This document shows, piece by piece, positions 1 through 64,000 of a DNA stretch of 64,000 nucleotides. The notes below the pieces were generated by a model. The model did not search any database, was not told the DNA's origin, and was given only the letters and a program-made list of their open reading frames with translations. The translations under genes were made by a program, and so were the position numbers. The stretch is from NCBI GenBank assembly GCA_030833845.1, contig JAURGK010000004.1:1-64000 (forward strand), written 5' to 3'. Position 1 is the stretch's first letter. Every line of letters begins with the position of its first letter. The stretch is from Crocinitomicaceae bacterium (GTDB lineage: Bacteria; Bacteroidota; Bacteroidia; Flavobacteriales_D; Crocinitomicaceae).

Positions 1-92
1 TACTCTATACCTCTCAACTCTTGATCAATCATTGACAGTCCATTTACCACTTGATCATCGCTACTTACTCTGCAATAAATTCCTACTTTCAT
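1..92 (-). CDS. serine recombinase, N-terminal end only (runs off left edge)
   Basis: Reading leftward from the ATG at 92 gives 30 uninterrupted codons before the window ends. The peptide begins MKVGIYCRVSSDDQ and continues with NGLSMIDQ. The Y-x-R-V-S-x-x-x-Q pattern is the signature of the resolvase/invertase catalytic domain, in which the first Ser of VSS (residue 10) is the expected nucleophile. The NGLS-x-x-x-Q continuation resembles large serine recombinases of Bacteroidota and Firmicutes elements more than small resolvases, but size cannot be judged here. It is divergent from a 5'-truncated yifB, which suggests that it is the integrase of an element inserted into that gene. Family assignment is firm; the subtype (integrase or transposon recombinase) is inference. 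Confidence 0.8.
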   Translation of the reverse strand, partial: MKVGIYCRVSSDDQVVNGLSMIDQELRGIE

Positions 93-129
93 TTTAATTT
101 TTTTCTAATATAATAACTTTTACTTTAAC
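93..129. other. probable mobile-element / chromosome junction (attachment-site end)
   Basis: About 37 bp of very AT-rich DNA separate the recombinase start codon (92) from the first base of yifB homology (about 127-132). Serine integrases usually have their attachment site next to the integrase gene, so one att half-site is expected here. In the yifB frame there is a stop at 106-108, and the conserved residues resume only with the Thr-Phe-Thr-Asp-Ile segment from about 130. The exact crossover dinucleotide cannot be fixed without the other end of the element or an uninterrupted yifB from a relative. Confidence 0.55.
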
Positions 130-831
130 ACCTTCACAGATATAGGGCTCATTGGCGGAGGTAACTATCCGCAACCCGGTGAAATTTCATTGGCACACAA
201 TGGCGTATTATTTTTGGACGAACTTCCCGAATACAAAAGACACGTACTCGAGGTATTGCGGCAGCCTCTCGAGGACCGATCAGTAAACATTTCAAGAGCA
301 AGGTTTTCAATAGATTACCCAGCCAATTTTATGTTAGTTGCCGCCATGAATCCTTGCCCGTGTGGCTTTTTAAATCATCCTGAGAAATCTTGCGCTTGTC
401 ATCCCAACACAGTGCAGCGCTATCATCAAAAAGTATCTGGCCCCCTACTTGACCGCATAGATATGCACATCGAAGTAAGTCCGGTAAAATACCATGAACT
501 ACAAGATACAAAATCAAGTGAAAGTAGCCAAGCAATACGTTTGCGCATTCTTGCTGCCCGTCAGATCCAACAAAAGAGATATGCACAACAACATGGAACC
601 TATGCCAATGCACATATCAGTAGAAAACAGGTCGAAGAATTCTGCAAGTTGAAGCCCGATGGCCAAGGCATTTTGCAAATGGCATTAAAAAAGCTTGGGC
701 TCTCGGCGCGGGCTTATGAGCGCATTTTAAAAGTTGCACGCACCATTGCAGATCTTGATGGCTCAAATTCAATCGAATCGCAACATATCAGCGAAGCGAT
801 TCAATACAGAAGCTTGGATAGAAGTAATTAA
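127..831 (+). pseudogene. yifB: yifB/comM Mg-chelatase-like AAA+ ATPase, 3' part only
   Basis: About 233 C-terminal codons of a YifB/ComM family protein, which is normally about 510 residues. Present: the GGG-x-x-P-x-PGEISLAHNG segment, Walker B (VLFLDE), the MNPCPCG motif, the arginine-finger region SGPLLDRID, and the Mg-chelatase C-terminal domain ending AIQYRSLDR. Missing: the N-terminal half including Walker A. An in-frame stop lies at 106-108, and the sequence left of about 127 belongs to a recombinase gene on the other strand. The TTG at 190 lies inside a conserved motif, so it is not a natural start. The homologue ComM is a branch-migration helicase used in natural transformation. This copy should be inactive unless the element excises. 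Confidence 0.85.
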
Positions 832-873
832 ACAGATGAATACTTTAGTTATAATGCGCTCAACTAATTTTTA

Positions 874-907
874 TTTGACTTGTTAATTGGTTTAAATCAT
901 ACATTTG
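874..907 (+). promoter_or_regulatory. Bacteroidota-type promoter (TTTG / TAnnTTTG) before the T9SS hydrolase
   Basis: TTTG at 874-877 and TACATTTG at 900-907 are 22 bp apart, matching the -33/-7 elements known for the Bacteroidota primary sigma factor. The -7 element ends only 3 bp before the ATG at 911, so the transcript would start at or very near the start codon. Confidence 0.5.
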
Positions 908-910
908 AAC

Positions 911-2266
911 ATGAGATTTATATTAATCCTAATGATTTTGGCAGCTCATTTGAGTCTAAGTCAGAATCTAAATATTGGCCATACAACCATAACATTCAAT
1001 GACCCGACACGTTCAGGAGGCTTTGGAAGTGGCGGAGGTGTTGGCAGACAAATCCAAACTGAAATATATTACCCGGCAAATACCAACGGTGAAAACGTCG
1101 CACTTGCCAACGGTCAATGGCCAATTATTGTCTTTGGTCATGGTTTTGCTATGAACTGGGATGCCTACTCCAATATTTGGAATTATTTAGTCCCGTATGG
1201 ATACGTCATGGCCTTCCCCAGAACTGAAAGTAGTCTTTTCCCAGCACCCAATCATTTAGACTTTGGACTAGATTTGGCAGTTGTTGGTGAACAATTATTT
1301 GCAGTTGGGCAAAATTCAAGCAGTTTGTTTTATTCAAAACTATCGGAATATGCTTGTGTAATGGGCCATTCAATGGGCGGAGGTGCAGCCGTATTGGCTG
1401 CAAGTCAGAGTGCTGTTTTTGATTGCTACTTGGGCTTGGCACCTGCCGAAACCAACCCGAGTGCTATCAGTGCGGCGGTTAGTCTTCAAATACCGACACT
1501 AATTCTATCTGGAAGCAATGATGGAGTAACCCCTCCTAGTCAGCATCATTTGCCGATTTACGATGCCATTCCAGTTGAATGCAAGTCTTTTGCCAATTTA
1601 ATAGGTGGTGGGCATTGCTACTTTGCCAATACCAATTTTAACTGTGATTTTGGAGAAAGTGCAAGTTCAACAGGGATCAGTTTGAGTCGTTCAGAACAGC
1701 AAAATTTGATGTACCAACAAATAGCACCCTGGCTATCCTATTTTTTAAATCGAAGCTGCGAAGGGTTTGAATCATTCATTGCCTACCCAATCAATGGGAT
1801 TTCCTTGAACTCCACATGCCCAAATGACCTTCAAAGCGTAACAATCATTCAAAATGGAAATACGCTAAGCACCTCAACTCAGGGAGTAGCATATCAATGG
1901 TTTTTAAACAACCAAGCAATAGCGGGAGCCACAAACAACAGCATTCAAGTTCCCAATAATTTTGCGGGTGTCTACCAATTACTTGTATACTTTGACTATG
2001 GATGTCAATATAGTAACAATATTTTGCAAGTTAATGAACTGAATCCTACCTTCAGCGTATTTCCAAATCCAGCCTCAAATCAAATTGAAGTCGAAGATAT
2101 TAGCTGCATAAATTGTAACTACGATATATTCAATTTACAAGGGCAGATTGTTCAATCTGGAATGCTACTCCCAGAAAACATGAATATTCCTTGCCATGAG
2201 CTTTCTGCAGGCACGTATTTTTTAGAGTTTAACACAAGGACCGTGAAGTTACTTATTGAGCGATAA
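911..2266 (+). CDS. secreted alpha/beta hydrolase with T9SS sorting domain
   Basis: A 451-residue exported hydrolase. A signal peptide (about residues 1-18, ending LSLSQ) leads into an alpha/beta hydrolase domain. The nucleophile elbow is GHSMGGG with Ser near 154; the candidate acid is Asp near 204 (GSNDGVTPP) and the His near 235 (GGGHCYF). The arrangement resembles the chlorophyllase/cutinase/PET-hydrolase branch (dienelactone-hydrolase superfamily). After an Ig-like segment (about 290-380), the C-terminus has a type A T9SS domain (FSVFPNPASN ... LSAGTYFLEF ... KLLIER), so the product should be exported by the type IX system and attached to the cell or released. The ATG at 911 is preferred over TTG 905 because it gives a clean signal peptide. 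Substrate is unknown. Confidence 0.8.
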   Translation: MRFILILMILAAHLSLSQNLNIGHTTITFNDPTRSGGFGSGGGVGRQIQTEIYYPANTNGENVALANGQWPIIVFGHGFAMNWDAYSNIWNYLVPYGYVMAFPRTESSLFPAPNHLDFGLDLAVVGEQLFAVGQNSSSLFYSKLSEYACVMGHSMGGGAAVLAASQSAVFDCYLGLAPAETNPSAISAAVSLQIPTLILSGSNDGVTPPSQHHLPIYDAIPVECKSFANLIGGGHCYFANTNFNCDFGESASSTGISLSRSEQQNLMYQQIAPWLSYFLNRSCEGFESFIAYPINGISLNSTCPNDLQSVTIIQNGNTLSTSTQGVAYQWFLNNQAIAGATNNSIQVPNNFAGVYQLLVYFDYGCQYSNNILQVNELNPTFSVFPNPASNQIEVEDISCINCNYDIFNLQGQIVQSGMLLPENMNIPCHELSAGTYFLEFNTRTVKLLIER

Positions 2267-2320
2267 TAAGAATCAAAAATCAAAACATTTCATTAACTTC
2301 GAAAACTCTTATTCGAATTC

Positions 2321-4657
2321 ATGCCTAGACTATTACTCCTACCTTTATTTCTGCTATTAAATGTCGCAGTATTTGCTCAAGATTATACCATTCGGGGGTT
2401 CCTACACGATGCTTCAAATGGAGAACCCATCGCAGATGAACGCGTTAAATTATTAAGGGCTGATAGTACACCTGTTGCTGTCGCCTACTCAAATATTGCA
2501 GGTTTTTTCTCCATACCAAAATTGCAAGCGGGGTCTTATATTCTCAAGATTGAGAAAGCAAAATATGAGCGCACGTTCTTAAATGTAGAACTGACTCCTG
2601 CCAGAAAGATTTATGACATTGGGTCTTGGAATTTAAGTCCTAATGCTTTGAATGTCAAAGATGTACGTGTGAGCAACCAAGACAAAGCCAAAAAGCAGCA
2701 AATCGGTATGTCTGAAATCAAGATGGACCAACAAGCCGTTGAGCGCATCCCTATGTATGGTGCCGAAAGCGATATTGTAGGAGCCTTGAGTGTGACGCCC
2801 GGAGTGATTACCACTGGAGATCAAGGAGGCCAGCTTTATGTCAGAGGGGGAACACCAATTCAAAACAAAACACTCCTTGATGGAATGACCATTTACAATC
2901 CATTCCACTCCATTGGTTTTTACTCCATTTTTGAAACTGAATTGGTTAAATCAGTAGATATTTATACCGGAGGTTTTGAGTCGAAGTATGGAGGACGTAT
3001 TTCTTCAGTGATGGATATCACCTACCGAGATGGAAACCGCAATAAATTCTCAGGAAAAATCTCTGCATCGCCATTTATGAGTAAAGCTGTGCTCGAAGGC
3101 CCTCTTGGACAAAAGAACAAGGACGGATTGGCTGCCGGATCATATATGTTTACAGCAAAGCATTCGCTCTTAGATTACACCAGTAAGTCACTCTATCCAA
3201 ACATCAATGACGGCAATGGGTTGCCTTTCAATTTTACAGACCTCTACGGCAAACTAACTTTCAATGGCGAGGGGGGGTCTAAGGTGAGTATCTTCGGTTT
3301 TTCGAACTCAGACTCTGTGAACTACAATGTCGCTGATTTAGATTGGCAAGCAGCAGGCGGGGGCTTGAATTTTACTTTGGTTCCGAGCAGTTCACCAATT
3401 TTTATCCGTGGTCATGTCAATGGGAGCAACTATCAAACAACTTTTGCTGAAATTGGTCAGGAACCTCGTTTTTCAAAAATTGGAGGTTTTGACATGGGTT
3501 TTGATTTTACCTTTTTTCAAAAAAATGAAAGCGAACTCAATTACGGTTTTAACCTAAGTGGATTCAATACCCAATTTGTAACCTTTAATGAATTGCAGCG
3601 AAAAATTGAAGCAACCAATTTTACCACTGAAATTGGTACTTATATCAATTATAGACTAGTCTTACCAAGATGGGTTTTCCAAGGTGGCCTTCGCATGCAA
3701 TTGTATGCCTCTTTAAATACGGCTTCATTAGAGCCACGTCTTGGGGCCAAATACAATGCCACAGACCAATTGCGTTTCAAATTTTCAGGTGGGCGTTTTT
3801 CTCAGAATTTTACTTCGGCGTCTTCGGACAAGGATGTAGTGAATCTCTTCAATGGATTATTGTCCGCACCGTCAAATGTACAAGACCAGTTTATCAATGA
3901 ATTCCAACAAGTTTCAGCAATTAAAAATGGTTTGCAATATGCTTGGCATGCCATTGCCGGGTTTGAATACGATATCAATAAATTCTGGAACCTAAACATA
4001 GAAGCCTACTACAAGTATTTTGATCAGCTCAGCAATATCAATCAAAATAAACTTTACACCGATATTGCCCAATTCGAGCTCATTGACGATGTTTTCAAAA
4101 AAGACTTCATCATTGAATCTGGTCAGTCTTATGGCGTTGATGCATTGATCAAATATAACAAAGACCGGATCTTTTTATGGGGTGTCTATTCCCTTGGCCA
4201 CAATACCCGATGGGATGGGTTCAACGAATACTTTCCTGTTTTTGACCGTCGCCATAATGTCAATGTTGTAGGATCTTATCAGTTTGGCAAGAAAAAACAA
4301 ACCGAGCTCAATATCCGTTGGAATTTAGGTTCAGGACTTCCCTTCACTCCAACTGCCGGATATTACCAACTTGAAAACTTTGGCGAAGGGCTCACAACGG
4401 ACTACGTCACTAACAATCCAAATAGCATTGCCACCATGCTTGGTACTTTTAACTCTCAACGCTTACCATATTACCACCGCTTGGATATTACGGTCAAACA
4501 CCGTATTAAAACCAAGAGCAAAGCGAATTTGGAACTCATTGCAGGCATCACTAATGTGTATAACCGCAACAATATTTTTTATGTCAACCGTGTGACCAAT
4601 CAAGTAATTTATCAATTCCCTATATTACCTAGTATTGGTTTAAGTTACAAATTCTAG
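2321..4657 (+). CDS. TonB-dependent outer-membrane receptor with N-terminal CarboxypepD-reg domain
   Basis: A 778-residue outer-membrane receptor. A signal peptide (about 1-20, ending VFAQ) is followed by a carboxypeptidase-regulatory-like beta domain (about 22-110), a plug domain (about 130-235, with GGQLYVRGG and LLDGMTIYNPFH), and a long beta-barrel ending in the aromatic C-terminus GLSYKF expected for BAM substrates. It should import a substrate or siderophore using TonB energy. No SusD partner follows; the next gene (DUF1015) starts 2 bp after the stop. The ligand cannot be inferred. Length is within the usual range. Confidence 0.88.
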   Translation: MPRLLLLPLFLLLNVAVFAQDYTIRGFLHDASNGEPIADERVKLLRADSTPVAVAYSNIAGFFSIPKLQAGSYILKIEKAKYERTFLNVELTPARKIYDIGSWNLSPNALNVKDVRVSNQDKAKKQQIGMSEIKMDQQAVERIPMYGAESDIVGALSVTPGVITTGDQGGQLYVRGGTPIQNKTLLDGMTIYNPFHSIGFYSIFETELVKSVDIYTGGFESKYGGRISSVMDITYRDGNRNKFSGKISASPFMSKAVLEGPLGQKNKDGLAAGSYMFTAKHSLLDYTSKSLYPNINDGNGLPFNFTDLYGKLTFNGEGGSKVSIFGFSNSDSVNYNVADLDWQAAGGGLNFTLVPSSSPIFIRGHVNGSNYQTTFAEIGQEPRFSKIGGFDMGFDFTFFQKNESELNYGFNLSGFNTQFVTFNELQRKIEATNFTTEIGTYINYRLVLPRWVFQGGLRMQLYASLNTASLEPRLGAKYNATDQLRFKFSGGRFSQNFTSASSDKDVVNLFNGLLSAPSNVQDQFINEFQQVSAIKNGLQYAWHAIAGFEYDINKFWNLNIEAYYKYFDQLSNINQNKLYTDIAQFELIDDVFKKDFIIESGQSYGVDALIKYNKDRIFLWGVYSLGHNTRWDGFNEYFPVFDRRHNVNVVGSYQFGKKKQTELNIRWNLGSGLPFTPTAGYYQLENFGEGLTTDYVTNNPNSIATMLGTFNSQRLPYYHRLDITVKHRIKTKSKANLELIAGITNVYNRNNIFYVNRVTNQVIYQFPILPSIGLSYKF

Positions 4658-4659
4658 CA

Positions 4660-5898
4660 ATGGCAAAGATTCGGGCATTTAATGCGATTCGACCCGTTCG
4701 AAACAAAGTACATCTGGTGGCTACAAGACCATACTACTCTTACAAAAAGAATGTACTTAAAGCCAAACTCGAAGACAATCCTTACACCTTTTTGCATATC
4801 ATCAATCCAGAGTTTGGAGCAGCAATCAAAACCAAGCCTAATTCCAAAGAACGGTTCTTGCAGGTAAGACAGAAATTTGAATTATTCAAACAAGCCGGTA
4901 TTTTACAAACAGACCAAAGCCCACATCTATACATTTACCGGCAATCAAAGGAAAATTTTATAGTGGCGGGTCTTATTGCTGGTGTTAGTGTTGATGACTA
5001 CCTCAATGGGTCGATAAAAAAACACGAACAAACCATCACAGCAAGGGAGGATGTTTTTACTTCTTACTTAGACATCGTAGGGTTCAATGCTGAACCAGTG
5101 CTGTTAACCTACGAAGGGTCAAAAGACATCAACTCAATACTAGCCAATCAAATGAACGAGCGCGCAGAATTTGAGTTTACTACAACAGATGGGATTACCC
5201 ATGAATTATGGCTACTAAATGGCAAGCAATCTGATGACATTTGTAAGGCTTTTCAACAAATTCCAGCACTCTACATCGCCGACGGACATCATAGATCTGC
5301 TTCTTCAGCTCGATACACCCAACAACTGAGGGTTTCAGGTAAATCCTTTTCCCAAGCAGCAAATTATTTTCTAGGTTTTCTTGTTGAACAAGCCGCTGTA
5401 AGAATAGCAGCTTTTCATCGCTTGCTCAAATCAGCGAATGGAATCAATATCGAAGAGCTGATTTTAGAGTTAAACAAATCCGGCAACACAGAAATACTCA
5501 AGGAACCCTCCCTACCCTCCTCTAAGCATGAAATGCATATCTATATGGCACATACATGCATCAAGTATCGGCCATATTTAGATGAATGTACTACCCAAGA
5601 TCCTGTAAAAAGTTTGGATTCAGACCTGCTTTCAGAAAAAATACTCAAACCCATTTTTGACATCGCTGATCTTAAAACTAGCAAACAAATTGAATTTGTT
5701 GCTGGTAATGAGCCCCTTTTGAAAATAATTGAAAATGTTGACAACAAAAAATTTGAAATCGCATTTTTACTTTATCCATCGAGCATCGAAGACATCAAGA
5801 AAGTAGCAGATGCAGGGTTGAATATGCCCCCAAAGTCAACTTGGGTTGAACCCAAACTTAGAAGTGGTCTGACGATTTATTCTCTTGAACATGATTAA
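4660..5898 (+). CDS. DUF1015 family protein
   Basis: A 412-residue soluble protein of the DUF1015 family, recognised by its N-terminal R-A-F-x-A-I-R-P start, the YYSYKKN-x-x-x-AKLEDNPYTFLHII region and the signature YIADGHHRSASSA near residue 205. The biochemical role is not established. In other Bacteroidota it often lies beside serine/phosphoserine genes, but here it sits between a TonB receptor (2 bp upstream) and yggS, which overlaps its end by 8 bp. The yggS overlap suggests coupled translation and leaves a link to amino-acid or PLP metabolism possible. Family call is firm; function is open. Confidence 0.85.
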   Translation: MAKIRAFNAIRPVRNKVHLVATRPYYSYKKNVLKAKLEDNPYTFLHIINPEFGAAIKTKPNSKERFLQVRQKFELFKQAGILQTDQSPHLYIYRQSKENFIVAGLIAGVSVDDYLNGSIKKHEQTITAREDVFTSYLDIVGFNAEPVLLTYEGSKDINSILANQMNERAEFEFTTTDGITHELWLLNGKQSDDICKAFQQIPALYIADGHHRSASSARYTQQLRVSGKSFSQAANYFLGFLVEQAAVRIAAFHRLLKSANGINIEELILELNKSGNTEILKEPSLPSSKHEMHIYMAHTCIKYRPYLDECTTQDPVKSLDSDLLSEKILKPIFDIADLKTSKQIEFVAGNEPLLKIIENVDNKKFEIAFLLYPSSIEDIKKVADAGLNMPPKSTWVEPKLRSGLTIYSLEHD

Positions 5899-6550
5899 AC
5901 AGCAACTTGATCTAGTTTTGACAGAAATACCATCAGAGGTTACACTCATTGCTGTATCCAAAACCAAGCCAATTGAAGATATCCTCGTTGCATATCAGGC
6001 TGGACAAAGGCATTTTGGCGAAAACAAAGTACAAGAAATGGTTCAAAAGGCCGCAGCCTTGCCTAAAGATATCCAGTGGCACATGATTGGGCATCTGCAG
6101 CGCAATAAAGTCAAATACATGGCATCATTTGTGCATATGATCCATGGGGTGGATAGTCTCCAATTATTGATTGAAATCAATAAACAAGCCCAAAAAGTTA
6201 ATCGGGTTCAAGACGTGTTGCTACAATTTCATATTGCACAAGAAGAAACCAAATTTGGCCTCAATTGGGAAGAAGCTGCACAGTTAATCGATTCCGATAC
6301 TTTTAATGATTTGCAACATGTGCGCATTTGTGGGGTAATGGGTATGGCTAGTTTTACCAAAGACCAACAACTCATAAAAGACGAGTTTTTAAGTTTAAAA
6401 CAAATATTTGATCAATTGAAAACAGCCTACTTTCAAAACCTAGCCTATTTTAAAGAAATATCCATGGGTATGAGTGGTGATTACCAACTTGCCATTGAGC
6501 AAGGAAGCACCATGGTGCGTGTAGGTAGTAAAATTTTTGGATCTCGTTAA
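5891..6550 (+). CDS. yggS: YggS/PLPBP family PLP homeostasis protein
   Basis: A 219-residue single-domain PLP-binding protein of the YggS/PROSC family, which buffers pyridoxal phosphate and affects amino-acid pools without known catalysis. The PLP lysine lies in AVSKTKP (Lys 24). Other family motifs are FGENKVQE, WHMIGHLQRNK, GVMGMAS, MGMSGDY and the phosphate-binding STMVRVGSKIFG at the C-terminus. The ATG at 5891 overlaps the DUF1015 stop by 8 bp; the TTG at 5885 is less likely. It faces a minus-strand operon that contains pdxH and lysA, both PLP-related. Confidence 0.92.
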   Translation: MIKQQLDLVLTEIPSEVTLIAVSKTKPIEDILVAYQAGQRHFGENKVQEMVQKAAALPKDIQWHMIGHLQRNKVKYMASFVHMIHGVDSLQLLIEINKQAQKVNRVQDVLLQFHIAQEETKFGLNWEEAAQLIDSDTFNDLQHVRICGVMGMASFTKDQQLIKDEFLSLKQIFDQLKTAYFQNLAYFKEISMGMSGDYQLAIEQGSTMVRVGSKIFGSR

Positions 6551-7779
6551 ACTTCAAAAATCAAAGAAGATAGCTTGTCTTTGGAAAAATAATCCTTTGC
6601 CAATCCTAAAATTTCAGCAGCCGTAATTTTGTCTATAGCCTGATGCATGTCAGCTATGGTATCAATTTGGCCAAAGGCCAGCATACTTTTTCCAAGACCT
6701 TGCATAAGTCCGGAATTGACATCCATTCCAAGCGCCAAATGCCCTTTGTACTGTCTTTTGGCTTGTAGTAGCTGCAAGGGTGTGAGTTCAGTTTGACGTA
6801 ACTTCTCAAGTTCTTTTTCAATCAATCTTATGGTTTTGTCAATGTTCTTAGATTCACAGCCAAAATAAATTTGCCAATATCCTGTGTCGGCAAATGTGTG
6901 GTAATTGGCTTCTATAGAATAGGCATAACCATAGCGCTCCCTAATAGATAAATTGAGTCTGCTATTTAATGCGGGGCCTCCTAAAATATTAATGAGCAAG
7001 GACATGGCCACGCGTTCATCCTGGTGGTAACTTGGCGCTAGTCCACCCAAAACAGCATGGGCTTGGTAATTGGCTTCCTTTCTTTTTTGTTGAAAATGTG
7101 TCTGCTTATCAAAAGGATGTACAGTTGGCCTCTTTGCCGTTAAGGGCATTTCGCTTAAGGATTTTTCTAGGCTAGACTTCAAACGCGATAAAGGCATATT
7201 TCCTACAAATGATACTACGAGATTATCTGCAGTAAAATACTGCTGCACATAAGCTTGCAAATCGGCTTGAGTAAAGGACGAAACGCTTTCTTTGGTACCT
7301 AAAATATTCTGTCCCAAAGGGTGAGCCTCGAATAAGAGGGAGTCAAAATCATCAAAAATTTTATCGCTAGGCGAATCCAAATAAGAATTGATTTCATCAA
7401 GGATGACCTCTTTTTCTTTTTCTATCTCTTTAGGAGGAAAAACAGAATTTATCGAGATATCACTTAATAAATCAATTGCTCGCTGTGTATGTTCTTTTGA
7501 AAACGACGCATACAAACACATTTCTTCTTTTGCCGTATATGCATTGAGCTCACCCCCCACGGCATCAATTCGAGAAAGTATATGCAGCGCCTTTCTTTTT
7601 TTTGTACCCTTGAATAAACAATGTTCAAGAAAATGAGCTAGCCCTATTTGATTTGCAGACTCATGCCTCGAGCCCGCTGCAAAGAAAAATCCAAGATGCG
7701 CAACTTGGCTCGGTACCTTTAAATATACAAGCTTGGTGCCATTTGATAATACCTCACATTGGGGCTGATATGACTTCAT
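6547..7779 (-). CDS. M16 family zinc metallopeptidase (pitrilysin-like)
   Basis: A 410-residue M16 peptidase. The inverted zinc motif HFLEH is at residues 49-53, with the third ligand probably Glu 129 (ILDE). The R/Y region of the second domain (RERYGYAYSIEANY) is present, so this looks like an active subunit rather than the inactive partner. No signal peptide is visible, so it is probably cytoplasmic. It is the last gene of the minus-strand operon lysA - DUF4494 - pdxH - M16, directly abutting pdxH. Its stop overlaps the end of yggS on the other strand by 4 bp. Substrate unknown. Confidence 0.9.
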   Translation of the reverse strand: MKSYQPQCEVLSNGTKLVYLKVPSQVAHLGFFFAAGSRHESANQIGLAHFLEHCLFKGTKKRKALHILSRIDAVGGELNAYTAKEEMCLYASFSKEHTQRAIDLLSDISINSVFPPKEIEKEKEVILDEINSYLDSPSDKIFDDFDSLLFEAHPLGQNILGTKESVSSFTQADLQAYVQQYFTADNLVVSFVGNMPLSRLKSSLEKSLSEMPLTAKRPTVHPFDKQTHFQQKRKEANYQAHAVLGGLAPSYHQDERVAMSLLINILGGPALNSRLNLSIRERYGYAYSIEANYHTFADTGYWQIYFGCESKNIDKTIRLIEKELEKLRQTELTPLQLLQAKRQYKGHLALGMDVNSGLMQGLGKSMLAFGQIDTIADMHQAIDKITAAEILGLAKDYFSKDKLSSLIFEV

Positions 7780-8427
7780 CTACGGATTGAGCAAATTAGT
7801 TTGCCACTTGTTTTGTTCATAGCTATAGGCACGGCGTTCGTGCAGCCTTGAAGGCTGACCTTGCCAGAATTCGAAATAGTTGGGGCTCAAGGCATATCCG
7901 CCCCAATGTGGCGGTCTTGGGACCTCATTTGGGAATTTTGCATCAAGCGCTTCAAATTGCTCAATAAGTGCTTGTCTGCTTGCCAATTTGTTAGATTGTA
8001 AGGAGGCCCATGCGCCCAGCTGACTCTCGCGAGGGCGAGAAGCAAAATAGGCATCAGAAACCTCAGCACTTACTTGACTCACACTGCCTTCAATGCGTAT
8101 CTGACGCATGAGTTTTGGCCAGAAAAAAAGCAAGGTGGCATTTGGATGCTGCTGCAGATCATTTCCTTTGTGCGAAGTGTAATTAGTATAGAAAATGAAC
8201 TCTCGATCAATTAATTCTTTTAGATAAAGTACTCGTGCAGATACTTGTTGCTTTTCTGCATTATAGGTGCTCAATACACAAGCGTTTGCTTCTATTTCTT
8301 GTTGCTGAACAGCGGCATCAAACCACACCGAGAATGCTTCAAACGGATTATTTGACAATAGTTCAATAGCAGCTGGCTGATCAAAATCAGCATGATTTTC
8401 ACGGTATGAACGCAGCCAATCACTCAT
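7780..8427 (-). CDS. pdxH: pyridoxamine/pyridoxine 5'-phosphate oxidase
   Basis: A 215-residue FMN-dependent oxidase that converts pyridoxine or pyridoxamine 5'-phosphate to PLP, the last step of vitamin B6 salvage. Family features: FEAFSVWFDAA near the N-terminus, ARVLYLKE, FYTNYTSHKG (FMN/substrate site), RIEGSVSQVS, SRPRESQLGAWAS and the C-terminal signature RPPHWGGY ... FEFWQGQPSRLHERRAY. The start overlaps the end of the DUF4494 gene by 8 bp, and the stop abuts the M16 gene. Full length and intact. Confidence 0.95.
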   Translation of the reverse strand: MSDWLRSYRENHADFDQPAAIELLSNNPFEAFSVWFDAAVQQQEIEANACVLSTYNAEKQQVSARVLYLKELIDREFIFYTNYTSHKGNDLQQHPNATLLFFWPKLMRQIRIEGSVSQVSAEVSDAYFASRPRESQLGAWASLQSNKLASRQALIEQFEALDAKFPNEVPRPPHWGGYALSPNYFEFWQGQPSRLHERRAYSYEQNKWQTNLLNP

Positions 8428-9016
8428 TATCTAATGTATCGGTTTGATCAATAATTTCAGAATCGTCTGCATCGTCCGATACCTCAACATCGTCAAAATC
8501 GGAACCTGCCGCCGAAAACACTTGCCTTATTGGCGTATGGCTGGTTTCATTTTCTTTAGTACCATGCTGCGCTGGCGATTGTACGTCTTCATCTCGGTAC
8601 GGGAAAATTTCGACAATTGGAGAGGCCGTTATTGAAGCCACTTTGAAATCAATCATCAGGGTAGCTAAACTTTCTTCGATTCTTTCATAGGCATCTTTGA
8701 CGGTTGCTGCGCTCACCAAAAAATTTTGAGAAATTGTTTTTGCTTTCTCACCATCTTCGTCCATGCGGTCATAGGTGACTTTACATTTGAACCATTGTTC
8801 CGAATCATCATATTGAAAGATATCGTGTAGATCTGTTCTAGCTATGCCTGTAACTTGAAATTCTCCACGAATACTCGACCCCAATTCTTCGTAGATGCGC
8901 GCTTCAGCATCAGTGAAGGTCATTGCAGCTAATAAATAAGGTTCTGAAACCCTTTTAAAAGTTCCATTTTCGAGTTGTTTTGTGTATTTAACTTTTACAG
9001 TAAACCAGTTGTTCAT
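8420..9016 (-). CDS. DUF4494 family protein
   Basis: A 198-residue protein of the Bacteroidota-restricted DUF4494 family. It begins MNNWFTVKVKY and contains two similar halves, each with a 'F-x-V-K-V-x-Y / W-F-K-C-K-V-x-Y' strand followed by an 'LLAA-x-T-F-x-D-A-E' or 'LVSAATVKDAYE' segment. This indicates an internal duplication of an about 70-residue domain. The tail (about 150-198) is acidic and probably disordered. No signal peptide. Between lysA (start abuts the lysA stop) and pdxH (8 bp overlap). Function unknown. Confidence 0.85.
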   Translation of the reverse strand: MNNWFTVKVKYTKQLENGTFKRVSEPYLLAAMTFTDAEARIYEELGSSIRGEFQVTGIARTDLHDIFQYDDSEQWFKCKVTYDRMDEDGEKAKTISQNFLVSAATVKDAYERIEESLATLMIDFKVASITASPIVEIFPYRDEDVQSPAQHGTKENETSHTPIRQVFSAAGSDFDDVEVSDDADDSEIIDQTDTLDNE

Positions 9017-10228
9017 TTAAAATAAATTTAATTCAATTTCATTTTTTATCAAGTCTGTCAATTCTTCGCGTTTGCGGATAAGATAAGGTTTGCCTTCGTT
9101 GAGCAACACTTCTGCAGGCCTTAATCTCGCGTTGTAATTGTTTGACATCGAATAGGCGTATGCTCCTGCATTGGAGATGGCTAGAATATCGTTTTCGCGG
9201 ACCTCATTTAAAAGGCGGTCATGTCCTAAGGTATCGCTCTCGCAAATATAGCCAACAATACTGTATAATTTTTTTGGTCCTGTTGGATTGGAAATATTTT
9301 CGATGTGGTGGTAAGCACCATAAAACATGGGGCGTATCAAGTGGTTTTGCCCACTATCTACACCCACAAAAACCGTTGAAGTAGTTTGCTTAATGAGGTT
9401 GGTTTTTACTAAAAGTTTACCGCTTTCACTAACAATGTACTTACCGGGCTCAAACCAAAGCTCAAGTTCTTTGCCGTATTGAGTACAAAAATCAACGAAA
9501 GCTGCACTTATTTTTTTACCTAAATCTTCAATATCAGAGACAATATCACCCTCTTTGTAAGCCACCTTAAAACCACTTCCAAAATCCATGAACTTCAGGT
9601 CTGGAAAATGCGTTGCCGCGTCGAAAAGCAATTCAGCACCTTGCAAAAATACATCCGGATCAATGATGTCACTGCCCGTATGCATGTGGAGGCCATTGAC
9701 AACGATTCCATAATGTTTGATAATTCTCTCGATATGCTTGACTTGATGAATAGAAATACCAAACTTCGAATCAATATGCCCAACAGAAATATGATGATTT
9801 CCGCCGGCTAAAATATGTGGATTAATTCGGATACAACACGGTATATTAGAACCATATTTTGCGCCAAATTTCTCGAGCATAGGTAAATTATCAATATTGA
9901 CATGAACCCCAAATTCAACTGCCATAATGAGCTCTTCAAAAGAAATGCTATTAGGGGTGAACATGATTTGATTGGGCTGAAAACCAGCCCGTAATCCAAG
10001 CTGAACCTCTTCAATAGAAACGGCATCTAATCCAGCCCCAAGGCCCTTGAGCAATTGTAAAATATTGATATTATTGAGCGCTTTTAATGCATAGTGCAAC
10101 TTAAGATGAGGCACTTCAAATGCTGAATTCAAGCGATTGAATTGTGTGGCTATTTTTTGTGCATCGTAGACAAAAAGTGGGGTGCCAAAGGTTTGTGCTG
10201 CTTGAAGGTAAGTTTGATGGGTAATCAT
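9017..10228 (-). CDS. lysA: diaminopimelate decarboxylase
   Basis: A 403-residue fold-type III PLP enzyme converting meso-diaminopimelate to L-lysine. The PLP lysine is in HYALKA (about Lys 49). Further motifs are HMHTGSDI, DFGSGFKVAY, the EPGKYIV loop and ICESDTLG, which supplies the Cys-Glu-Ser-Asp element from the neighbouring subunit. The C-terminal NAGAYAYSMSNNYN motif is typical of lysA rather than of arginine or ornithine decarboxylases. The ATG at 10228 is chosen over the GTG at 10234. It heads the tight run lysA - DUF4494 - pdxH - M16, and cdd lies 33 bp upstream on the same strand. Confidence 0.93.
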   Translation of the reverse strand: MITHQTYLQAAQTFGTPLFVYDAQKIATQFNRLNSAFEVPHLKLHYALKALNNINILQLLKGLGAGLDAVSIEEVQLGLRAGFQPNQIMFTPNSISFEELIMAVEFGVHVNIDNLPMLEKFGAKYGSNIPCCIRINPHILAGGNHHISVGHIDSKFGISIHQVKHIERIIKHYGIVVNGLHMHTGSDIIDPDVFLQGAELLFDAATHFPDLKFMDFGSGFKVAYKEGDIVSDIEDLGKKISAAFVDFCTQYGKELELWFEPGKYIVSESGKLLVKTNLIKQTTSTVFVGVDSGQNHLIRPMFYGAYHHIENISNPTGPKKLYSIVGYICESDTLGHDRLLNEVRENDILAISNAGAYAYSMSNNYNARLRPAEVLLNEGKPYLIRKREELTDLIKNEIELNLF

Positions 10229-10261
10229 GGGCACAAAGATACGTGCCTTTACCCAACTATC

Positions 10262-10732
10262 CTACTTCGAAAAGCCAAAAGGCAACAAGTTTTGAACTGA
10301 ATCCAAAACGTAAATCTCATCACTTTGCTGCACCAAAAGCACTTCAATTTGATTTTGTTGGCGAGACTCACTTTCTAACATTACTTGTCTACATGATCCA
10401 CAGGGAGATAGTAATGCTCCTTTTGGCATTAAATCACCAGTAGCCACGATACAAATTTTTCTTATAGTTTCATTGGCGTGGTTCGCTCCTGCATAGAATA
10501 AGGCCACTCTCTCGGCACACAAGCCAGACGGATAGGCAATATTCTCTTGGTTGTTTCCTAGAATAATCAAGCCACTTTCCATTAGTACACTCGCTCCTAC
10601 CCGAAATTTTGAATAGGGTGCATAAGCACGATCCATTGCCTCAATTGCCTTGGCAACCAAAAGTTGGTCTTGCTCGGAAAGTGCCTCAAGTGAAGGGTAT
10701 TTTCGGTAATTGAAATGGAATTCTTGTTGCAT
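10262..10732 (-). CDS. cdd: cytidine deaminase
   Basis: A 156-residue homotetrameric-type cytidine deaminase for pyrimidine salvage (cytidine to uridine). Zinc ligands and catalytic acid are visible in CAERVALF (Cys and the proton-shuttling Glu) and PCGSCRQVM (two Cys). APYSKFRVGASV is the substrate-binding start of the domain. The ATG at 10732 gives the usual family length; an open frame continues upstream to 10792 but adds no family residues. Divergent from the FKBP gene, and probably cotranscribed with lysA 33 bp downstream. Confidence 0.92.
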   Translation of the reverse strand: MQQEFHFNYRKYPSLEALSEQDQLLVAKAIEAMDRAYAPYSKFRVGASVLMESGLIILGNNQENIAYPSGLCAERVALFYAGANHANETIRKICIVATGDLMPKGALLSPCGSCRQVMLESESRQQNQIEVLLVQQSDEIYVLDSVQNLLPFGFSK

Positions 10733-10834
10733 TAAATCGGTGTACGTAATTACAAGAAATTGGTTTCGCGATTTATTTACAATAATTAACAATATAGCCG
10801 CTAATTTTTGGGTAAATTTGTTTTTTTACAAACA

Positions 10835-11434
10835 ATGGAAACAGACAAATCAAAAGCATCCTACGGCGTTGGCATGAGCATCGCTGAAAGTCTTACTCAA
10901 CAAGACCTATCCAACCTAGATTTAGAACATGTAATGGCAGGCATGCGAGCGGTATTCAACAACGAAACACCCCTCATGACGCCAGAGGAAGCCAATTTGA
11001 ATATTCAACGTTTTTTAGATGCCCAAAAGCAACTCAAATACGAAGTTGTTAAAAAAGAAGGGGAAGACTACTTAGCTGAAAACAACAAAAAATCAGAAGT
11101 ACAAACCACCGAAAGTGGTTTACAGTACGAGATTTTAGTTCAGGGAGAGGGAGACAAACCAGGCCCTTCAAGCCAAGTTACGGTGCATTACCACGGCACA
11201 CTCATTGATGGTACTGTTTTTGACAGTTCCATCCAACGCGGGGCACCAGCAACTTTTGGTGTAAATCAAGTGATTCGCGGTTGGACAGAAGCCCTTCAGT
11301 TGATGAGTGTGGGTTCAAAATATAGACTCACCATTCCTCAGCATTTGGCATATGGTGCCAATCCGCACCCAGGTGGTGCCATCCAACCCTATGCCACACT
11401 TATTTTTGATGTCGAATTATTAGCAATTGCATAA
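10835..11434 (+). CDS. FKBP-type peptidyl-prolyl isomerase without signal peptide (FklB-like)
   Basis: A 199-residue two-domain PPIase: an N-terminal FKBP_N dimerisation region (about 1-85, beginning ASYGVGMSIAESL) and a C-terminal FKBP catalytic domain (about 100-199, with VTVHYHGTLIDGTVFDSS, VIRGWTEALQLMSVGS, IPQHLAYG and TLIFDVELL). It has no signal sequence, so a cytoplasmic location is expected, unlike the lipoprotein paralogue that starts 11 bp after its stop. The ATG at 10835 fits the family start; TAAATTTG at 10813-10820 is a plausible -7 promoter element. The two genes look like a tandem duplication with split locations. Confidence 0.9.
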   Translation: METDKSKASYGVGMSIAESLTQQDLSNLDLEHVMAGMRAVFNNETPLMTPEEANLNIQRFLDAQKQLKYEVVKKEGEDYLAENNKKSEVQTTESGLQYEILVQGEGDKPGPSSQVTVHYHGTLIDGTVFDSSIQRGAPATFGVNQVIRGWTEALQLMSVGSKYRLTIPQHLAYGANPHPGGAIQPYATLIFDVELLAIA

Positions 11435-11445
11435 TCCCTTTACCG

Positions 11446-12333
11446 ATGAAATTATTTTCTGTCCTAGCCTTGATCCTCACCTTATTTGCATGTAGCGAAG
11501 AAGTGGTCACCTTTAAAACTGATAAAGAACGCTATTCTTATCTTTTGGGTGTGGAAATCGCCAAACCTTTTATCAGTCAAGCGCCCTTTACTAAAATGGA
11601 CAAAGCCCAAATGATCGAAGGCTTTGAAAACCCCGTCAAAGAAGAAGAACTGAAAAAATATTACCGAGATCTAGAATTACTGCTTGGCCAAGATGGGCAA
11701 AGCTTTAATGAGAAATACAAAGAGCAAGGGTCATTTGCCGTTGGTAAAATCAATCGCGAACGCTTCGATCATTACTTCGAAGAGCTTGATGCTTCTTCAC
11801 TAATTGCCAGTGAATTTGTAAAGAAAGGCTTTGCTGACGGGCTCAATAAAAAGGATGCCGAAGCATTGAAAGGTCAAGATCGCAAAAAAATCATGGCCGG
11901 CTTTGAAGCCCTCATGAATGCCAAATACCAAAAAATAACCGCCGGATACAAAGCAGAAGGAGATGCATTTATGGCGGCCAATTCAAAAAAAGAAGGAGTA
12001 ATTACCACCCCTTCAGGCCTTCAATACATTGTTTTACAGGCCGGCAAAGGCCCTAAACCTGGATTAGAATCTCGAGTCAAGATGAGTTATATTGGCATGA
12101 ATACAGATGGTTCGATTTTTGATCAGTCTCCGGAAGGGCAAGGAGTTAGCTTTGGACTCAACGAGGTAATTGCTGGTTGGACTGAAGGCGTTCAGCTTAT
12201 GAGTGTTGGTACAAAACTGCGCTTATTTGTCCCACAAGAATTGGGCTACGCTGGAAACCCACCACAAGGTTCAAATATCAAACCATTTGCCCCACTCATT
12301 TTTGAGATGGAGTTATTAGAAATTGAAAAATAA
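11446..12333 (+). CDS. FKBP-type peptidyl-prolyl isomerase, lipoprotein (FkpA-like)
   Basis: A 295-residue lipoprotein PPIase. The signal peptide ends in a lipobox LFAC with Cys 16, followed by Ser-Glu-Glu. Two FKBP_N-like helical segments (about 25-100 and 105-180) precede the FKBP catalytic domain (about 195-295, with VKMSYIGMNTDGSIFDQS, VIAGWTEGVQLMSVGT, LGYAGNP and LIFEMELLEI). The duplicated N-terminal part makes it longer than usual. It likely assists folding of exported proteins in the periplasm. It lies 11 bp after the signal-less paralogue and overlaps no gene if the next one starts at 12341. Confidence 0.9.
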   Translation: MKLFSVLALILTLFACSEEVVTFKTDKERYSYLLGVEIAKPFISQAPFTKMDKAQMIEGFENPVKEEELKKYYRDLELLLGQDGQSFNEKYKEQGSFAVGKINRERFDHYFEELDASSLIASEFVKKGFADGLNKKDAEALKGQDRKKIMAGFEALMNAKYQKITAGYKAEGDAFMAANSKKEGVITTPSGLQYIVLQAGKGPKPGLESRVKMSYIGMNTDGSIFDQSPEGQGVSFGLNEVIAGWTEGVQLMSVGTKLRLFVPQELGYAGNPPQGSNIKPFAPLIFEMELLEIEK

Positions 12334-12340
12334 GCCAACC

Positions 12341-13480
12341 ATGCGTCAACTTTCCTTTTTTCTTCTTTTTGTTTCTGCAATTTTTCTTTTCAATTCGTGC
12401 GATGAAAATATCAAGCTTGATGGCGATTATGTAGAGACTGCAGTTGTTTATGGGCTATTGGATCAAGCAGATTCTATACATTACATAAAAATTACAAGGG
12501 CCTTTATTGGTCCGGGCTCTGCCCTAGATATAGCACAAATTGCAGATTCGAGTTACTTTGACCAAGTTGAAGCAACAGTCAGTGAGCTTGTCAATGGTCA
12601 GGTGGTGCGTACTTGGGCACTTCAAGACACCACCATTCAGGATAAAGATACCAATGGCCTTTTTTACGGCCCCGAACAAAAAGTATATTACTTCAAAACG
12701 CTGCCTACTGGCCCCCTTGAAGCCATTCAAACCTCATCGAACCCTCAAATGAGTTCTCTCAAACCAACGGCAACCTATATTTTAAACGCCACAATCAATA
12801 ATTCATTCCAAATCAGTGGTGAAACTGAACTAGTGCATGGCATGACATCCACTGCTGCATCCCAAAATTTTACCTTCAAATTTGCCAATGACCCCGGTGT
12901 TTATCTTTCAACCGGGGTTTCTATATCCAACACAGGCAATGCACACATCACAAGTGCACATCTCGATGTATTGTTAAATGAGCATCAAGGTGCAATTGCC
13001 AACGAAAAATCCTTTAGATGGAAGTTGGGCGAAGCGGCCGTGGAACCTTATTCTAGTCGCACATATTCTGCTATTGGAAGAACATTTTATGACCTCGTGA
13101 AAAGCAATGTTAGTGCAGATCCCAGCATTGACAAACGTACATTCAAAGCCATTCGAGTAATTATTACGGGCGGTGCCGAAGAATTGTATAACTACATGAG
13201 TGTCAACTCGCCTAGCTCAAGCTTAGCCCAAAGCAAACCCACGTATACAAACCTGAGTGTTACAAATGGGAAGCGCGTTGTGGGAATATTTTCTTCAAGG
13301 CAAACGGTCACCTATTATAAACCTTTTTATACTTCGCCACAACAAGCCTATATCAGAGCTATTGATAAAAAATCTACCCGCGAGCTCTGTACGGGCCCCA
13401 TCACTGGATTTTTATTATTTTGTTCGAACCACCCCGGTGATAACGTAGTCGGACAAGAAGAATCATTTGCATGTAATTAA
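12341..13480 (+). CDS. putative lipoprotein, DUF4249-like
   Basis: A 379-residue predicted lipoprotein: the signal peptide ends in a lipobox FNSC (Cys about 20) followed by Asp-Glu-Asn. The N-terminal 'ETAVVYGLLDQAD...HYIKITRAFIG' stretch resembles DUF4249-type Bacteroidota surface lipoproteins, which have Ig-like beta domains, but the match is by eye only. The rest is beta-rich with no catalytic motif. The ATG at 12341 is preferred over the TTG at 12323, which overlaps the FKBP gene. priA starts immediately after its stop. Function unknown. Confidence 0.75.
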   Translation: MRQLSFFLLFVSAIFLFNSCDENIKLDGDYVETAVVYGLLDQADSIHYIKITRAFIGPGSALDIAQIADSSYFDQVEATVSELVNGQVVRTWALQDTTIQDKDTNGLFYGPEQKVYYFKTLPTGPLEAIQTSSNPQMSSLKPTATYILNATINNSFQISGETELVHGMTSTAASQNFTFKFANDPGVYLSTGVSISNTGNAHITSAHLDVLLNEHQGAIANEKSFRWKLGEAAVEPYSSRTYSAIGRTFYDLVKSNVSADPSIDKRTFKAIRVIITGGAEELYNYMSVNSPSSSLAQSKPTYTNLSVTNGKRVVGIFSSRQTVTYYKPFYTSPQQAYIRAIDKKSTRELCTGPITGFLLFCSNHPGDNVVGQEESFACN

Positions 13481-15964
13481 ATGACCGAACGCCAGACACT
13501 CTTTGCCGATGTCTTGCTGCCTGTCCCCATGCGGCAGGTATTTACCTACCGGGTGCCATATGAACTCAATTCAAATATAGGTGTGGGTCTGCGTGTTCTT
13601 GTGCCCTTCGGCAAGAGCAAACTTCTTACTGGAATTGTAACTCATGTACATAGCAATGTGCCTGAGCACTACCAAGCCAAGTACATCGATACCATCCTAG
13701 ATGAGGCACCTATAATTACCGACAAGCAATTGGCTTTTTGGGATTGGATAAGCACGTACTACATGGCCCCAATTGGCGATGTGATGAACGCAGCGCTTCC
13801 GGCAAATTTCAAACTGGCAAGCGAAGCAAAATTTTGCTTACACCCGGATGCCCCGACCCACTTACCAGAACTGAGTGCACGCGCCGAAGAAATCTTAGAA
13901 CTTTTGGCCATCCAAGATTCTATGAGCGGAAAAGAAATCTCCGAACGCATCGGTATCAAGACGATCCAACCCTACCTTAAGAAATTAATAGACCAAAGGC
14001 TCATTGCAAGTGCCGAAGAAATTCAAGAAAGGTATGTGCCCAAAACACAACTCTTTGTATTGATGAATTCAATCTATCAGAATGAAGAGGTATTGGGTCA
14101 ATTTCTCAATGAACTTGAACAAAAACCGCGCACTGAAAAACAAGTTTCCTTCCTCTTACAATTCATTCACCTGGCCACGAGTCAAGGTGGCTTGCACCAA
14201 CCAGTAGCCAAGGCAGAATTGCTAAATAATGGGCAAAGTGCAAGTGCTTTGGCAACATTAGAAAAACTTGGCTTATTTTACTTAGAGCGACTCCAAATTG
14301 ACAGGCACAAAAGCGTTGGTGAGGGCAAAGGTGCCTTTAAAGCACTGAGTACAAAACAGCAAGAAGCACTAAGTTCAATTGAACTGGGTCATGCAAATAA
14401 GTCAGTTTGTTTGCTACATGGCGTTACTGGTTCTGGTAAAACAGAAATCTATGTGCAGCTCATTCAAACTTATCTTGATTTAGGCAAACAAATTCTTTTC
14501 TTAATTCCAGAAATCGCCCTCACGACCCAACTCATCAATCGGCTTAAATTCTATTTTGGCGATTTGGTGGGCGTATACCACAGTAGGTTCAATCAAAACG
14601 AGCGCATAGAAATATGGAACCACGTACTCAATAACGATCCTAAGCAATTCAGAGTCATCGTAGGAGCGCGTAGTGCGGTATTTTTACCTTTTATTGATTT
14701 GGGGCTGATCATTGTTGATGAAGAACATGAAAGTTCTTTCAAGCAATATGATCCATCTCCACGATATAATGCCCGAGATGCAGCCGTTTTTTTGGCCAAA
14801 TTGCACCACTCAAAAGTATTACTTGGCTCAGCCACTCCCTCTATTGAGTCTTATTTAAACGCCAAACAAGGTAAATACCATCTTGTTGAGCTCAACGAAC
14901 GATACAAAGGCTTGCAACTGCCCGAGATGTATTGTGCAGATTTGAAACGAGAAAAAAGGCTCAAAAATATGCAATCGCATTTTTCGAGCTTATTGCTCGA
15001 CCAAATGAAGCAGGCGCTAGATAAAAAAGAACAAATTATTTTGTTTCAAAATAGAAGAGGTTATACGCCTGTATGGTCGTGTGAGGTCTGTGCATGGACC
15101 CCCCGTTGCGCACATTGCGACGTGAGTCTGACCTACCACAAGCAAAGCAATCGTTTGAAATGTCATTACTGCAGCTATACGACTCCACCGGTGGGCTCTT
15201 GCACCAATTGTGGCAGCAATAGACTTAAAATGATTGGTTTTGGAACAGAAAAAATAGAAGATGAATTGCAACTGATTTTCCCAAAGGCTGTATTCAAACG
15301 CATGGATCTCGACAGCACACGATCAAAAAATGCTTACGAAGAAATCATCAATGATTTCACTAACCGCCGTGTGGATGTGCTTATCGGCACGCAAATGGTG
15401 ACCAAAGGTCTAGATTTTGACCACGTTTCTCTTGTTGGTATTTTGGATGCGGACATGTTACTCAATCGGCCAGATTTTAGGGCTTACGAGCGTGCATTTC
15501 AATTGATGTCTCAGGTGGCGGGCCGTGCTGGTCGAAAAGAAAAGCAAGGCAAAGTAGTTATTCAAAGTGCACAAGCAGAACATTGGGTTTTAGAACGTGT
15601 GATGGCGCATGACTATATCGGATTTTACGAAGTAGAAATTGAAGAACGCGAACGCTTTTTTTACCCACCCTACTATAAAATTATTCAGCTCACACTCAAA
15701 CACCCCAAGGAGGAAATCGTCAATGCGGGAGCTCATTTTTTAGCGGATCATCTACGAACCGTATTTAAGGAGCGCGTCTTAGGGCCAGAATTTCCGATCA
15801 TCAAACGCATACAGAATAAATTCCTCAAGGAAATCAAATTAAAGATAGAACGCGATGCACCAGATAAAAAAGTAAAGGCGCGCATTCTGCACGACATTGA
15901 TACCTTTTACCAAAACGTTGATTTCAAGGGAATTCAAATCAGCATCGATGTTGATCCACTCTAA
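13481..15964 (+). CDS. priA: primosomal protein N' (replication-restart helicase)
   Basis: An 827-residue PriA. The N-terminal 3'-DNA-binding domain (about 1-110) is followed by a winged-helix part, Walker A GVTGSGKT (about 312), DEEH (about 410) and the helicase C-terminal lobe with GTQMVTKGLDFDHV and QVAGRAGR. Eight zinc-binding cysteines lie in the C-x-x-C clusters CEVC, CAHC, CHYC and CTNC (about 533-580). It reloads the replisome at stalled forks. It begins right after the lipoprotein stop and converges on rpoD, with a shared bidirectional terminator. Full length and intact. Confidence 0.96.
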   Translation: MTERQTLFADVLLPVPMRQVFTYRVPYELNSNIGVGLRVLVPFGKSKLLTGIVTHVHSNVPEHYQAKYIDTILDEAPIITDKQLAFWDWISTYYMAPIGDVMNAALPANFKLASEAKFCLHPDAPTHLPELSARAEEILELLAIQDSMSGKEISERIGIKTIQPYLKKLIDQRLIASAEEIQERYVPKTQLFVLMNSIYQNEEVLGQFLNELEQKPRTEKQVSFLLQFIHLATSQGGLHQPVAKAELLNNGQSASALATLEKLGLFYLERLQIDRHKSVGEGKGAFKALSTKQQEALSSIELGHANKSVCLLHGVTGSGKTEIYVQLIQTYLDLGKQILFLIPEIALTTQLINRLKFYFGDLVGVYHSRFNQNERIEIWNHVLNNDPKQFRVIVGARSAVFLPFIDLGLIIVDEEHESSFKQYDPSPRYNARDAAVFLAKLHHSKVLLGSATPSIESYLNAKQGKYHLVELNERYKGLQLPEMYCADLKREKRLKNMQSHFSSLLLDQMKQALDKKEQIILFQNRRGYTPVWSCEVCAWTPRCAHCDVSLTYHKQSNRLKCHYCSYTTPPVGSCTNCGSNRLKMIGFGTEKIEDELQLIFPKAVFKRMDLDSTRSKNAYEEIINDFTNRRVDVLIGTQMVTKGLDFDHVSLVGILDADMLLNRPDFRAYERAFQLMSQVAGRAGRKEKQGKVVIQSAQAEHWVLERVMAHDYIGFYEVEIEERERFFYPPYYKIIQLTLKHPKEEIVNAGAHFLADHLRTVFKERVLGPEFPIIKRIQNKFLKEIKLKIERDAPDKKVKARILHDIDTFYQNVDFKGIQISIDVDPL

Positions 15965-15984
15965 AGATTTTCTTAAAGCCAAAA

Positions 15985-16008
15985 AAAAGGAACCTAGCGG
16001 TTCCTTTT
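15985..16008. terminator. bidirectional intrinsic terminator between priA and rpoD
   Basis: Inverted repeat AAAAGGAACC - TAGC - GGTTCCTTTT with an A-run on the left and a T-run on the right. It can stop transcription from both convergent genes (priA stop at 15964, rpoD stop at 16013). Confidence 0.85.
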
Positions 16009-16012
16009 CTTA

Positions 16013-16882
16013 TTATCCTAAGTAGCTTTTCAGTACTTTATTTTTGTTGGTGTGCTTGAGGCGGCGTATGGCCTTTTCTTTGATCTGACGAACGCGCTCT
16101 CGGGTGAGTTCAAATTTATCTCCGATTTCTTCCAATGACAAGGGCGCCTTGCCATCAAGTCCGTAAAACATACTGATCACCTCACTTTCTCTCGGTGTAA
16201 GACTAGTGAGAGATCTACGGATGTCTGAACGCAAAGATTCGAGTGTAAGACTCGCTTCCGGACCAGGTAATGAATCTCCTTGCATCACATCATACATCGT
16301 TGAGGTTGAATCATCACCTTCAATCAGCGGTGCATCCATAGAAATATGACGTCCGTTTTGTGAAAGGGTTTGTTTTACTTCTTCTGGAGTTACATTCAAG
16401 AATTCTGCCAATTCATCAGCTGATGGTGGACGCTCAAATTTTTGCTCGAGTTCAGAATAGGCACGGTTGATTTTATTGATGTTTCCAATCTTGTTGAGTG
16501 GCAAACGCACTATTCTCGCCTGCTCGGCAAGCGCTTGTAAGATGGATTGACGAATCCACCATACGGCATAAGATATAAACTTAAAACCTCTCGTTTCGTC
16601 AAAACGCTCTGCAGCCTTAATCAAACCTAAATTTCCTTCGTTGATCAAATCTGGCAAGGCTAAACCTTGGTTTTGGTATTGTTTGGCCACAGATACCACG
16701 AAACGTAAGTTTGCCTTAGTCAGACGCTCTAATGCGATGCGGTCTCCGGCTTTGATTTTACGTGCAAGCTCTACCTCTTCGTCAGCGGTAATGAGATCTA
16801 CACGACCAATTTCTTGTAAATACTTGTCTAAAGATGCGGTCTCTCTGTTGGTGACCTGTTTTGCGATTTTTAACTGCCTCAT
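16013..16882 (-). CDS. rpoD: primary RNA polymerase sigma factor RpoD (Bacteroidota type)
   Basis: A 289-residue sigma-70 group 1 factor. Region 1.2 ([18 protein letters not shown]), region 2 ([34 protein letters not shown]), region 3 and region 4 ([27 protein letters not shown]) are all present. It lacks the long 1.1 and non-conserved regions of the E. coli protein, which is normal for the roughly 290-residue Bacteroidota primary sigma factor that recognises TTTG / TAnnTTTG promoters. It stands alone on the minus strand behind a roughly 210-bp AT-rich upstream region. Confidence 0.95.
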
Positions 16883-17095
16883 ATTATTTTATTGCTTTCC
16901 CTTCTACTCAAAAAAAACAGAAAGGTTCGACTGAAACGCATTTTTTTTTCACCTGTTACAATTATTTGAATATTCACGGTGTTTTACTGCATATTTTACG
17001 TATTTGTGCGAGCATTTTCTGTATCCTAACCGCAAAAAAATAATGGCCTCAGTGCTACTCCAATACAGAATTTCTCAAAAACCCGTTGTTTGCTT

Positions 17096-17476
17096 ATGTC
17101 AATACAACCAAACTTTCGCCACTGTAAAGAATGTGGCGCGCCGCTCAAAGGTAGAATAGACCAAAAATTCTGTGCCGATTTTTGTCGCAATCAATTTCAT
17201 AACAGAATCAATTGGCAACATAGGTTGGCCACCAAAAGTATCAATCGCATTCTTCAAAATAACCATAGCGTTTTGCGAACCTTTCTTTGCCAACATAGAA
17301 AAAGAAAAATAAGCAGCTCAGAAATGCTATTGATGGGTTTTGATTTTCAATACTACACCCACGTAAAAAAAAACAGAAAAGGTCAAGTATATCAATTCTG
17401 TTATGATTTTGGTTACCTTCGAATTGATGAAGTATATGTGTATATTGTTCATCAAGACAATGCATCAATTCAATGA
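17096..17476 (+). CDS. small zinc-cluster protein, unknown function
   Basis: A 126-residue protein with a conserved-looking N-terminal cysteine cluster: C-x2-C (CKEC) then C-x3-C (CADFC) about 14 residues later, followed by RNQFHNRIN, suggesting one bound zinc in a short finger. The rest is basic (RHRKRK-type runs) then beta-rich, with no further motif recognised. ATG 17096 is preferred to the TTG at 17090. The stop overlaps the next gene's ATG (ATGA, 4 bp), so it is translationally coupled to a hydrolase. Similar short cysteine-cluster proteins occur in Bacteroidota, but no function is known to me; nucleic-acid binding is only a guess. Confidence 0.7.
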   Translation: MSIQPNFRHCKECGAPLKGRIDQKFCADFCRNQFHNRINWQHRLATKSINRILQNNHSVLRTFLCQHRKRKISSSEMLLMGFDFQYYTHVKKNRKGQVYQFCYDFGYLRIDEVYVYIVHQDNASIQ

Positions 17477-18294
17477 AAATAGAACGCCTTAGCTACTTTG
17501 GAGCCAATAAAAGAGAAAGTCTTTATGAACTCAGCTCGCGTCCCATGCATCAAGAATTGGTCTTATTCATTCATGGTTTTATGGGCTTCATGGATTGGGG
17601 TGCCTGGCATTTGGTACGTGACTACTTTACTGGTGCTGGTTATGATTTCTGCCGCTTCAACCTCTCGCACAATGGTGGCACTATTGCCAATCCAATGGAT
17701 TTCCCGGATGAAGAAGCCTTTGGGCAGAACACTTACTCGAAAGAGCTCTTTGATATTTCAGGCATATTAAATCAAATAGCATCCGAGCATCGGCCCTACA
17801 ATAAAATCCATTTGATAGGTCATTCAAGGGGTGGAGGAATGGCCATACTAGCCGCCCAACAATGGCAACAAATTAGCTCACTTGGGCAGGTTTGTACTTG
17901 GGCTGCGATTTGCGATATTGAAAGGCGTTTTCCAATAGCTCAAGATCTCAAGAAATGGGAAGAAACAGGTGTTCGATTTGTCAAAAATGGCCGAACCTTA
18001 CAAGATTTGCCACAGGCTTTTGAGTTGTATGCAGATTTTAAAAGTAATCGGCATAGACTTGATATCAAAGCAGCAGCAATAGACATCGCTGATAGGCTTC
18101 ATATTTTTCATGGCGACCAAGACCAATCGGTACGCATAGAAGAAGCTTTTGAATTAGCACATGTAGCTCAAAAAGAAGTGGTTGTAATTGAAGGTGCAGA
18201 TCACGTATTTGGTACAAGCCATCCATGGCAAGCTAAAAATTTACCGCCGCACTTAGCTCAATTGTGTCAAAAAACTTTGAAAGTATTTGAATAA
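17473..18294 (+). CDS. alpha/beta hydrolase, cytoplasmic
   Basis: A 273-residue alpha/beta hydrolase without signal peptide. Motifs: oxyanion-hole HGFMGF (about 34), nucleophile elbow GHSRGGGMA with Ser about 118, acid candidate in FHGDQDQSV (about 215) and His in GADHVFG (about 240). The overall pattern resembles the dienelactone-hydrolase/acyl-esterase group. Translationally coupled to the zinc-cluster gene upstream. A terminator and tRNA-His follow. Substrate unknown. Confidence 0.85.
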   Translation: MKIERLSYFGANKRESLYELSSRPMHQELVLFIHGFMGFMDWGAWHLVRDYFTGAGYDFCRFNLSHNGGTIANPMDFPDEEAFGQNTYSKELFDISGILNQIASEHRPYNKIHLIGHSRGGGMAILAAQQWQQISSLGQVCTWAAICDIERRFPIAQDLKKWEETGVRFVKNGRTLQDLPQAFELYADFKSNRHRLDIKAAAIDIADRLHIFHGDQDQSVRIEEAFELAHVAQKEVVVIEGADHVFGTSHPWQAKNLPPHLAQLCQKTLKVFE

Positions 18295-18296
18295 AA

Positions 18297-18318
18297 AAGC
18301 CAGTATCACTACTGGCTT
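18297..18318. terminator. bidirectional intrinsic terminator
   Basis: AAGCCAGTA - TCAC - TACTGGCTT, 9-bp stem with an A-run before it and T-rich sequence after it. It lies between the hydrolase stop (18294, plus strand) and the 3' end of tRNA-His (minus strand), so it can serve both. Confidence 0.8.
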
Positions 18319-18326
18319 ATTCTTTG

Positions 18327-18401
<75 letters not shown>

Positions 18402-18453
18402 ATTTTGGTGGGTGCAAATATACAAAATCTTCTTAATATCCTAAAATTGAAGC

Positions 18454-18487
18454 TTTGAATTTTTATGCAAGTCTTTGTGTAATTTTG
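18454..18487 (+). promoter_or_regulatory. Bacteroidota-type promoter before the thioredoxin-like gene
   Basis: TTTG at 18454-18457 and TAATTTTG at 18480-18487, 22 bp apart, the same spacing as at 874-907. The -7 element ends 7 bp before the ATG at 18495. Confidence 0.5.
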
Positions 18488-18494
18488 AAGACCA

Positions 18495-19118
18495 ATGATA
18501 ACTCCCCATATGGATCTTCAACAACTTTTTGACAAAAATCTTATCTCCAATGCTTTAACGTATCAAGCATACCTCGAGCTCACTGAACAATTGGTTGCAG
18601 AAAGTAAGACCAGCGGTCCAAATCAAAGTGCTCCCTATGTGCATTACACAAAATTGAATCTTCAGCGCATGAAGCGGCTCAATAAAACGGTGCGCATCCC
18701 GGATCAATTGGTAAAAAGTATGATCAAAAAAGCCACCCCTTGGACCTGGATAACCTTAACTGAGCCATGGTGTGGAGATGCGGCACAGTGCGTACCGGTA
18801 ATTGAAAAATTAGCTGCAGCCTGCCCACAAATCAAATCCGTCTATCTCTTGCGTGATGAACATCCAAATATCATGGATGCTTATCTCACCAATGGAGGCA
18901 GATCCATACCAAAACTTATTTGTGTGGATGAAAACTTTGATGAGGTTTTTACATGGGGCCCAAGGCCAAAGCACATTCAACAAGTAATGAACGGGCTAAA
19001 GCAATCAGGGATTACCGAAATAGCAACTTTAGTTGAGGCGATTCAAAAGGCATACAACGCTGACCAACAGGCCAGTATGTATGCTGAATTTGAAGTTCTT
19101 TTAAATGAGATAAATTAA
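18495..19118 (+). CDS. thioredoxin-fold family protein
   Basis: A 207-residue cytoplasmic protein of the bacillithiol-system/thioredoxin-like group common in Bacteroidota. The redox-type motif is EPWCGDAAQCVP (about 95), i.e. C-x4-C rather than the classical C-x2-C. It is followed by the cis-Pro strand RSIPKLICVD (about 138) and FTWGPRP. Whether it acts as an oxidoreductase is uncertain because of the C-x4-C spacing. No signal peptide. It converges on hppD with a 10-bp gap. Confidence 0.82.
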   Translation: MITPHMDLQQLFDKNLISNALTYQAYLELTEQLVAESKTSGPNQSAPYVHYTKLNLQRMKRLNKTVRIPDQLVKSMIKKATPWTWITLTEPWCGDAAQCVPVIEKLAAACPQIKSVYLLRDEHPNIMDAYLTNGGRSIPKLICVDENFDEVFTWGPRPKHIQQVMNGLKQSGITEIATLVEAIQKAYNADQQASMYAEFEVLLNEIN

Positions 19119-19128
19119 TCTATCCAAC

Positions 19129-20289
19129 CTAAAGAGTGCCTCTATTTTCTTGTTCGCGCTCTATTGCTTCAAACAAAGCCTTGAAGTTTCCTTTTCCAAA
19201 AGATTGCGCACCTTTTCTTTGGATGATCTCAAAGAACATAGTAGGACGGTCTACAACTGGTTTGGTAAAGAGTTGTAATAGATAGCCTTCTTCGTCTCGG
19301 TCTATGAGAATACCATGCGCTTTAAGCAACTCGATGTCTTCATCAATGGCTCCAACGCGCTCAAGAAGGTCATCGTAGTAAGTATCGGGGACATATAGGA
19401 ATTCTACGCCCCTATCGCGCATTGCCGAGACTGTCGCCACGATGTCATTGGTTGCTACGGCGATGTGTTGCACACCTGGGCCGTTGTAAAAATCTATATA
19501 CTCTTCAATCTGAGACTTTTTCTTACCTTCAGCAGGCTCGTTGATTGGGAATTTGATGCGACCGTTGCCATTAGACATTACTTTTGACATCAGCGCAGTA
19601 TAATCCGTCGAAATATCTTTGTCATCGAAAGAAACAATTTGTGCAAATCCCATCACTTTGCCATAGAATTCAACCCAATCGTTCATTTCATTCCAACCAA
19701 CATTGCCCACCATGTGATCAATGAACTTTAGTCCAACTGGCGCAGGGTTATAATGAGATTCCCATTTTTTATAACCTGGTAAAAAAGTACCATTGTAGTT
19801 TTTGCGCTCTACAAAAATATGTACCGTTTCACCGTAAGTGTATATACCCGAACGCACCACCCAACCCTCAGCATCTTCTTCTCGGGTTGGCTCTAGGTAG
19901 GGTTTGGCTCCACGTTTAGTTGTCTCTTCAAAGGCTTTGGTGGCATCTTCTACCCATAAGGCAACCACCTTTACCCCATCGCCATGTTTGTCGATATGAG
20001 CATTGAGCGGGCCCCCTTCCTGAAGAGGTGTAGTCAATACCAAACGTATTTTATCTTGTTTAAGAACATATGAAACCCTGTCCTTGACTCCTGTTTCAAG
20101 ACCTGCATAGGCTTCGGATTGAAAACCAAATGCCGTTTTGTAGTAATGTGCACTTTGCTTGGCATTGCCTACATAAAGCTCTACATAGTCAGTCCCGAGG
20201 AGTGGAAGGAAATCCTCGGCATCATGAAATATTTTTTCAAGACTGTAGTCGTAATTTTGAATGTCTTTGAGGTTTTTGATCTCTGCCAT
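19129..20289 (-). CDS. hppD: 4-hydroxyphenylpyruvate dioxygenase
   Basis: A 386-residue Fe(II) dioxygenase converting 4-hydroxyphenylpyruvate to homogentisate in tyrosine breakdown. It has two vicinal-oxygen-chelate domains. Iron ligands are expected in FIDHMVGNV (His), GVQHIAVAT (His) and the C-terminal MFFEIIQRKG (Glu). The closing FGKGNFKALFEAIE is typical. The ATG at 20289 is preferred to the TTG at 20307. It follows hmgA on the same strand (39 bp), so the pair supplies two consecutive steps of homogentisate catabolism; fumarylacetoacetase is not in the window. Confidence 0.95.
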   Translation of the reverse strand: MAEIKNLKDIQNYDYSLEKIFHDAEDFLPLLGTDYVELYVGNAKQSAHYYKTAFGFQSEAYAGLETGVKDRVSYVLKQDKIRLVLTTPLQEGGPLNAHIDKHGDGVKVVALWVEDATKAFEETTKRGAKPYLEPTREEDAEGWVVRSGIYTYGETVHIFVERKNYNGTFLPGYKKWESHYNPAPVGLKFIDHMVGNVGWNEMNDWVEFYGKVMGFAQIVSFDDKDISTDYTALMSKVMSNGNGRIKFPINEPAEGKKKSQIEEYIDFYNGPGVQHIAVATNDIVATVSAMRDRGVEFLYVPDTYYDDLLERVGAIDEDIELLKAHGILIDRDEEGYLLQLFTKPVVDRPTMFFEIIQRKGAQSFGKGNFKALFEAIEREQENRGTL

Positions 20290-20328
20290 GTTGTTGATTT
20301 TTGTCAAAATTAGGGATTAATGCCAAAT

Positions 20329-21486
20329 TTAGTGTTGCCAAGAGAACATATAGTCTGGCAATTCCATTTCTAATGCACGCTTAGTTAGCGAAAGAGGCTT
20401 AAAGGTATCTACCATCACGGCCAACTCCTCTGTTTGGGTTTTACCAATGCTCCGTTCATAGGCCCCAGGGTGTGGCCCATGAGGAATGCCGGCAGGGTGC
20501 AAAGTAATTTGGCCTTTTTCGATGTTGTTGCGGCTCATGAAATCACCGTCAACGTAATACAGCACCTCATCAGAATCTATGTTTGAATGATTGTATGGGG
20601 CTGGAATCGATTGAGGATGGTAATCATAAAGGCGAGGCACAAAAGAGCAAACTACAAAGGCGGAAGTCTCAAAAGTTTGATGCACTGGAGGTGGTTGGTG
20701 AATTCTTCCAGTGATGGGTTCAAAATCATGAATGGAGAAAGCATATGGATAATTGTAGCCATCCCAGCCTACCACATTGAAAGGGTGATGAGCGTATGTG
20801 TAATCATAAACCACATCTTGCTTTTTGATACGAATCAAGAATTCACCCTCTTGGTCGTGTGTTTCGAGTTCTGAAGGCACACGAATATCTCGTTCACAAA
20901 ATGGAGAATGCTCTAGCAATTGTCCAAACCAATTGCGGTAGCGTTTTGGAGTATAGACCGGATGAAAAGATTGTATGACAAAAAGTCGGTTGTTAGTATC
21001 ATCAAATTGCAATTGATAGATCATCCCGCGAGGAATAACTAAATAGTCTCCGTACGAAAATTCGATATTTCCCATTTGTGTGCGCAGCTTACCCGATCCT
21101 TTGTGAATGAAAATAATTTCGTCTGCATCTGCATTTTTATAGAAATATTCAGTCATACTTTTGGTGGGGGCAGCGAGCTCTAAATAAACATCTGAATTCA
21201 CTAAAACAGGCACCCGACTATCTAAATAATCTTCAGTGGGCTGAAGATCAAAGCCACGAAAACTGCGCATGAGCATGTTTTTTTGAATGCCGATCTCTGG
21301 AGCAATATTTTTTTGTGCACCTACAGATTTAACCATTGTGGGTGCTTGTATGTGATACAACAGTGAGGACATTCCATCAAAGCCAATGGTGCCAAAAAGT
21401 TGTTCATGGTATAGTGTTCCATTGGGTTGGCGAAATACCGTGTGGCGCTTATTTGGGATTTGTCCGAGTTTATGATAAAAAGGCAT
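20329..21486 (-). CDS. hmgA: homogentisate 1,2-dioxygenase
   Basis: A 385-residue cupin-fold Fe(II) dioxygenase that opens the homogentisate ring to maleylacetoacetate. Key regions: MPFYHKLGQIPNKRHT at the N-terminus, the GDYLVIPRGMIYQL cupin strand and the ligand region LHPAGIPHGPHPGAYE near the C-terminus. It is the bacterial short form, as in other Bacteroidota. Upstream on the minus strand, TAGTTTTG at 21513-21506 is a plausible -7 element. It is divergent from tdh and heads the hmgA-hppD unit. Confidence 0.92.
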   Translation of the reverse strand: MPFYHKLGQIPNKRHTVFRQPNGTLYHEQLFGTIGFDGMSSLLYHIQAPTMVKSVGAQKNIAPEIGIQKNMLMRSFRGFDLQPTEDYLDSRVPVLVNSDVYLELAAPTKSMTEYFYKNADADEIIFIHKGSGKLRTQMGNIEFSYGDYLVIPRGMIYQLQFDDTNNRLFVIQSFHPVYTPKRYRNWFGQLLEHSPFCERDIRVPSELETHDQEGEFLIRIKKQDVVYDYTYAHHPFNVVGWDGYNYPYAFSIHDFEPITGRIHQPPPVHQTFETSAFVVCSFVPRLYDYHPQSIPAPYNHSNIDSDEVLYYVDGDFMSRNNIEKGQITLHPAGIPHGPHPGAYERSIGKTQTEELAVMVDTFKPLSLTKRALEMELPDYMFSWQH

Positions 21487-21584
21487 GATTCTACGTTTTA
21501 GGATTCAAAACTAATTCAATCACTGAATTGAACAAATGATTTTGGTCAGTTTTCGTATTTTTGTCTCTACATCAAATCAACACT

Positions 21585-22523
21585 ATGTCAAAAATATTGG
21601 TTTTGGGTTCTTGCGGTCAGATTGGAACCGAATTGGTCTTGGCGCTCAGACACAAACATGGAAACCAACAAGTAATAGCCGCCGACCTCAGAGACGACAG
21701 CCCACAAATCATAAACAACGGACCATACGTCAAGCTAGATGTCTTGCAAAGAGAGGAGGTAAGAACCTACATCATTGGGCAAAAAATTGATGAAGTATAT
21801 TTATTGGCTGCCTTATTATCTGCTACCGCAGAAAAAAATCCTGACTTTGCGTGGAAGTTGAATATGGAAGGCCTCTTTACCATCTTAGATTTAGCCAAAG
21901 AAGGTCATATCAAAAAGGTTTTCTGGCCAAGTTCCATCGCTGTTTTTGGACCAACGACCCCTGCTAACAGCACACCACAGCATACCATCATGGAGCCGAG
22001 TACCGTATACGGTATATCAAAACAAGCAGGTGAGCGTTGGTGTGAATATTACCACCACAAATTTGGTGTGGATGTACGCAGCATTCGCTACCCTGGACTA
22101 ATTTCTTATAAGAGTCTGCCAGGTGGTGGCACCACAGACTATGCTGTTGATATTTTTTATAAAGCCAAATCTGAAGGAAAATTCTCTTGCTTTCTAACTG
22201 AAAATACTGCCCTACCCATGATGTTCATGGATGATGCCATCAGAGGAACAATAGAACTTATGGAAGCCCCTGCTGAAAATATCAAAATCAGATCCGCATA
22301 TAACCTCGCTGGGTGTAGCTTTACTCCAGCAGAACTCGCGGCAGAAATCAAACTATTTGTGCCCAACTTTCACATAGACTACCAACCAGACTTCCGTCAG
22401 GCAATTGCAGACAGCTGGCCCAATTCCATTGATGACAGCCAAGCTCAAAAAGACTGGGGCTGGAAAGCACAATTTGATACCAAAGCACTGGTTAGAGTGA
22501 TGCTAGAAAACGTTAATTCTTGA
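21585..22523 (+). CDS. tdh: L-threonine 3-dehydrogenase, SDR (epimerase-like) type
   Basis: A 312-residue extended short-chain dehydrogenase. Rossmann motif LGSCGQIGTE at the N-terminus, catalytic YGISK (Tyr-x3-Lys, about 143), SSIAVFGP and the SLPGGGTTDYAVDIFY region typical of UDP-galactose-epimerase-like threonine dehydrogenases known from Flavobacterium and animals. Product: 2-amino-3-ketobutyrate. The ATG at 21585 is chosen over TTG 21561; TATTTTTG at 21556-21563 is a likely -7 element. No kbl (ketobutyrate CoA ligase) is adjacent. Confidence 0.88.
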   Translation: MSKILVLGSCGQIGTELVLALRHKHGNQQVIAADLRDDSPQIINNGPYVKLDVLQREEVRTYIIGQKIDEVYLLAALLSATAEKNPDFAWKLNMEGLFTILDLAKEGHIKKVFWPSSIAVFGPTTPANSTPQHTIMEPSTVYGISKQAGERWCEYYHHKFGVDVRSIRYPGLISYKSLPGGGTTDYAVDIFYKAKSEGKFSCFLTENTALPMMFMDDAIRGTIELMEAPAENIKIRSAYNLAGCSFTPAELAAEIKLFVPNFHIDYQPDFRQAIADSWPNSIDDSQAQKDWGWKAQFDTKALVRVMLENVNS

Positions 22524-22583
22524 TCAAAAGAATTAAAATATGGTCGTGCTTTTAAAAGCTTTTGTATCCTTGGTATAAGCAAG

Positions 22584-22605
22584 AATTTTAGGTGCGACTA
22601 AAATT
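22584..22605. repeat. AT-rich inverted repeat after tdh (weak terminator or operator)
   Basis: AATTTTAG - GTGCGA - CTAAAATT, a perfect 8-bp stem with a 6-nt loop followed by ATTTT. It lies 60 bp after the tdh stop and about 90 bp before the ECF sigma start codon. It may be the tdh terminator or part of the crt operon control region. Confidence 0.4.
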
Positions 22606-22616
22606 ATTTTATGTTT

Positions 22617-22683
22617 TGTTTAAACTTTTTTTTGTTTTATTAAACAAATTATGTTTAACTTTAAACTATAATTGTTAAACAAA
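22617..22683. promoter_or_regulatory. cluster of TGTTTAA/TTAAACA repeats upstream of the photoprotection operon
   Basis: Within 67 bp there are TGTTTAAAC (22617-22625), TTTGTTTTATTAAACAAA (22631-22648, inverted), GTTTAACTTTAAAC (22653-22666, inverted) and TTGTTAAACAA (22672-22682, palindromic around one A). Such a set of related half-sites just before the ECF sigma start (22694) looks like an operator array, for example for a MerR- or other dimeric regulator, or overlapping sigma-specific promoters. The bound protein is not known. Confidence 0.5.
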
Positions 22684-22693
22684 ACTATTTGCC

Positions 22694-23206
22694 ATGTCAA
22701 CAATCGAATTCAATGAAGCGCTTATCGGCCTAGAAAGTAATTTACAATCCTTTGCATTGTCTTTTACAAGAAATCGTGAGGATGCGCGTGATTTAACGCA
22801 AGAAACCATGCTTAAAGCCATCACTTACCGGACTTATTATACGCCTCAAACAAATTTTAAGGCTTGGGTTTTCACAATTATGCGTAACTTGTTCATTAAT
22901 CAGTACAGAAGAAAGGTAAAATCGGGTGCCATTTTTGATCAAAGCAAGGAAGCATTTTTGGTCTCAAACATCCATAGCCATGAAGATAGCGCAATAGAGA
23001 AAATTGGTATTCAGGACATCAATAGACAAATCAACTTATTAGGAGAAGAGTACCAGACACCCTTTGAAATGCATTTTCAGGGATTCAAATACAAAGAGAT
23101 CGCAGACAAACTAGGTATTCCAATCGGAACCGTGAAAAGTCGGATATTCATCGCTCGCAAAAAGCTTATGGATGCCCTACCTGAATTCGCGTTTTCGGCA
23201 AATTAA
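22694..23206 (+). CDS. ECF-family RNA polymerase sigma factor
   Basis: A 170-residue two-domain ECF sigma factor: region 2 (about 10-75, DLTQETMLKAITY, FKAWVFTIMRNLFINQYRRK) and region 4 (about 115-165, EMHFQGFKYKEIADKLGIPIGTVKSRIFIARKKL). It is the first gene of the crtI-crtB-idi-PTPS-phr-prx run (3 bp before crtI), so it probably drives a light or oxidative stress response including its own operon. No anti-sigma gene is adjacent, which is unusual for a classical ECF. The repeats at 22617-22683 are its likely control region. Confidence 0.93.
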   Translation: MSTIEFNEALIGLESNLQSFALSFTRNREDARDLTQETMLKAITYRTYYTPQTNFKAWVFTIMRNLFINQYRRKVKSGAIFDQSKEAFLVSNIHSHEDSAIEKIGIQDINRQINLLGEEYQTPFEMHFQGFKYKEIADKLGIPIGTVKSRIFIARKKLMDALPEFAFSAN

Positions 23207-23209
23207 TTT

Positions 23210-24679
23210 ATGACAAAAAAAATACACATTATTGGCTCGGGTATTTCGAGCCTCTCGGCTGCATCATTTCTTGCCAAAGCAGGACATACTGTAACTATTT
23301 TCGAAAAAAATGACCAAATCGGTGGCCGAGCCCGACAATTTAATGCTGAGGGCTTTACCTTTGACATGGGGCCATCATGGTATTGGATGCCGGATGTGTT
23401 TGAGAAATTTTATCAGCAATTTGGCTACACCACCTCCGATTTTTATGAACTAAAAAGACTAGACCCATCCTACAGGGTATATTGGCCAGACCAAACGCAC
23501 TCTGATGTGCCCGCAGACATGCCAACGCTTGAGGCTTGGTTTGAATCTTTAGAACCCGGCAGTGCACTGAAATTACGCGCTTTTTTAAAAGATGCCGCAT
23601 ACAAGTACAAAGTTGGTATGGAAGACTTGGTTTACAAACCAAGTCTAAAACTCAGTGAATTTATTGATTCAAGAGTACTTGGTGGCTTGTTCAAAATGCA
23701 TCTTTTCTCTTCGTTTTCTTCGTTCATAAGAAAGTACTTTAAACATCCAAAAATTTTATCCTTATTAGAATTTCCTGTGTTGTTTTTGGGCGCTATGCCC
23801 AACGAGACCCCAGCGCTATATTCACTGATGAATTATGCTGACATTCAACTTGGTACTTGGTACCCCATGAACGGCATGCACGAATTTATCAAAGCATTTG
23901 CACGCATTGCCCAAGAACAAGGAGTACATATCCAAAGAGCCGCCAATGTAGAACGAATAGTAGTTGAAAATGAACGCGCCACAGGAATCATTGTCAATGG
24001 TAAATTTGAAGCTGCCGACTTAGTGATTTCAGGTGCCGATTATGCACATACCGATTTAAAACTGCTTGCTGACAACTCCAACTACTCAGCGGCCTATTGG
24101 GACAAGCGAACAATGGCACCTTCAAGTCTATTATTTTACGTTGGGATCAACAAACGCGTTACAAATCTTGAACACCACAACCTATTTTTCGACGAATCTT
24201 TACATGACCACGGGGAAACCATTTATAAAAATCCCAGTTGGCCTCAAAAACCACTGTTTTATTTAAGTGTTCCCTCTCTAACAGACCCTACTGTTGCCCC
24301 CGAGGGCTCTGAGAATCTTTTTTTCCTCATTCCGCTTGCACCAGACCTGCAAGACGATGAAAAAACTCGTGAGCAATATTTTGATCTGCTTTTGGAACGT
24401 CTGAAAAATCTTACCGGAAACGATATCAAAGATCATATTACATACAAACGCAGTTTCTGTGTCAATGACTTTAAAAAAGACTACAATGCCTTCAAAGGAA
24501 ATGCCTACGGATTGGCAAATACCTTAAAGCAAACCGCAATTCTCAAGCCGCGAATGAAACACAAAAAAGTAAAGAATCTTTACTTTACTGGGCAACTCAC
24601 CGTTCCAGGACCCGGTGTACCTCCCTCTATTATTTCTGGAGAGGTCGTTGCAAAGCATATCCTAAACAAGCACCACTAA
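23210..24679 (+). CDS. crtI: phytoene desaturase
   Basis: A 489-residue FAD-dependent CrtI that desaturates phytoene towards lycopene. The N-terminal dinucleotide fold is IIGSGISSLSAASFLAKAG ending in the acidic FEKND, then IGGRARQF. The C-terminal family signature FTGQLTVPGPGVPPSIISG is present. It starts 3 bp after the ECF sigma stop, and crtB follows 9 bp after its own stop. Cyclase (crtY) and hydroxylase (crtZ) genes are not in this operon, so the final carotenoid cannot be named. Confidence 0.94.
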   Translation: MTKKIHIIGSGISSLSAASFLAKAGHTVTIFEKNDQIGGRARQFNAEGFTFDMGPSWYWMPDVFEKFYQQFGYTTSDFYELKRLDPSYRVYWPDQTHSDVPADMPTLEAWFESLEPGSALKLRAFLKDAAYKYKVGMEDLVYKPSLKLSEFIDSRVLGGLFKMHLFSSFSSFIRKYFKHPKILSLLEFPVLFLGAMPNETPALYSLMNYADIQLGTWYPMNGMHEFIKAFARIAQEQGVHIQRAANVERIVVENERATGIIVNGKFEAADLVISGADYAHTDLKLLADNSNYSAAYWDKRTMAPSSLLFYVGINKRVTNLEHHNLFFDESLHDHGETIYKNPSWPQKPLFYLSVPSLTDPTVAPEGSENLFFLIPLAPDLQDDEKTREQYFDLLLERLKNLTGNDIKDHITYKRSFCVNDFKKDYNAFKGNAYGLANTLKQTAILKPRMKHKKVKNLYFTGQLTVPGPGVPPSIISGEVVAKHILNKHH

Positions 24680-24688
24680 ACCCTAACT

Positions 24689-25525
24689 ATGAAAGCTATT
24701 TTTGACCATATAAGCCAAGAAATGAGCGAGCTCACCACCAAGCGTTACTCGACTTCATTTTCACTTGGCATCAGCTTTTTGCAAAAGGAATTGCAACAAC
24801 CCATTTATGCAATTTATGGCTTTGTGCGTTTCGCTGATGAAATTGTTGATTCCTTTCATGGTTTCGATAAAGTAAAACTGTTGGCGGATTTCAAGGTGCA
24901 AACCTACGAGGCCATTGCTTCTGAAATTTCATTGAATCCTATTTTAAATAGTTTTCAATGGGCTGTAAATAAATACCAAATTCCACACGAATTAATCGAA
25001 ACCTTTCTAAATTCTATGGAAATGGATTTGCAAAAGCAAACCTTTGATCAAGGAAAGTACGAAACTTATATATTAGGATCTGCAGAGGTAGTTGGACTGA
25101 TGTGTTTGAAAGTATTTGTCAATGGCGATGCTAACGAATATGAAAAGCTCAAGCCATATGCCATGAAACTAGGGGCCGCCTTCCAGAAAATAAATTTTCT
25201 CCGAGACCTCAAAGCAGACTATCAAGAATTAGGTCGGACCTATTTTCCTGGAATCAATCTTAAGGAATTCAATACCGAACTTAAAAAAGAAATAGAAGCA
25301 GATATTGCCATTGATTTTCAAAAAGGATATGAAGGTATATTAATGCTTCCAAAATCGGCACGTTTTGGAGTGTATATGGCTTATAAATATTACTTTAAGC
25401 TCTTTAAGAAGATCAAACAAACACCGGCTGAATTGGTGCTCACTGAGCGTATTCGTATTCCCAATTACCGAAAGATGCGCATTCTTTTTACCTCTTATGT
25501 AAGGCATAACCTTAATCTTTTATAA
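24689..25525 (+). CDS. crtB: phytoene synthase
   Basis: A 278-residue squalene/phytoene synthase that condenses two geranylgeranyl diphosphates to phytoene. The two Asp-rich Mg-binding motifs are visible: ADEIVD (about 51) and LRDLKADYQELGRTYFP (about 168). RYSTSFSLG at the N-terminus is also typical. The stop overlaps the idi start codon (TAATG), indicating coupled translation. Confidence 0.94.
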   Translation: MKAIFDHISQEMSELTTKRYSTSFSLGISFLQKELQQPIYAIYGFVRFADEIVDSFHGFDKVKLLADFKVQTYEAIASEISLNPILNSFQWAVNKYQIPHELIETFLNSMEMDLQKQTFDQGKYETYILGSAEVVGLMCLKVFVNGDANEYEKLKPYAMKLGAAFQKINFLRDLKADYQELGRTYFPGINLKEFNTELKKEIEADIAIDFQKGYEGILMLPKSARFGVYMAYKYYFKLFKKIKQTPAELVLTERIRIPNYRKMRILFTSYVRHNLNLL

Positions 25526-26061
25526 TGAAAGAAGAATACGTCATATTAGTCAACGAAGACGACCGAGAAATAGGTCAACTTGAAAAGCTAGAGGCTCACC
25601 GTTTGGGCCTTTTGCATCGCGCCTTTTCCATTGTATTATTCAATGAAAAAGGAGAATTGCTGCTACAACAACGCGCAGCTCATAAATACCACTCTCCACT
25701 GCTTTGGACCAATGCATGCTGCAGTCACCCAAGACCGGATGAAACCGTATTGGATGCGGCCCATCGCAGACTCAAAGAAGAAATGGGCATGGAAGCAAAA
25801 ATGCATCAGGGATTCCATTTTATTTATAAAGCCAAGCTAGATCAAGGCTTGACCGAACACGAATTGGATCATGTCGTTTTTGCTTATGCAAATCAAAAAC
25901 CCACAATTAATACCTCTGAGGTTGAGGCCTATAAATGGATAGACCTTGCAGAATTAATTCAAGATATTGAAAAATACCCACACGCCTACACAGCATGGTT
26001 CAAGATATTAATGAGCCAACACCTAGAGGCCTTATCAAAAGCAGCTTATGAAAGTGTGTAG
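25525..26061 (+). CDS. idi: isopentenyl-diphosphate delta-isomerase, type I
   Basis: A 178-residue Nudix-fold isomerase interconverting IPP and DMAPP, feeding isoprenoid precursors into the carotenoid pathway next door. Motifs: LLHRAFSIVLFNEKGELLLQQR, the catalytic Cys in TNACCSHP and the metal-binding REEMGM-type Nudix helix (RRLKEEMGM). Type I, therefore not FMN-dependent. Its start overlaps the crtB stop by 1 bp and its end overlaps the PTPS gene by 14 bp. Confidence 0.94.
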   Translation: MKEEYVILVNEDDREIGQLEKLEAHRLGLLHRAFSIVLFNEKGELLLQQRAAHKYHSPLLWTNACCSHPRPDETVLDAAHRRLKEEMGMEAKMHQGFHFIYKAKLDQGLTEHELDHVVFAYANQKPTINTSEVEAYKWIDLAELIQDIEKYPHAYTAWFKILMSQHLEALSKAAYESV

Positions 26062-26452
26062 AAGAGCCACCTTTAATGCAGCGCATCGACTCTACCGACC
26101 GGATTGGTCTGATGAGAAAAACAATGCTATTTTTGGCAAATGCAACAATCCCAATTACCATGGCCATAACTATACCTTAGAAGTCTGGATTGAAGGGGAG
26201 GTTGACCCAGAGACTGGCTACTTAATCGATCTTAAAATTGTTAAAGATTTGATTGGCACAGAAGTGCAAGATCGCTTTGACCACCGAAATTTAAATCTTG
26301 ATTGCCCAGAATTTGCTCATTTGAACCCTACAGCTGAAAATATTGCTGTGGTGATTTGGAATTTGCTCAGAAGCAAACTCGACACTAAATACGGCCTCTC
26401 GATTAAGTTGTGGGAAACTCAAAATAATATCATAGCATACGACGGAAAATGA
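26048..26452 (+). CDS. 6-pyruvoyl-tetrahydropterin synthase / QueD family enzyme
   Basis: A 134-residue PTPS-fold protein. Zinc histidines lie in the N-terminal FNAAHRL and in NYHGHNY. The potential catalytic Cys is in GKCNNPNYHGHNY; DHRNLN, PTAENIA and the Glu in LWETQNN complete the family signature. Its place between idi and a photolyase gene (overlapping both, by 14 and 4 bp) points to a pterin made for light or DNA-repair use, for example a photolyase antenna or another reduced pterin, rather than queuosine. This is inference: no queC/queE/queF is nearby. Confidence 0.88.
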   Translation: MKVCRRATFNAAHRLYRPDWSDEKNNAIFGKCNNPNYHGHNYTLEVWIEGEVDPETGYLIDLKIVKDLIGTEVQDRFDHRNLNLDCPEFAHLNPTAENIAVVIWNLLRSKLDTKYGLSIKLWETQNNIIAYDGK

Positions 26453-27744
26453 TTACTGCTCTGTTTTGGCACCGCCGAGACCTCCGCATCGAAGATAACG
26501 CTGGATTATACAAAGCGCTTAAAAACAATACAGCAATTGTGCCAGTTTTCATCTTTGACATAACTATTCTTAAGCATTTACCCAAAAATGACCAACGGGT
26601 ATTATTTATTCACCAAGAGATAGAAGCTTTAAAGAAGGCATATCAAAATTTAGGATCTGATCTCATTGTGGTATATGGAGATCCGAAAGTGGAAATCATG
26701 CAACTTGCCAAGCATTTTAACGCTAAACGCGTTTATGCAAATAGAGATTATGAACCCAATGCCTTGGACCGAGATCATTATCTAAATGAGCATTTGCAAA
26801 GAGAAAACATAGAATTTATTGGAGCGAAAGACCAAGTCATTTTTGAAAAAAACGAAGTTTTAAAAGATGACAATAAACCTTATACTATCTACACGCCTTA
26901 TGCACGAAAATGGAAAGCAACGCTCACCAATTATCACTTCAAGGCATATCCAACACTTCAATATGCACTTAACTTAGCAAAATTAAAGCCGCAACCTTTG
27001 CTTTTGATCGAGGACATGGGTTTTGAAAATCATCATACCCAGGAATTTCCATCGCGCCTCACCCCCCAGCAAATCATTAAAAATTACCATTTACAACGAG
27101 ACATCCCCGCACAGAAAGGGACTTCCCGACTCAGTCTGCATCTGCGCTTTGGCACAGTTTCTATCAGACAACTCGGGGCTTCAGCCTTTGAACTCAATGA
27201 AAAATACCTCAATGAACTCATTTGGAGGGATTTTTATCAAATGATATTGTTTCATTTTCCACAAACTGTTGACAGGGCATTCAAGCCACAATATGACAGA
27301 ATAATTTGGGAAAATAATGAAAGCCAATTTAAAGCGTGGTGCGAGGGTAAAACGGGCTATCCCTTAGTGGATGCCGGTATGCGAGAACTCAATTCTACAG
27401 GATTCATGCATAACAGGGTTCGGATGGTCGTTGCTAGTTTTCTAACTAAACATTTGCTTATTGATTGGCGCTGGGGAGAACGTTATTTTGCTGAAAAACT
27501 ACTCGATTTTGAACTGGCTAGTAATATTGGTGGCTGGCAGTGGGCTGCGGGCTGTGGTTGTGATGCCGCTCCGTATTTTAGGGTGTTCAATCCTGAGGCC
27601 CAACAAAAGAAATTTGACCCACAATTCAAGTACATAAAAAAATGGATTCCAGAATTTGGAACCGAATCCTATCCAGCGCCAATCATCGAACATAAATTTG
27701 CCCGCGAACGCGTTTTAGAACGTTTTAAAACAGCCCTTCAATAA
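26449..27744 (+). CDS. phrB: deoxyribodipyrimidine photolyase (class I cryptochrome/photolyase family)
   Basis: A 431-residue photolyase/cryptochrome-family protein. It has the N-terminal alpha/beta antenna domain (LFWHRRDLRIEDN; about 1-130) and the FAD domain (about 200-430) with GTSRLSLHLRFGTVS, ELIWRDFYQMIL, KTGYPLVDAGMREL, MHNRVRMV and GGWQWAAGCGCDAAPYFRVFNP. Light-driven repair of pyrimidine dimers is the expected role; the motifs fit CPD photolyases, but a cryptochrome-like role is not excluded. Overlaps the PTPS gene by 4 bp and the peroxiredoxin start by 1 bp. Confidence 0.93.
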   Translation: MITALFWHRRDLRIEDNAGLYKALKNNTAIVPVFIFDITILKHLPKNDQRVLFIHQEIEALKKAYQNLGSDLIVVYGDPKVEIMQLAKHFNAKRVYANRDYEPNALDRDHYLNEHLQRENIEFIGAKDQVIFEKNEVLKDDNKPYTIYTPYARKWKATLTNYHFKAYPTLQYALNLAKLKPQPLLLIEDMGFENHHTQEFPSRLTPQQIIKNYHLQRDIPAQKGTSRLSLHLRFGTVSIRQLGASAFELNEKYLNELIWRDFYQMILFHFPQTVDRAFKPQYDRIIWENNESQFKAWCEGKTGYPLVDAGMRELNSTGFMHNRVRMVVASFLTKHLLIDWRWGERYFAEKLLDFELASNIGGWQWAAGCGCDAAPYFRVFNPEAQQKKFDPQFKYIKKWIPEFGTESYPAPIIEHKFARERVLERFKTALQ

Positions 27745-28214
27745 TGAGTAAACCACTACAAATTGGCGACAATTGCCCGCCGTTTTGCCTTTCAAATAGC
27801 CAAGGTAAATCTATTGAAATGCAAAATTTTTTAGGTAAAAAAATATTAGTTCTATTCTTTTACCCAAAAGATGACACCCCAGGCTGCACCAAAGAAGCAT
27901 GTGCCTTTCGAGACGCTTATACAGATTTCATTGATCTTGGCTGTGAGGTATTTGGCATTTCATCGGACAGTGCGGCCTCACATCAGGCCTTTGAACAAAA
28001 ACACCAACTGCCCTATACCTTGCTTTGTGATGAACAAAAAAAGGTACGCCAACTATTTGGCGTACCTGGAAATTTATTTGGTCTGATCCCCGGAAGAGTT
28101 ACATATATCATTGGCCTTGATACAAGAATTGCGGGAATTTTTAACTCACAAACCAACCCCACGGGGCACATTGAACAAGCCCTAAAAGTGGTAAAACAAC
28201 TACTTACTGCTTAA
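27744..28214 (+). CDS. bcp: PrxQ/BCP-type thiol peroxidase
   Basis: A 156-residue cytoplasmic peroxiredoxin. The active site is DDTPGCTKEAC: the peroxidatic Cys followed five residues later by the resolving Cys (C-x4-C), the mark of atypical 2-Cys PrxQ/BCP. It reduces H2O2 and organic hydroperoxides using thioredoxin. As the last gene of the ECF-crt-phr run (start overlaps phr by TAATG), it adds peroxide defence to carotenoid and photolyase protection. It converges with yceI and overlaps its 3' end by 11 bp. Confidence 0.93.
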   Translation: MSKPLQIGDNCPPFCLSNSQGKSIEMQNFLGKKILVLFFYPKDDTPGCTKEACAFRDAYTDFIDLGCEVFGISSDSAASHQAFEQKHQLPYTLLCDEQKKVRQLFGVPGNLFGLIPGRVTYIIGLDTRIAGIFNSQTNPTGHIEQALKVVKQLLTA

Positions 28215-28731
28215 CGAATTGCAATTCAGCGTTGAGTTTAATTTCATCGCCGACTACTACATTGCCAGCTTCAGTCACTGCACTCCAAGTCAGTCCGAAT
28301 TCACTGCGTTTGATACTACCTAAGAGCGTCATACCGGCTTTTGTTTGACCATAAGGATCTACAGCAATTCCTGCGAAATCTGCCGTAAATACTACCGGTT
28401 TTTCAGTACCTCGGATTTGAAGAATTCCAGCAATTTCAAGCGTTTCATCATTTAACTTTTTGACTTCAGTGGAGTTAAATGTAAGTTGAGGGTGGTTTTC
28501 AGCATCAAAGAAATCTGCTGATTTAAGATGGCCATCACGGTCACTTACTCCGGTGTTGATACTCTCAATTGCAGCCGAAAAATCAAACTTTGCACTCGAG
28601 AAATCATCTCCTTGGGTTTGAACCGTTGCATCGAATGAGCCAAAAGAACCACTCACATTTGAAATCATCATGTGTCGCACCTTGAATCCTACTTCACTGT
28701 GCATATTGTCTACTTTCCAATTTGTATTCAT
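28204..28731 (-). CDS. YceI family lipocalin-like protein
   Basis: A 175-residue YceI-fold protein (WKVDNMHSEVGFKVRHMMISNVSG at the start split over two strands, DRDGHLKSADFFDAENHPQLTF and the closing GDEIKLNAELQF). YceI proteins bind isoprenoid quinones or other amphiphiles in a lipocalin-like barrel. No signal peptide is visible, so this copy seems cytoplasmic, unlike E. coli YceI. A -7-like TAAATTTG lies upstream (28756-28749). Overlaps the peroxiredoxin end by 11 bp in convergent orientation. Confidence 0.9.
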   Translation of the reverse strand: MNTNWKVDNMHSEVGFKVRHMMISNVSGSFGSFDATVQTQGDDFSSAKFDFSAAIESINTGVSDRDGHLKSADFFDAENHPQLTFNSTEVKKLNDETLEIAGILQIRGTEKPVVFTADFAGIAVDPYGQTKAGMTLLGSIKRSEFGLTWSAVTEAGNVVVGDEIKLNAELQFVKQ

Positions 28732-28818
28732 ATTTCTAATTTTTTATACAAATTTAAGGCTGTGTTTATTCAAATTTCATTGACCTGCATCAAGACTTTT
28801 GGTTGCGTTGAAAAAACG

Positions 28819-28826
28819 TAAATTTG
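28819..28826 (+). promoter_or_regulatory. -7 element TAAATTTG next to start codon
   Basis: TAAATTTG ends 4 bp before the ATG at 28831. If used as a Bacteroidota -7 element, transcription would begin at about the start codon. Confidence 0.4.
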
Positions 28827-28830
28827 AATT

Positions 28831-29529
28831 ATGAAACTCAGCCTATTCCTATTTCTATTGATCATACCATTTTTGAGTCATGCGCAACTTGTCAATGACT
28901 TTATCAAAGAGAATTATCCAACCCGTTTTTATTTTGAAAGTCAGCGCATGTTGATGTTTCGTTCTCTTTCACCCAATGAAGATTTTTTAAACGTTCCACT
29001 CCAAGAACGCGCCAATGAACAAGCCCTCGGGCTTTGGTCTCAACAACTTGGCATTTGCATGGGGCTAGGAAAGCATTTGTATTTAGATGGCGGTGTGGCA
29101 TGGATGCAGAATGGCGAGGCTTATGAATTTAAAGATCTCCTTTCTGACTCAACCTACAATTACCAAACAAGATACCGATACCTCAGTATGCCCTTGCAGC
29201 TCAAATTGACCTTTGGTAATCAAATTAAGTTATATGGCGGCATTGGTCTCATCCCTTCTTTGTATCAAAACTATCGTCAAGATATCCAATGGACCAATGC
29301 GTTAGGAGCCCAATATGATGATCAAATCAACATCAACAATGCGATGAATGGTTTTATTCTCAGTTACATGACGAGTGGGGGCCTTGATATCCAGCTAGAT
29401 AACTTCTACAACTTACGCCTAGGTATGATTTACAGGGCTCAATTTACCAACTCATTTGGCCTTTATGAAGATTATATTCACAAAAGCAAAGGTTGGGGTT
29501 TTCAATTTGGATTTAGTAAAAAATTATAA
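28831..29529 (+). CDS. outer-membrane beta-barrel protein (PorT/OmpW-like size), unknown function
   Basis: A 232-residue exported protein with a clear signal peptide (about 1-19, ending LSHAQ). The mature part is rich in alternating aromatic/hydrophobic strands and ends GFQFGFSKKL, which suggests a small outer-membrane barrel. I recognise no specific family. The gene follows the convergent yceI region and is immediately followed by a Nif3-like gene whose ATG begins 1 bp after its stop. Confidence 0.75.
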   Translation: MKLSLFLFLLIIPFLSHAQLVNDFIKENYPTRFYFESQRMLMFRSLSPNEDFLNVPLQERANEQALGLWSQQLGICMGLGKHLYLDGGVAWMQNGEAYEFKDLLSDSTYNYQTRYRYLSMPLQLKLTFGNQIKLYGGIGLIPSLYQNYRQDIQWTNALGAQYDDQININNAMNGFILSYMTSGGLDIQLDNFYNLRLGMIYRAQFTNSFGLYEDYIHKSKGWGFQFGFSKKL

Positions 29530-29530
29530 T

Positions 29531-30625
29531 ATGCAACTAAAGGAAATTTGCCGTTTTCTAGAATCAAAATACCCGCTACAACTCCAAGAGAGCTATGACA
29601 ATGCAGGCCTGATTTATGGTCACACTCTTACAGAAATTAAAAGTATCTTGGTTACTCTCGATGTAACAGAAGACATCGTAGATGAAGCCATTGAACTCAA
29701 TTGCAATTTAATTATTGCTCATCATCCGATCGTTTTCAAAGGCTTGAAAAAAATCAATGGGAAAAACTATGTGGAGCGTGTAGTTGAAAAATGCATTCAA
29801 AATGGAATAGCACTTTATGCCATTCACACCAACCTTGATAACCACTATCAGGGGGTGAATGCGCGCATTAGCGCAAAACTGAATCTAATCAATTGTAAGA
29901 TTCTTAAACCAATGGAGGATTTGCTTTATAAGCTAGAAGTATATGTGCCTATGAGCCATTTAGAACAAGTAGATCAAGCCATATTGAATGCTGGGGCTGG
30001 CCAAATTGGAAACTATACGGAGTGCCATTTTAGAACAGCTGGCAAGGGAACTTTTACTCCAACAGGATCAGCACAACCACATATTGGAAGCCTTCACAAA
30101 AGAGAGCTTGTCGACGAATACAAAGTGGAATACCTCGTGGAATCTTTTCGTTTGCCATTGGTCTTAGAAGCCATGCAAGAGGCGCATCCGTATGAAGAAG
30201 TAGCCTTTCATGTTTTAGCAACACAAAACAAACATCAAAATCGAGGTGCAGGAATGATTGGTGAGCTCATTGAGCCCATGGATACACTCTCATTTTTAAA
30301 GCAAATCAAAGAAACTTTTCAATGCGGAATAATCAAACATACTCCAATAGTCAAGGATCAAGTTCAAAGAATTGCACTTTGCGGAGGCGCAGGTAGTTTT
30401 CTTTTATCGGATGCCAAAGGCGCAAAGGCAGATATTTATATCACATCTGATTTTAAATATCATGAATTCTTTGATGCTGAAAACAAGATAGTTATTGCCG
30501 ATATAGGGCATTATGAGAGTGAGCAATATACAAGTGAACTTTTAGCTGAACAACTTATGGAAAATTTCCCTAACTTTGCGGTCCGTTTAACTAAGTTGAA
30601 TACGAATCCTGTTAACTATCTATAG
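29531..30625 (+). CDS. Nif3-like dinuclear metal-centre protein
   Basis: A 364-residue member of the NIF3/YqfO family. Motifs: SYDNAGLIYG, LDVTEDIVDEA, IIAHHPIVFKGLK (metal-binding His pair), HTNLDNH, a CutA-like inserted domain (about 135-235, with HPYEEVAFHV), then CGGAGSFL, ADIYITSDFKYHEF and ADIGHYESEQ with further metal ligands. It forms hexameric toroids with two metal ions per subunit. Function is not established (GTP cyclohydrolase-like activity has been proposed). The ATG at 29531 is chosen; the open frame upstream overlaps the barrel gene without family residues. Usually paired with the following zinc-ribbon gene, as here (3-bp gap). Confidence 0.93.
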   Translation: MQLKEICRFLESKYPLQLQESYDNAGLIYGHTLTEIKSILVTLDVTEDIVDEAIELNCNLIIAHHPIVFKGLKKINGKNYVERVVEKCIQNGIALYAIHTNLDNHYQGVNARISAKLNLINCKILKPMEDLLYKLEVYVPMSHLEQVDQAILNAGAGQIGNYTECHFRTAGKGTFTPTGSAQPHIGSLHKRELVDEYKVEYLVESFRLPLVLEAMQEAHPYEEVAFHVLATQNKHQNRGAGMIGELIEPMDTLSFLKQIKETFQCGIIKHTPIVKDQVQRIALCGGAGSFLLSDAKGAKADIYITSDFKYHEFFDAENKIVIADIGHYESEQYTSELLAEQLMENFPNFAVRLTKLNTNPVNYL

Positions 30626-30628
30626 CCC

Positions 30629-31378
30629 ATGGCAGCAGCAACGAAAAAAGAAAGTACCATCGCAGAAAAATTGGATGCCCTCTTTGAACTCCAGAAAATC
30701 GACTCTGAAATCGACCGCATTCGCACTATCCGCGGAGAACTTCCTTTAGAAGTGCAAAGTCTAGAAGATGAAATCATCGGTCTAAATACACGCGTTTCTA
30801 AAATCAATGACGAAATTAAAGAAGTTGAAACGGAAATTGCCGACCGCAAAATTGCAGTTAAAGAAGCTGAGGCAGCTATTGCCAAATACAAAGAACAACA
30901 AAATAACGTGCGTAATAACCGCGAGTTTGAATCTTTGTCAAAAGAAATAGAGTTTCAAGAACTTGAAATTAAATTACACGAGAAAAAAACAAAAGAGGCT
31001 AAATTAAAAATTGACCTCAAAAAAGAAACGCTTTCTGAAGCTACTGCCCGAGTTGAAATGAAACAATCAGATCTCGATGGTAAAAAAGCAGAACTCGAAG
31101 CCATTGTTAGCGAAACTCAAAAGGACGAAGAAAAACTAATCAAATCTTCTGACGCAGCTAAGAAAAACATCGAAACACGTTTGGTTTTTGCATATGAGCG
31201 CCTGAGAACAAACGCAAAAAATGGTTTAGCGGTTGTTCAGGTAATGCGGGGTTCATGCGGTGGTTGTTTTAATAAAATTCCACCTCAACGTCAATTAGAC
31301 ATCGTTACAAAAAAGAAAATTATTGTTTGTGAACATTGCGGACGTATTCTTGTACCCCAAGAGGCAAGCGAAGCTTAA
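30629..31378 (+). CDS. coiled-coil zinc-ribbon protein (CdsZ/DUF164-like)
   Basis: A 249-residue protein made of a long coiled coil (about 15-185, rich in Glu, Lys and heptads) and a C-terminal C4 zinc ribbon (GSCGGCFNK ... CEHCGRILV). Similar proteins in other bacteria bind nucleic acid or act in envelope systems, but no general role is established. It usually follows a nif3-like gene in Bacteroidota, and does so here with a 3-bp gap, which suggests a shared task. A strong terminator follows. Confidence 0.9.
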   Translation: MAAATKKESTIAEKLDALFELQKIDSEIDRIRTIRGELPLEVQSLEDEIIGLNTRVSKINDEIKEVETEIADRKIAVKEAEAAIAKYKEQQNNVRNNREFESLSKEIEFQELEIKLHEKKTKEAKLKIDLKKETLSEATARVEMKQSDLDGKKAELEAIVSETQKDEEKLIKSSDAAKKNIETRLVFAYERLRTNAKNGLAVVQVMRGSCGGCFNKIPPQRQLDIVTKKKIIVCEHCGRILVPQEASEA

Positions 31379-31398
31379 ATCATACGCACATTATATTG

Positions 31399-31426
31399 AA
31401 AAAAGCTCCTGAACAGGAGCTTTTTT
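31399..31426. terminator. bidirectional intrinsic terminator
   Basis: AAAAAAGCTCCTG - AA - CAGGAGCTTTTTT: a strong inverted repeat with A/T tails between the zinc-ribbon gene (plus) and dnaE (minus, stop at 31430). Confidence 0.9.
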
Positions 31427-31429
31427 ATT

Positions 31430-34400
31430 TTAGTTGAGTTTAAATTGAATATCAAGTTTTGCCAATTCCTTAAATAACTGGCCAGAAGGTTGAACTTTTA
31501 TACTTCTAGACGGCAACGAAACTTCAATTCCATCCAATGGATCAAATACTGTAAAGTGCAATTGACACGTGCCTGGATTGGCCTCAAATAAGGTATGTAG
31601 TTGCTCAATGACAAGCTGATCAAGTTGTTTGGCTGAGAAACGCAACTTTAACATCTTGGCTCGTTTATCTCGCAGTTCTTGAAGTAATTCTATGTGATGC
31701 ACCACAAATTCTGGGTATTGCCTAAAGCGCGGAACCTCAATCCTTCCTTTGATGGCAATGAAGGTGCCCGGCTCCATGAAATGCTTGAACTTTAAATAGG
31801 ATTCATTAAATAAATTCAATTTATACGCATCTTGGTAATCTTCAATAACCAACGATCCAAAGGCATCACCCCTTTTAGTAATGCGATGTTCTGCACCGGT
31901 AATAATTGCTGCAATCAAAATATCTCGGCCCAAAAAGGCACTGGGGTCATTGAGCATAGCGACTGTCCCCGTACAAAATGAGGCAATTTCAACTTTGTAA
32001 TCATCGAGGGGATGGCCAGATATAAAAATTCCCACCACTTCCTTTTCTCTATTTAGCTTATATACTGCTGGCCATTCTTCTGCCTTTGGGACTGTTGGTG
32101 CAGGCATGTTTGTGCCGGTAGCCTCGCCAAACATACTGTGTTGGGCCGATTGTTGTTGTTCTTGAACGCTCGATCCATAACGAATAGCTGATTCTAGAAA
32201 TGTTCTGCCATTTGGATCTGCAACAAAATACTGAGCCCTGTGGACATCCTTAAATGAATCAAAACCACCTGCATAGGCCAAACTTTCAAAAGCTCGCTTG
32301 TTGCATAAGCGCAAGTTGATTCGCGTAGTTAAATTAAATATTGAACTATAACTCCCATTTTTTCTTTCCTCTAAAATGGCCTCTACTGGGGCACTACCCA
32401 ATCCTTTAATTGCGCCAAGACCAAAACGGATGGCACCTTGCTGGTTGACTGAAAAAGTAAATCCAGACTCATTGATATCAGGTCCTAACACCTCAATGCC
32501 CATACGCCTGCACTCTTCCATGAAAAAGGAAACTTGCTTGATATCAGACATATTGTTACTTAAGACAGAAGCCATGTATTCGGCAGGATAATTTGCCTTT
32601 AAAAATGCTGTCTGGTAGGCTACCCATGCATAACAAGTAGAATGCGATTTATTGAATGCATAGGATGCAAATGCTTCCCAATCTTTCCAAATTTTCTCAA
32701 GTGTAGCAGCAGGATGGCCCTTTGAACTGGCACGCTCAATAAAGGTTGGTTTCATTTTATCAAGCACCTTGCGGTCTTTTTTACCCATGGCCTTGCGCAG
32801 CGTATCGGCTTCACCTTTTGTAAAATCTGCCAACTTTTGTGAGAGTAGCATCACTTGCTCTTGATATACAGTAATGCCATAGGTTTCCCTGAGGTACTCT
32901 TCACAGTCCAGTAAATCATATACGATGGGTTCATCGCCATGTTTGCGCTTGCAATACGAAGGTATGTATTCCATAGGGCCAGGTCTGTAAAGGGCATTCA
33001 TTGCAATAAGGTCGGCAAAAACCGTCGGACGCAATTCTTTTAAGTGCTTCTGCATCCCTGGAGATTCATATTGAAATATGCCTACAGTTTCACCGCGCTG
33101 AAAGAGTGCAAAAGTGGCCTCATCATCAATTGCAAAAGCATCAGGGTTGAGTTCAATACCTCGGTTTTCTTTCACCAAACGTACTGCATCTTTGATGAGC
33201 GTAAGTGTTTTTAAACCTAAAAAGTCCATTTTCAGCAGGCCTGCTGCTTCGGCTACAGAATTGTCGTATTGTGTACATACCATCTCTGAATCCTTGGCAG
33301 TAGCCACTGGGACAAAATTCGTAAGGTCATCGGGAGTAATGATTACACCACAAGCATGAATTCCGGTGTTGCGCACCGATCCTTCAATTTCCATAGCTTT
33401 TTGCAATACTTGGGCTTGTAAGTCGGTGCCGTTGTATATGCGTCTTAATTCCTTGGCATTACTGATTGCTTCTTGATTCCTAAGTTTATCAATAAGTTCA
33501 GGTTCGGGCCATGAAAACAACTTGCGCAAGGATAAATCAGGTATCAACTTTGCCAAGCGATCTGCTTCTGGTAAGGGCAAGTTCAGCACCCTAGCGGTAT
33601 CTCGGATGGCTGATTTTGCAGCCATGGTGCCGTAGGTTATAATTTGTGCCACTTGCTTAGCACCATACTTTTCAATCACATAATCAATGACTCGCCCACG
33701 GCCTTCATCATCAAAATCAATATCGATATCGGGCATAGATACCCGGTCTGGATTTAAAAAACGCTCAAAGAGTAAATCATAGGCAATTGGGTCCACATTG
33801 GTAATCCCTATGCAGTAAGCTACGGCAGAACCTGCAGCAGATCCCCTTCCTGGCCCTACCGAAACACCCATTTCTCTTGCTGCATTGCAAAAATCTTGCA
33901 CAATTAAGAAGTATCCTGGATAACCGGTTTTTTCTATGGTCGCAAGTTCAAAATCTATGCGTTCAGTAATGGTTGTATCAATAGAAGTATAGCGTTTTTT
34001 AGCTCCTTCATAGGTGAGGTGACGCAAATAGGCATTTTCACCACGTTTGCCTCCATCAATGGCATCCTGGGGGTCAATAAACTCTCTGGGGATATCGAAT
34101 GCTGGAAGCAATACTTCTCTCGCTAATGCATAGTGTTCGCACTTTGAGATAATTTCTGAAATGGATAAAATTGCCTGGGGCAGATCGGCAAACAAGGCGA
34201 TCATCTCTTCGGTCGAGCGCATGTAGTAGGTATCGTTCTCAAGGCCATAACGAAAGCCTCTGCCTCTACCCTTCGGCGTCTCAACAAGCTCATTGTCTTT
34301 GACACAGAGCAACACATCATGAGCTACCGCATCCTTTTTTTCGATATAATAAGTGTTGTTGGTAGCAACTAATTGAATCTGATGTGCCTCAGCAAGAGCA

Positions 34401-35782
34401 ATAAGCATCGGATTCAATCGTTCTTCTACTTCCAGGCCATGTCGGCCTATTTCGATGTAGAAATCGGAACCAAATTGTGCCTTCCACCATTGCAGTGCTT
34501 CCTCTGCTTGATTTTGCCCAACATTCAACAATAAACTTGGTATTTCGCCGTAGAGATTCCCACTCAATACGATGAGGTCCTCTTTGTATTGAGACAAAAG
34601 CCTTTTGTCTATACGCGGAACATAATACATGCCTTGGGTGTAGGCAATAGAAGCCAATTTAATGAGGTTTTGATAACCATTTTTATTTTTGGCCAAACAA
34701 ACAATTTGATAACCATTGTCCTTGACAGACTTGTCTTGATGATCCTTACATACGTTAAATTCACAGCCAATAATTGGCAAAATCTCTTTCCCATCAAAGT
34801 CTAAACCATTTTGTTCAGCTTCCTGACGAGCGGCTCTTATTTTGGTGTTGTGAGCTGCAGCTTGTTTTTCAAAATGAAATGCCGCCATCATGTTGCCGGT
34901 ATCGGTAAGTGCCACAGCAGGTTGCCCAAGTTCAACGGCTTTTTGAATAAGGCTGCCTACATCTGCAGTAGACTGCAAGATGGAATATTGAGTATGATTG
35001 TGTAGGTGAGCAAAAACAAGCGCATCAGTGTCAATGTCATGGTGTTGTTGTGGAGCGATGGTTGTTTGAGCAGCTTGCTGAGCAATTCGTATTTTCTCAC
35101 TTTCGGATTTGAGATTGACATGTTGCAAACCTAATTTTTGAATAGGTGCAGGATTTAAAGTTCGATAAGATTCAAAATAACCTGCCTCTTGAAGGATTTC
35201 TTCTAAGGTGTAGTGTTCTTTTCGTATCAACTCCAAAAAACAACGAGTGGTTGCCTCGACATCGGCCGTCGCATTATGTGCTTCGTTGAAATCTTCATTA
35301 AATAAATGTGTGTGAAGCTCCGTAAGGGTAGGTAATTTGAATTTTCCGCCTCGCCCACCTGGAATTTGGCAAAGCAAAGCGGTGCGTTCAGTACAAGTAT
35401 CAAGTTTTGGTTTAGTCAGTGGTGTGTCTTTGCCCAAACGCACAAATTCACAACCCAAAACATTGATGTCAAATTGTAGGTTATGGCCAACCATAAAATT
35501 AGCTCGAGAAAGATCCTTTCCAAATTGCTCGAGCACCAATTCAATGTCTTCACCAATGGCCTCTGCAAGTTCGGTAGATATGCCGTGTACTCTTTCCGAT
35601 TCAAAAGGAATATTGAATCCAGCTGGTTTAATAATGAAATCTTGCTGTGAGATAAGTTCACCTGCCTCATCGTGCAGTTGCCAGGCAAGCTGTACTACAC
35701 GTGGCCAATTGTCAAGGTCGGTGATGGGTGCATTGAAATTACGCGGTAGGCCGGTGGTTTCGGTATCAAATATCAGGTACAT
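31430..35782 (-). CDS. dnaE: DNA polymerase III alpha subunit with N-terminal proofreading exonuclease domain
   Basis: A 1450-residue replicative polymerase, about 290 residues longer than E. coli DnaE. Residues 1-200 form a DnaQ-like DEDDh exonuclease: FDTETTG, GHNLQFDINVL and HNATADVEATTRCF. From about 255 comes the PHP domain (HLHNHTQYSIL), then the polymerase C family core with GPGRGSAAGSAV and the catalytic PDIDIDFDDEGRGR (about 680), FNKSHSTCYAW, a helix-hairpin-helix region (about 1100) and an OB-fold near 1300. The exonuclease residues look intact, so proofreading may be in cis. Last gene of the operon rhomboid - class IV aminotransferase - dnaE. Confidence 0.95.
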   Translation of the reverse strand: MYLIFDTETTGLPRNFNAPITDLDNWPRVVQLAWQLHDEAGELISQQDFIIKPAGFNIPFESERVHGISTELAEAIGEDIELVLEQFGKDLSRANFMVGHNLQFDINVLGCEFVRLGKDTPLTKPKLDTCTERTALLCQIPGGRGGKFKLPTLTELHTHLFNEDFNEAHNATADVEATTRCFLELIRKEHYTLEEILQEAGYFESYRTLNPAPIQKLGLQHVNLKSESEKIRIAQQAAQTTIAPQQHHDIDTDALVFAHLHNHTQYSILQSTADVGSLIQKAVELGQPAVALTDTGNMMAAFHFEKQAAAHNTKIRAARQEAEQNGLDFDGKEILPIIGCEFNVCKDHQDKSVKDNGYQIVCLAKNKNGYQNLIKLASIAYTQGMYYVPRIDKRLLSQYKEDLIVLSGNLYGEIPSLLLNVGQNQAEEALQWWKAQFGSDFYIEIGRHGLEVEERLNPMLIALAEAHQIQLVATNNTYYIEKKDAVAHDVLLCVKDNELVETPKGRGRGFRYGLENDTYYMRSTEEMIALFADLPQAILSISEIISKCEHYALAREVLLPAFDIPREFIDPQDAIDGGKRGENAYLRHLTYEGAKKRYTSIDTTITERIDFELATIEKTGYPGYFLIVQDFCNAAREMGVSVGPGRGSAAGSAVAYCIGITNVDPIAYDLLFERFLNPDRVSMPDIDIDFDDEGRGRVIDYVIEKYGAKQVAQIITYGTMAAKSAIRDTARVLNLPLPEADRLAKLIPDLSLRKLFSWPEPELIDKLRNQEAISNAKELRRIYNGTDLQAQVLQKAMEIEGSVRNTGIHACGVIITPDDLTNFVPVATAKDSEMVCTQYDNSVAEAAGLLKMDFLGLKTLTLIKDAVRLVKENRGIELNPDAFAIDDEATFALFQRGETVGIFQYESPGMQKHLKELRPTVFADLIAMNALYRPGPMEYIPSYCKRKHGDEPIVYDLLDCEEYLRETYGITVYQEQVMLLSQKLADFTKGEADTLRKAMGKKDRKVLDKMKPTFIERASSKGHPAATLEKIWKDWEAFASYAFNKSHSTCYAWVAYQTAFLKANYPAEYMASVLSNNMSDIKQVSFFMEECRRMGIEVLGPDINESGFTFSVNQQGAIRFGLGAIKGLGSAPVEAILEERKNGSYSSIFNLTTRINLRLCNKRAFESLAYAGGFDSFKDVHRAQYFVADPNGRTFLESAIRYGSSVQEQQQSAQHSMFGEATGTNMPAPTVPKAEEWPAVYKLNREKEVVGIFISGHPLDDYKVEIASFCTGTVAMLNDPSAFLGRDILIAAIITGAEHRITKRGDAFGSLVIEDYQDAYKLNLFNESYLKFKHFMEPGTFIAIKGRIEVPRFRQYPEFVVHHIELLQELRDKRAKMLKLRFSAKQLDQLVIEQLHTLFEANPGTCQLHFTVFDPLDGIEVSLPSRSIKVQPSGQLFKELAKLDIQFKLN

Positions 35783-35848
35783 AGCAGCGCTAAAAACAGA
35801 ACTTTAAATTTAGAAAATTCTGCTAGGCAAACCAGCATTTGTTGATAA

Positions 35849-36700
35849 CTATTGTGTGGCTTTTTCCCAATGAGCGTTGAGCAAAACCACTAACTTACGG
35901 GCAATGTTATTTTGGTAGCGTTTGGTGCGGTAACCCCCAACCCAATTGATGCCGCGAATGGCATTCGTTAGAATAATTTCATCGGCAGCCAACAAATGCT
36001 GTGGCATTAAGGAGCTCTCGTAGACTTTAATGCCATTGGCTAAAGCCAAGTTGATGATTTGCATGCGCATCGTACCAGCAAGACACCCTTCTTCAAGACC
36101 TGGTGTATACAATACGCCGTTACTAATCACAAACACGTTGCACGACGATGATTCCAAAATCTGACCGCGTTGATCAGTTAAAAATAAATCATCAAGGCCC
36201 TTTTCTTTGGCCGCCAAAGCTGCCATGATATATGGCAAACCCATTTTAGTTTTGAAATTGGATAGTAAGTTTTTTTGCAACTTAATATCTTGATATATAT
36301 CGAGTTCAAGACCGCGTGCATTGAGCTCAAAATGATTGACCTCATAAGGATAGACCTCAATATAATAAATAGCCTCATTGGCATCAGGCAGATAAGCGCC
36401 ACCGCTAATTCTATCCAACGATAAGCGGCACCGGCCACCTTCGGTAATTCCCGACTTTAGACAAAGTTCAGAGATTTTAGAAGCAAAAAAATCAGTGGTG
36501 TAGGTGGCAGAAATTCGCATGTGAATTGCGCGTGCTCCCGCTAGCAGCCTTAAGACATGATTTTCTAAATTCAGTGGCTGGCCATTAATTATTCGGATGC
36601 TTTCAAACACTCCATCACCATACAGATGGGCGCGGTTGCCCGGTGAGATGGTGGGGGCATCGCTGGAAAGTAAAGCGCCATTGTTATTTACATAAAGCAT
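35849..36700 (-). CDS. class IV aminotransferase (BCAT / aminodeoxychorismate lyase / D-amino acid type)
   Basis: A 283-residue fold-type IV PLP enzyme. The PLP lysine is in NFKTKMG (about 150); other family residues are YGDGVFESIR at the N-terminus, ESSSCNVF (E-S-x-x-x-N) and EGCLAGTMR. It lacks the extended N-terminus of IlvE, so 4-amino-4-deoxychorismate lyase (PabC) or D-amino-acid transaminase are equally plausible; no pabA/pabB is next to it. Follows the rhomboid gene (10 bp) and precedes dnaE (66 bp) on the minus strand. Confidence 0.88.
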   Translation of the reverse strand: MLYVNNNGALLSSDAPTISPGNRAHLYGDGVFESIRIINGQPLNLENHVLRLLAGARAIHMRISATYTTDFFASKISELCLKSGITEGGRCRLSLDRISGGAYLPDANEAIYYIEVYPYEVNHFELNARGLELDIYQDIKLQKNLLSNFKTKMGLPYIMAALAAKEKGLDDLFLTDQRGQILESSSCNVFVISNGVLYTPGLEEGCLAGTMRMQIINLALANGIKVYESSLMPQHLLAADEIILTNAIRGINWVGGYRTKRYQNNIARKLVVLLNAHWEKATQ

Positions 36701-36710
36701 ATGCTTGGGG

Positions 36711-37319
36711 CTACATGTCTAACAAAGATGCAAAATATTGTGAATATCCGGGCATGAAAAACAAGACAAAAATAATTCCAATGAACGCACCAGTAATATG
36801 TGCATCATGAGCCACACCTGTATTCCCTCTGCGAAATGCATAATATTCTATAACTAAATACAAGGGACCAAAAAGATAGGCAGGAATTGGAATTGGGATG
36901 AACATTAACATCAGCGATTGCATTGGATGGGCTGTTATGAATGCAAAAAGCACTGCTGTCACTGCTCCAGAGGCCCCCAAACTGCGATAGGCAGGCTGAT
37001 CTTGGTGCTTATAATAAGCATAGGTGGTTGCAAAAAGGCCTCCCATTAAATACAACAAGAAAAAATAATATGCCCCCTTAAATGCGCCAAACAATGATGA
37101 GAATTCCCAAAAGAGGTAATCTCCAATAAAATAAAGTGTCAGCATGTTAAAAACAAGATGAGACCAATCTAAATGCACGAACATATGCGTGAAAAATCGA
37201 TGCCACTCCCGGTTATGCTTGGCTAAATATGGAGAAAAAATCAATTTTTCACGCCATTGTGGTGACTCAAACCCATACCAAGAGACCAAAGCTGTGATGA
37301 AGATTAGCGCAATTACCAT
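36711..37319 (-). CDS. rhomboid family intramembrane serine protease
   Basis: A 202-residue six-helix membrane protein. The rhomboid catalytic dyad is Ser 117 in GASGAV and His 174 in HITGAFIG. The HMFVHLDWSHLVFNM segment in the second helix region also matches the family (conserved His and Asn of the oxyanion site). It cleaves transmembrane substrates in the inner membrane; the substrate here is unknown. The ATG is at 37319, divergent from the L,D-transpeptidase gene 45 bp away. Confidence 0.92.
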   Translation of the reverse strand: MVIALIFITALVSWYGFESPQWREKLIFSPYLAKHNREWHRFFTHMFVHLDWSHLVFNMLTLYFIGDYLFWEFSSLFGAFKGAYYFFLLYLMGGLFATTYAYYKHQDQPAYRSLGASGAVTAVLFAFITAHPMQSLMLMFIPIPIPAYLFGPLYLVIEYYAFRRGNTGVAHDAHITGAFIGIIFVLFFMPGYSQYFASLLDM

Positions 37320-37364
37320 AGATTTTTACTAGATTTATTGTATATTGAACGAAAATAAGAAAAT

Positions 37365-38948
37365 ATGTTTGTTCGGGCATTCCTGTTCTTACTCTTGGGA
37401 TTTTTAACGCTTACTTTGTCAAGTTGCTCAGGTGATGGATCAAAAAAGAAAATACCTTTTTTAGAAAATCCTAACATCAGCACCTCTCGAAAGATTGCAC
37501 TCCTTTTACAACACGGCCATCCCAAACTACCTTTGAATCCGACAGAAAGAAAACAATTATACAATTTTTACAAAGCCAATTCTTTCAATACATTTTTTGT
37601 TGATTCTACCCAAAGTACTATATACAATCGCTGGTCAACAACCATTCAAAAAGCAGAGCATTTTGGCTTGCCTCTCAACCGCATAAAGTTCGATAAAAAA
37701 AGTCCAGAGCTCATTGCAGAAGTCATGATGACCTATCAAATTGGAGCTTCAACTTTTGATCTAGACCACGGCTTTACCCGGCTAGACACTGCGCTTTTTA
37801 AACCCATGCATTGGGAAAAATTCCCAACCACCTGGGTTCAATCTGGTGTAAATACAGACTCCATTTTCCTGAGCCGTGGGCCTGCTGATACGAGCTATCG
37901 TTACTTTGCCACTCATCTCTTCCATTACCGAGATACTGTCCAACTTGATTCAATTTCCTATCGCGTAAGTGATGAAAAAACAGATAAAACGAAAGCTTGG
38001 AACGAACTCAAAATTGCACTCACGGGGCTTGGTTACATCAATTCAGACACTGACAGCTTAAGCATAAGAACTGCATTAAAAACTTACCAAACCGCCCAAA
38101 ACCTCAACGCAGATGGTCGTATTGGAACAAGCACCATCATTGCCCTGTCTAGTTCAAAAGTAGAACGCTTTCATCTGGCCATGCTTCAACTAGACAGACT
38201 CAGGCAGCAAGAGCCGCTACCGAATACCTTTATTCATGTCAATATTCCATCGTTTTCGCTTCGATTTGTACATACCGATACGCTCAGAGCCATCCATAGG
38301 GTTATTGTAGGAAAAGCAAATCACCAAACACCAACACTTCAATCAAAGCTAACGCACATCGTTAGTATGCCGTATTGGAAAGTGCCAAGCTCGATTGCTA
38401 AAAACGAAATTTTACCCGCGCTGAAAAGAGATGCTGCTTATTTACAAAAACAAAATATGCGCATCTATAAATCAAAAGACCAAGAAGTTGACCCCTCAAC
38501 TGTAAATTGGAAAAAAATACCTAACAAAACATTTCCCTATCAAGTCATTCAAGATCCTGGTCAAAAAAATAGCTTAGGACTGATCAAATTTGAATTCAAT
38601 AATTCTTTCTCCGTGTACATACACGATACGCCGAGCAGGTCTTTGTTCAATCAAAAGTTTCGTGGATTTTCTCATGGTTGTATGCGTGCTGCCGAACCAA
38701 TTGAACTGGGTAAAAATATCCTCACGCTCGATAAAATCGGAAGGAAAAAGAACCCTGTAGATGCCGATTCATTACAAGTGCTCATCGATGAAGAAGAACA
38801 TCAAAAAATTCCTTTACAAAGAGCAATACCTGTAATTGTGACCTATCAAACTGTAGTGGCCAATCGCTACGGCTTATTTTTTTACCAAGATTTATACGAA
38901 AAGGAGAAGGCATACCTTAAATTATTTGAACCAAGAAATAATGGCTAA
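37365..38948 (+). CDS. L,D-transpeptidase, YcbB-like, lipoprotein
   Basis: A 527-residue exported peptidoglycan enzyme. The signal peptide ends in a lipobox LSSC (Cys 21), so it should be lipid-anchored. A middle peptidoglycan-binding domain (about 220-265, LKTYQTAQNLNADGRIGTST) precedes the YkuD catalytic domain (about 300-490) with the active-site motif SHGCMR (Cys 439). YcbB-type enzymes form 3-3 crosslinks or attach ligands to DAP residues, consistent with the meso-DAP type inferred from murE and lysA. Divergent from the rhomboid gene. Confidence 0.93.
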   Translation: MFVRAFLFLLLGFLTLTLSSCSGDGSKKKIPFLENPNISTSRKIALLLQHGHPKLPLNPTERKQLYNFYKANSFNTFFVDSTQSTIYNRWSTTIQKAEHFGLPLNRIKFDKKSPELIAEVMMTYQIGASTFDLDHGFTRLDTALFKPMHWEKFPTTWVQSGVNTDSIFLSRGPADTSYRYFATHLFHYRDTVQLDSISYRVSDEKTDKTKAWNELKIALTGLGYINSDTDSLSIRTALKTYQTAQNLNADGRIGTSTIIALSSSKVERFHLAMLQLDRLRQQEPLPNTFIHVNIPSFSLRFVHTDTLRAIHRVIVGKANHQTPTLQSKLTHIVSMPYWKVPSSIAKNEILPALKRDAAYLQKQNMRIYKSKDQEVDPSTVNWKKIPNKTFPYQVIQDPGQKNSLGLIKFEFNNSFSVYIHDTPSRSLFNQKFRGFSHGCMRAAEPIELGKNILTLDKIGRKKNPVDADSLQVLIDEEEHQKIPLQRAIPVIVTYQTVVANRYGLFFYQDLYEKEKAYLKLFEPRNNG

Positions 38949-38968
38949 TTTTGTTAAAAAAATGCGCT

Positions 38969-39613
38969 ATGCTTGTATCCCCTTCTGTTCTTTCCTGTGA
39001 CTTTGGCAATATCGAACGCGACACCAAAATGTTGCATAGTTCAGCAGCAGATTGGTTGCATATAGATGTCATGGACGGAGTTTTTGTGCCCAATATTTCA
39101 TTTGGCTTTCCAATTCTTGAAGCTATCCGTAAACACACCGATAAAACTTTGGATGTCCATTTAATGATTGCCAATCCGGACAACTATCTTGAAGCATTTC
39201 AAAAAGCTGGAGCGGACATACTTACGGTACACTATGAAGCATGTACACATCTGCATAGAACCATTCATCGAATCAAGGAATTAGGAATGAAAGCAGGAGT
39301 TGCACTCAATCCGCATACCCCAATTGAAGTTTTAACAGAAATAGCAAATCAATTAGATTTAGTTCTGATCATGAGTGTAAATCCAGGATTTGGCGGGCAA
39401 AAATTCATTGCCGAAGCAACCCAGAAAGTTGCAAGACTTAAAGCATTACGCACACAAAAAAGCGCAAGTTTTCTCATTGAGGTAGACGGCGGAGTGAATC
39501 TTGAAACTGGTACCCAACTCTCCATAGCAGGTGCCGATGCCCTTGTTGCGGGTAGTTTTGTTTTTGGCTCCTCTGACCCCATCGCAACAATAAATGCTCT
39601 AAAGGCCATCTAA
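38969..39613 (+). CDS. rpe: ribulose-phosphate 3-epimerase
   Basis: A 214-residue TIM-barrel epimerase of the pentose phosphate pathway (ribulose-5-P to xylulose-5-P). Motifs: LVSPSVLSCDFGN, WLHIDVMDGVFVPNISFG, HLMIANPD, LIMSVNPGFGGQKFI and EVDGGVN with the terminal phosphate site AGSFVFGS. The metal His/Asp residues are present. The ATG at 38969 matches the family start; the TTG at 38951 does not. Confidence 0.96.
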   Translation: MLVSPSVLSCDFGNIERDTKMLHSSAADWLHIDVMDGVFVPNISFGFPILEAIRKHTDKTLDVHLMIANPDNYLEAFQKAGADILTVHYEACTHLHRTIHRIKELGMKAGVALNPHTPIEVLTEIANQLDLVLIMSVNPGFGGQKFIAEATQKVARLKALRTQKSASFLIEVDGGVNLETGTQLSIAGADALVAGSFVFGSSDPIATINALKAI

Positions 39614-39650
39614 AACGTAACCAAGCTTGAAAAAAGTCGTTTAGATAAAT

Positions 39651-40700
39651 ATGAAGCACATCCATGCTTTGTTCTTGTTATTTGTTTGGCTTCCACTTTT
39701 GTGCTTAGGTCAAGGGCTCGTGCAAAAGGAACAAACCGCCGTGCAGGCTCTTAGTACATTACGAAAGGCCACTACAGATTCTGAAATTAAGCGCTTGCAC
39801 CAAGAATTCAAACTAGCCATGTCTGACTTGGTGCGCACCAAAGGCTTTTTTGATTTCACGCTGCAACAATTAAAAATTGCTGATATTAAAAGTGCTGACC
39901 AAACGGTGCGCCTGCTTACATGGAATGTTGAATTAACCGATTTATCTTATACATACGGTGGTTTTGTTTTAAGAAGGGAAGAAGGCAAAGAACGTGTGCT
40001 GACCCTCGAATTAAATGACGCACTAGACCCTTATAATACCAAGCCTGAAAACACAATTGATCATAAAAGTTGGTATGGCGCCCTATATTATAAGATCATC
40101 GATTTTTCATTTCAAGGTAAGACCCAATACCTATTATTTGGTTATGATGGCGGTACTTCAATGAGTAATTTTAAGATCTTAGATGTACTGAGTTTTTCAG
40201 GGCAAACTGCCAGATTTGGAAGTCCGGTTTTTAAGGATACAAAATCAATTAAAAAAAGAGTCGTTTTTGAATATGCCAACATGGCAAGTATGTCTTTAGA
40301 ATTTGAACCTAAACGCGCTCGAATTGTTTTTGATCACCTGTCTGCCGAGGCCCCCGCACTCGATGGTATCGCGTCTTACTATTTTCCCGATATGTCTTAC
40401 GATGCCTATGTTTACGATTTTGACCGCGAATTGTGGCAACTTCAAACCGATGTAATAGCTACCAATCCAGAAGATGTTGGGGAAAGATATTTTTATGCAC
40501 TCAATCAAAAAACCGGGAAAGTTGAAAAGAATCGAATGCGCGCCGAATGGATGAATCCGTCAGATAAAGAAAACCCGGCCAATGGCACCCATACTGCAGC
40601 GCTTCCCGAAACACAAGATGAACAAAGTTTGCAATCATCCAAGAAAAAACACACCAAAGGAAGATTTTTTAGAAAACCAAAGAATCCTGAATCCTACTAA
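39651..40700 (+). CDS. secreted protein of unknown function, Bacteroidota type
   Basis: A 349-residue exported protein. The signal peptide (about 1-20) ends LCLGQ. Residues 22-300 alternate short helices with many beta strands and carry no motif I recognise. A low-complexity basic tail (about 310-349, KKKHTKGRFFRKPKNPESY) follows a Gln/Glu/Ser-rich linker. It lies between rpe (37 bp) and a CvfB-like gene (12 bp). Similar proteins seem to occur across Bacteroidota with no assigned function. Function cannot be given. Confidence 0.75.
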   Translation: MKHIHALFLLFVWLPLLCLGQGLVQKEQTAVQALSTLRKATTDSEIKRLHQEFKLAMSDLVRTKGFFDFTLQQLKIADIKSADQTVRLLTWNVELTDLSYTYGGFVLRREEGKERVLTLELNDALDPYNTKPENTIDHKSWYGALYYKIIDFSFQGKTQYLLFGYDGGTSMSNFKILDVLSFSGQTARFGSPVFKDTKSIKKRVVFEYANMASMSLEFEPKRARIVFDHLSAEAPALDGIASYYFPDMSYDAYVYDFDRELWQLQTDVIATNPEDVGERYFYALNQKTGKVEKNRMRAEWMNPSDKENPANGTHTAALPETQDEQSLQSSKKKHTKGRFFRKPKNPESY

Positions 40701-40712
40701 CCTCAAAATCAC

Positions 40713-41561
40713 ATGCAGCTTGGTAAATTAAATACCCTAACTATTAAACGTTTTGCCCCTCCTGGCGCCTATCTTGAAGATGTACAAGGCAATGAGGTAC
40801 TCTTGCCAAATAAATACCTTACCAATGATCTTGTGGAGGGTTCAGAGGTTGAGGTATTTATCATGAAAGACTCCTCAGAGAGACTTGTAGCCGTAAAAGA
40901 AACTCCCTATTTATTATTGGGAGAATGTGCTTTTTTAGAGGTTGTTGAGGTAAATCCTTTTGGAGCATTTGTTGATTGGGGACTGGATAAAGATTTATTT
41001 GTTCCTTTTGCCGAACAGCGCCATGAGCTGCTTATTGGTGAAAAATACCTCATTGCTCTCCTTTACGATTACGATACGGATCGTCTTTTTGGAAGTATGA
41101 AACTCAAAAAGATACTTTCTCCTTGTCAGGATAAATCTTTAGAAGGTCAAGAGGTCAAACTCCTAGTGGCTGAGGAAGGTAAATTAGGAAGAAATGTCAT
41201 TGTTGAGATGTGCTATGAAGGTTTAATTTTTAAGGATCAACAAATTCAACAACTCACAACAGGTCAAGAGCTCATGGGCTATGTCGCAAAGGTAAGGGAT
41301 GATGGCAAACTAGATATCCGTCTTGAAATCCCAAATGACAGTCGCTATGATCTTGCAGAGCAAAAAATACTGAATTTCCTAGACGAAAATGATGGCTTTT
41401 TACCTCTTACAGACAAAAGTGATCCCGAAGAGGTGCGTGCACTTCTTGGGTTAAGTAAAAAGACTTTCAAACAAGCCATCGGCAAACTTTACAAACACCG
41501 AAGAGTAGCCATTGAAGCCGAAGGCATACGGAACTTAAACAATCCTAGGGTTAAAAATTAG
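40713..41561 (+). CDS. CvfB/YitL-like S1 RNA-binding protein
   Basis: A 282-residue protein with tandem S1-type OB folds: the N-terminal LNTLTIKRFAPPGAYL half-domain, a central S1 domain with NPFGAFVDWGLDKDLFVP (about 85-105) and a third fold (about 140-215, with DGKLDIRL). It ends in a winged-helix (about 225-280, LGLSKKTFKQAIGKLYKHRRV). This matches the CvfB family, which binds RNA and regulates virulence or expression in Firmicutes; its role in Bacteroidota is not known. No neighbour suggests a specific target. Confidence 0.92.
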   Translation: MQLGKLNTLTIKRFAPPGAYLEDVQGNEVLLPNKYLTNDLVEGSEVEVFIMKDSSERLVAVKETPYLLLGECAFLEVVEVNPFGAFVDWGLDKDLFVPFAEQRHELLIGEKYLIALLYDYDTDRLFGSMKLKKILSPCQDKSLEGQEVKLLVAEEGKLGRNVIVEMCYEGLIFKDQQIQQLTTGQELMGYVAKVRDDGKLDIRLEIPNDSRYDLAEQKILNFLDENDGFLPLTDKSDPEEVRALLGLSKKTFKQAIGKLYKHRRVAIEAEGIRNLNNPRVKN

Positions 41562-41600
41562 CGTAAGTACAGATCATCATTGATTTTGCATCAGATTGCT

Positions 41601-41608
41601 TAACTTTG
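41601..41608 (+). promoter_or_regulatory. -7 element TAACTTTG next to gpsA start codon
   Basis: TAACTTTG ends 4 bp before the ATG at 41613; consistent with a start codon at or near the transcription start. Confidence 0.4.
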
Positions 41609-41612
41609 CCAA

Positions 41613-42611
41613 ATGGAAATTCCAAGTAAAATTGCCGTGATTGGTGGTGGAAGCTGGGCTACGGCCTTGGTGAAAATTCTTTCTAACAATTCCAACCAAC
41701 TACATTGGTGGATGCGCAATCAAGAGGCCATTGACCACATTCAAAATTATGGACACAATCCAAAATATTTACAATCTGTTAGCTTTGAGCTCAATCAAAT
41801 AAAGCTGAGCAATAATTTAGTTGAAACATTAGATGCTGCTCAATGGATTATCATTGCCACGCCAGCCGCATTTCTAGAGGAGGCATTTAAGGGTATTGGG
41901 CCTGAGCATTTCAAAAATAAGGTTGTATTTTCAGCGGTGAAAGGAATCATTCCAAAATTTAATGCGATTCCGGCAAGATTCATTCACAAAAGTTTTGATG
42001 TTCCTTACGAGCATATTGGAATAATTTCAGGTCCGTGTCATGCAGAAGAAGTGGCACTCGAGCGTTTGTCATACCTCACCCTAGCCTGTCCAGACATGAA
42101 TTTAGCCCAACAAATGGCCGATGCTTTGCGCTGTAGATACATTCAGACAACAACAAGTGATGACCTCTTTGGAACTGAATTTTCGGCAGTACTTAAGAAT
42201 GTTTATGCCTTAGCAGCAGGTATTTGCCATGGATTGGGTTACGGAGATAACTTTCAAGCAGTACTTATTTCAAATGCAATTCAAGAAATCGAAAGATTTA
42301 TCGATGTCATACATCCTGTGCACAGAGATACTAAAACAAGTGCTTACCTTGGTGATTTGCTTGTCACGGCCTACTCCAATTTTTCAAGAAACCGAACCTT
42401 CGGTTTTATGATTGGCAAGGGGTATGGAGTCAAGACCGCACAATTAGAAATGAACATGATTGCCGAAGGCTACTATGCCACAAAAAGCCTTCATCAAATC
42501 AATGAGAAATTTAATGTGAACATGCCGATACTTTCAGCAGTATACCAAATCGTTTATGAAAATAAACCTCCTGGTCAACAAATCAAGTTATTAGCAGATA
42601 AATTATCATAA
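41613..42611 (+). CDS. gpsA: NAD(P)-dependent glycerol-3-phosphate dehydrogenase
   Basis: A 332-residue GpsA making sn-glycerol-3-phosphate from DHAP for phospholipid synthesis. Motifs: GGGSWATALVKIL (NAD binding), SGPCHAEEVALE, the catalytic Lys in AVLKNVYALAAGICHGL and the substrate loop LGDLLVTAYSNFSRNR. Followed 1 bp later by aspartate kinase. Confidence 0.95.
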   Translation: MEIPSKIAVIGGGSWATALVKILSNNSNQLHWWMRNQEAIDHIQNYGHNPKYLQSVSFELNQIKLSNNLVETLDAAQWIIIATPAAFLEEAFKGIGPEHFKNKVVFSAVKGIIPKFNAIPARFIHKSFDVPYEHIGIISGPCHAEEVALERLSYLTLACPDMNLAQQMADALRCRYIQTTTSDDLFGTEFSAVLKNVYALAAGICHGLGYGDNFQAVLISNAIQEIERFIDVIHPVHRDTKTSAYLGDLLVTAYSNFSRNRTFGFMIGKGYGVKTAQLEMNMIAEGYYATKSLHQINEKFNVNMPILSAVYQIVYENKPPGQQIKLLADKLS

Positions 42612-42612
42612 A

Positions 42613-43887
42613 ATGAAGGTATTTAAATTTGGAGGTGCATCCGTAAAAGATGCCGCGGCTGTTAAAAATGTCAGTGCCATCATTTCGCGATATCCGAATG
42701 AAAAATTGCTTGTTGTGGTATCGGCTATGGGTAAAACTACCAACCATTTTGAAGAACTCATAGAAGCACTTTACGACCAAAATCATGCTGTTTATGCAGG
42801 CATTTTAGATGAGATCAAAACATACCATTGCGATATAATGGCTGGTTTATTTGCCGATAGACACTATACCCTATACGAAGAAATAGAAAGCTATTTTGAT
42901 CAACTAGGTCAATTATACTTCAAGCCGCTCGCAGAAAATCGTTCCTTTCAGTATGATCAAATTGTTGCCTTTGGCGAATTGATTTCGAGTAAAATTCTTG
43001 CGGCCTACCTCGTTGATCAAAACCACAGTGCTTCATGGCTTGATGCCAAATCCATTATCCGTACAGACAATACTTATCAAGAGGGAATTATTGATTGGAA
43101 CAAAACTCAAGAATTGTGTCAAACAAAGGCAATTGGGTTATTGAATCAAGTTGATATTGCCGTCACACAAGGATTTATTGGTCATACTGCCGAAGGCTTC
43201 ACCACCACACTTGGGCGAGAAGGATCCGATTATACCGCCGGGATCTTGGCTTTTTGCTGCAATGCAAAAAGTGTTACTATTTGGAAAGATGTTGCGGGAA
43301 TGCTCAATGCAGATCCGAAATATTTTTCACAAACCCAGTTGTTAGAGGCGATTTCTTTTAAGGAGGCCATAGAACTCTCCTATTATGGAGCTAGTGTAAT
43401 ACACCCTAAAACTGTACAGCCCCTTCAACAGAAAAATATTCCGCTTTACGTTCGCTCATTCTTAGACCCTGATGCCAAAGGCACTATTATATCAGCCAAT
43501 GCTGATAGAGATTCCCAAATTCCATCATACATTGTCAAATACGGTCAGGTGCTGATCACTTTTAGCCCGAAAGATTTTTCATTTATTGCCGAAAAACAAC
43601 TCTCTGAAATTTTCGCTGTGCTGTCTGGGCTAAAAGTCACTATCAATGTGATGCAAAATTCTGCACTCAATTTTTCTATTTTGGTCGACGAAAAGAAAAT
43701 TGATCTAGAGCAATTGAAGTTGAAGCTCGAGAATACCTACCATTTGAAATATAACAAGGGCCTTGAGCTTGTCACGATTAGGCATTACAATACAGCCATA
43801 CTTGATGAAATGAAAGCCTCAAAAACCTGTTTGGTAGAACAAAAAACTAGAACTACAGCTAGAATTGTTCTGAAAAATTTAGCCTAA
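42613..43887 (+). CDS. lysC: aspartate kinase (monofunctional)
   Basis: A 424-residue aspartate kinase. The start KVFKFGGASVKD is the K-x-F-G-G motif. Further: VVVSAMGKTTN, FGELISSKILA, TLGREGSDYTAG and KDVAGMLNADPKYF, then an ACT region (about 310-400) with FSILVDEKK. It phosphorylates Asp for lysine, threonine, methionine and DAP synthesis. It is not fused to homoserine dehydrogenase. It starts 1 bp after gpsA. The ACT domain implies feedback control, but the effector is not visible. Confidence 0.93.
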   Translation: MKVFKFGGASVKDAAAVKNVSAIISRYPNEKLLVVVSAMGKTTNHFEELIEALYDQNHAVYAGILDEIKTYHCDIMAGLFADRHYTLYEEIESYFDQLGQLYFKPLAENRSFQYDQIVAFGELISSKILAAYLVDQNHSASWLDAKSIIRTDNTYQEGIIDWNKTQELCQTKAIGLLNQVDIAVTQGFIGHTAEGFTTTLGREGSDYTAGILAFCCNAKSVTIWKDVAGMLNADPKYFSQTQLLEAISFKEAIELSYYGASVIHPKTVQPLQQKNIPLYVRSFLDPDAKGTIISANADRDSQIPSYIVKYGQVLITFSPKDFSFIAEKQLSEIFAVLSGLKVTINVMQNSALNFSILVDEKKIDLEQLKLKLENTYHLKYNKGLELVTIRHYNTAILDEMKASKTCLVEQKTRTTARIVLKNLA

Positions 43888-43928
43888 AATACCCTTTTTG
43901 TGGTATAACATTGCGTCCAATTTGATAC

Positions 43929-43936
43929 TAAATTTG
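43929..43936 (+). promoter_or_regulatory. -7 element TAAATTTG next to feoA start codon
   Basis: TAAATTTG ends 3 bp before the ATG at 43940, suggesting a leaderless or nearly leaderless feo transcript. Confidence 0.4.
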
Positions 43937-43939
43937 CAT

Positions 43940-44167
43940 ATGCCTCAGACGCTTGACTCCATTCTACTAGATCAACTTGTTGAAATTGTTGCTATAACGG
44001 AAAATGCGATTTCTCCCAAGTTAATTGAATTAGGGATGACCAAAGGTCAGAAAATCAAAGCGGTATTCAAAGCACCCTTCGGAGACCCGATTGCCTATGA
44101 ACTCAATGGCAATCTCATCTCTATGCGCAAGGAAGAAGCTCAACAAATTGAGGTTATCTTATCCTGA
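43940..44167 (+). CDS. feoA: FeoA domain protein
   Basis: A 75-residue SH3-like FeoA domain (KLIELGMTKGQKI, APFGDPIAYELNGNLISMRKEEAQQIEV). FeoA assists FeoB in ferrous iron uptake. The ATG at 43940 is preferred over the TTG at 43898, which only adds non-family residues. feoB begins 24 bp later with its own -7-like motif TAGCTTTG at 44178-44185. Confidence 0.92.
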   Translation: MPQTLDSILLDQLVEIVAITENAISPKLIELGMTKGQKIKAVFKAPFGDPIAYELNGNLISMRKEEAQQIEVILS

Positions 44168-44177
44168 GCAAAATTCT

Positions 44178-44185
44178 TAGCTTTG
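44178..44185 (+). promoter_or_regulatory. -7 element TAGCTTTG before feoB start codon
   Basis: TAGCTTTG ends 6 bp before the feoB ATG at 44192, lying in the feoA-feoB gap. It could be an internal promoter. Confidence 0.35.
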
Positions 44186-44191
44186 TAGCCC

Positions 44192-46132
44192 ATGAAAATC
44201 GCATTATTAGGCAATCCAAATACAGGAAAGAGCTCAGTTTTCAATATGCTCACAGGGCTTCGGCAACAAGTTGGCAACTTCCCAGGCGTAACGGTCGATA
44301 AAAGGGTTGGGGAATTTTCAACTCCCAAGGCCACACACCAACTGATCGATTTTCCCGGTAGCTACAGCCTTTATGCCAGATCTTTAGACGAACAAATCGT
44401 TGAAGATATCATGTCTGATTCAAGCCATTTGGACTATCCTCATGCGGTTATCTACGTTGCTGATGCAGCCAATCTAGAACGGAACCTTCTTTTCTTTAGT
44501 CAGATTTACGATCTTGGACTGCCCTGTATTTTGTTGCTTAACATGGTAGACAGGGCACAAAAAAAAGGCATCCTTATCAATGAAGGGCTGTTACAAGAAG
44601 CCTTCCCAAATGCTCATATCATTCGTTCTAATGCACGAATTGGATTTGGTAAAAATCGCATTATCGAAGCCATTGAACTTCTTTCTGACGCAGGACAAAA
44701 GGAAAAATCCTTGCGCCAATTTGAATTTTTGAGCAATGCTCAAAGCCAACAAAAAGACACCGAAGCAAGGCTAGAAAAAATAAGAAACCTGGGGCTTATA
44801 CAACAAAGCAATTTAAATGGACCAAAACAAGCAAAAACGCTCGACAAAATACTGACCCATCCCGTTTATGGCTACTTTATTTTTGCTATTCTACTACTTA
44901 TAATTTTCCAATTTATTTTCAGTTTTGCCACCATTCCGATGGATTTCATCGATGCGCAATTCGTTCGTTTGAGCCTTTGGAGTAGTGCCGTACTACCCGA
45001 TGGATTATTGAGTGATCTGATTTCTCAGGGATTAATTCCAGGGATTGGCGGCGTGTTGGTGTTTGTGCCACAAATCGCTATACTTTTTCTATTTATTTCG
45101 TTATTAGAAGAAAGTGGTTATTTGTCTAGGGTTGTGTTCATCATGGATAGACTGATGCGGCCTTTTGGACTCAATGGCAAGAGTGTGGTGCCATTGCTTT
45201 CAAGTGTTGCTTGTGCTATTCCTGGAATCATGTCCGCGAGGACAATCTCTGATTGGAAGGAGCGCCTGACCACTATTTTCGTGGCTCCTTTCATGAGTTG
45301 TTCGGCTCGCATTCCCGTTTATACTCTGCTCATTAATCTTGTCATTCCTTCCAAATATCTGTGGGGATTCCTTAGCTTGCAAGGCCTGGTTTTATTCGGA
45401 TTATATACACTCGGAATTGTGTTTGCACTTGGTACAGCGGCACTCTTGAAATTATTGGTCAAGAGAAAAAATCAAGGCTTCCATCTAATGGAATTACCTG
45501 ATTATAAAGCGCCAAGATTCAATAACGTGCTGATAACGGTCTTTGAAAAAGTAAAAATCTTCATCTTAGATGCCGGGAAAATCATCATTGCCATTTCCAT
45601 TATTCTTTGGGGCCTAGCCACTTTTGGGCCTAGCTCAAGAGATCAGCACCTTGAGCAATTGAAGCAAAGTGCTGTATATCAAAGTGCCCAAATCTCTGAG
45701 CAAGAATCATTAGAAAAGTCCTTACTATTGTCTGAGTCCTATATTGGTCATTTTGGCAAGTGGCTTGAACCAGCCATCCAACCCTTGGGTTATGATTGGA
45801 AGATTGGAGTAGCACTTCTGAGTTCATTTGCCGCACGCGAGGTTTTTGTTGGTTCTTTGGCCACAATTTATTCAGTCGGTGATGACAACGATAACCAAAG
45901 AAGGCTCATTGAAAAGTTAAAATATGAACGCAATGAACAGGGCAAACCGGTTTACTCCTTAGCTACAGGCCTTTCACTTCTGATATTTTATGTATTTGCA
46001 ATGCAATGCATGGCTACGCTTGCCGTTGTCAAACGCGAAACCAATGGCTGGAAATGGCCCATTATTCAATTGATTTATATGGGAACAGTGGCATACTTAT
46101 GTGCCTTTATTACTTTTCAATTTTTATCATAA
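44192..46132 (+). CDS. feoB: ferrous iron transporter FeoB
   Basis: A 646-residue Fe2+ transporter. The N-terminal G domain (about 1-165) shows G1 GNPNTGKS, the FPGVTVDKRVG switch, G3 DFPGSYSL and G4 NMVD. A helical linker leads to membrane gate domains (about 215-646) with CAIPGIMSART and APFMSCSARIPVY. It is shorter than E. coli FeoB (773), as in many Bacteroidota. Gene order feoA - feoB - small Cys-rich protein - corA makes a metal-uptake unit. Confidence 0.95.
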   Translation: MKIALLGNPNTGKSSVFNMLTGLRQQVGNFPGVTVDKRVGEFSTPKATHQLIDFPGSYSLYARSLDEQIVEDIMSDSSHLDYPHAVIYVADAANLERNLLFFSQIYDLGLPCILLLNMVDRAQKKGILINEGLLQEAFPNAHIIRSNARIGFGKNRIIEAIELLSDAGQKEKSLRQFEFLSNAQSQQKDTEARLEKIRNLGLIQQSNLNGPKQAKTLDKILTHPVYGYFIFAILLLIIFQFIFSFATIPMDFIDAQFVRLSLWSSAVLPDGLLSDLISQGLIPGIGGVLVFVPQIAILFLFISLLEESGYLSRVVFIMDRLMRPFGLNGKSVVPLLSSVACAIPGIMSARTISDWKERLTTIFVAPFMSCSARIPVYTLLINLVIPSKYLWGFLSLQGLVLFGLYTLGIVFALGTAALLKLLVKRKNQGFHLMELPDYKAPRFNNVLITVFEKVKIFILDAGKIIIAISIILWGLATFGPSSRDQHLEQLKQSAVYQSAQISEQESLEKSLLLSESYIGHFGKWLEPAIQPLGYDWKIGVALLSSFAAREVFVGSLATIYSVGDDNDNQRRLIEKLKYERNEQGKPVYSLATGLSLLIFYVFAMQCMATLAVVKRETNGWKWPIIQLIYMGTVAYLCAFITFQFLS

Positions 46133-46156
46133 CAACAATTTTAGTAATTTGCATTC

Positions 46157-46300
46157 ATGCAAAAGGTCATAACCATTTTCATCATATTAAGCGCGAGTAT
46201 TTTTCTTCTGAGACATTTATTTGGGCTATTTAGCAAGTCATCATCAGCTTGTCATGGATGTGGATTCAATGCTGATCATACTAAGAAGAATGCTATCTAA
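46157..46300 (+). CDS. small FeoB-associated Cys-rich membrane protein
   Basis: A 47-residue ORF: one transmembrane helix (about residues 3-26) followed by a short SSSACHGCGFN stretch with a C-x2-C pair and a basic tail. This matches the pattern of 'FeoB-associated Cys-rich membrane protein' genes that follow feoB in Bacteroidota and some other phyla. They may help iron handling at the membrane. Too short for a usual gene caller. It starts 25 bp after feoB and overlaps the likely corA start by 11 bp. Confidence 0.75.
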   Translation: MQKVITIFIILSASIFLLRHLFGLFSKSSSACHGCGFNADHTKKNAI

Positions 46301-47291
46301 AGCCCAATCTTACCAATATAGTCACGAATTCTTCGCAATCAAAACAGCTCAATCCGCTGAATTTGCCTCAGAATTTGATGCGACACTTCTCAACGCTGAC
46401 CACGTCTATTGGCTCAACTTTCATGGCCTTGATGACCGAGAAAGTATAGAGCAGCTATGCCAAAAAATTGGACTAGATAGACTCAGTACCGATAGCATCT
46501 TTGAACCGCTTAGAAGGGCGAAAGTTGAGGAATACCCTCATTATTTATTTTTCCAGTTACTTACCTTGCCAAATGCTTGTACGGATACGGAAAAAACTGA
46601 GCAAATCACCTTTGCTTTAGGTGAACAATTTTTATTTTCTTTTCAGCACAACGAAGGCCAACATTTTGGTGATGTCCGACTACGGATTGAAAAATCAAAA
46701 GGTAAAATCCGCAATCAAGGGGCAGATTTTTTACTCTTTCGTTTGCTCGATGCCTTATTGGATGAATTATTTCAATTCAATGATAAAATATCAACTGACA
46801 TTGACCTCATTGATCAACGCATCCACGCGCAATTAAAAGCAGATTTACTACGCCATATCGAATACCAAAAACGACAACTCATCGGTTTAAGAAAAATTGT
46901 TCAACCCATCAAGGATTTATTGGCGGCCCTCGAAACAATGGATAACCAACTCATCGATTCTAAACATCAACATTATTATAAAAATTTACGAAATAGCTGC
47001 ATGAGTCTTCTTGAGGATATAGACGCTCACAAGCAAATCTTAGACGGGCTTTCTAATCTTTATTATGCCGTGCAAGGGCAGCGCATGAATGAAATAATGA
47101 AGGTCTTGACTGTGGTTAGTAGCATTTTTATTCCCCTTACTTTCATTGTTGGTGTGTATGGTATGAATTTTAAATATATGCCTGAATTAGCTTATCCATA
47201 TGGATATTATACTGTGATTGGTTTGATGTTTGTGTTGGGTGTTGGACTCTTGCTGTTCTTCATCAAACGAGGCTGGCTCAATCGCGAATAG
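46290..47291 (+). CDS. corA: CorA family magnesium/cobalt transporter
   Basis: A 333-residue CorA channel. A large cytoplasmic domain (about 1-265) precedes the long stalk helix and two C-terminal transmembrane helices joined by the GMN signature (YGMNFKYMPE), ending with the positive tail FFIKRGWLNRE. The ATG at 46290 gives MLSKAQSY and overlaps the small Cys-rich gene by 11 bp; ATGs at 46269 and 46254 are in frame but less natural. It carries Mg2+ (also Co2+/Ni2+); the linkage to feo is notable. Confidence 0.92.
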   Translation: MLSKAQSYQYSHEFFAIKTAQSAEFASEFDATLLNADHVYWLNFHGLDDRESIEQLCQKIGLDRLSTDSIFEPLRRAKVEEYPHYLFFQLLTLPNACTDTEKTEQITFALGEQFLFSFQHNEGQHFGDVRLRIEKSKGKIRNQGADFLLFRLLDALLDELFQFNDKISTDIDLIDQRIHAQLKADLLRHIEYQKRQLIGLRKIVQPIKDLLAALETMDNQLIDSKHQHYYKNLRNSCMSLLEDIDAHKQILDGLSNLYYAVQGQRMNEIMKVLTVVSSIFIPLTFIVGVYGMNFKYMPELAYPYGYYTVIGLMFVLGVGLLLFFIKRGWLNRE

Positions 47292-47364
47292 ATGTTAATG
47301 AAGTGTTAAATCTAATTAAGCTCTCAGGAAGCTCCTTAACTTTCGGATAGATAAACAGATACTT

Positions 47365-47808
47365 ATGAAAAAATTATTGCTTTCTTTCGGCGTTGTTTTT
47401 ACGGCTATCCTTGGCCTCAACAACGTAAGTGCACAAATTGAAAAAGGTGCAAAAATTGAATTTAACAAAGAAGTCCATGACTACGGTAGCATCAAATACG
47501 GAGGCGAACCTTATTGTTCTTTTGAGTTCAAGAACACAGGTGATGAACCTTTAATTATTTCGAATGCAAAAGGATCTTGTGGTTGTACTGTACCTGAATG
47601 GCCAAAAGAGCCTATTGCCCCAGGTGCAAAAGGTAGCATTCGTGTAAAATATGATACCAATCGCCCTGGCCCTATCAATAAAAGTGTAACGATCACTTCA
47701 AACGCAATTAACGAGCCAAATAAAGTTATTCGTATCAAAGGTGAAGTTGGACCAGCCCCTGAAAGCGGCGTTCCTGTAAATAATTCAGGTGCTCCAACCA
47801 ACAATTAG
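47365..47808 (+). CDS. DUF1573 family secreted protein
   Basis: A 147-residue exported protein. The signal peptide (about 1-24) ends VSAQ. It is followed by one Ig-like DUF1573 domain with VHDYGSIKYGG, FKNTGDEPLII, the GSCGCTVPEWPKEPI motif and the IRVKYDTNRPG strand. Bacteroidota have many such proteins; they bind or stabilise unknown partners in the periplasm or outer membrane. Followed by a terminator. Confidence 0.9.
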   Translation: MKKLLLSFGVVFTAILGLNNVSAQIEKGAKIEFNKEVHDYGSIKYGGEPYCSFEFKNTGDEPLIISNAKGSCGCTVPEWPKEPIAPGAKGSIRVKYDTNRPGPINKSVTITSNAINEPNKVIRIKGEVGPAPESGVPVNNSGAPTNN

Positions 47809-47829
47809 AAATCAATACAATATCAATAG

Positions 47830-47852
47830 AAAAGCCGCTTGAAGCGGCTTTT
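47830..47852 (+). terminator. intrinsic terminator after the DUF1573 gene
   Basis: AAAAGCCGC - TTGAA - GCGGCTTTT followed by a T-run, about 20 bp after the stop codon. The A-run on the left may also stop mtnC transcription from the other strand (stop at 47877). Confidence 0.88.
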
Positions 47853-47876
47853 TTTATGTCATGAAGTTCTGATAAA

Positions 47877-48560
47877 CTAAATTTCTAGGAACTGGCTTAC
47901 CGTATTTGGCCAATGGGCCACTGTCTTTTCACGAAGCAATTGTATGGTTTGTAATCCTGCATTTTTTGCCGCCTCTAATTCCTCAACGGTATCTGATAAA
48001 AACAAAATCTGCGGTGCTTCTAATCCAAGAAATTGAACGATGTGCTCATAAGTTTTCTCTTCTCGTTTAGAACCTGTAGTGGTATCAAAGTGATTAGAAA
48101 AATGAATAGATAAATCTCCAAATGTACTATACCTGAAGAGCAATTTTTGGGCCGCAATCGAACCTGACGAGAATACACCTATTTTAAGACCCCGTGCTCG
48201 CCACTGGTTAAGTGCCGTTGGAACATCGTCGTAGACATGCCCTTGAATGGCCCCAGATTCATAGGCGGATTTCCAAATTATGCCTTGTAGTGTTTTTAAA
48301 GGAGTGAGTTTCCTGTCTTCATTTGCCCACTTAAGTAAACAAGCCAAGGCCTCTTCTGTAGTTGTAATGTTGTGTCCATCTTCCTGAGACGCAATTTCCA
48401 TTACCTCAGCAAAGGCCTGCTTAACCTCGTTAAGTTGCGCATGTTGCGTGAGTTGCTTAAGATTCTCTTTAAAATATGGGAACAGCACATCATATACAAA
48501 ATGTATGGAGCTTGTTGTGCCTTCGATATCAGTGAGGATGTATTTGATCTGCTTGTCCAA
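47877..48560 (-). CDS. mtnC: enolase-phosphatase E1 (acireductone synthase)
   Basis: A 227-residue HAD-family enzyme of the methionine salvage pathway: it enolises and dephosphorylates 2,3-diketo-5-methylthiopentyl-1-P to acireductone. The HAD nucleophile is Asp in LTDIEGTTSSIHFV, with VFSSGS, the Lys of KREEKTYEHI and FLSDTVEELEAA. There is no upstream in-frame ATG: the stop of mtnD is in the same frame and the first start is TTG at 48560, so the gene begins with TTG. It is the last gene of the run yqeY - mtnB - mtnD - mtnC. Confidence 0.92.
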   Translation of the reverse strand: MDKQIKYILTDIEGTTSSIHFVYDVLFPYFKENLKQLTQHAQLNEVKQAFAEVMEIASQEDGHNITTTEEALACLLKWANEDRKLTPLKTLQGIIWKSAYESGAIQGHVYDDVPTALNQWRARGLKIGVFSSGSIAAQKLLFRYSTFGDLSIHFSNHFDTTTGSKREEKTYEHIVQFLGLEAPQILFLSDTVEELEAAKNAGLQTIQLLREKTVAHWPNTVSQFLEI

Positions 48561-48572
48561 GCGTATTGAATT

Positions 48573-49094
48573 TTATAAGTACTGTTGTTCTTTACCAGAA
48601 TGAGTATAATGCGGTGTCCAGCCAGAAGTGTCACTAAAAATGCGAATTGCTTTTACAAATGGATCCGTTGGTCCGGCATCAAACCAATGCTTAGTGCCAG
48701 TCGGAACACTAATTAAATCCCCTCGCTGACATAATACATTAAATACAGGTTCATTATCAAGGTGAAACCAAAACAAACCCTCACCATCTACAAAAAAGCG
48801 TATTTCATCTTCGTCATGGGTATGCTCTGCTAAAAACTTTGCTCTCAAATCTGAGTAGTTTGGTGTTTGACTGTGTATCGAAATCACATCAGCACTTTTG
48901 TAACCACCTTGAGCCATAAACGGTTCTAAATCTTTGGCGTAAGCACTTAGAATTTCTTCTTGTGTGGCTTGGTCATCAAAAACTACCTCACAAGACCACT
49001 GGTCGAAATATACGCCAACTCTATCCAAGAAAGCTTTAATTTCTGCGGGTTCAAAGAGTTGAATACTGGAATCTGGAACGGTTAAAATCGCCAT
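48573..49094 (-). CDS. mtnD: acireductone dioxygenase
   Basis: A 173-residue cupin enzyme that oxidises acireductone to formate and 2-keto-4-methylthiobutyrate (Fe form) or the off-pathway products (Ni form). Metal ligands are in EHTHDEDEIRFF (His-x-His and Glu) and the GTKHWFD His. The pathway neighbours mtnC (12 bp downstream) and mtnB (3 bp upstream) fit. Full length. Confidence 0.93.
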   Translation of the reverse strand: MAILTVPDSSIQLFEPAEIKAFLDRVGVYFDQWSCEVVFDDQATQEEILSAYAKDLEPFMAQGGYKSADVISIHSQTPNYSDLRAKFLAEHTHDEDEIRFFVDGEGLFWFHLDNEPVFNVLCQRGDLISVPTGTKHWFDAGPTDPFVKAIRIFSDTSGWTPHYTHSGKEQQYL

Positions 49095-49097
49095 CTT

Positions 49098-49679
49098 TTA
49101 ACGTAAAAATTCACACTCACAAAGATAATCTAAAGTCTCCAAATGCCTCTGAGCCTCAAAAATATTTTTACCCCATGCATAGGTACCGTGTGCTGCAATA
49201 ATAAAACAATGCTGTTGAATATCTAGGCGGCGCTCATTAAGATCTTGACAAAGCACACCCATGTCTTGAGAATTTTCTATAATTGGTATAGATATAGCAT
49301 CAAGATGACTCTTTGTGCCCAGAAAACCCTTTTGTAATTCATAGCCTTGCACATTAAAATTTTTATCGTTGCGCTGAGATATGAGCACTGGAAATTTGCT
49401 ATGGCTGTGTAAAATCACGCGGGCTTCAGGGAAATTATTATAAATCCATAAATGAATTTGTGTCTCGTCTGATGGCTTCACTCCATGATACATACCCGTA
49501 CCCACTCCGAAGTGGTCAATGCTCATGAAGTCTTGTTCTGTAAAATCTGCTTTGTTAACGCCAGAACGGGAAACCCAAATTTGTTCATTCTCATCTAAAT
49601 AAGAATAATTGGTGGAGGTGGCCCATGACCAGCCCCGTTGATTCAATTGGCGAATAAGTGTGGCAAAGGCTGACTTCAT
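49098..49679 (-). CDS. mtnB: methylthioribulose-1-phosphate dehydratase
   Basis: A 193-residue class II aldolase-like dehydratase. Motifs: RGWSWATSTNYS, SRSGVNKADFTE, HSHSKFPVLIS (zinc His pair), and a second His in AHGTYAWG. It makes diketo-methylthiopentyl-1-P in methionine salvage. Its ATG overlaps the yqeY stop (TAATG), coupling it to the end of the division cluster. mtnA and mtnK, which would supply its substrate, are not in the window. Confidence 0.93.
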   Translation of the reverse strand: MKSAFATLIRQLNQRGWSWATSTNYSYLDENEQIWVSRSGVNKADFTEQDFMSIDHFGVGTGMYHGVKPSDETQIHLWIYNNFPEARVILHSHSKFPVLISQRNDKNFNVQGYELQKGFLGTKSHLDAISIPIIENSQDMGVLCQDLNERRLDIQQHCFIIAAHGTYAWGKNIFEAQRHLETLDYLCECEFLR

Positions 49680-50128
49680 TATTTGGTCAGTACCTCCTTT
49701 ACAATCGAAGCAATTAATTTACCATCTGCTTTCCCGGAAAGCTGTGCTGTTAATTTACCCATCACTTTACCCATATCTTGTGGGCCACTCGCACCGACCT
49801 CTAATACAACCTGCTCCACAATACTGCGAATTTCAGATTCATCAAGCATTTTGGGTAAATACGACTCGATGATTTGGGCTTGAAAATATTCTTCCTCAGC
49901 CAGATCAGGTCTATTTTGAGCAATATACAGCGCATGAGTTTCCATACGTTGCTTATGCAACTTGAGACAAATCTTCATGGCCACATCGTCTGAAACATTG
50001 GCATCGGGGCCGGAGGTTGCCTCTAGAAGCAATTTAGATTTGATATCACGCAAAGCGGCCAACTTTTCCTTTTCTTTGGCAAGCATCGCAGCCTTGATAT
50101 CGTTATTTATTCTCTCTGTAAAAGACAT
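49679..50128 (-). CDS. yqeY: GatB/YqeY domain protein
   Basis: A 149-residue helical protein of the YqeY family, homologous to the tRNA-binding tail of GatB: KAAMLAKEKEKLAALRDIKSKL at the N-terminus, YLPKMLDESEIRSIVEQVV, and DMGKVMGKL in the C-terminal half. Its function is unproven. It starts 2 bp after the ftsZ stop, a conserved neighbourhood in Bacteroidota, and overlaps mtnB by one base. Confidence 0.92.
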   Translation of the reverse strand: MSFTERINNDIKAAMLAKEKEKLAALRDIKSKLLLEATSGPDANVSDDVAMKICLKLHKQRMETHALYIAQNRPDLAEEEYFQAQIIESYLPKMLDESEIRSIVEQVVLEVGASGPQDMGKVMGKLTAQLSGKADGKLIASIVKEVLTK

Positions 50129-50130
50129 CC

Positions 50131-51768
50131 TTAATCGACATTATCGTGAAGAAAATTATTATTGCGTAAAATGGTTTGGCCATTTTGATCAGGAGTGAAA
50201 CCAAAGCGAGAAACATTTTCTTGTTCACTAGGCTTATCTTGATGGAGTTGGATATTTCTACGCACAAACGCTGGCTCATTTTCATACTCAAGTAAACCCT
50301 CTGGCTTTTTTAGCTTCGAGGTGAATTCTTGAATTCTTGAAACGCGCTCTTGTACTTTGCGTTGCTGCTCCTCGGGGCTCAAGACTCTTTTTGCCGATTC
50401 AATTTCGACGCGTTTGTCACTGTCGTCTTCTAAAACATGCTTGACTACATCAGGAGCAACATGTTCGCTATTGGATGGCGCATTGCCTTGTACGTCAAAG
50501 ACCTCCCAAGTCACAGAAGAGCTCGTCTCTGCTGCTTGAACATCTACAGAAGCGGCAGGTGCCTCATCATACAGATCAAAGGTTATTTTTTGAGCAGCAG
50601 ACTTTTCATCGACAGGCTGTGTCTGATCTCCATTTTCGTTTGAAAGGACCTGATTTTCTTTGATAAAAGGTTCTTGCATATTTGGCAAAGCGGCAATGGA
50701 TTCAAATGGAGAGTGCATTGGATTGAGTATTTCCTGCTTTTTATCTTCTTCAAGAACAACCACTGTTCGTTCGGGAATCCTTTCAAAACCCGTCATTGGA
50801 GAAGAAGAAAAACCTGTTGCAATAATCGTTAGACTGAGTTGGTCTCCAAGCGATGCATCTTTACCATGACCCCATATGACATCGGCAGTAGAACCTGCGG
50901 CATCTTGAATGTAATCTGTGATGTCTGTAATCTCATCCATCATGACCTCACGGTCTCCGTAGGTGATATTTAATAAAACATACCTTGCACCAGAAATATC
51001 ATTGTCATTGAGCAATGGTGAATTCAATGCATTCTTTACTGCAACCATTGCACGGTCTTCGCCAGTAGCAACTGCACTTCCCATGATGGCATGGCCCGAA
51101 TTACGCATGACTGTATTGACATCATTGAAATCCACGTTGATAGCTCCAGTAACCGAAATCACTTCAGCAATGCCTTTTGCCGCTACGGTTAAAACATCAT
51201 CGGCATGAGAGAAGGCTTCAGACAAAGACATGTTTTTACCGAATTCTCTCAGACGTTCGTTGTTGATGATTAAGAGCGTATCCACATTTTGGCGCATGCG
51301 TTCCAAACCTTCTTCAGCTTGTTGACGACGTTTGCGACCTTCAAAATTAAAAGGTAAAGTAACGATACCCACAGTAAGAATGCCTAAATCACGAGCCACC
51401 TGTGCAATAACAGGCGCTGCACCTGTTCCTGTTCCACCTCCCATTCCGGCAGTGACGAAAACCATTTTGGTTCCTCCAGAAAGCAATTCTCTTATTTCTT
51501 GGATATTTTCCATAGCAGCATTCATCCCGACATCTGGAATCATTCCTGCCCCTCTACCTTCTGTGAGGTTTGGTCCCAATTGAATTCGGTATGGGACTGG
51601 CGAATGTTCTAAGGCCTGACAATCTGTATTACAAACAATGAAATCAACGCCAGCGATGCCTTGCAAGTACATGTGGTTCACCGCATTTGAGCCACCGCCT
51701 CCTACACCAATTACCTTGATAATAGATGAAGTGCGGCTCGTTTCATTTTGTGGTAGATCAAATTCCAT
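50131..51768 (-). CDS. ftsZ: cell division protein FtsZ
   Basis: A 545-residue tubulin homologue. The GTPase core (about 1-330) contains GVGGGGSNAVNHM, the tubulin signature GGGTGTGAAPVIA, NFEGRKRRQQAEEG, and the T7 loop NVDFNDVNTVM. A long acidic/low-complexity linker (about 330-525) and a short C-terminal peptide follow. The linker is long relative to E. coli (383 aa in all), which is normal for Bacteroidota. It forms the division ring and is anchored by FtsA, whose gene is just upstream (35 bp). Confidence 0.97.
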   Translation of the reverse strand: MEFDLPQNETSRTSSIIKVIGVGGGGSNAVNHMYLQGIAGVDFIVCNTDCQALEHSPVPYRIQLGPNLTEGRGAGMIPDVGMNAAMENIQEIRELLSGGTKMVFVTAGMGGGTGTGAAPVIAQVARDLGILTVGIVTLPFNFEGRKRRQQAEEGLERMRQNVDTLLIINNERLREFGKNMSLSEAFSHADDVLTVAAKGIAEVISVTGAINVDFNDVNTVMRNSGHAIMGSAVATGEDRAMVAVKNALNSPLLNDNDISGARYVLLNITYGDREVMMDEITDITDYIQDAAGSTADVIWGHGKDASLGDQLSLTIIATGFSSSPMTGFERIPERTVVVLEEDKKQEILNPMHSPFESIAALPNMQEPFIKENQVLSNENGDQTQPVDEKSAAQKITFDLYDEAPAASVDVQAAETSSSVTWEVFDVQGNAPSNSEHVAPDVVKHVLEDDSDKRVEIESAKRVLSPEEQQRKVQERVSRIQEFTSKLKKPEGLLEYENEPAFVRRNIQLHQDKPSEQENVSRFGFTPDQNGQTILRNNNFLHDNVD

Positions 51769-51803
51769 ATATTAATGTTTTTCCTATTCGTTTAATTCAA
51801 TTC

Positions 51804-53195
51804 TTAGTCTTCGGAATCATCAAAAAACTTCTTAACTGGTTCAAGGATGCTCTTAAAGAAGTCTCCTCGTTTTTGACCACTTGAATGCGTTCTGATTTTC
51901 TCTTGCTTTTCTTTGGTGTTTTTTTGAGCGGCTTCAGGATTTTTATCGCTAGCTATTGCATTTTCGGTTTGTTCCCATGGCTTGAGACCTTCCAAACTTT
52001 CAAAACCTTTAAGCACCAAACCGATACCCGTTGCATACATTGGGCTAGCTAGTGCATCTAAGTCATTGGTATTGGCAAGATGTTCTGTTGGATATCCGAT
52101 TCTTGCATCCATACCTGTGAGGTACTCAATAAGTTGAGTAAGGTGCTTGAGTTGCGAACCCCCTCCTGTTACCACAATTCCTCCGATTAATTTCTTCTCA
52201 TAACCGGAATTCCTGATTTCTAGGTTCACCAATTCGATGATTTCTTCCATACGAGCTTGGATAATGCTCGCTAAGTTGCGCAAGGTGATTTCTTTTGGAT
52301 CACGACCTCTAAGACCTGGTATACAAACCACTTCATTTTCGTTACTTTCAGAAGCAAGCGCACTACCAAATTTCACCTTGAGCATCTCAGCCTGACGTTC
52401 CATAATGCGACAACCCTCCTTGATGTCTTGAGTGATGATCTTTCCACCAAACGGAATAACGGCCGTATGACGGATCAATCCATCGTGAAAAATCGCAACA
52501 TCAGTAGTCCCGCCACCAATATCTACAAGTACCACCCCTGCCTCTTTTTCCTCATCTGACAATACAGACTGAGCAGATGCAATTGGTTCTAAAATGATAT
52601 CTTTCACTGACAGACCTGAGCGCTCAACACAACGTGTGATATTTTGCACATTGGTAACTTGACCACAAATGATATGAAAATTGGCTTCGAGGCGCACACC
52701 GCCCATGCCGATTGGGTCTTTAATTTCAGGCTCACCATCGACGATATATTCTTGGGGAATAACTGTAATGATTTCTTCACCCGGATTCATGACAAGTTTG
52801 TACATGTCGTCCACAAAGGCGTCGATATCGGTCTGAGAAATTTCACCATTTGCCGTGCGACGTGTATAAATACCTCGATGCTGCTTACTTTTAATATGCT
52901 GGCCTGCTATACCAACGTGCACATTCTTAATCTTGAGATTGCCCTCAACACCAGCTTGGGTTGCTTCAACAGCACTGTTAATCGATTGGACAGTTCGCTC
53001 AATGTTTGAAACCACACCGCGCATCACCCCAAGAGATTCCGCTTTGCCCATGGCAATAATTTCAATTTTGTCATGGTCGTTTTTACGCCCAACAAAACAA
53101 GCAATTTTTGTAGTGCCAATGTCCAAACCTACCACAACGCGCGTACGCTTCACTTCAGGGGAGTTATTTTTTTCTGCAAACGATTTGTCCTTCAT
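51804..53195 (-). CDS. ftsA: cell division protein FtsA
   Basis: A 463-residue actin-like protein that tethers FtsZ to the membrane. Motifs: VVVGLDIGTTKIACFVG (phosphate 1), VGIAGQHIKS, VLVDIGGGTTDVAIF, GIVVTGGGSQLKHL and RIGYPTEHL. The C-terminal KRGDFFKSILEPVKKFFDD is the amphipathic membrane-targeting helix. The ATG at 53195 lies 32 bp inside ftsQ; the GTG at 53204 is the alternative. Co-transcribed with ftsQ and ftsZ. Confidence 0.96.
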   Translation of the reverse strand: MKDKSFAEKNNSPEVKRTRVVVGLDIGTTKIACFVGRKNDHDKIEIIAMGKAESLGVMRGVVSNIERTVQSINSAVEATQAGVEGNLKIKNVHVGIAGQHIKSKQHRGIYTRRTANGEISQTDIDAFVDDMYKLVMNPGEEIITVIPQEYIVDGEPEIKDPIGMGGVRLEANFHIICGQVTNVQNITRCVERSGLSVKDIILEPIASAQSVLSDEEKEAGVVLVDIGGGTTDVAIFHDGLIRHTAVIPFGGKIITQDIKEGCRIMERQAEMLKVKFGSALASESNENEVVCIPGLRGRDPKEITLRNLASIIQARMEEIIELVNLEIRNSGYEKKLIGGIVVTGGGSQLKHLTQLIEYLTGMDARIGYPTEHLANTNDLDALASPMYATGIGLVLKGFESLEGLKPWEQTENAIASDKNPEAAQKNTKEKQEKIRTHSSGQKRGDFFKSILEPVKKFFDDSED

Positions 53196-53958
53196 ACTTG
53201 ACACTTATTTCTTTGTATTTATTCCAGCCTTCATGAGGCAGGGCTTCTTTATAAAAATGCTTCAGACGATTGAATTTATCTGAAACTTCTTTGATACTGC
53301 GGGCAGAACCAAAGACAATTTGTTGCTCACCAAGCATCGGAATTAAAATGAAATCACCTATTGAATCTCGGTAGACTTGCCCTATTAATCGATGCATTAA
53401 TGGATCATTACAAACATAATTTGAAATGCGATAGATTTGGTCAATTTCTCTAGAACTTTTCAAATTTGGATTGTTAATAAAATCGCAATGAATTCGGGGG
53501 TTGTAGGGTACATTAATCTCTCCAGAAAATACCAACACACGAGCTGTGTGTGAAGGCGATCTGTACATCATAAATCCTTCTTGATCAAGGTAATAACTTT
53601 CACCCTGCCGATTAAAGACACGTGCTATGGGTTTTCTAAGGTTCAAATCAATGGATAATTCAGCACCTAAATGTCGATACACATTTACATTTTTAACCTC
53701 TGGCATAGCAGCAATGACCCGTTCAATGCGCTGAACTTTGAGGTCCTTCACTCGCATTTTATCAAAAAATAAATGCCTAATTTGTAGTCGCGTTAGCAGT
53801 TCTTGGGAGGTTAAAAATGTATTTTCATCCTCTGAATGTATTGCGATTTTGGGCTTCGTTAAGCGGCGTTGAGATTCCACTTCATTGGCAAAAAAAACAA
53901 CGAGCAATACAGCTATGCCAACTATGCCCCACAATATCCTCACAAACCAAATTTTCAT
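53164..53958 (-). CDS. ftsQ: cell division protein FtsQ
   Basis: A 264-residue bitopic membrane protein: an N-terminal transmembrane helix (about 5-25) then a periplasmic POTRA domain (about 50-115) and beta domain. Sequence identity in FtsQ is low, but its position between murC (ATGA overlap, 4 bp) and ftsA, size and topology make the call safe. It links FtsL to the cytoplasmic ring. Its 3' end overlaps ftsA by 32 bp. Confidence 0.9.
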   Translation of the reverse strand: MKIWFVRILWGIVGIAVLLVVFFANEVESQRRLTKPKIAIHSEDENTFLTSQELLTRLQIRHLFFDKMRVKDLKVQRIERVIAAMPEVKNVNVYRHLGAELSIDLNLRKPIARVFNRQGESYYLDQEGFMMYRSPSHTARVLVFSGEINVPYNPRIHCDFINNPNLKSSREIDQIYRISNYVCNDPLMHRLIGQVYRDSIGDFILIPMLGEQQIVFGSARSIKEVSDKFNRLKHFYKEALPHEGWNKYKEISVKYEGQIVCRKK

Positions 53959-55334
53959 AGCGTTTGAATATGTATTTGTAGTGTTTCTTTTATCGGACCA
54001 ACTAGGCGATCGATATCACCGGCGCCTATCGTAAGCACAACTCCGCGATCTATCTTTCGAATTTTTGACAGTAAGTCAATTGGCTCTAGTACCTGCTTTA
54101 CATCCACTTTTGCCAATTCACATAACCATTCGCTGCTCACCCCTGCAATTGGCTCTTCTCGGGCAGCATAAATGGGAAGCAAATAAAGGCTGTCTAATTC
54201 ACTGAGTGCACTAGCGAATTCAGGCGCAAAGTCTTGGGTACGTGAATAAAGGTGCGGTTGAAATATTCCTATGAGCGGAAGCTCTGGATAAAGCTTTCGA
54301 ACAGAAAGTAGTAAGGCTTTTATTTCTACGGGATGGTGCGCGTAATCATCAATATAAATGAGTTCGCTACTGCGCACGTGGTATTCAAAGCGACGTTTGA
54401 CGCCTTTGAATCCTTGGACCCCTGAACGGAGTTCATCAATTCTATAACCAATTTGGTTCAAGAGGGCAATGCATGCCAAGGCATTTTCAGCATTATGTAC
54501 CCCAGGCAAACCAAATTTAAAGTCTGTATATTGCACTGAATCATAATACACATCACCGATTTGATAACCATCAACAAAACGCAAATTGGTTAAATTATAA
54601 TCAGCCTTGGGGTCATCTACACCATAAGTGACCACCTTTGCCAAACTTGGTAAGTTCAATCCATTTTTTTGAATTGAGTATCCTTTAGGGTCAATACGCA
54701 TAACAAACTGCCTGAATCCTTCCACAAAGGCCTGCTCACTACCATAGATATCTAGATGATCCGGATCAGTCGCCGTAACAATTGCCGCATATGGTGCAAG
54801 GTGCAAAAAGCTTCGATCAAATTCATCTGCCTCAATAACCGCAAATTTGCTTTGAGGATGCAAGACCAAATTTGAATTAAAATTAGTTGCAATTCCACCC
54901 AAAAATGCCGTACAGCCTGTGGTTAGTTCTGTCAATAGAAAGGCCAATAACGAACTTGTGGTTGTTTTTCCGTGGGTGCCGGCAACACACAATCCTTGGA
55001 AGGTTCGTGTCAGGGCGCCAAGTACCTCAGCACGTTTATAGATGGTAAAGTTCTGCTGCTGAAAATAAGTCAATTCAGCCAAAACTTTAATTGCCGGCGT
55101 ATAGACAACTAGTGTGTTGCTTGGATCTTTAAATTGAGGGGCTATATCAGACCCTAGATCCTCGTAGTGAATACTTATTCCTTCACTAGCAAGAGACTGT
55201 GTTAAGGGGCTCTCTACCCTATCATAACCAGCAACATTTTTGCCAACATACTTAAAATATCGGGCTAAGGCACTCATGCCAATGCCTCCAATTCCAACCA
55301 AATAAATATTCTTATATGTCTGCAATCCACTCAT
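53955..55334 (-). CDS. murC: UDP-N-acetylmuramate-L-alanine ligase
   Basis: A 459-residue Mur ligase adding L-Ala to UDP-MurNAc. The Rossmann GIGGIGMSALA is at the N-terminus and ATP-binding GTHGKTTTSS near 109; also EADEFDRSFLHL, TATDPDHLD and IDDYAHHPVEI. The ATG at 55334 overlaps the murG stop (ATGA). The GTG at 55355 is not needed. Directly precedes ftsQ. Confidence 0.96.
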   Translation of the reverse strand: MSGLQTYKNIYLVGIGGIGMSALARYFKYVGKNVAGYDRVESPLTQSLASEGISIHYEDLGSDIAPQFKDPSNTLVVYTPAIKVLAELTYFQQQNFTIYKRAEVLGALTRTFQGLCVAGTHGKTTTSSLLAFLLTELTTGCTAFLGGIATNFNSNLVLHPQSKFAVIEADEFDRSFLHLAPYAAIVTATDPDHLDIYGSEQAFVEGFRQFVMRIDPKGYSIQKNGLNLPSLAKVVTYGVDDPKADYNLTNLRFVDGYQIGDVYYDSVQYTDFKFGLPGVHNAENALACIALLNQIGYRIDELRSGVQGFKGVKRRFEYHVRSSELIYIDDYAHHPVEIKALLLSVRKLYPELPLIGIFQPHLYSRTQDFAPEFASALSELDSLYLLPIYAAREEPIAGVSSEWLCELAKVDVKQVLEPIDLLSKIRKIDRGVVLTIGAGDIDRLVGPIKETLQIHIQTL

Positions 55335-56434
55335 GTTGTAAGTATTTGCTGACACACATCTACAATTGATTTACTCGCATTTGGAAGCGCTAAAGCGCCA
55401 AGTTTTTCAGAGAGTTCTTTTTGCTGCTGTTTGTCATTTAATAATTTAATAGCCAATGGCAATAAGGCTGTTTGCGCATCGACATCTCGTACCAAATAGG
55501 CTGCATCCCGATTCACTAAAGAAAGAGCATTTTGAGTTTGGTGGTCCTCAGCTACATTAGGCGAGGGAACAAAAATTGTTGGCTTAGCCAATAAAGCCAA
55601 TTCACTCACCGAAAGAGCACCGGCCCTAGAAACAACCACATCAGCAATGGCATATGCCAAATCCATGCGTTGAATGAATGGAAATACCTTAACGCTATTT
55701 GGCAAAGTATTTGCAAAGGTTTGTAGAGTGCTCTGATATGATTTGCCGCATTGCCATATCAATTGCACTTGCTGGGAAGCTAAATCAAAAACACCGTTTC
55801 GGAGCGTTGAATTTAAAGTCTTTGCTCCAAGGCTGCCACCCATTACAAATAAAGTGGGTTGTTGCAAATCTAGGCCAAAATAGGATGCAGCCTCTGCTCT
55901 CAATTGTGCATCATTTTGCAATAGATTAGACCTGAGCGGGTTTCCAGTAAAATGAATCTTAGCCTTAGGGAAAAACTTTTCCATATCAGGATACGCCACA
56001 CATATTGCTTTGGCTTTTTTTGCCAGAAGCTGATTGGTTTTTCCCGCATAAGAATTTTGTTCTTGAATCAGGGTAGGAATGCCTAAAAATTGAGCCATTT
56101 TTAAAGTTGGGCCACTGGCATATCCACCCACACCTATGACCAACTCTGGATTAAAATTTTTAATGACCCGGTATGCTTTCAATAAGCTCGATAATAATTT
56201 AAAAGGCAACAATAAGTTTTTTAAACTTAGCTTTCGCTGTAGTCCGACAATTGGCAGACCAATGATCGGATAACCCGCCTGTGGAACTTTTTCCATTTCC
56301 ATTTTACCCAAAGCACCAACAAACAGTACCTCAGCGGCTGAGTTGCGCTCTTTGATTTGGTCTGCAATTGCCAAGGCCGGGAAAATATGCCCGCCAGTGC
56401 CACCGCCAGAAATGATTACCCTATTCAACTTCAT
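55331..56434 (-). CDS. murG: UDP-GlcNAc transferase MurG (lipid II synthesis)
   Basis: A 367-residue glycosyltransferase (GT28) that adds GlcNAc to lipid I to give lipid II at the inner membrane. Motifs: SGGGTGGHIFPALA near the start, GVGGYASGP, QEQNSYAGKTN, MGGSLGAKTLN and SRAGALSVSELALL. The ATG at 56434 begins just before this glycine motif and overlaps the ftsW end by 14 bp; longer reads to 56518 add only non-family residues. Confidence 0.96.
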   Translation of the reverse strand: MKLNRVIISGGGTGGHIFPALAIADQIKERNSAAEVLFVGALGKMEMEKVPQAGYPIIGLPIVGLQRKLSLKNLLLPFKLLSSLLKAYRVIKNFNPELVIGVGGYASGPTLKMAQFLGIPTLIQEQNSYAGKTNQLLAKKAKAICVAYPDMEKFFPKAKIHFTGNPLRSNLLQNDAQLRAEAASYFGLDLQQPTLFVMGGSLGAKTLNSTLRNGVFDLASQQVQLIWQCGKSYQSTLQTFANTLPNSVKVFPFIQRMDLAYAIADVVVSRAGALSVSELALLAKPTIFVPSPNVAEDHQTQNALSLVNRDAAYLVRDVDAQTALLPLAIKLLNDKQQQKELSEKLGALALPNASKSIVDVCQQILTT

Positions 56435-57614
56435 TTTCACTATTTCTTGAGAAAGATAAATCTTGTTCATTACCTGGCAACTCCTTGGCAAAGGCCTGAA
56501 CAACACCAATTGACACACAAGCCATAACTAAGGCCGAGCCCCCCATTGCTAAAAAAGGCATGTTTTGCCCAGTGACTGGAAATACCCCAGTACATACCAA
56601 CATATTGATACTCGCTTGAGTGAGCAAATGAATTCCAATACCCATGGAAGCATAACTTTGAAACAAATCTGTCGTTTTCAAAGCGATTCGAATCATCCTG
56701 TAGAGTAAAATCAAATATAGTAATACCAATATTGCAGCAGAAGCCAATCCAAATTCTTCTACAAACGTGGCGTAGTAGAAATCGGCATAGGCCTCCGGTA
56801 AAAATTCTTTGAGTTTACCATCTCCAACCCCCTGTCCAAATATAGAACCCACTGAAATGGCAAGCTTGGCATTATTTGCTTGTTGATTTGCACGCAAACT
56901 TTCTACTGTTTGATCTGCGGTTTCAACTCGATTATTGATACGGTTCATCCAAGTATCAAAACGAGGTAGAATTTTTGCCTCAGGCAATGCCAAGTGCATG
57001 GCTACCACCAGTCCTAGACCAGTAAACCCTATGCCCATGATCGCCAACAATTTTGTCCATGGGACACGTCCTATAAACAACAACAGCATACTCAGCATAA
57101 AAATCATTGCCGCCGTGGAAAAATTGTCTTTGAGAATAAGTGCAAAAGTTGCCAAAATTGGCAGCATTAAAGGTAAAATGCCATGTTTCCAATCATCAAG
57201 TTTTTGCTGCTTACGCACTAGTAATTTACTCACATAAATAATCAATGCGAGCTTGGCAAAGTCTGATGACTGAAAAGTTAGATTGAGAAAGGGAATACGT
57301 ATCCAACGACCCGCTCCATTCACTTGGGCACCAAAAAACAAGGTAAAGAGCAATAGCGTTAATCCGACATAGTAAGCAAATTTAGCTACCTGATTAATGT
57401 ATTTGGCTGGAACCCTATGTATGGCAAACATCGAAGTAAATCCAATGATCACGTATACCAAATGTTTAAAAAGATAGGTAAATGGGGATCCTCCTTCAAT
57501 CTTTATCAAAATTGGCACAAAACTATATACCGTGACCAAAGAGAAGGCCATCATCAGCAGAGTGATAATCCAGATTACTGGATCGCCCTTGAGATATGTA
57601 AGATAGGTTTTCAT
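56421..57614 (-). CDS. ftsW: FtsW/RodA-family peptidoglycan glycosyltransferase FtsW
   Basis: A 397-residue SEDS membrane protein with about ten helices. Motifs: GSPFTYLFKHL near the N-terminus, RWIRIPFLNLTFQSSDFAKLALI and, near the C-terminus, GQNMPFLAMGGSALV, which hold family glycosyltransferase residues. It polymerises lipid II at the septum together with FtsI (PBP3), whose gene is in the same cluster. 8 bp from the murD stop and overlapping murG. Confidence 0.95.
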   Translation of the reverse strand: MKTYLTYLKGDPVIWIITLLMMAFSLVTVYSFVPILIKIEGGSPFTYLFKHLVYVIIGFTSMFAIHRVPAKYINQVAKFAYYVGLTLLLFTLFFGAQVNGAGRWIRIPFLNLTFQSSDFAKLALIIYVSKLLVRKQQKLDDWKHGILPLMLPILATFALILKDNFSTAAMIFMLSMLLLFIGRVPWTKLLAIMGIGFTGLGLVVAMHLALPEAKILPRFDTWMNRINNRVETADQTVESLRANQQANNAKLAISVGSIFGQGVGDGKLKEFLPEAYADFYYATFVEEFGLASAAILVLLYLILLYRMIRIALKTTDLFQSYASMGIGIHLLTQASINMLVCTGVFPVTGQNMPFLAMGGSALVMACVSIGVVQAFAKELPGNEQDLSFSRNSENEVE

Positions 57615-57622
57615 TTACGGTT

Positions 57623-58969
57623 TTAAAGACTACGCACAGCTTGTTTGAACTGCTGGCCACGGTCTTCGTAACTTTCAAATAAATCAAAACTTGCACAGGC
57701 CGGTGATAACAAAACTGTTTGATCTTTACTAGCCAATTGGTAGGCATAGGCAACAGCCTCGTTTGCCGAACTTGCCTCTACGATGGTGTTGACAACATCT
57801 TTATAGGCGGCAATTATTTTGGCATTGTCTGAACCCAGGCAAACAATGGCACTTACCTTTTCTTGAACCAACTGCGTTAATTCACTGTAGTCATTGCCTT
57901 TATCTACACCACCCACGATCCAAACGGTGGGCTTATCCATTGATTCAAGTGCAAACCAAGCCGCATTGATATTGGTGGCTTTAGAATCATTGATAAACTC
58001 GATGCCATTGACTTTGGCAACGAATTCCATTCTGTGTTCGACATTGACGAAATCTTGTAAACTTTCGCGAACGATTTCTGTACGGATTTCAACGAGCCTT
58101 GCTGCAATACCTGCAGCCAAAGCATTTTGTGTGTTGTGTTTGCCTTTGAGGGCCAATTCGTGAATAGACATGGTGAGTTGTTGTTTGTTTATATTGATTT
58201 GTAGTTGTTTAGAATCTGCGTAGCCGCCATTTTCTGGTACCTCCTTCAAGGAGAAAGGAAATAATTGCGACTGGAGTGCTCTGGCCTCAATTTGTGATAC
58301 AATAATTGGGTCATCGGCATTGAAAATGAAGCTATCTGCAGCTACTTGGTTTTGGAGAATGCGCATTTTCGATGCTACATAATTGGACATATTGTAATCA
58401 TAGCGGTCCAAATGATCTGGAGTAATATTGGTTAGAATGGCAATGTCAGCTTTAAAGTCATACATGTCGTCTAGCTGAAATGAGCTCAATTCCAAAACGT
58501 AGTAATCGAAATTTTCTTCAGCTACTTGCTTGGCAAAACTTTGGCCAACATTGCCAGCAAGCCCAACATTCAACCCGGCTTTCTTAAGGATGTGGTAACA
58601 CCAAAGTGTGGTGGTAGTTTTGCCATTACTTCCTGTGATACATATATGCTTGGCCTTGGAATAGTATGCACCAAACTCTATTTCAGAAATCACCTGAATC
58701 CCTTTTTGACGTATGGCCTGCATGATAGGCGTTTTTTCGGCAATACCCGGTGACTTAATGATCAAGTCGGCAGATAATATACGCTCCATTTGGTGCGCAC
58801 CTGACTCGAATTCTATCTTTAGTGTTTCTAACTGCTCTCTTACCGATGGTTTAATTGTCCCTCCATCGGAAAGAAATACAGTCCAGCCGCGCTGCTTGCC
58901 TAAAATAGCTGCCCCCACGCCAGATTCTCCAGCGCCTAAAATAACAAGCATGCGGCCTCTTGCGTCCAT
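57623..58969 (-). CDS. murD: UDP-MurNAc-L-alanine-D-glutamate ligase
   Basis: A 448-residue Mur ligase adding D-Glu. Motifs: ILGAGESGVGAAIL, IKSPGIAEKTP, the ATP loop GSNGKTTTTLW, NITPDHLDRY, and ALAAGIAA/ EFINDSKATN, with the C-terminal lobe ending CASFDLFESYEDRG. ATG at 58969 lies 2 bp after the mraY stop; a second ATG at codon 7 is possible. Followed by ftsW. Confidence 0.96.
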   Translation of the reverse strand: MDARGRMLVILGAGESGVGAAILGKQRGWTVFLSDGGTIKPSVREQLETLKIEFESGAHQMERILSADLIIKSPGIAEKTPIMQAIRQKGIQVISEIEFGAYYSKAKHICITGSNGKTTTTLWCYHILKKAGLNVGLAGNVGQSFAKQVAEENFDYYVLELSSFQLDDMYDFKADIAILTNITPDHLDRYDYNMSNYVASKMRILQNQVAADSFIFNADDPIIVSQIEARALQSQLFPFSLKEVPENGGYADSKQLQININKQQLTMSIHELALKGKHNTQNALAAGIAARLVEIRTEIVRESLQDFVNVEHRMEFVAKVNGIEFINDSKATNINAAWFALESMDKPTVWIVGGVDKGNDYSELTQLVQEKVSAIVCLGSDNAKIIAAYKDVVNTIVEASSANEAVAYAYQLASKDQTVLLSPACASFDLFESYEDRGQQFKQAVRSL

Positions 58970-58971
58970 AT

Positions 58972-60216
58972 TTACCTGAGCTTAAGAGTTACAATGGAAA
59001 CTACAGCAAGCAAAACTGCCACTATCCAAAATCGGGCAACGATTTTTGCCTCGTGAATGCCTTTTTTCTGATAATGGTGGTGCAAGGGTGCCATCAAAAA
59101 GATGCGCCGCCCCTCTCCAAAGCGTTTTTTGGTATACTTGAAGTACCCTACTTGGAGCATTACCGATACATTTTCTATCAAGAAAATCCCGCATAAGACA
59201 GGGATCAGCAATTCCTTGCGAATCGCAATAGCAAACACCGCGATGATACCCCCAAGAGCCAAACTTCCGGTATCACCCATAAAAACATGCGCCGGATATG
59301 CATTGTACCATAAAAATCCAATACAAGCACCCACAAAAGCAGCAATAAAAATCACAAGTTCTTCTGCTTCAGGTATATACATCACATTGAGGTAATCAGC
59401 AAATTTTGCATGTGAACTGACATAGGCCAAAACCGCTAATGCCAGGCCGACAATAGCTGAAGTACCTGTAGCCAAACCGTCTAAGCCATCTGTCATATTG
59501 GCTCCGTTCGATACAGCAATGACAATAAAAATCACAATTGGAATAAAAATGAGCCAACCGTAAGATTTGCCGCTATCTCCAATGAGCCAATTATAGTTGA
59601 ATTCATTTCCTTTGAAAAAAGGTATAGTTGTGGTCATGTCATCGGTGCGAATCCATTTGTAATGCTCCCCCTGTGCCTGCGCATGTTGATGTGTCACAAA
59701 CTGCTCGTCGGCTTGCAATTGATAGTTGGCACTCACACGTTTGTGCACCACGACGTTGTCAGAAAAATAAAGAATCCCTCCTACAATGAGCCCCACGCCA
59801 ATCTGCCCAATAATTTTAGAGGTCCCTTTGAGTCCTTCTTTATTTTTCTTAAATACCTTGATATAATCATCTAAAAAACCAATAATTCCGAGCCAAACTG
59901 TTGCGATCAGCATCGTTATGACGTATACATTTTGAAGTTTGGCAAATAGTAAAGTCGGAATAAGAATTGCAGCCAAAATGATTAAGCCCCCCATGGTTGG
60001 GGTTCCAGATTTCTCTATTTGACCTGCCAATCCTAAATCTCGAACGGTTTCTCCAATTTGCTGCGCACGTAAGCGATTGATAATTCTTTTACCAATAATC
60101 ACCGAAACAATCAAAGAGGTGATCAATGCCAAAGAGGCGCGAAAAGAGATGTAATGAAATAATCCGGCACCGGGAATGTTCATTTGATCAAGCCAAGAAA
60201 ACAATGAGTATATCAT
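58972..60216 (-). CDS. mraY: phospho-MurNAc-pentapeptide translocase MraY
   Basis: A 414-residue inner-membrane enzyme attaching phospho-MurNAc-pentapeptide to undecaprenyl phosphate (lipid I). Motifs: [26 protein letters not shown] (catalytic DD), [24 protein letters not shown] and [13 protein letters not shown] roughly 60-residue insertion (about 155-215) with charged and aromatic residues between helices is the usual Bacteroidota feature and explains the length beyond the E. coli protein (360). Confidence 0.96.
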
Positions 60217-60217
60217 A

Positions 60218-61675
60218 TTATTTATCGAGTTGGTTAAATAAATTTTGTGTTGTTGCTACATCGTCAAAAGGGGTGCGAATGCCGTTTATTTCTTGATAGG
60301 TTTCGTGACCTTTGCCTGCAATTAGGATGATATCATCAGGCTGAGACATCACAATTGCCATCTTGATGGCTTGCAAGCGGTCAACGACTGTAAATATTTT
60401 GTGTTGATCCGCATCTTTAACTCCAGCCTCCATTGCTGCAATGATTTGAAGAGGGTCTTCCGAGCGAGGATTGTCTGAAGTAAAAATGACCTGCTGACTT
60501 TTAGAAGCCGCAATTGCCGCCATCTTTGGCCTCTTTTCCTTGTCTCTGTCTCCACCACAGCCAACGACAGTGATGATTTGTTTTCCATTGCGAAATGCCG
60601 CAATGGTATCCAGGACGTTCTCTAAGGCATCTGGTGTATGAGCGTAATCTATGATGGCAGTTCGACCATTTCGACTGCGTAGGTGCTCAAAACGGCCTGC
60701 AACATGTTTTAATTCCGAAATGATGCGCAAAACCTCAAGCGGTTCTTGCCCCAAACTAGTGGCTATGCCATAGACCAATAATATATTCGACGCATTGAAT
60801 GCCCCAACCAAGCGTGTATGTACTTCTTGTCCGTTGATCTGTAGCACCAAACCACCTAAACTATTTTCTATAATTTTTCCTTTGAAATCTGCTGGTGACT
60901 TTAGTGCATAACTAAAGGCCTTAGCCTTACAATTTTGCAACATCACACTACCATTGCGGTCGTCGGTATTGACAACGGCAAAGGCCGTAGGATCAAGGTG
61001 ATCAAAAAATGACTTTTTTACCTTGAGATAAGCGGCAAATGTATGGTGGTAATCTAGGTGATCATGAGTAATATTTGTAAATCCAGCCGCTCGAAAATGA
61101 AGCCCACCAATGCGTTTTTGATCAATAGCGTGCGAACTCACCTCCATAAAACAATACTTGCAACCGGCTTCAACCATTTCCCTCAAAAGTGCATTGAGTG
61201 CAACAGGATTGGGAGTTGTGTGTGTTGCGGGCACTTCTTTTTGGCCAATTTTATTAACTACCGTAGATAACAAACCACATGAGTAGCCAAGATGGCTAAA
61301 AAGTTCATGGAGCAAGGTCGCGGTGGTAGTTTTGCCATTTGTACCAGTGATGCCTATCAGTTCGAGTTCTTTGGAAGGGTAGTTAAAAAAAGTACAAGAA
61401 AGAGTCGAAAGCGCTTCACTCGTATTTTCCACCTCTATGATCGTTGCATCAGAAGGAAGAATCACATTTTTCTCTACAATAAAAACCCTACAACCCTGAT
61501 CATAGGCTTGCTGAGCAAATTGATGACCATCGGTTTGCAGCCCGACAATACAGAAGAATAAGGTATCCGCTTTGGCAAGTCTAGAGTCAAAAACCAATGC
61601 AGCAATATTTAGATCAAGTTTACCTTGATTTAGCTTGTAAGTGAAGTCCGTAAGTAAAACAGAAAGTGCTTGCAT
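60218..61675 (-). CDS. murE: UDP-MurNAc-tripeptide ligase MurE (meso-DAP adding type)
   Basis: A 485-residue Mur ligase. ATP loop [11 protein letters not shown] (about 113), [21 protein letters not shown] and the substrate-specificity motif [10 protein letters not shown] near residue 402. DNPR predicts meso-diaminopimelate, not lysine, as the third amino acid, in agreement with lysA in the window. 3 bp after the ftsI stop and 1 bp before mraY. Confidence 0.96.
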
Positions 61676-61678
61676 ATG

Positions 61679-63787
61679 CTAATTCAATTTGATATAAATA
61701 AGCTGACCTTTGACTAGAGGCGCCCCTGGTTGGATGGATTGATGTACTACCTTTCCCTTGCCCAAAATCTGGACAATACAGCCTCTATCTTCAAGAAGAT
61801 AAACCGCATCTTTGGCACTCATTCCAAAGACATTGGGCACTTTGTGTTGGTTGATTTTTGTAGCTTGAACTTGTAATTTTTGATTGCTGGTATCTCCGTG
61901 GGCCCATTCATAATTTGTATTGAGTTGATGAGGCACTTTTAAATTTTTTAATAAATAGCTCAAGTCCTGACGCTTTCCAACCTTTAACACAGGCACGTCG
62001 TTTTCAATTGGATTGCGTGGATCATTGACGGCACTATGGTACTGTAAGGCTGAAGCATATATTTTATTGGCAATTTCTGCAAATACAGTCCCGGAAACAG
62101 CGGCACCATAATAGGCCTTTTGTGGTTTTGCAATTACTACGATGCAAGAATAGATCGGTTTTTTTGCCGGAAAATAGCCCACAAATGAAGCTTGATAAGA
62201 ACGGATTTTTTGATCGCGGTAGCCGCTTTCACCATTAAGTTGGGCAGTTCCAGTTTTTCCTGCTATGGTAAATAACGAACTTTTGAGTTGCTTGCCTGTA
62301 CCACGTATCATAACCCCTTCCAAACAGTTTTGAAGAATTTTCAGTGTATGATTTGAGCAAATTTCTTCATTGAGGACCACTGGTTCAAAGCTTTTTATCA
62401 CCCGTCCAAGCCTTTTGATTTTTTCAACAAATAAAGGGCGCACCAACTGGCCATTATTGGCCACAGCATTGTAAAATGCCAAGGTTTGTAAGGGAGTTTG
62501 CATAACTTCGTAACCAACCGACATCCAAGGCAATGATAAGTTTGACCAATTGGCATCTCCGAGTTGTGTTACTTTTGGTCGGGGCTCACCCTCCATGTCT
62601 ATTCCGAGTTTCTCGGTAAGACCAAATTGCTTTAAGCGCTCTAAGAATAATTCGGGATCATTTTTATAGCTGCGATTCATGAGTTGCAAAATCACATTCG
62701 AGGATTTTTCAAAAGCTTTTTGGATGGTAATTACGCCATATCCCATGCCATGATTCGAGTCAGACATGCCATCGCCTCCTACTCTGTAATAACCACTTGC
62801 ATTGACCTTATCTGTGATTTTAAATTTTTCATCTTCAAGGCCAGCCATCAGGGAGGCCAATTTGAAGGTGGATCCTGGCACCTCCAAATGTCCAATCGCG
62901 TAATTAAAATTCTCTGAATATTTACCTTTACTCGTTCTTGTAAGGTTGGCAATAGCTCGCACATAACCAGTTCTAACTTCCATTAAAATCACACTACCGT
63001 GTTCGGCGTCCATTTCAATGAGCTGTTTCTCAAGTTCTGAATGAGCCACCTCCTGAATTTCTTTATCTATGGTGGTGACTACATCCGCTCCCTCAACGGC
63101 GTCTTTGAGTATTTTTCCGGTTGGCTTCCATCCTGAAGAGATGCGTTGCTCCACTTCTTTTCCAGCTTCTCCCTTTAAAAAGTCATAATAAGCACCTTCA
63201 ATGCCAACACGTAGGGTATCTTTACGTTCGTTGACTTTCCAATAACCCAATGTACGGTTGAGTAAATTGCCAAAAGGTTTTTTGCGTAAAATCACCTCCT
63301 CGTTATCGATGATTCCCCCCTTCATGCGTCCGAGTTTAAATATGGGAAGTGCGTTTAATTTTTTGCGTTCTTGATTGGTCACTTTTCTTCGAATCAATAA
63401 ATAACGCATGCCGTTGGCACGAGCTTTTCTAATTTTTGCTTCGTATTCTCGTGAGCTCTGGGTGGGGTAAAGTTGATTCAAACCTGCTGCCAATGCACCA
63501 ATTTGCTGATCAAATACAACAGAATCAACAACAGTTGGATCCATGTAGATGTCATAAAAAGTGATGCTTGTTACAAGTGGCACCTCATTGTGATCTAATA
63601 TTTGACCCATCCTCGGTAAGCGATCTACCACCCTTGTAGGCAATTCACCCTCATCCATTTGCATAGCGCCACCAGGACCATTGATTTGTAATTTAATGGT
63701 AGTGTACAAAACAACAAGCATGAGTGCAACGAATCCGAAATAAACCAGATAAGCACGGTAATAAAGGTAGTTGCGATCCTTACTCAT
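61679..63787 (-). CDS. ftsI: penicillin-binding protein FtsI (PBP3) with PASTA domain
   Basis: A 702-residue class B PBP. The N-terminal membrane helix (about 12-30) is followed by a dimerisation region (about 60-230) and a transpeptidase domain (about 270-590) with the active-site motif STFKLAS (Ser-x2-Lys), SSN (about 350) and KTGT (about 500). A C-terminal PASTA domain (about 640-702, KVPNVFGMSAKDAVYLL) is present. It crosslinks septal peptidoglycan with FtsW. Its start overlaps ftsL by 8 bp. Confidence 0.95.
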   Translation of the reverse strand: MSKDRNYLYYRAYLVYFGFVALMLVVLYTTIKLQINGPGGAMQMDEGELPTRVVDRLPRMGQILDHNEVPLVTSITFYDIYMDPTVVDSVVFDQQIGALAAGLNQLYPTQSSREYEAKIRKARANGMRYLLIRRKVTNQERKKLNALPIFKLGRMKGGIIDNEEVILRKKPFGNLLNRTLGYWKVNERKDTLRVGIEGAYYDFLKGEAGKEVEQRISSGWKPTGKILKDAVEGADVVTTIDKEIQEVAHSELEKQLIEMDAEHGSVILMEVRTGYVRAIANLTRTSKGKYSENFNYAIGHLEVPGSTFKLASLMAGLEDEKFKITDKVNASGYYRVGGDGMSDSNHGMGYGVITIQKAFEKSSNVILQLMNRSYKNDPELFLERLKQFGLTEKLGIDMEGEPRPKVTQLGDANWSNLSLPWMSVGYEVMQTPLQTLAFYNAVANNGQLVRPLFVEKIKRLGRVIKSFEPVVLNEEICSNHTLKILQNCLEGVMIRGTGKQLKSSLFTIAGKTGTAQLNGESGYRDQKIRSYQASFVGYFPAKKPIYSCIVVIAKPQKAYYGAAVSGTVFAEIANKIYASALQYHSAVNDPRNPIENDVPVLKVGKRQDLSYLLKNLKVPHQLNTNYEWAHGDTSNQKLQVQATKINQHKVPNVFGMSAKDAVYLLEDRGCIVQILGKGKVVHQSIQPGAPLVKGQLIYIKLN

Positions 63788-64000
63788 GATTCTTTTTTAT
63801 CCGTATTACTCTAGTGGCATTCTTTGTTTCTTTGAGTTGACGCTCTGCGAGCCGTTCTGCTATTTTGTAGCGACGCGTTACGAGCTCCAACCTTGCCCTT
63901 GCCTCAATAAACTCAGCCGAATGCTGGTCTAAATTTCGTTGGGCCTCGTCAATATCTTTGTTCAATTGCTTTGCGTAATAACCTTTGGAAACCAAAATCA
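63780..64000 (-). CDS. ftsL: FtsL-like cell division protein, 3' part (runs off right edge)
   Basis: 73 codons of a protein open to the window edge (the TTG at 63995 is not its real start). The visible part is a charged coiled coil (about 12-50) with heptads, ending in a basic tail (RVIRIKKNHE). Its place directly before ftsI with an 8-bp overlap matches the Bacteroidota FtsL gene, whose membrane helix would lie just beyond the edge. Sequence alone would not name it; the call rests on position and pattern. mraZ and rsmH would be expected further right. Confidence 0.7.
   Translation of the reverse strand, partial: ILVSKGYYAKQLNKDIDEAQRNLDQHSAEFIEARARLELVTRRYKIAERLAERQLKETKNATRVIRIKKNHE

Follow-up and report, generated by a model that had tools for sequence, protein, structure and literature searches.

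The window, the whole 64,000-nucleotide stretch that was analysed, comprises bases 1-64000 of C23, a 103,438 bp contig of a Crocinitomicaceae genome (G000; 44 contigs, 2.14 Mb, 94.7% complete). Two incomplete genes lie at its start. On the minus strand, positions 3..92 hold the start of the gene for a large serine recombinase (LSR, an integrase): 30 codons, after which the contig end cuts it off. On the plus strand, positions 139..831 hold the 3' part of yifB/comM, 230 codons and a stop, which match TIGR00368 positions 277-499 (E 2.3e-89). YifB/ComM is thought to aid recombination of incoming DNA. Between them, positions 93..138 form the right end of an element, from the LSR start to the crossover, with an arm, TTACTTTAA, at 120-128, ten bases from the core. 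The crossover dinucleotide GA, the attR core, occupies 139..140, which are codon positions 1 and 2 of the Asp in HHTISD. Since window base 1 is also base 1 of C23, the sequence left of the window cannot be read.

A sequence-only reading of this locus had seen only the 3' part of yifB on the plus strand, and this was borne out: the gene opens in the window at the Asp codon (139) and encodes the last 230 residues of YifB. The same reading placed the junction with the element at about 127; the actual boundary is the GA at 139-140. The in-frame stop that it noted at 106-108 is present, but it lies within the element and is not a sign of yifB decay.

Translation of positions 92..3 on the minus strand gives MKVGIYCRVSSDDQVVNGLSMIDQELRGIE, in a frame that stays open up to the contig end. 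The 30-aa fragment alone has no Pfam match at a threshold of E 0.1. It matches an LSR profile made from other LSRs with E 9.4e-6, as expected from the earlier claim that a serine recombinase starts on the minus strand at 92, and it shares 73% identity, over 30 aa, with the LSR in the yifB element of G330 and 57% with that of G051. A serine recombinase catalytic N-terminus, of which 30 residues are seen, is thus encoded beside the attachment site. The gap from LSR start to core is 46 bp, where 35-40 bp had been claimed. The recombinase fragment and the split yifB at the window start are confirmed as a real observation.

The missing 5' half of yifB was searched for and found on a second contig, C10 (21673-22508, plus strand, TIGR00368 positions 2-279). 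This piece ends in ...RKPHHTISD and is followed by an element-encoded ECVLK and a stop. From the core to the end of C10 there are 3,706 bp, opening with the partner attachment-site arm, which rules out that the 5' half sits directly left of the recombinase with no element between. The TIGR00368 search of G000 returned two strong YifB pieces, on C10 and C23, and two weak matches (E 1.7e-5 and 2e-4) inside longer frames of 845 and 456 aa. An intact yifB elsewhere, which would make the window copy an old fragment, was not found in this search of a 94.7% complete genome, where a copy on a missing contig is possible.

Joined in silico, the two halves encode 508 aa and align over the full length, with zero gaps and 84.4% identity, to the intact YifB of locus L036; the alignment with L031 is just as good and includes one gap. 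When the halves are compared separately with the intact genes at loci L013-L042, both have L031, L036, L040 and L041 as their four nearest relatives. The join neither gains nor loses a codon. The two G000 junctions have GAT in common.

The partner core GA lies at C10:22507-22508, and attL on C10 consists of the yifB 5' part followed by GATGAGTGTGTGTTAAAGTAA. The C10 element end reads GA-TGAGTGTGTG-TTAAAGTAA, and the C23 element end, read outward, TC-TGTGAAGGTG-TTAAAGTAA. Taken together, the two ends make up an imperfect dyad with GA at its centre; an attP dyad around the core is expected of a large serine recombinase. This symmetry was scored over nine elements with both ends read (G000, G423, G437, G375, G270, G255, G236, G330 and G444). 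The summed score peaked at GA with 133; the 12 other offsets gave 45-71, and none of 2000 shuffles exceeded 83. Own pairs of ends scored 14.8 on average and mixed pairs 8.9. The G000 element matches at 18/24 arm positions, a score equalled by the best mixed pair, whose ends come from separate elements; G423 (8) and G270 (9) have weak dyads. In G168, G270 and G357 the base after GA in attL differs from the Asp codon, which points to a core of GA alone. The core of G444 was set by the dyad, not by its junctions, because these have 12 bases in common.

AbaR-type Tn7-like transposons make a five-base target duplication. The junctions here share fewer bases, three (GAT) in G000 and two (GA) in G270, and the ends form an LSR-type dyad with an LSR nearby. 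It is therefore extremely unlikely that a Tn7-like transposon of the AbaR/Tn6022 kind split yifB with the recombinase gene as a passenger, even though comM is described as a known AbaR target in passages of PMC11472951. A Pfam search at E 0.1 with the five element ORFs on C10 gave no transposition family, in an element whose middle is unseen.

The same site was sought with TIGR00368 in 100 genomes (G000 included), in the remaining 25 of 86 genus genomes, and in 395 genomes from the class. A match at E 1e-20 was present in 375/395 class genomes. From the class, 51 genomes whose best match was weak or that had two matches were chosen and re-searched, and stretches were read from 29 of them; some genomes with a single match of E 1e-158 to 1e-165 (e.g. 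G274, G282 and G487) and the 20 genomes without a match were left aside. An element at the GA of HHTISD was found in 15 genomes: at least 14 of the 395 class genomes (G000, G423, G437, G375, G270, G168, G357, G255, G413, G236, G330, G444, G398 and G137), which span nine family labels, and G051, of the same genus as G000. The 14/395 is a lower bound because 29 of the 51 suspect genomes were opened. The exact attL pattern matched one contig among the genome contigs and none among the viral contigs searched.

These genomes bear on whether the split could be an artefact of assembly or binning, with the ends of C10 and C23 chimeric or drawn from different strains. Both contigs do stop within the element, and ordinary contig breaks can cut yifB: apparent splits in G001, G011, G077 and G097 proved to be contig breaks, with the contig ends overlapping exactly by 28, 28, 23 and 121 nt, and were dropped as insertions. 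Against a misassembly, which the sequence-only reading had named as a danger, stand the shared GAT, the seamless join, the common nearest relatives of the halves, the matching attP arms with their dyad, and a breakpoint at this very base in other genomes, of which three (G423, G437 and G375) hold the whole element within one contig. We regard an artefact as very unlikely. Separately, G007 and G108, of the same genus and 99% and 95% complete, gave no strong YifB match, which may reflect loss, insertion or a missing contig.

In six more genomes (G053, G390, G483, G173, G285 and G277) a contig ends at the core or at most 3 bases off, without element sequence. In all but G053, hence in five genomes, the broken contig overlaps another that carries an intact yifB, by 141, 141, 149, 149 and 55 nt. 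Such overlaps resemble assembler word sizes, so the assembly appears to branch at the crossover; the populations of those five genomes may hold filled and empty forms side by side. The overlaps are at most an indirect sign of excision and reintegration by the LSR. G451 also has a 149-nt overlap with its break about 38 bases upstream of the core, so breaks of this kind also arise otherwise. In G357 and G413 attL and the intact yifB join are both present.

The window gene ends with its contig after 30 codons, and the one PF07508 match of G000 is an LSR at the end of C37. One explanation would make these two fragments a single gene, in an element lying between glmS and yifB, given that C37 ends in an LSR without its N-terminal part and C23 starts inside an LSR. 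C37 is otherwise chromosome-like, and its LSR ends antisense into the glmS 3' end, as do those of G504, G598, G111 and G019. The LSRs of G504 and G598, the two of these relatives that have an N-terminus (starts MEVLHILIRVST and METIHILTRVST), give no match to the window 30 aa at E 10, while the eight other GA-site LSRs do; this N-terminus test is weak because the LSR of G035, at another point in yifB, likewise gives no match. We consider a single gene highly improbable, and the C37 LSR was rejected as the remainder of the window gene since its relatives sit at glmS. On the evidence at hand, the sole PF07508 match of G000 belongs to another element, at the glmS 3' end. This second LSR (C37:39113-40192; L012, L057) runs with its last codons antisense into the end of glmS; it has relatives in six other genomes among 299 in the order, and all four that were checked end in glmS.

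An integrative element put into yifB/comM by its own LSR, at the P-H-H-T-I-S-D codons, is very probably what the window start records. The claim that the window begins at the right end of an integrated element is supported by the 5' half and element arm on C10, the shared core and the dyad. The LSR would pair attP, whose arms TTACTTTAA and TTAAAGTAA each lie ten bases off the central GA, with attB in yifB; both sites would be cut at GA and then joined. The products would be attL on C10 and attR, running from window positions 120-140 into the yifB 3' part. In the assembly yifB breaks after residue 279, with the first half gaining a short element-encoded tail and the second left without a start of its own. 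C10 and C23 would then be linked through one element, and the window LSR presumably made the insertion. YifB is probably inactive after the split, and recombination of transforming DNA would be lowered while the element is present. Excision by the LSR with a directionality factor would be predicted to restore yifB.

C10 and C23 both end inside the element, and its middle lies outside the assembly. Judged by position, all 3,706 bp on C10 probably belong to it. This part opens with two neighbouring small ORFs of 84 and 102 aa (C10:22543-23068), alike by eye and without a family match, and a 215-aa protein with an H-x-H motif; none of these three has a Pfam match. It also encodes a small serine recombinase of 205 aa (L061:4274-4900; Pfam Resolvase, E 2e-20), as well as a cation efflux protein (Pfam E 1.5e-17, with a marginal metal-binding domain besides). 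Small serine recombinases of about 200 aa, besides the LSR, were also seen in the elements of G035 (L043:7308-7922), G437 (L079:9311-9955) and G375 (L081:11017-11601).

We read the 215-aa protein as Rep-like. It has two weak relatives besides itself among 395 class genomes; two distant relatives retain the H-x-H motif. No relatives were found in viral contigs, plasmids or phages, and its structure model is poor (pLDDT 42.5). Four of the C10 ORFs were searched against PHROGs; with the element middle unseen, the small recombinase alone had matches (DNA invertase, integrase, and weak DNA-binding or unknown), and no phage structural genes were found among the four. By its Pfam matches, the visible part of the G000 element seems to carry no defence genes.

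An LSR was found in 9/15 GA-site elements; the stretches available for the other 6/15 showed none. The LSRs of G330 and G051, nearest of all to the window fragment, sit at the same GA, with starts about 52 and 41 bp from the core. They lie beside the yifB 5' half and the window LSR beside the 3' half, so the gene can occupy either side of the core. In G423, G444, G255 and G375 the 3' end of the LSR gene faces yifB, and the G437 LSR lies mid-element. In three of these, G423 (L078:1478-3220), G444 (L098:907-2631) and G255 (L088:1473-3137), the LSR frame ends a few bases past the core, inside yifB, and the last LSR codons may therefore change upon excision. GA-site LSRs are diverse, with 31-47% identity between the long ones among the best local alignments listed. 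In a tree of 16 LSRs, those from a second yifB site, near the codons for NPCPCG, group in a single clade with support; the tree is weak at its deep forks and has two long branches, so claims are limited to this clade and to the diversity at the GA site.

LSR elements were found at two further points within yifB, in five genomes near NPCPCG and in one before ILIGPPG. The five with yifB split near NPCPCG are G257, G434, G397, G209 and G445; their LSRs are about 50-65% mutually identical over the stretches at the break, and the core is TG, read by eye from G257 and G434 only. Four genomes were left out of this count: G385, also split near NPCPCG, whose 8 kb yielded no LSR and whose junctions differ, and G296, G258 and G194, which show no clear second junction. 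The element before ILIGPPG, in G035 of the same genus as G000, is complete at about 21 kb and has its own 595-aa LSR. Its ends fit, by eye, an attP of ACCTATTATT-AT-AATAATAGGT.

Four elements were read whole (G423, G437, G375 and G035; loci L078, L079-L082 and L043-L044), and 17 of their proteins, picked as defence-looking and without control elements, were screened. With that selection, 3/4 carry clear defence genes. The 12.7 kb element of G423 (L078) encodes GajA and GajB (Gabija) and a type IIG restriction enzyme, the 34.6 kb element of G437 an Avs2-type protein with IetA and IetS, and the G035 element (L043-L044) type III Mod and Res, a type III restriction-modification system. The 32.8 kb element of G375 has a cytosine methylase and weaker matches.

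A broader picture, offered tentatively and with slightly less than even confidence, is that yifB in this class may offer LSR-borne defence islands a dock with three berths. Distinct LSR lineages would use three fixed dinucleotides in the codons of conserved motifs (GA in HHTIS-D, AT before ILIGPPG and TG in N-PCPCG), several populations would contain both empty and filled forms, and phage defence would be gained in reversible exchange for branch migration in transformation.

Parts of this are already published. In the passages of Durrant et al. 2022 (PMC10083194) on this gene, LSRs choosing the magnesium chelatase/ATP-dependent protease gene make up 12.4% of predicted site-specific integrases. 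Those cases resemble ours in having an LSR-bearing element in the same gene; unlike the G000 case, the passages give no crossover base within it, and the main text has no word in Flavobacteri- or Bacteroid-. The prophage WO variant sr1WO of Wolbachia is described in PMC9203015 as integrating by an LSR into the magnesium chelatase gene, with target-gene portions flanking both sides as in the G000 yifB; sr1WO is a phage, whereas the G000 element shows no phage structural gene in the four C10 ORFs tested. In Acinetobacter, according to passages of PMC11472951, comM is likewise interrupted by mobile elements, AbaR and others, some with defence systems (CBASS, Zorya), and the interruption is linked to lower transformation; the AbaR cases are Tn7-like in a gammaproteobacterial host, and the G000 element is of LSR type. 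Searches of the open-access literature that joined yifB with a serine recombinase or integration site, or magnesium chelatase with a serine-recombinase insertion site, prophage attB or defense hotspot, returned no paper.

LSR targeting of this gene is thus published, as the passages of PMC10083194 and PMC9203015 indicate, and the added detail is the exact crossovers and the several berths. A further addition is an attB/attP pair resolved to the base, from an LSR lineage of an uncultured genus of Flavobacteriales type. The results suggest that the published LSR preference for the gene resolves into at least three crossover points of different LSR lineages. Conservation of the target codons predicts that many Bacteroidia offer a site to such LSRs, and the defence cargo of the complete elements makes it testable whether loss of a recombination gene is set against a gain in phage defence.
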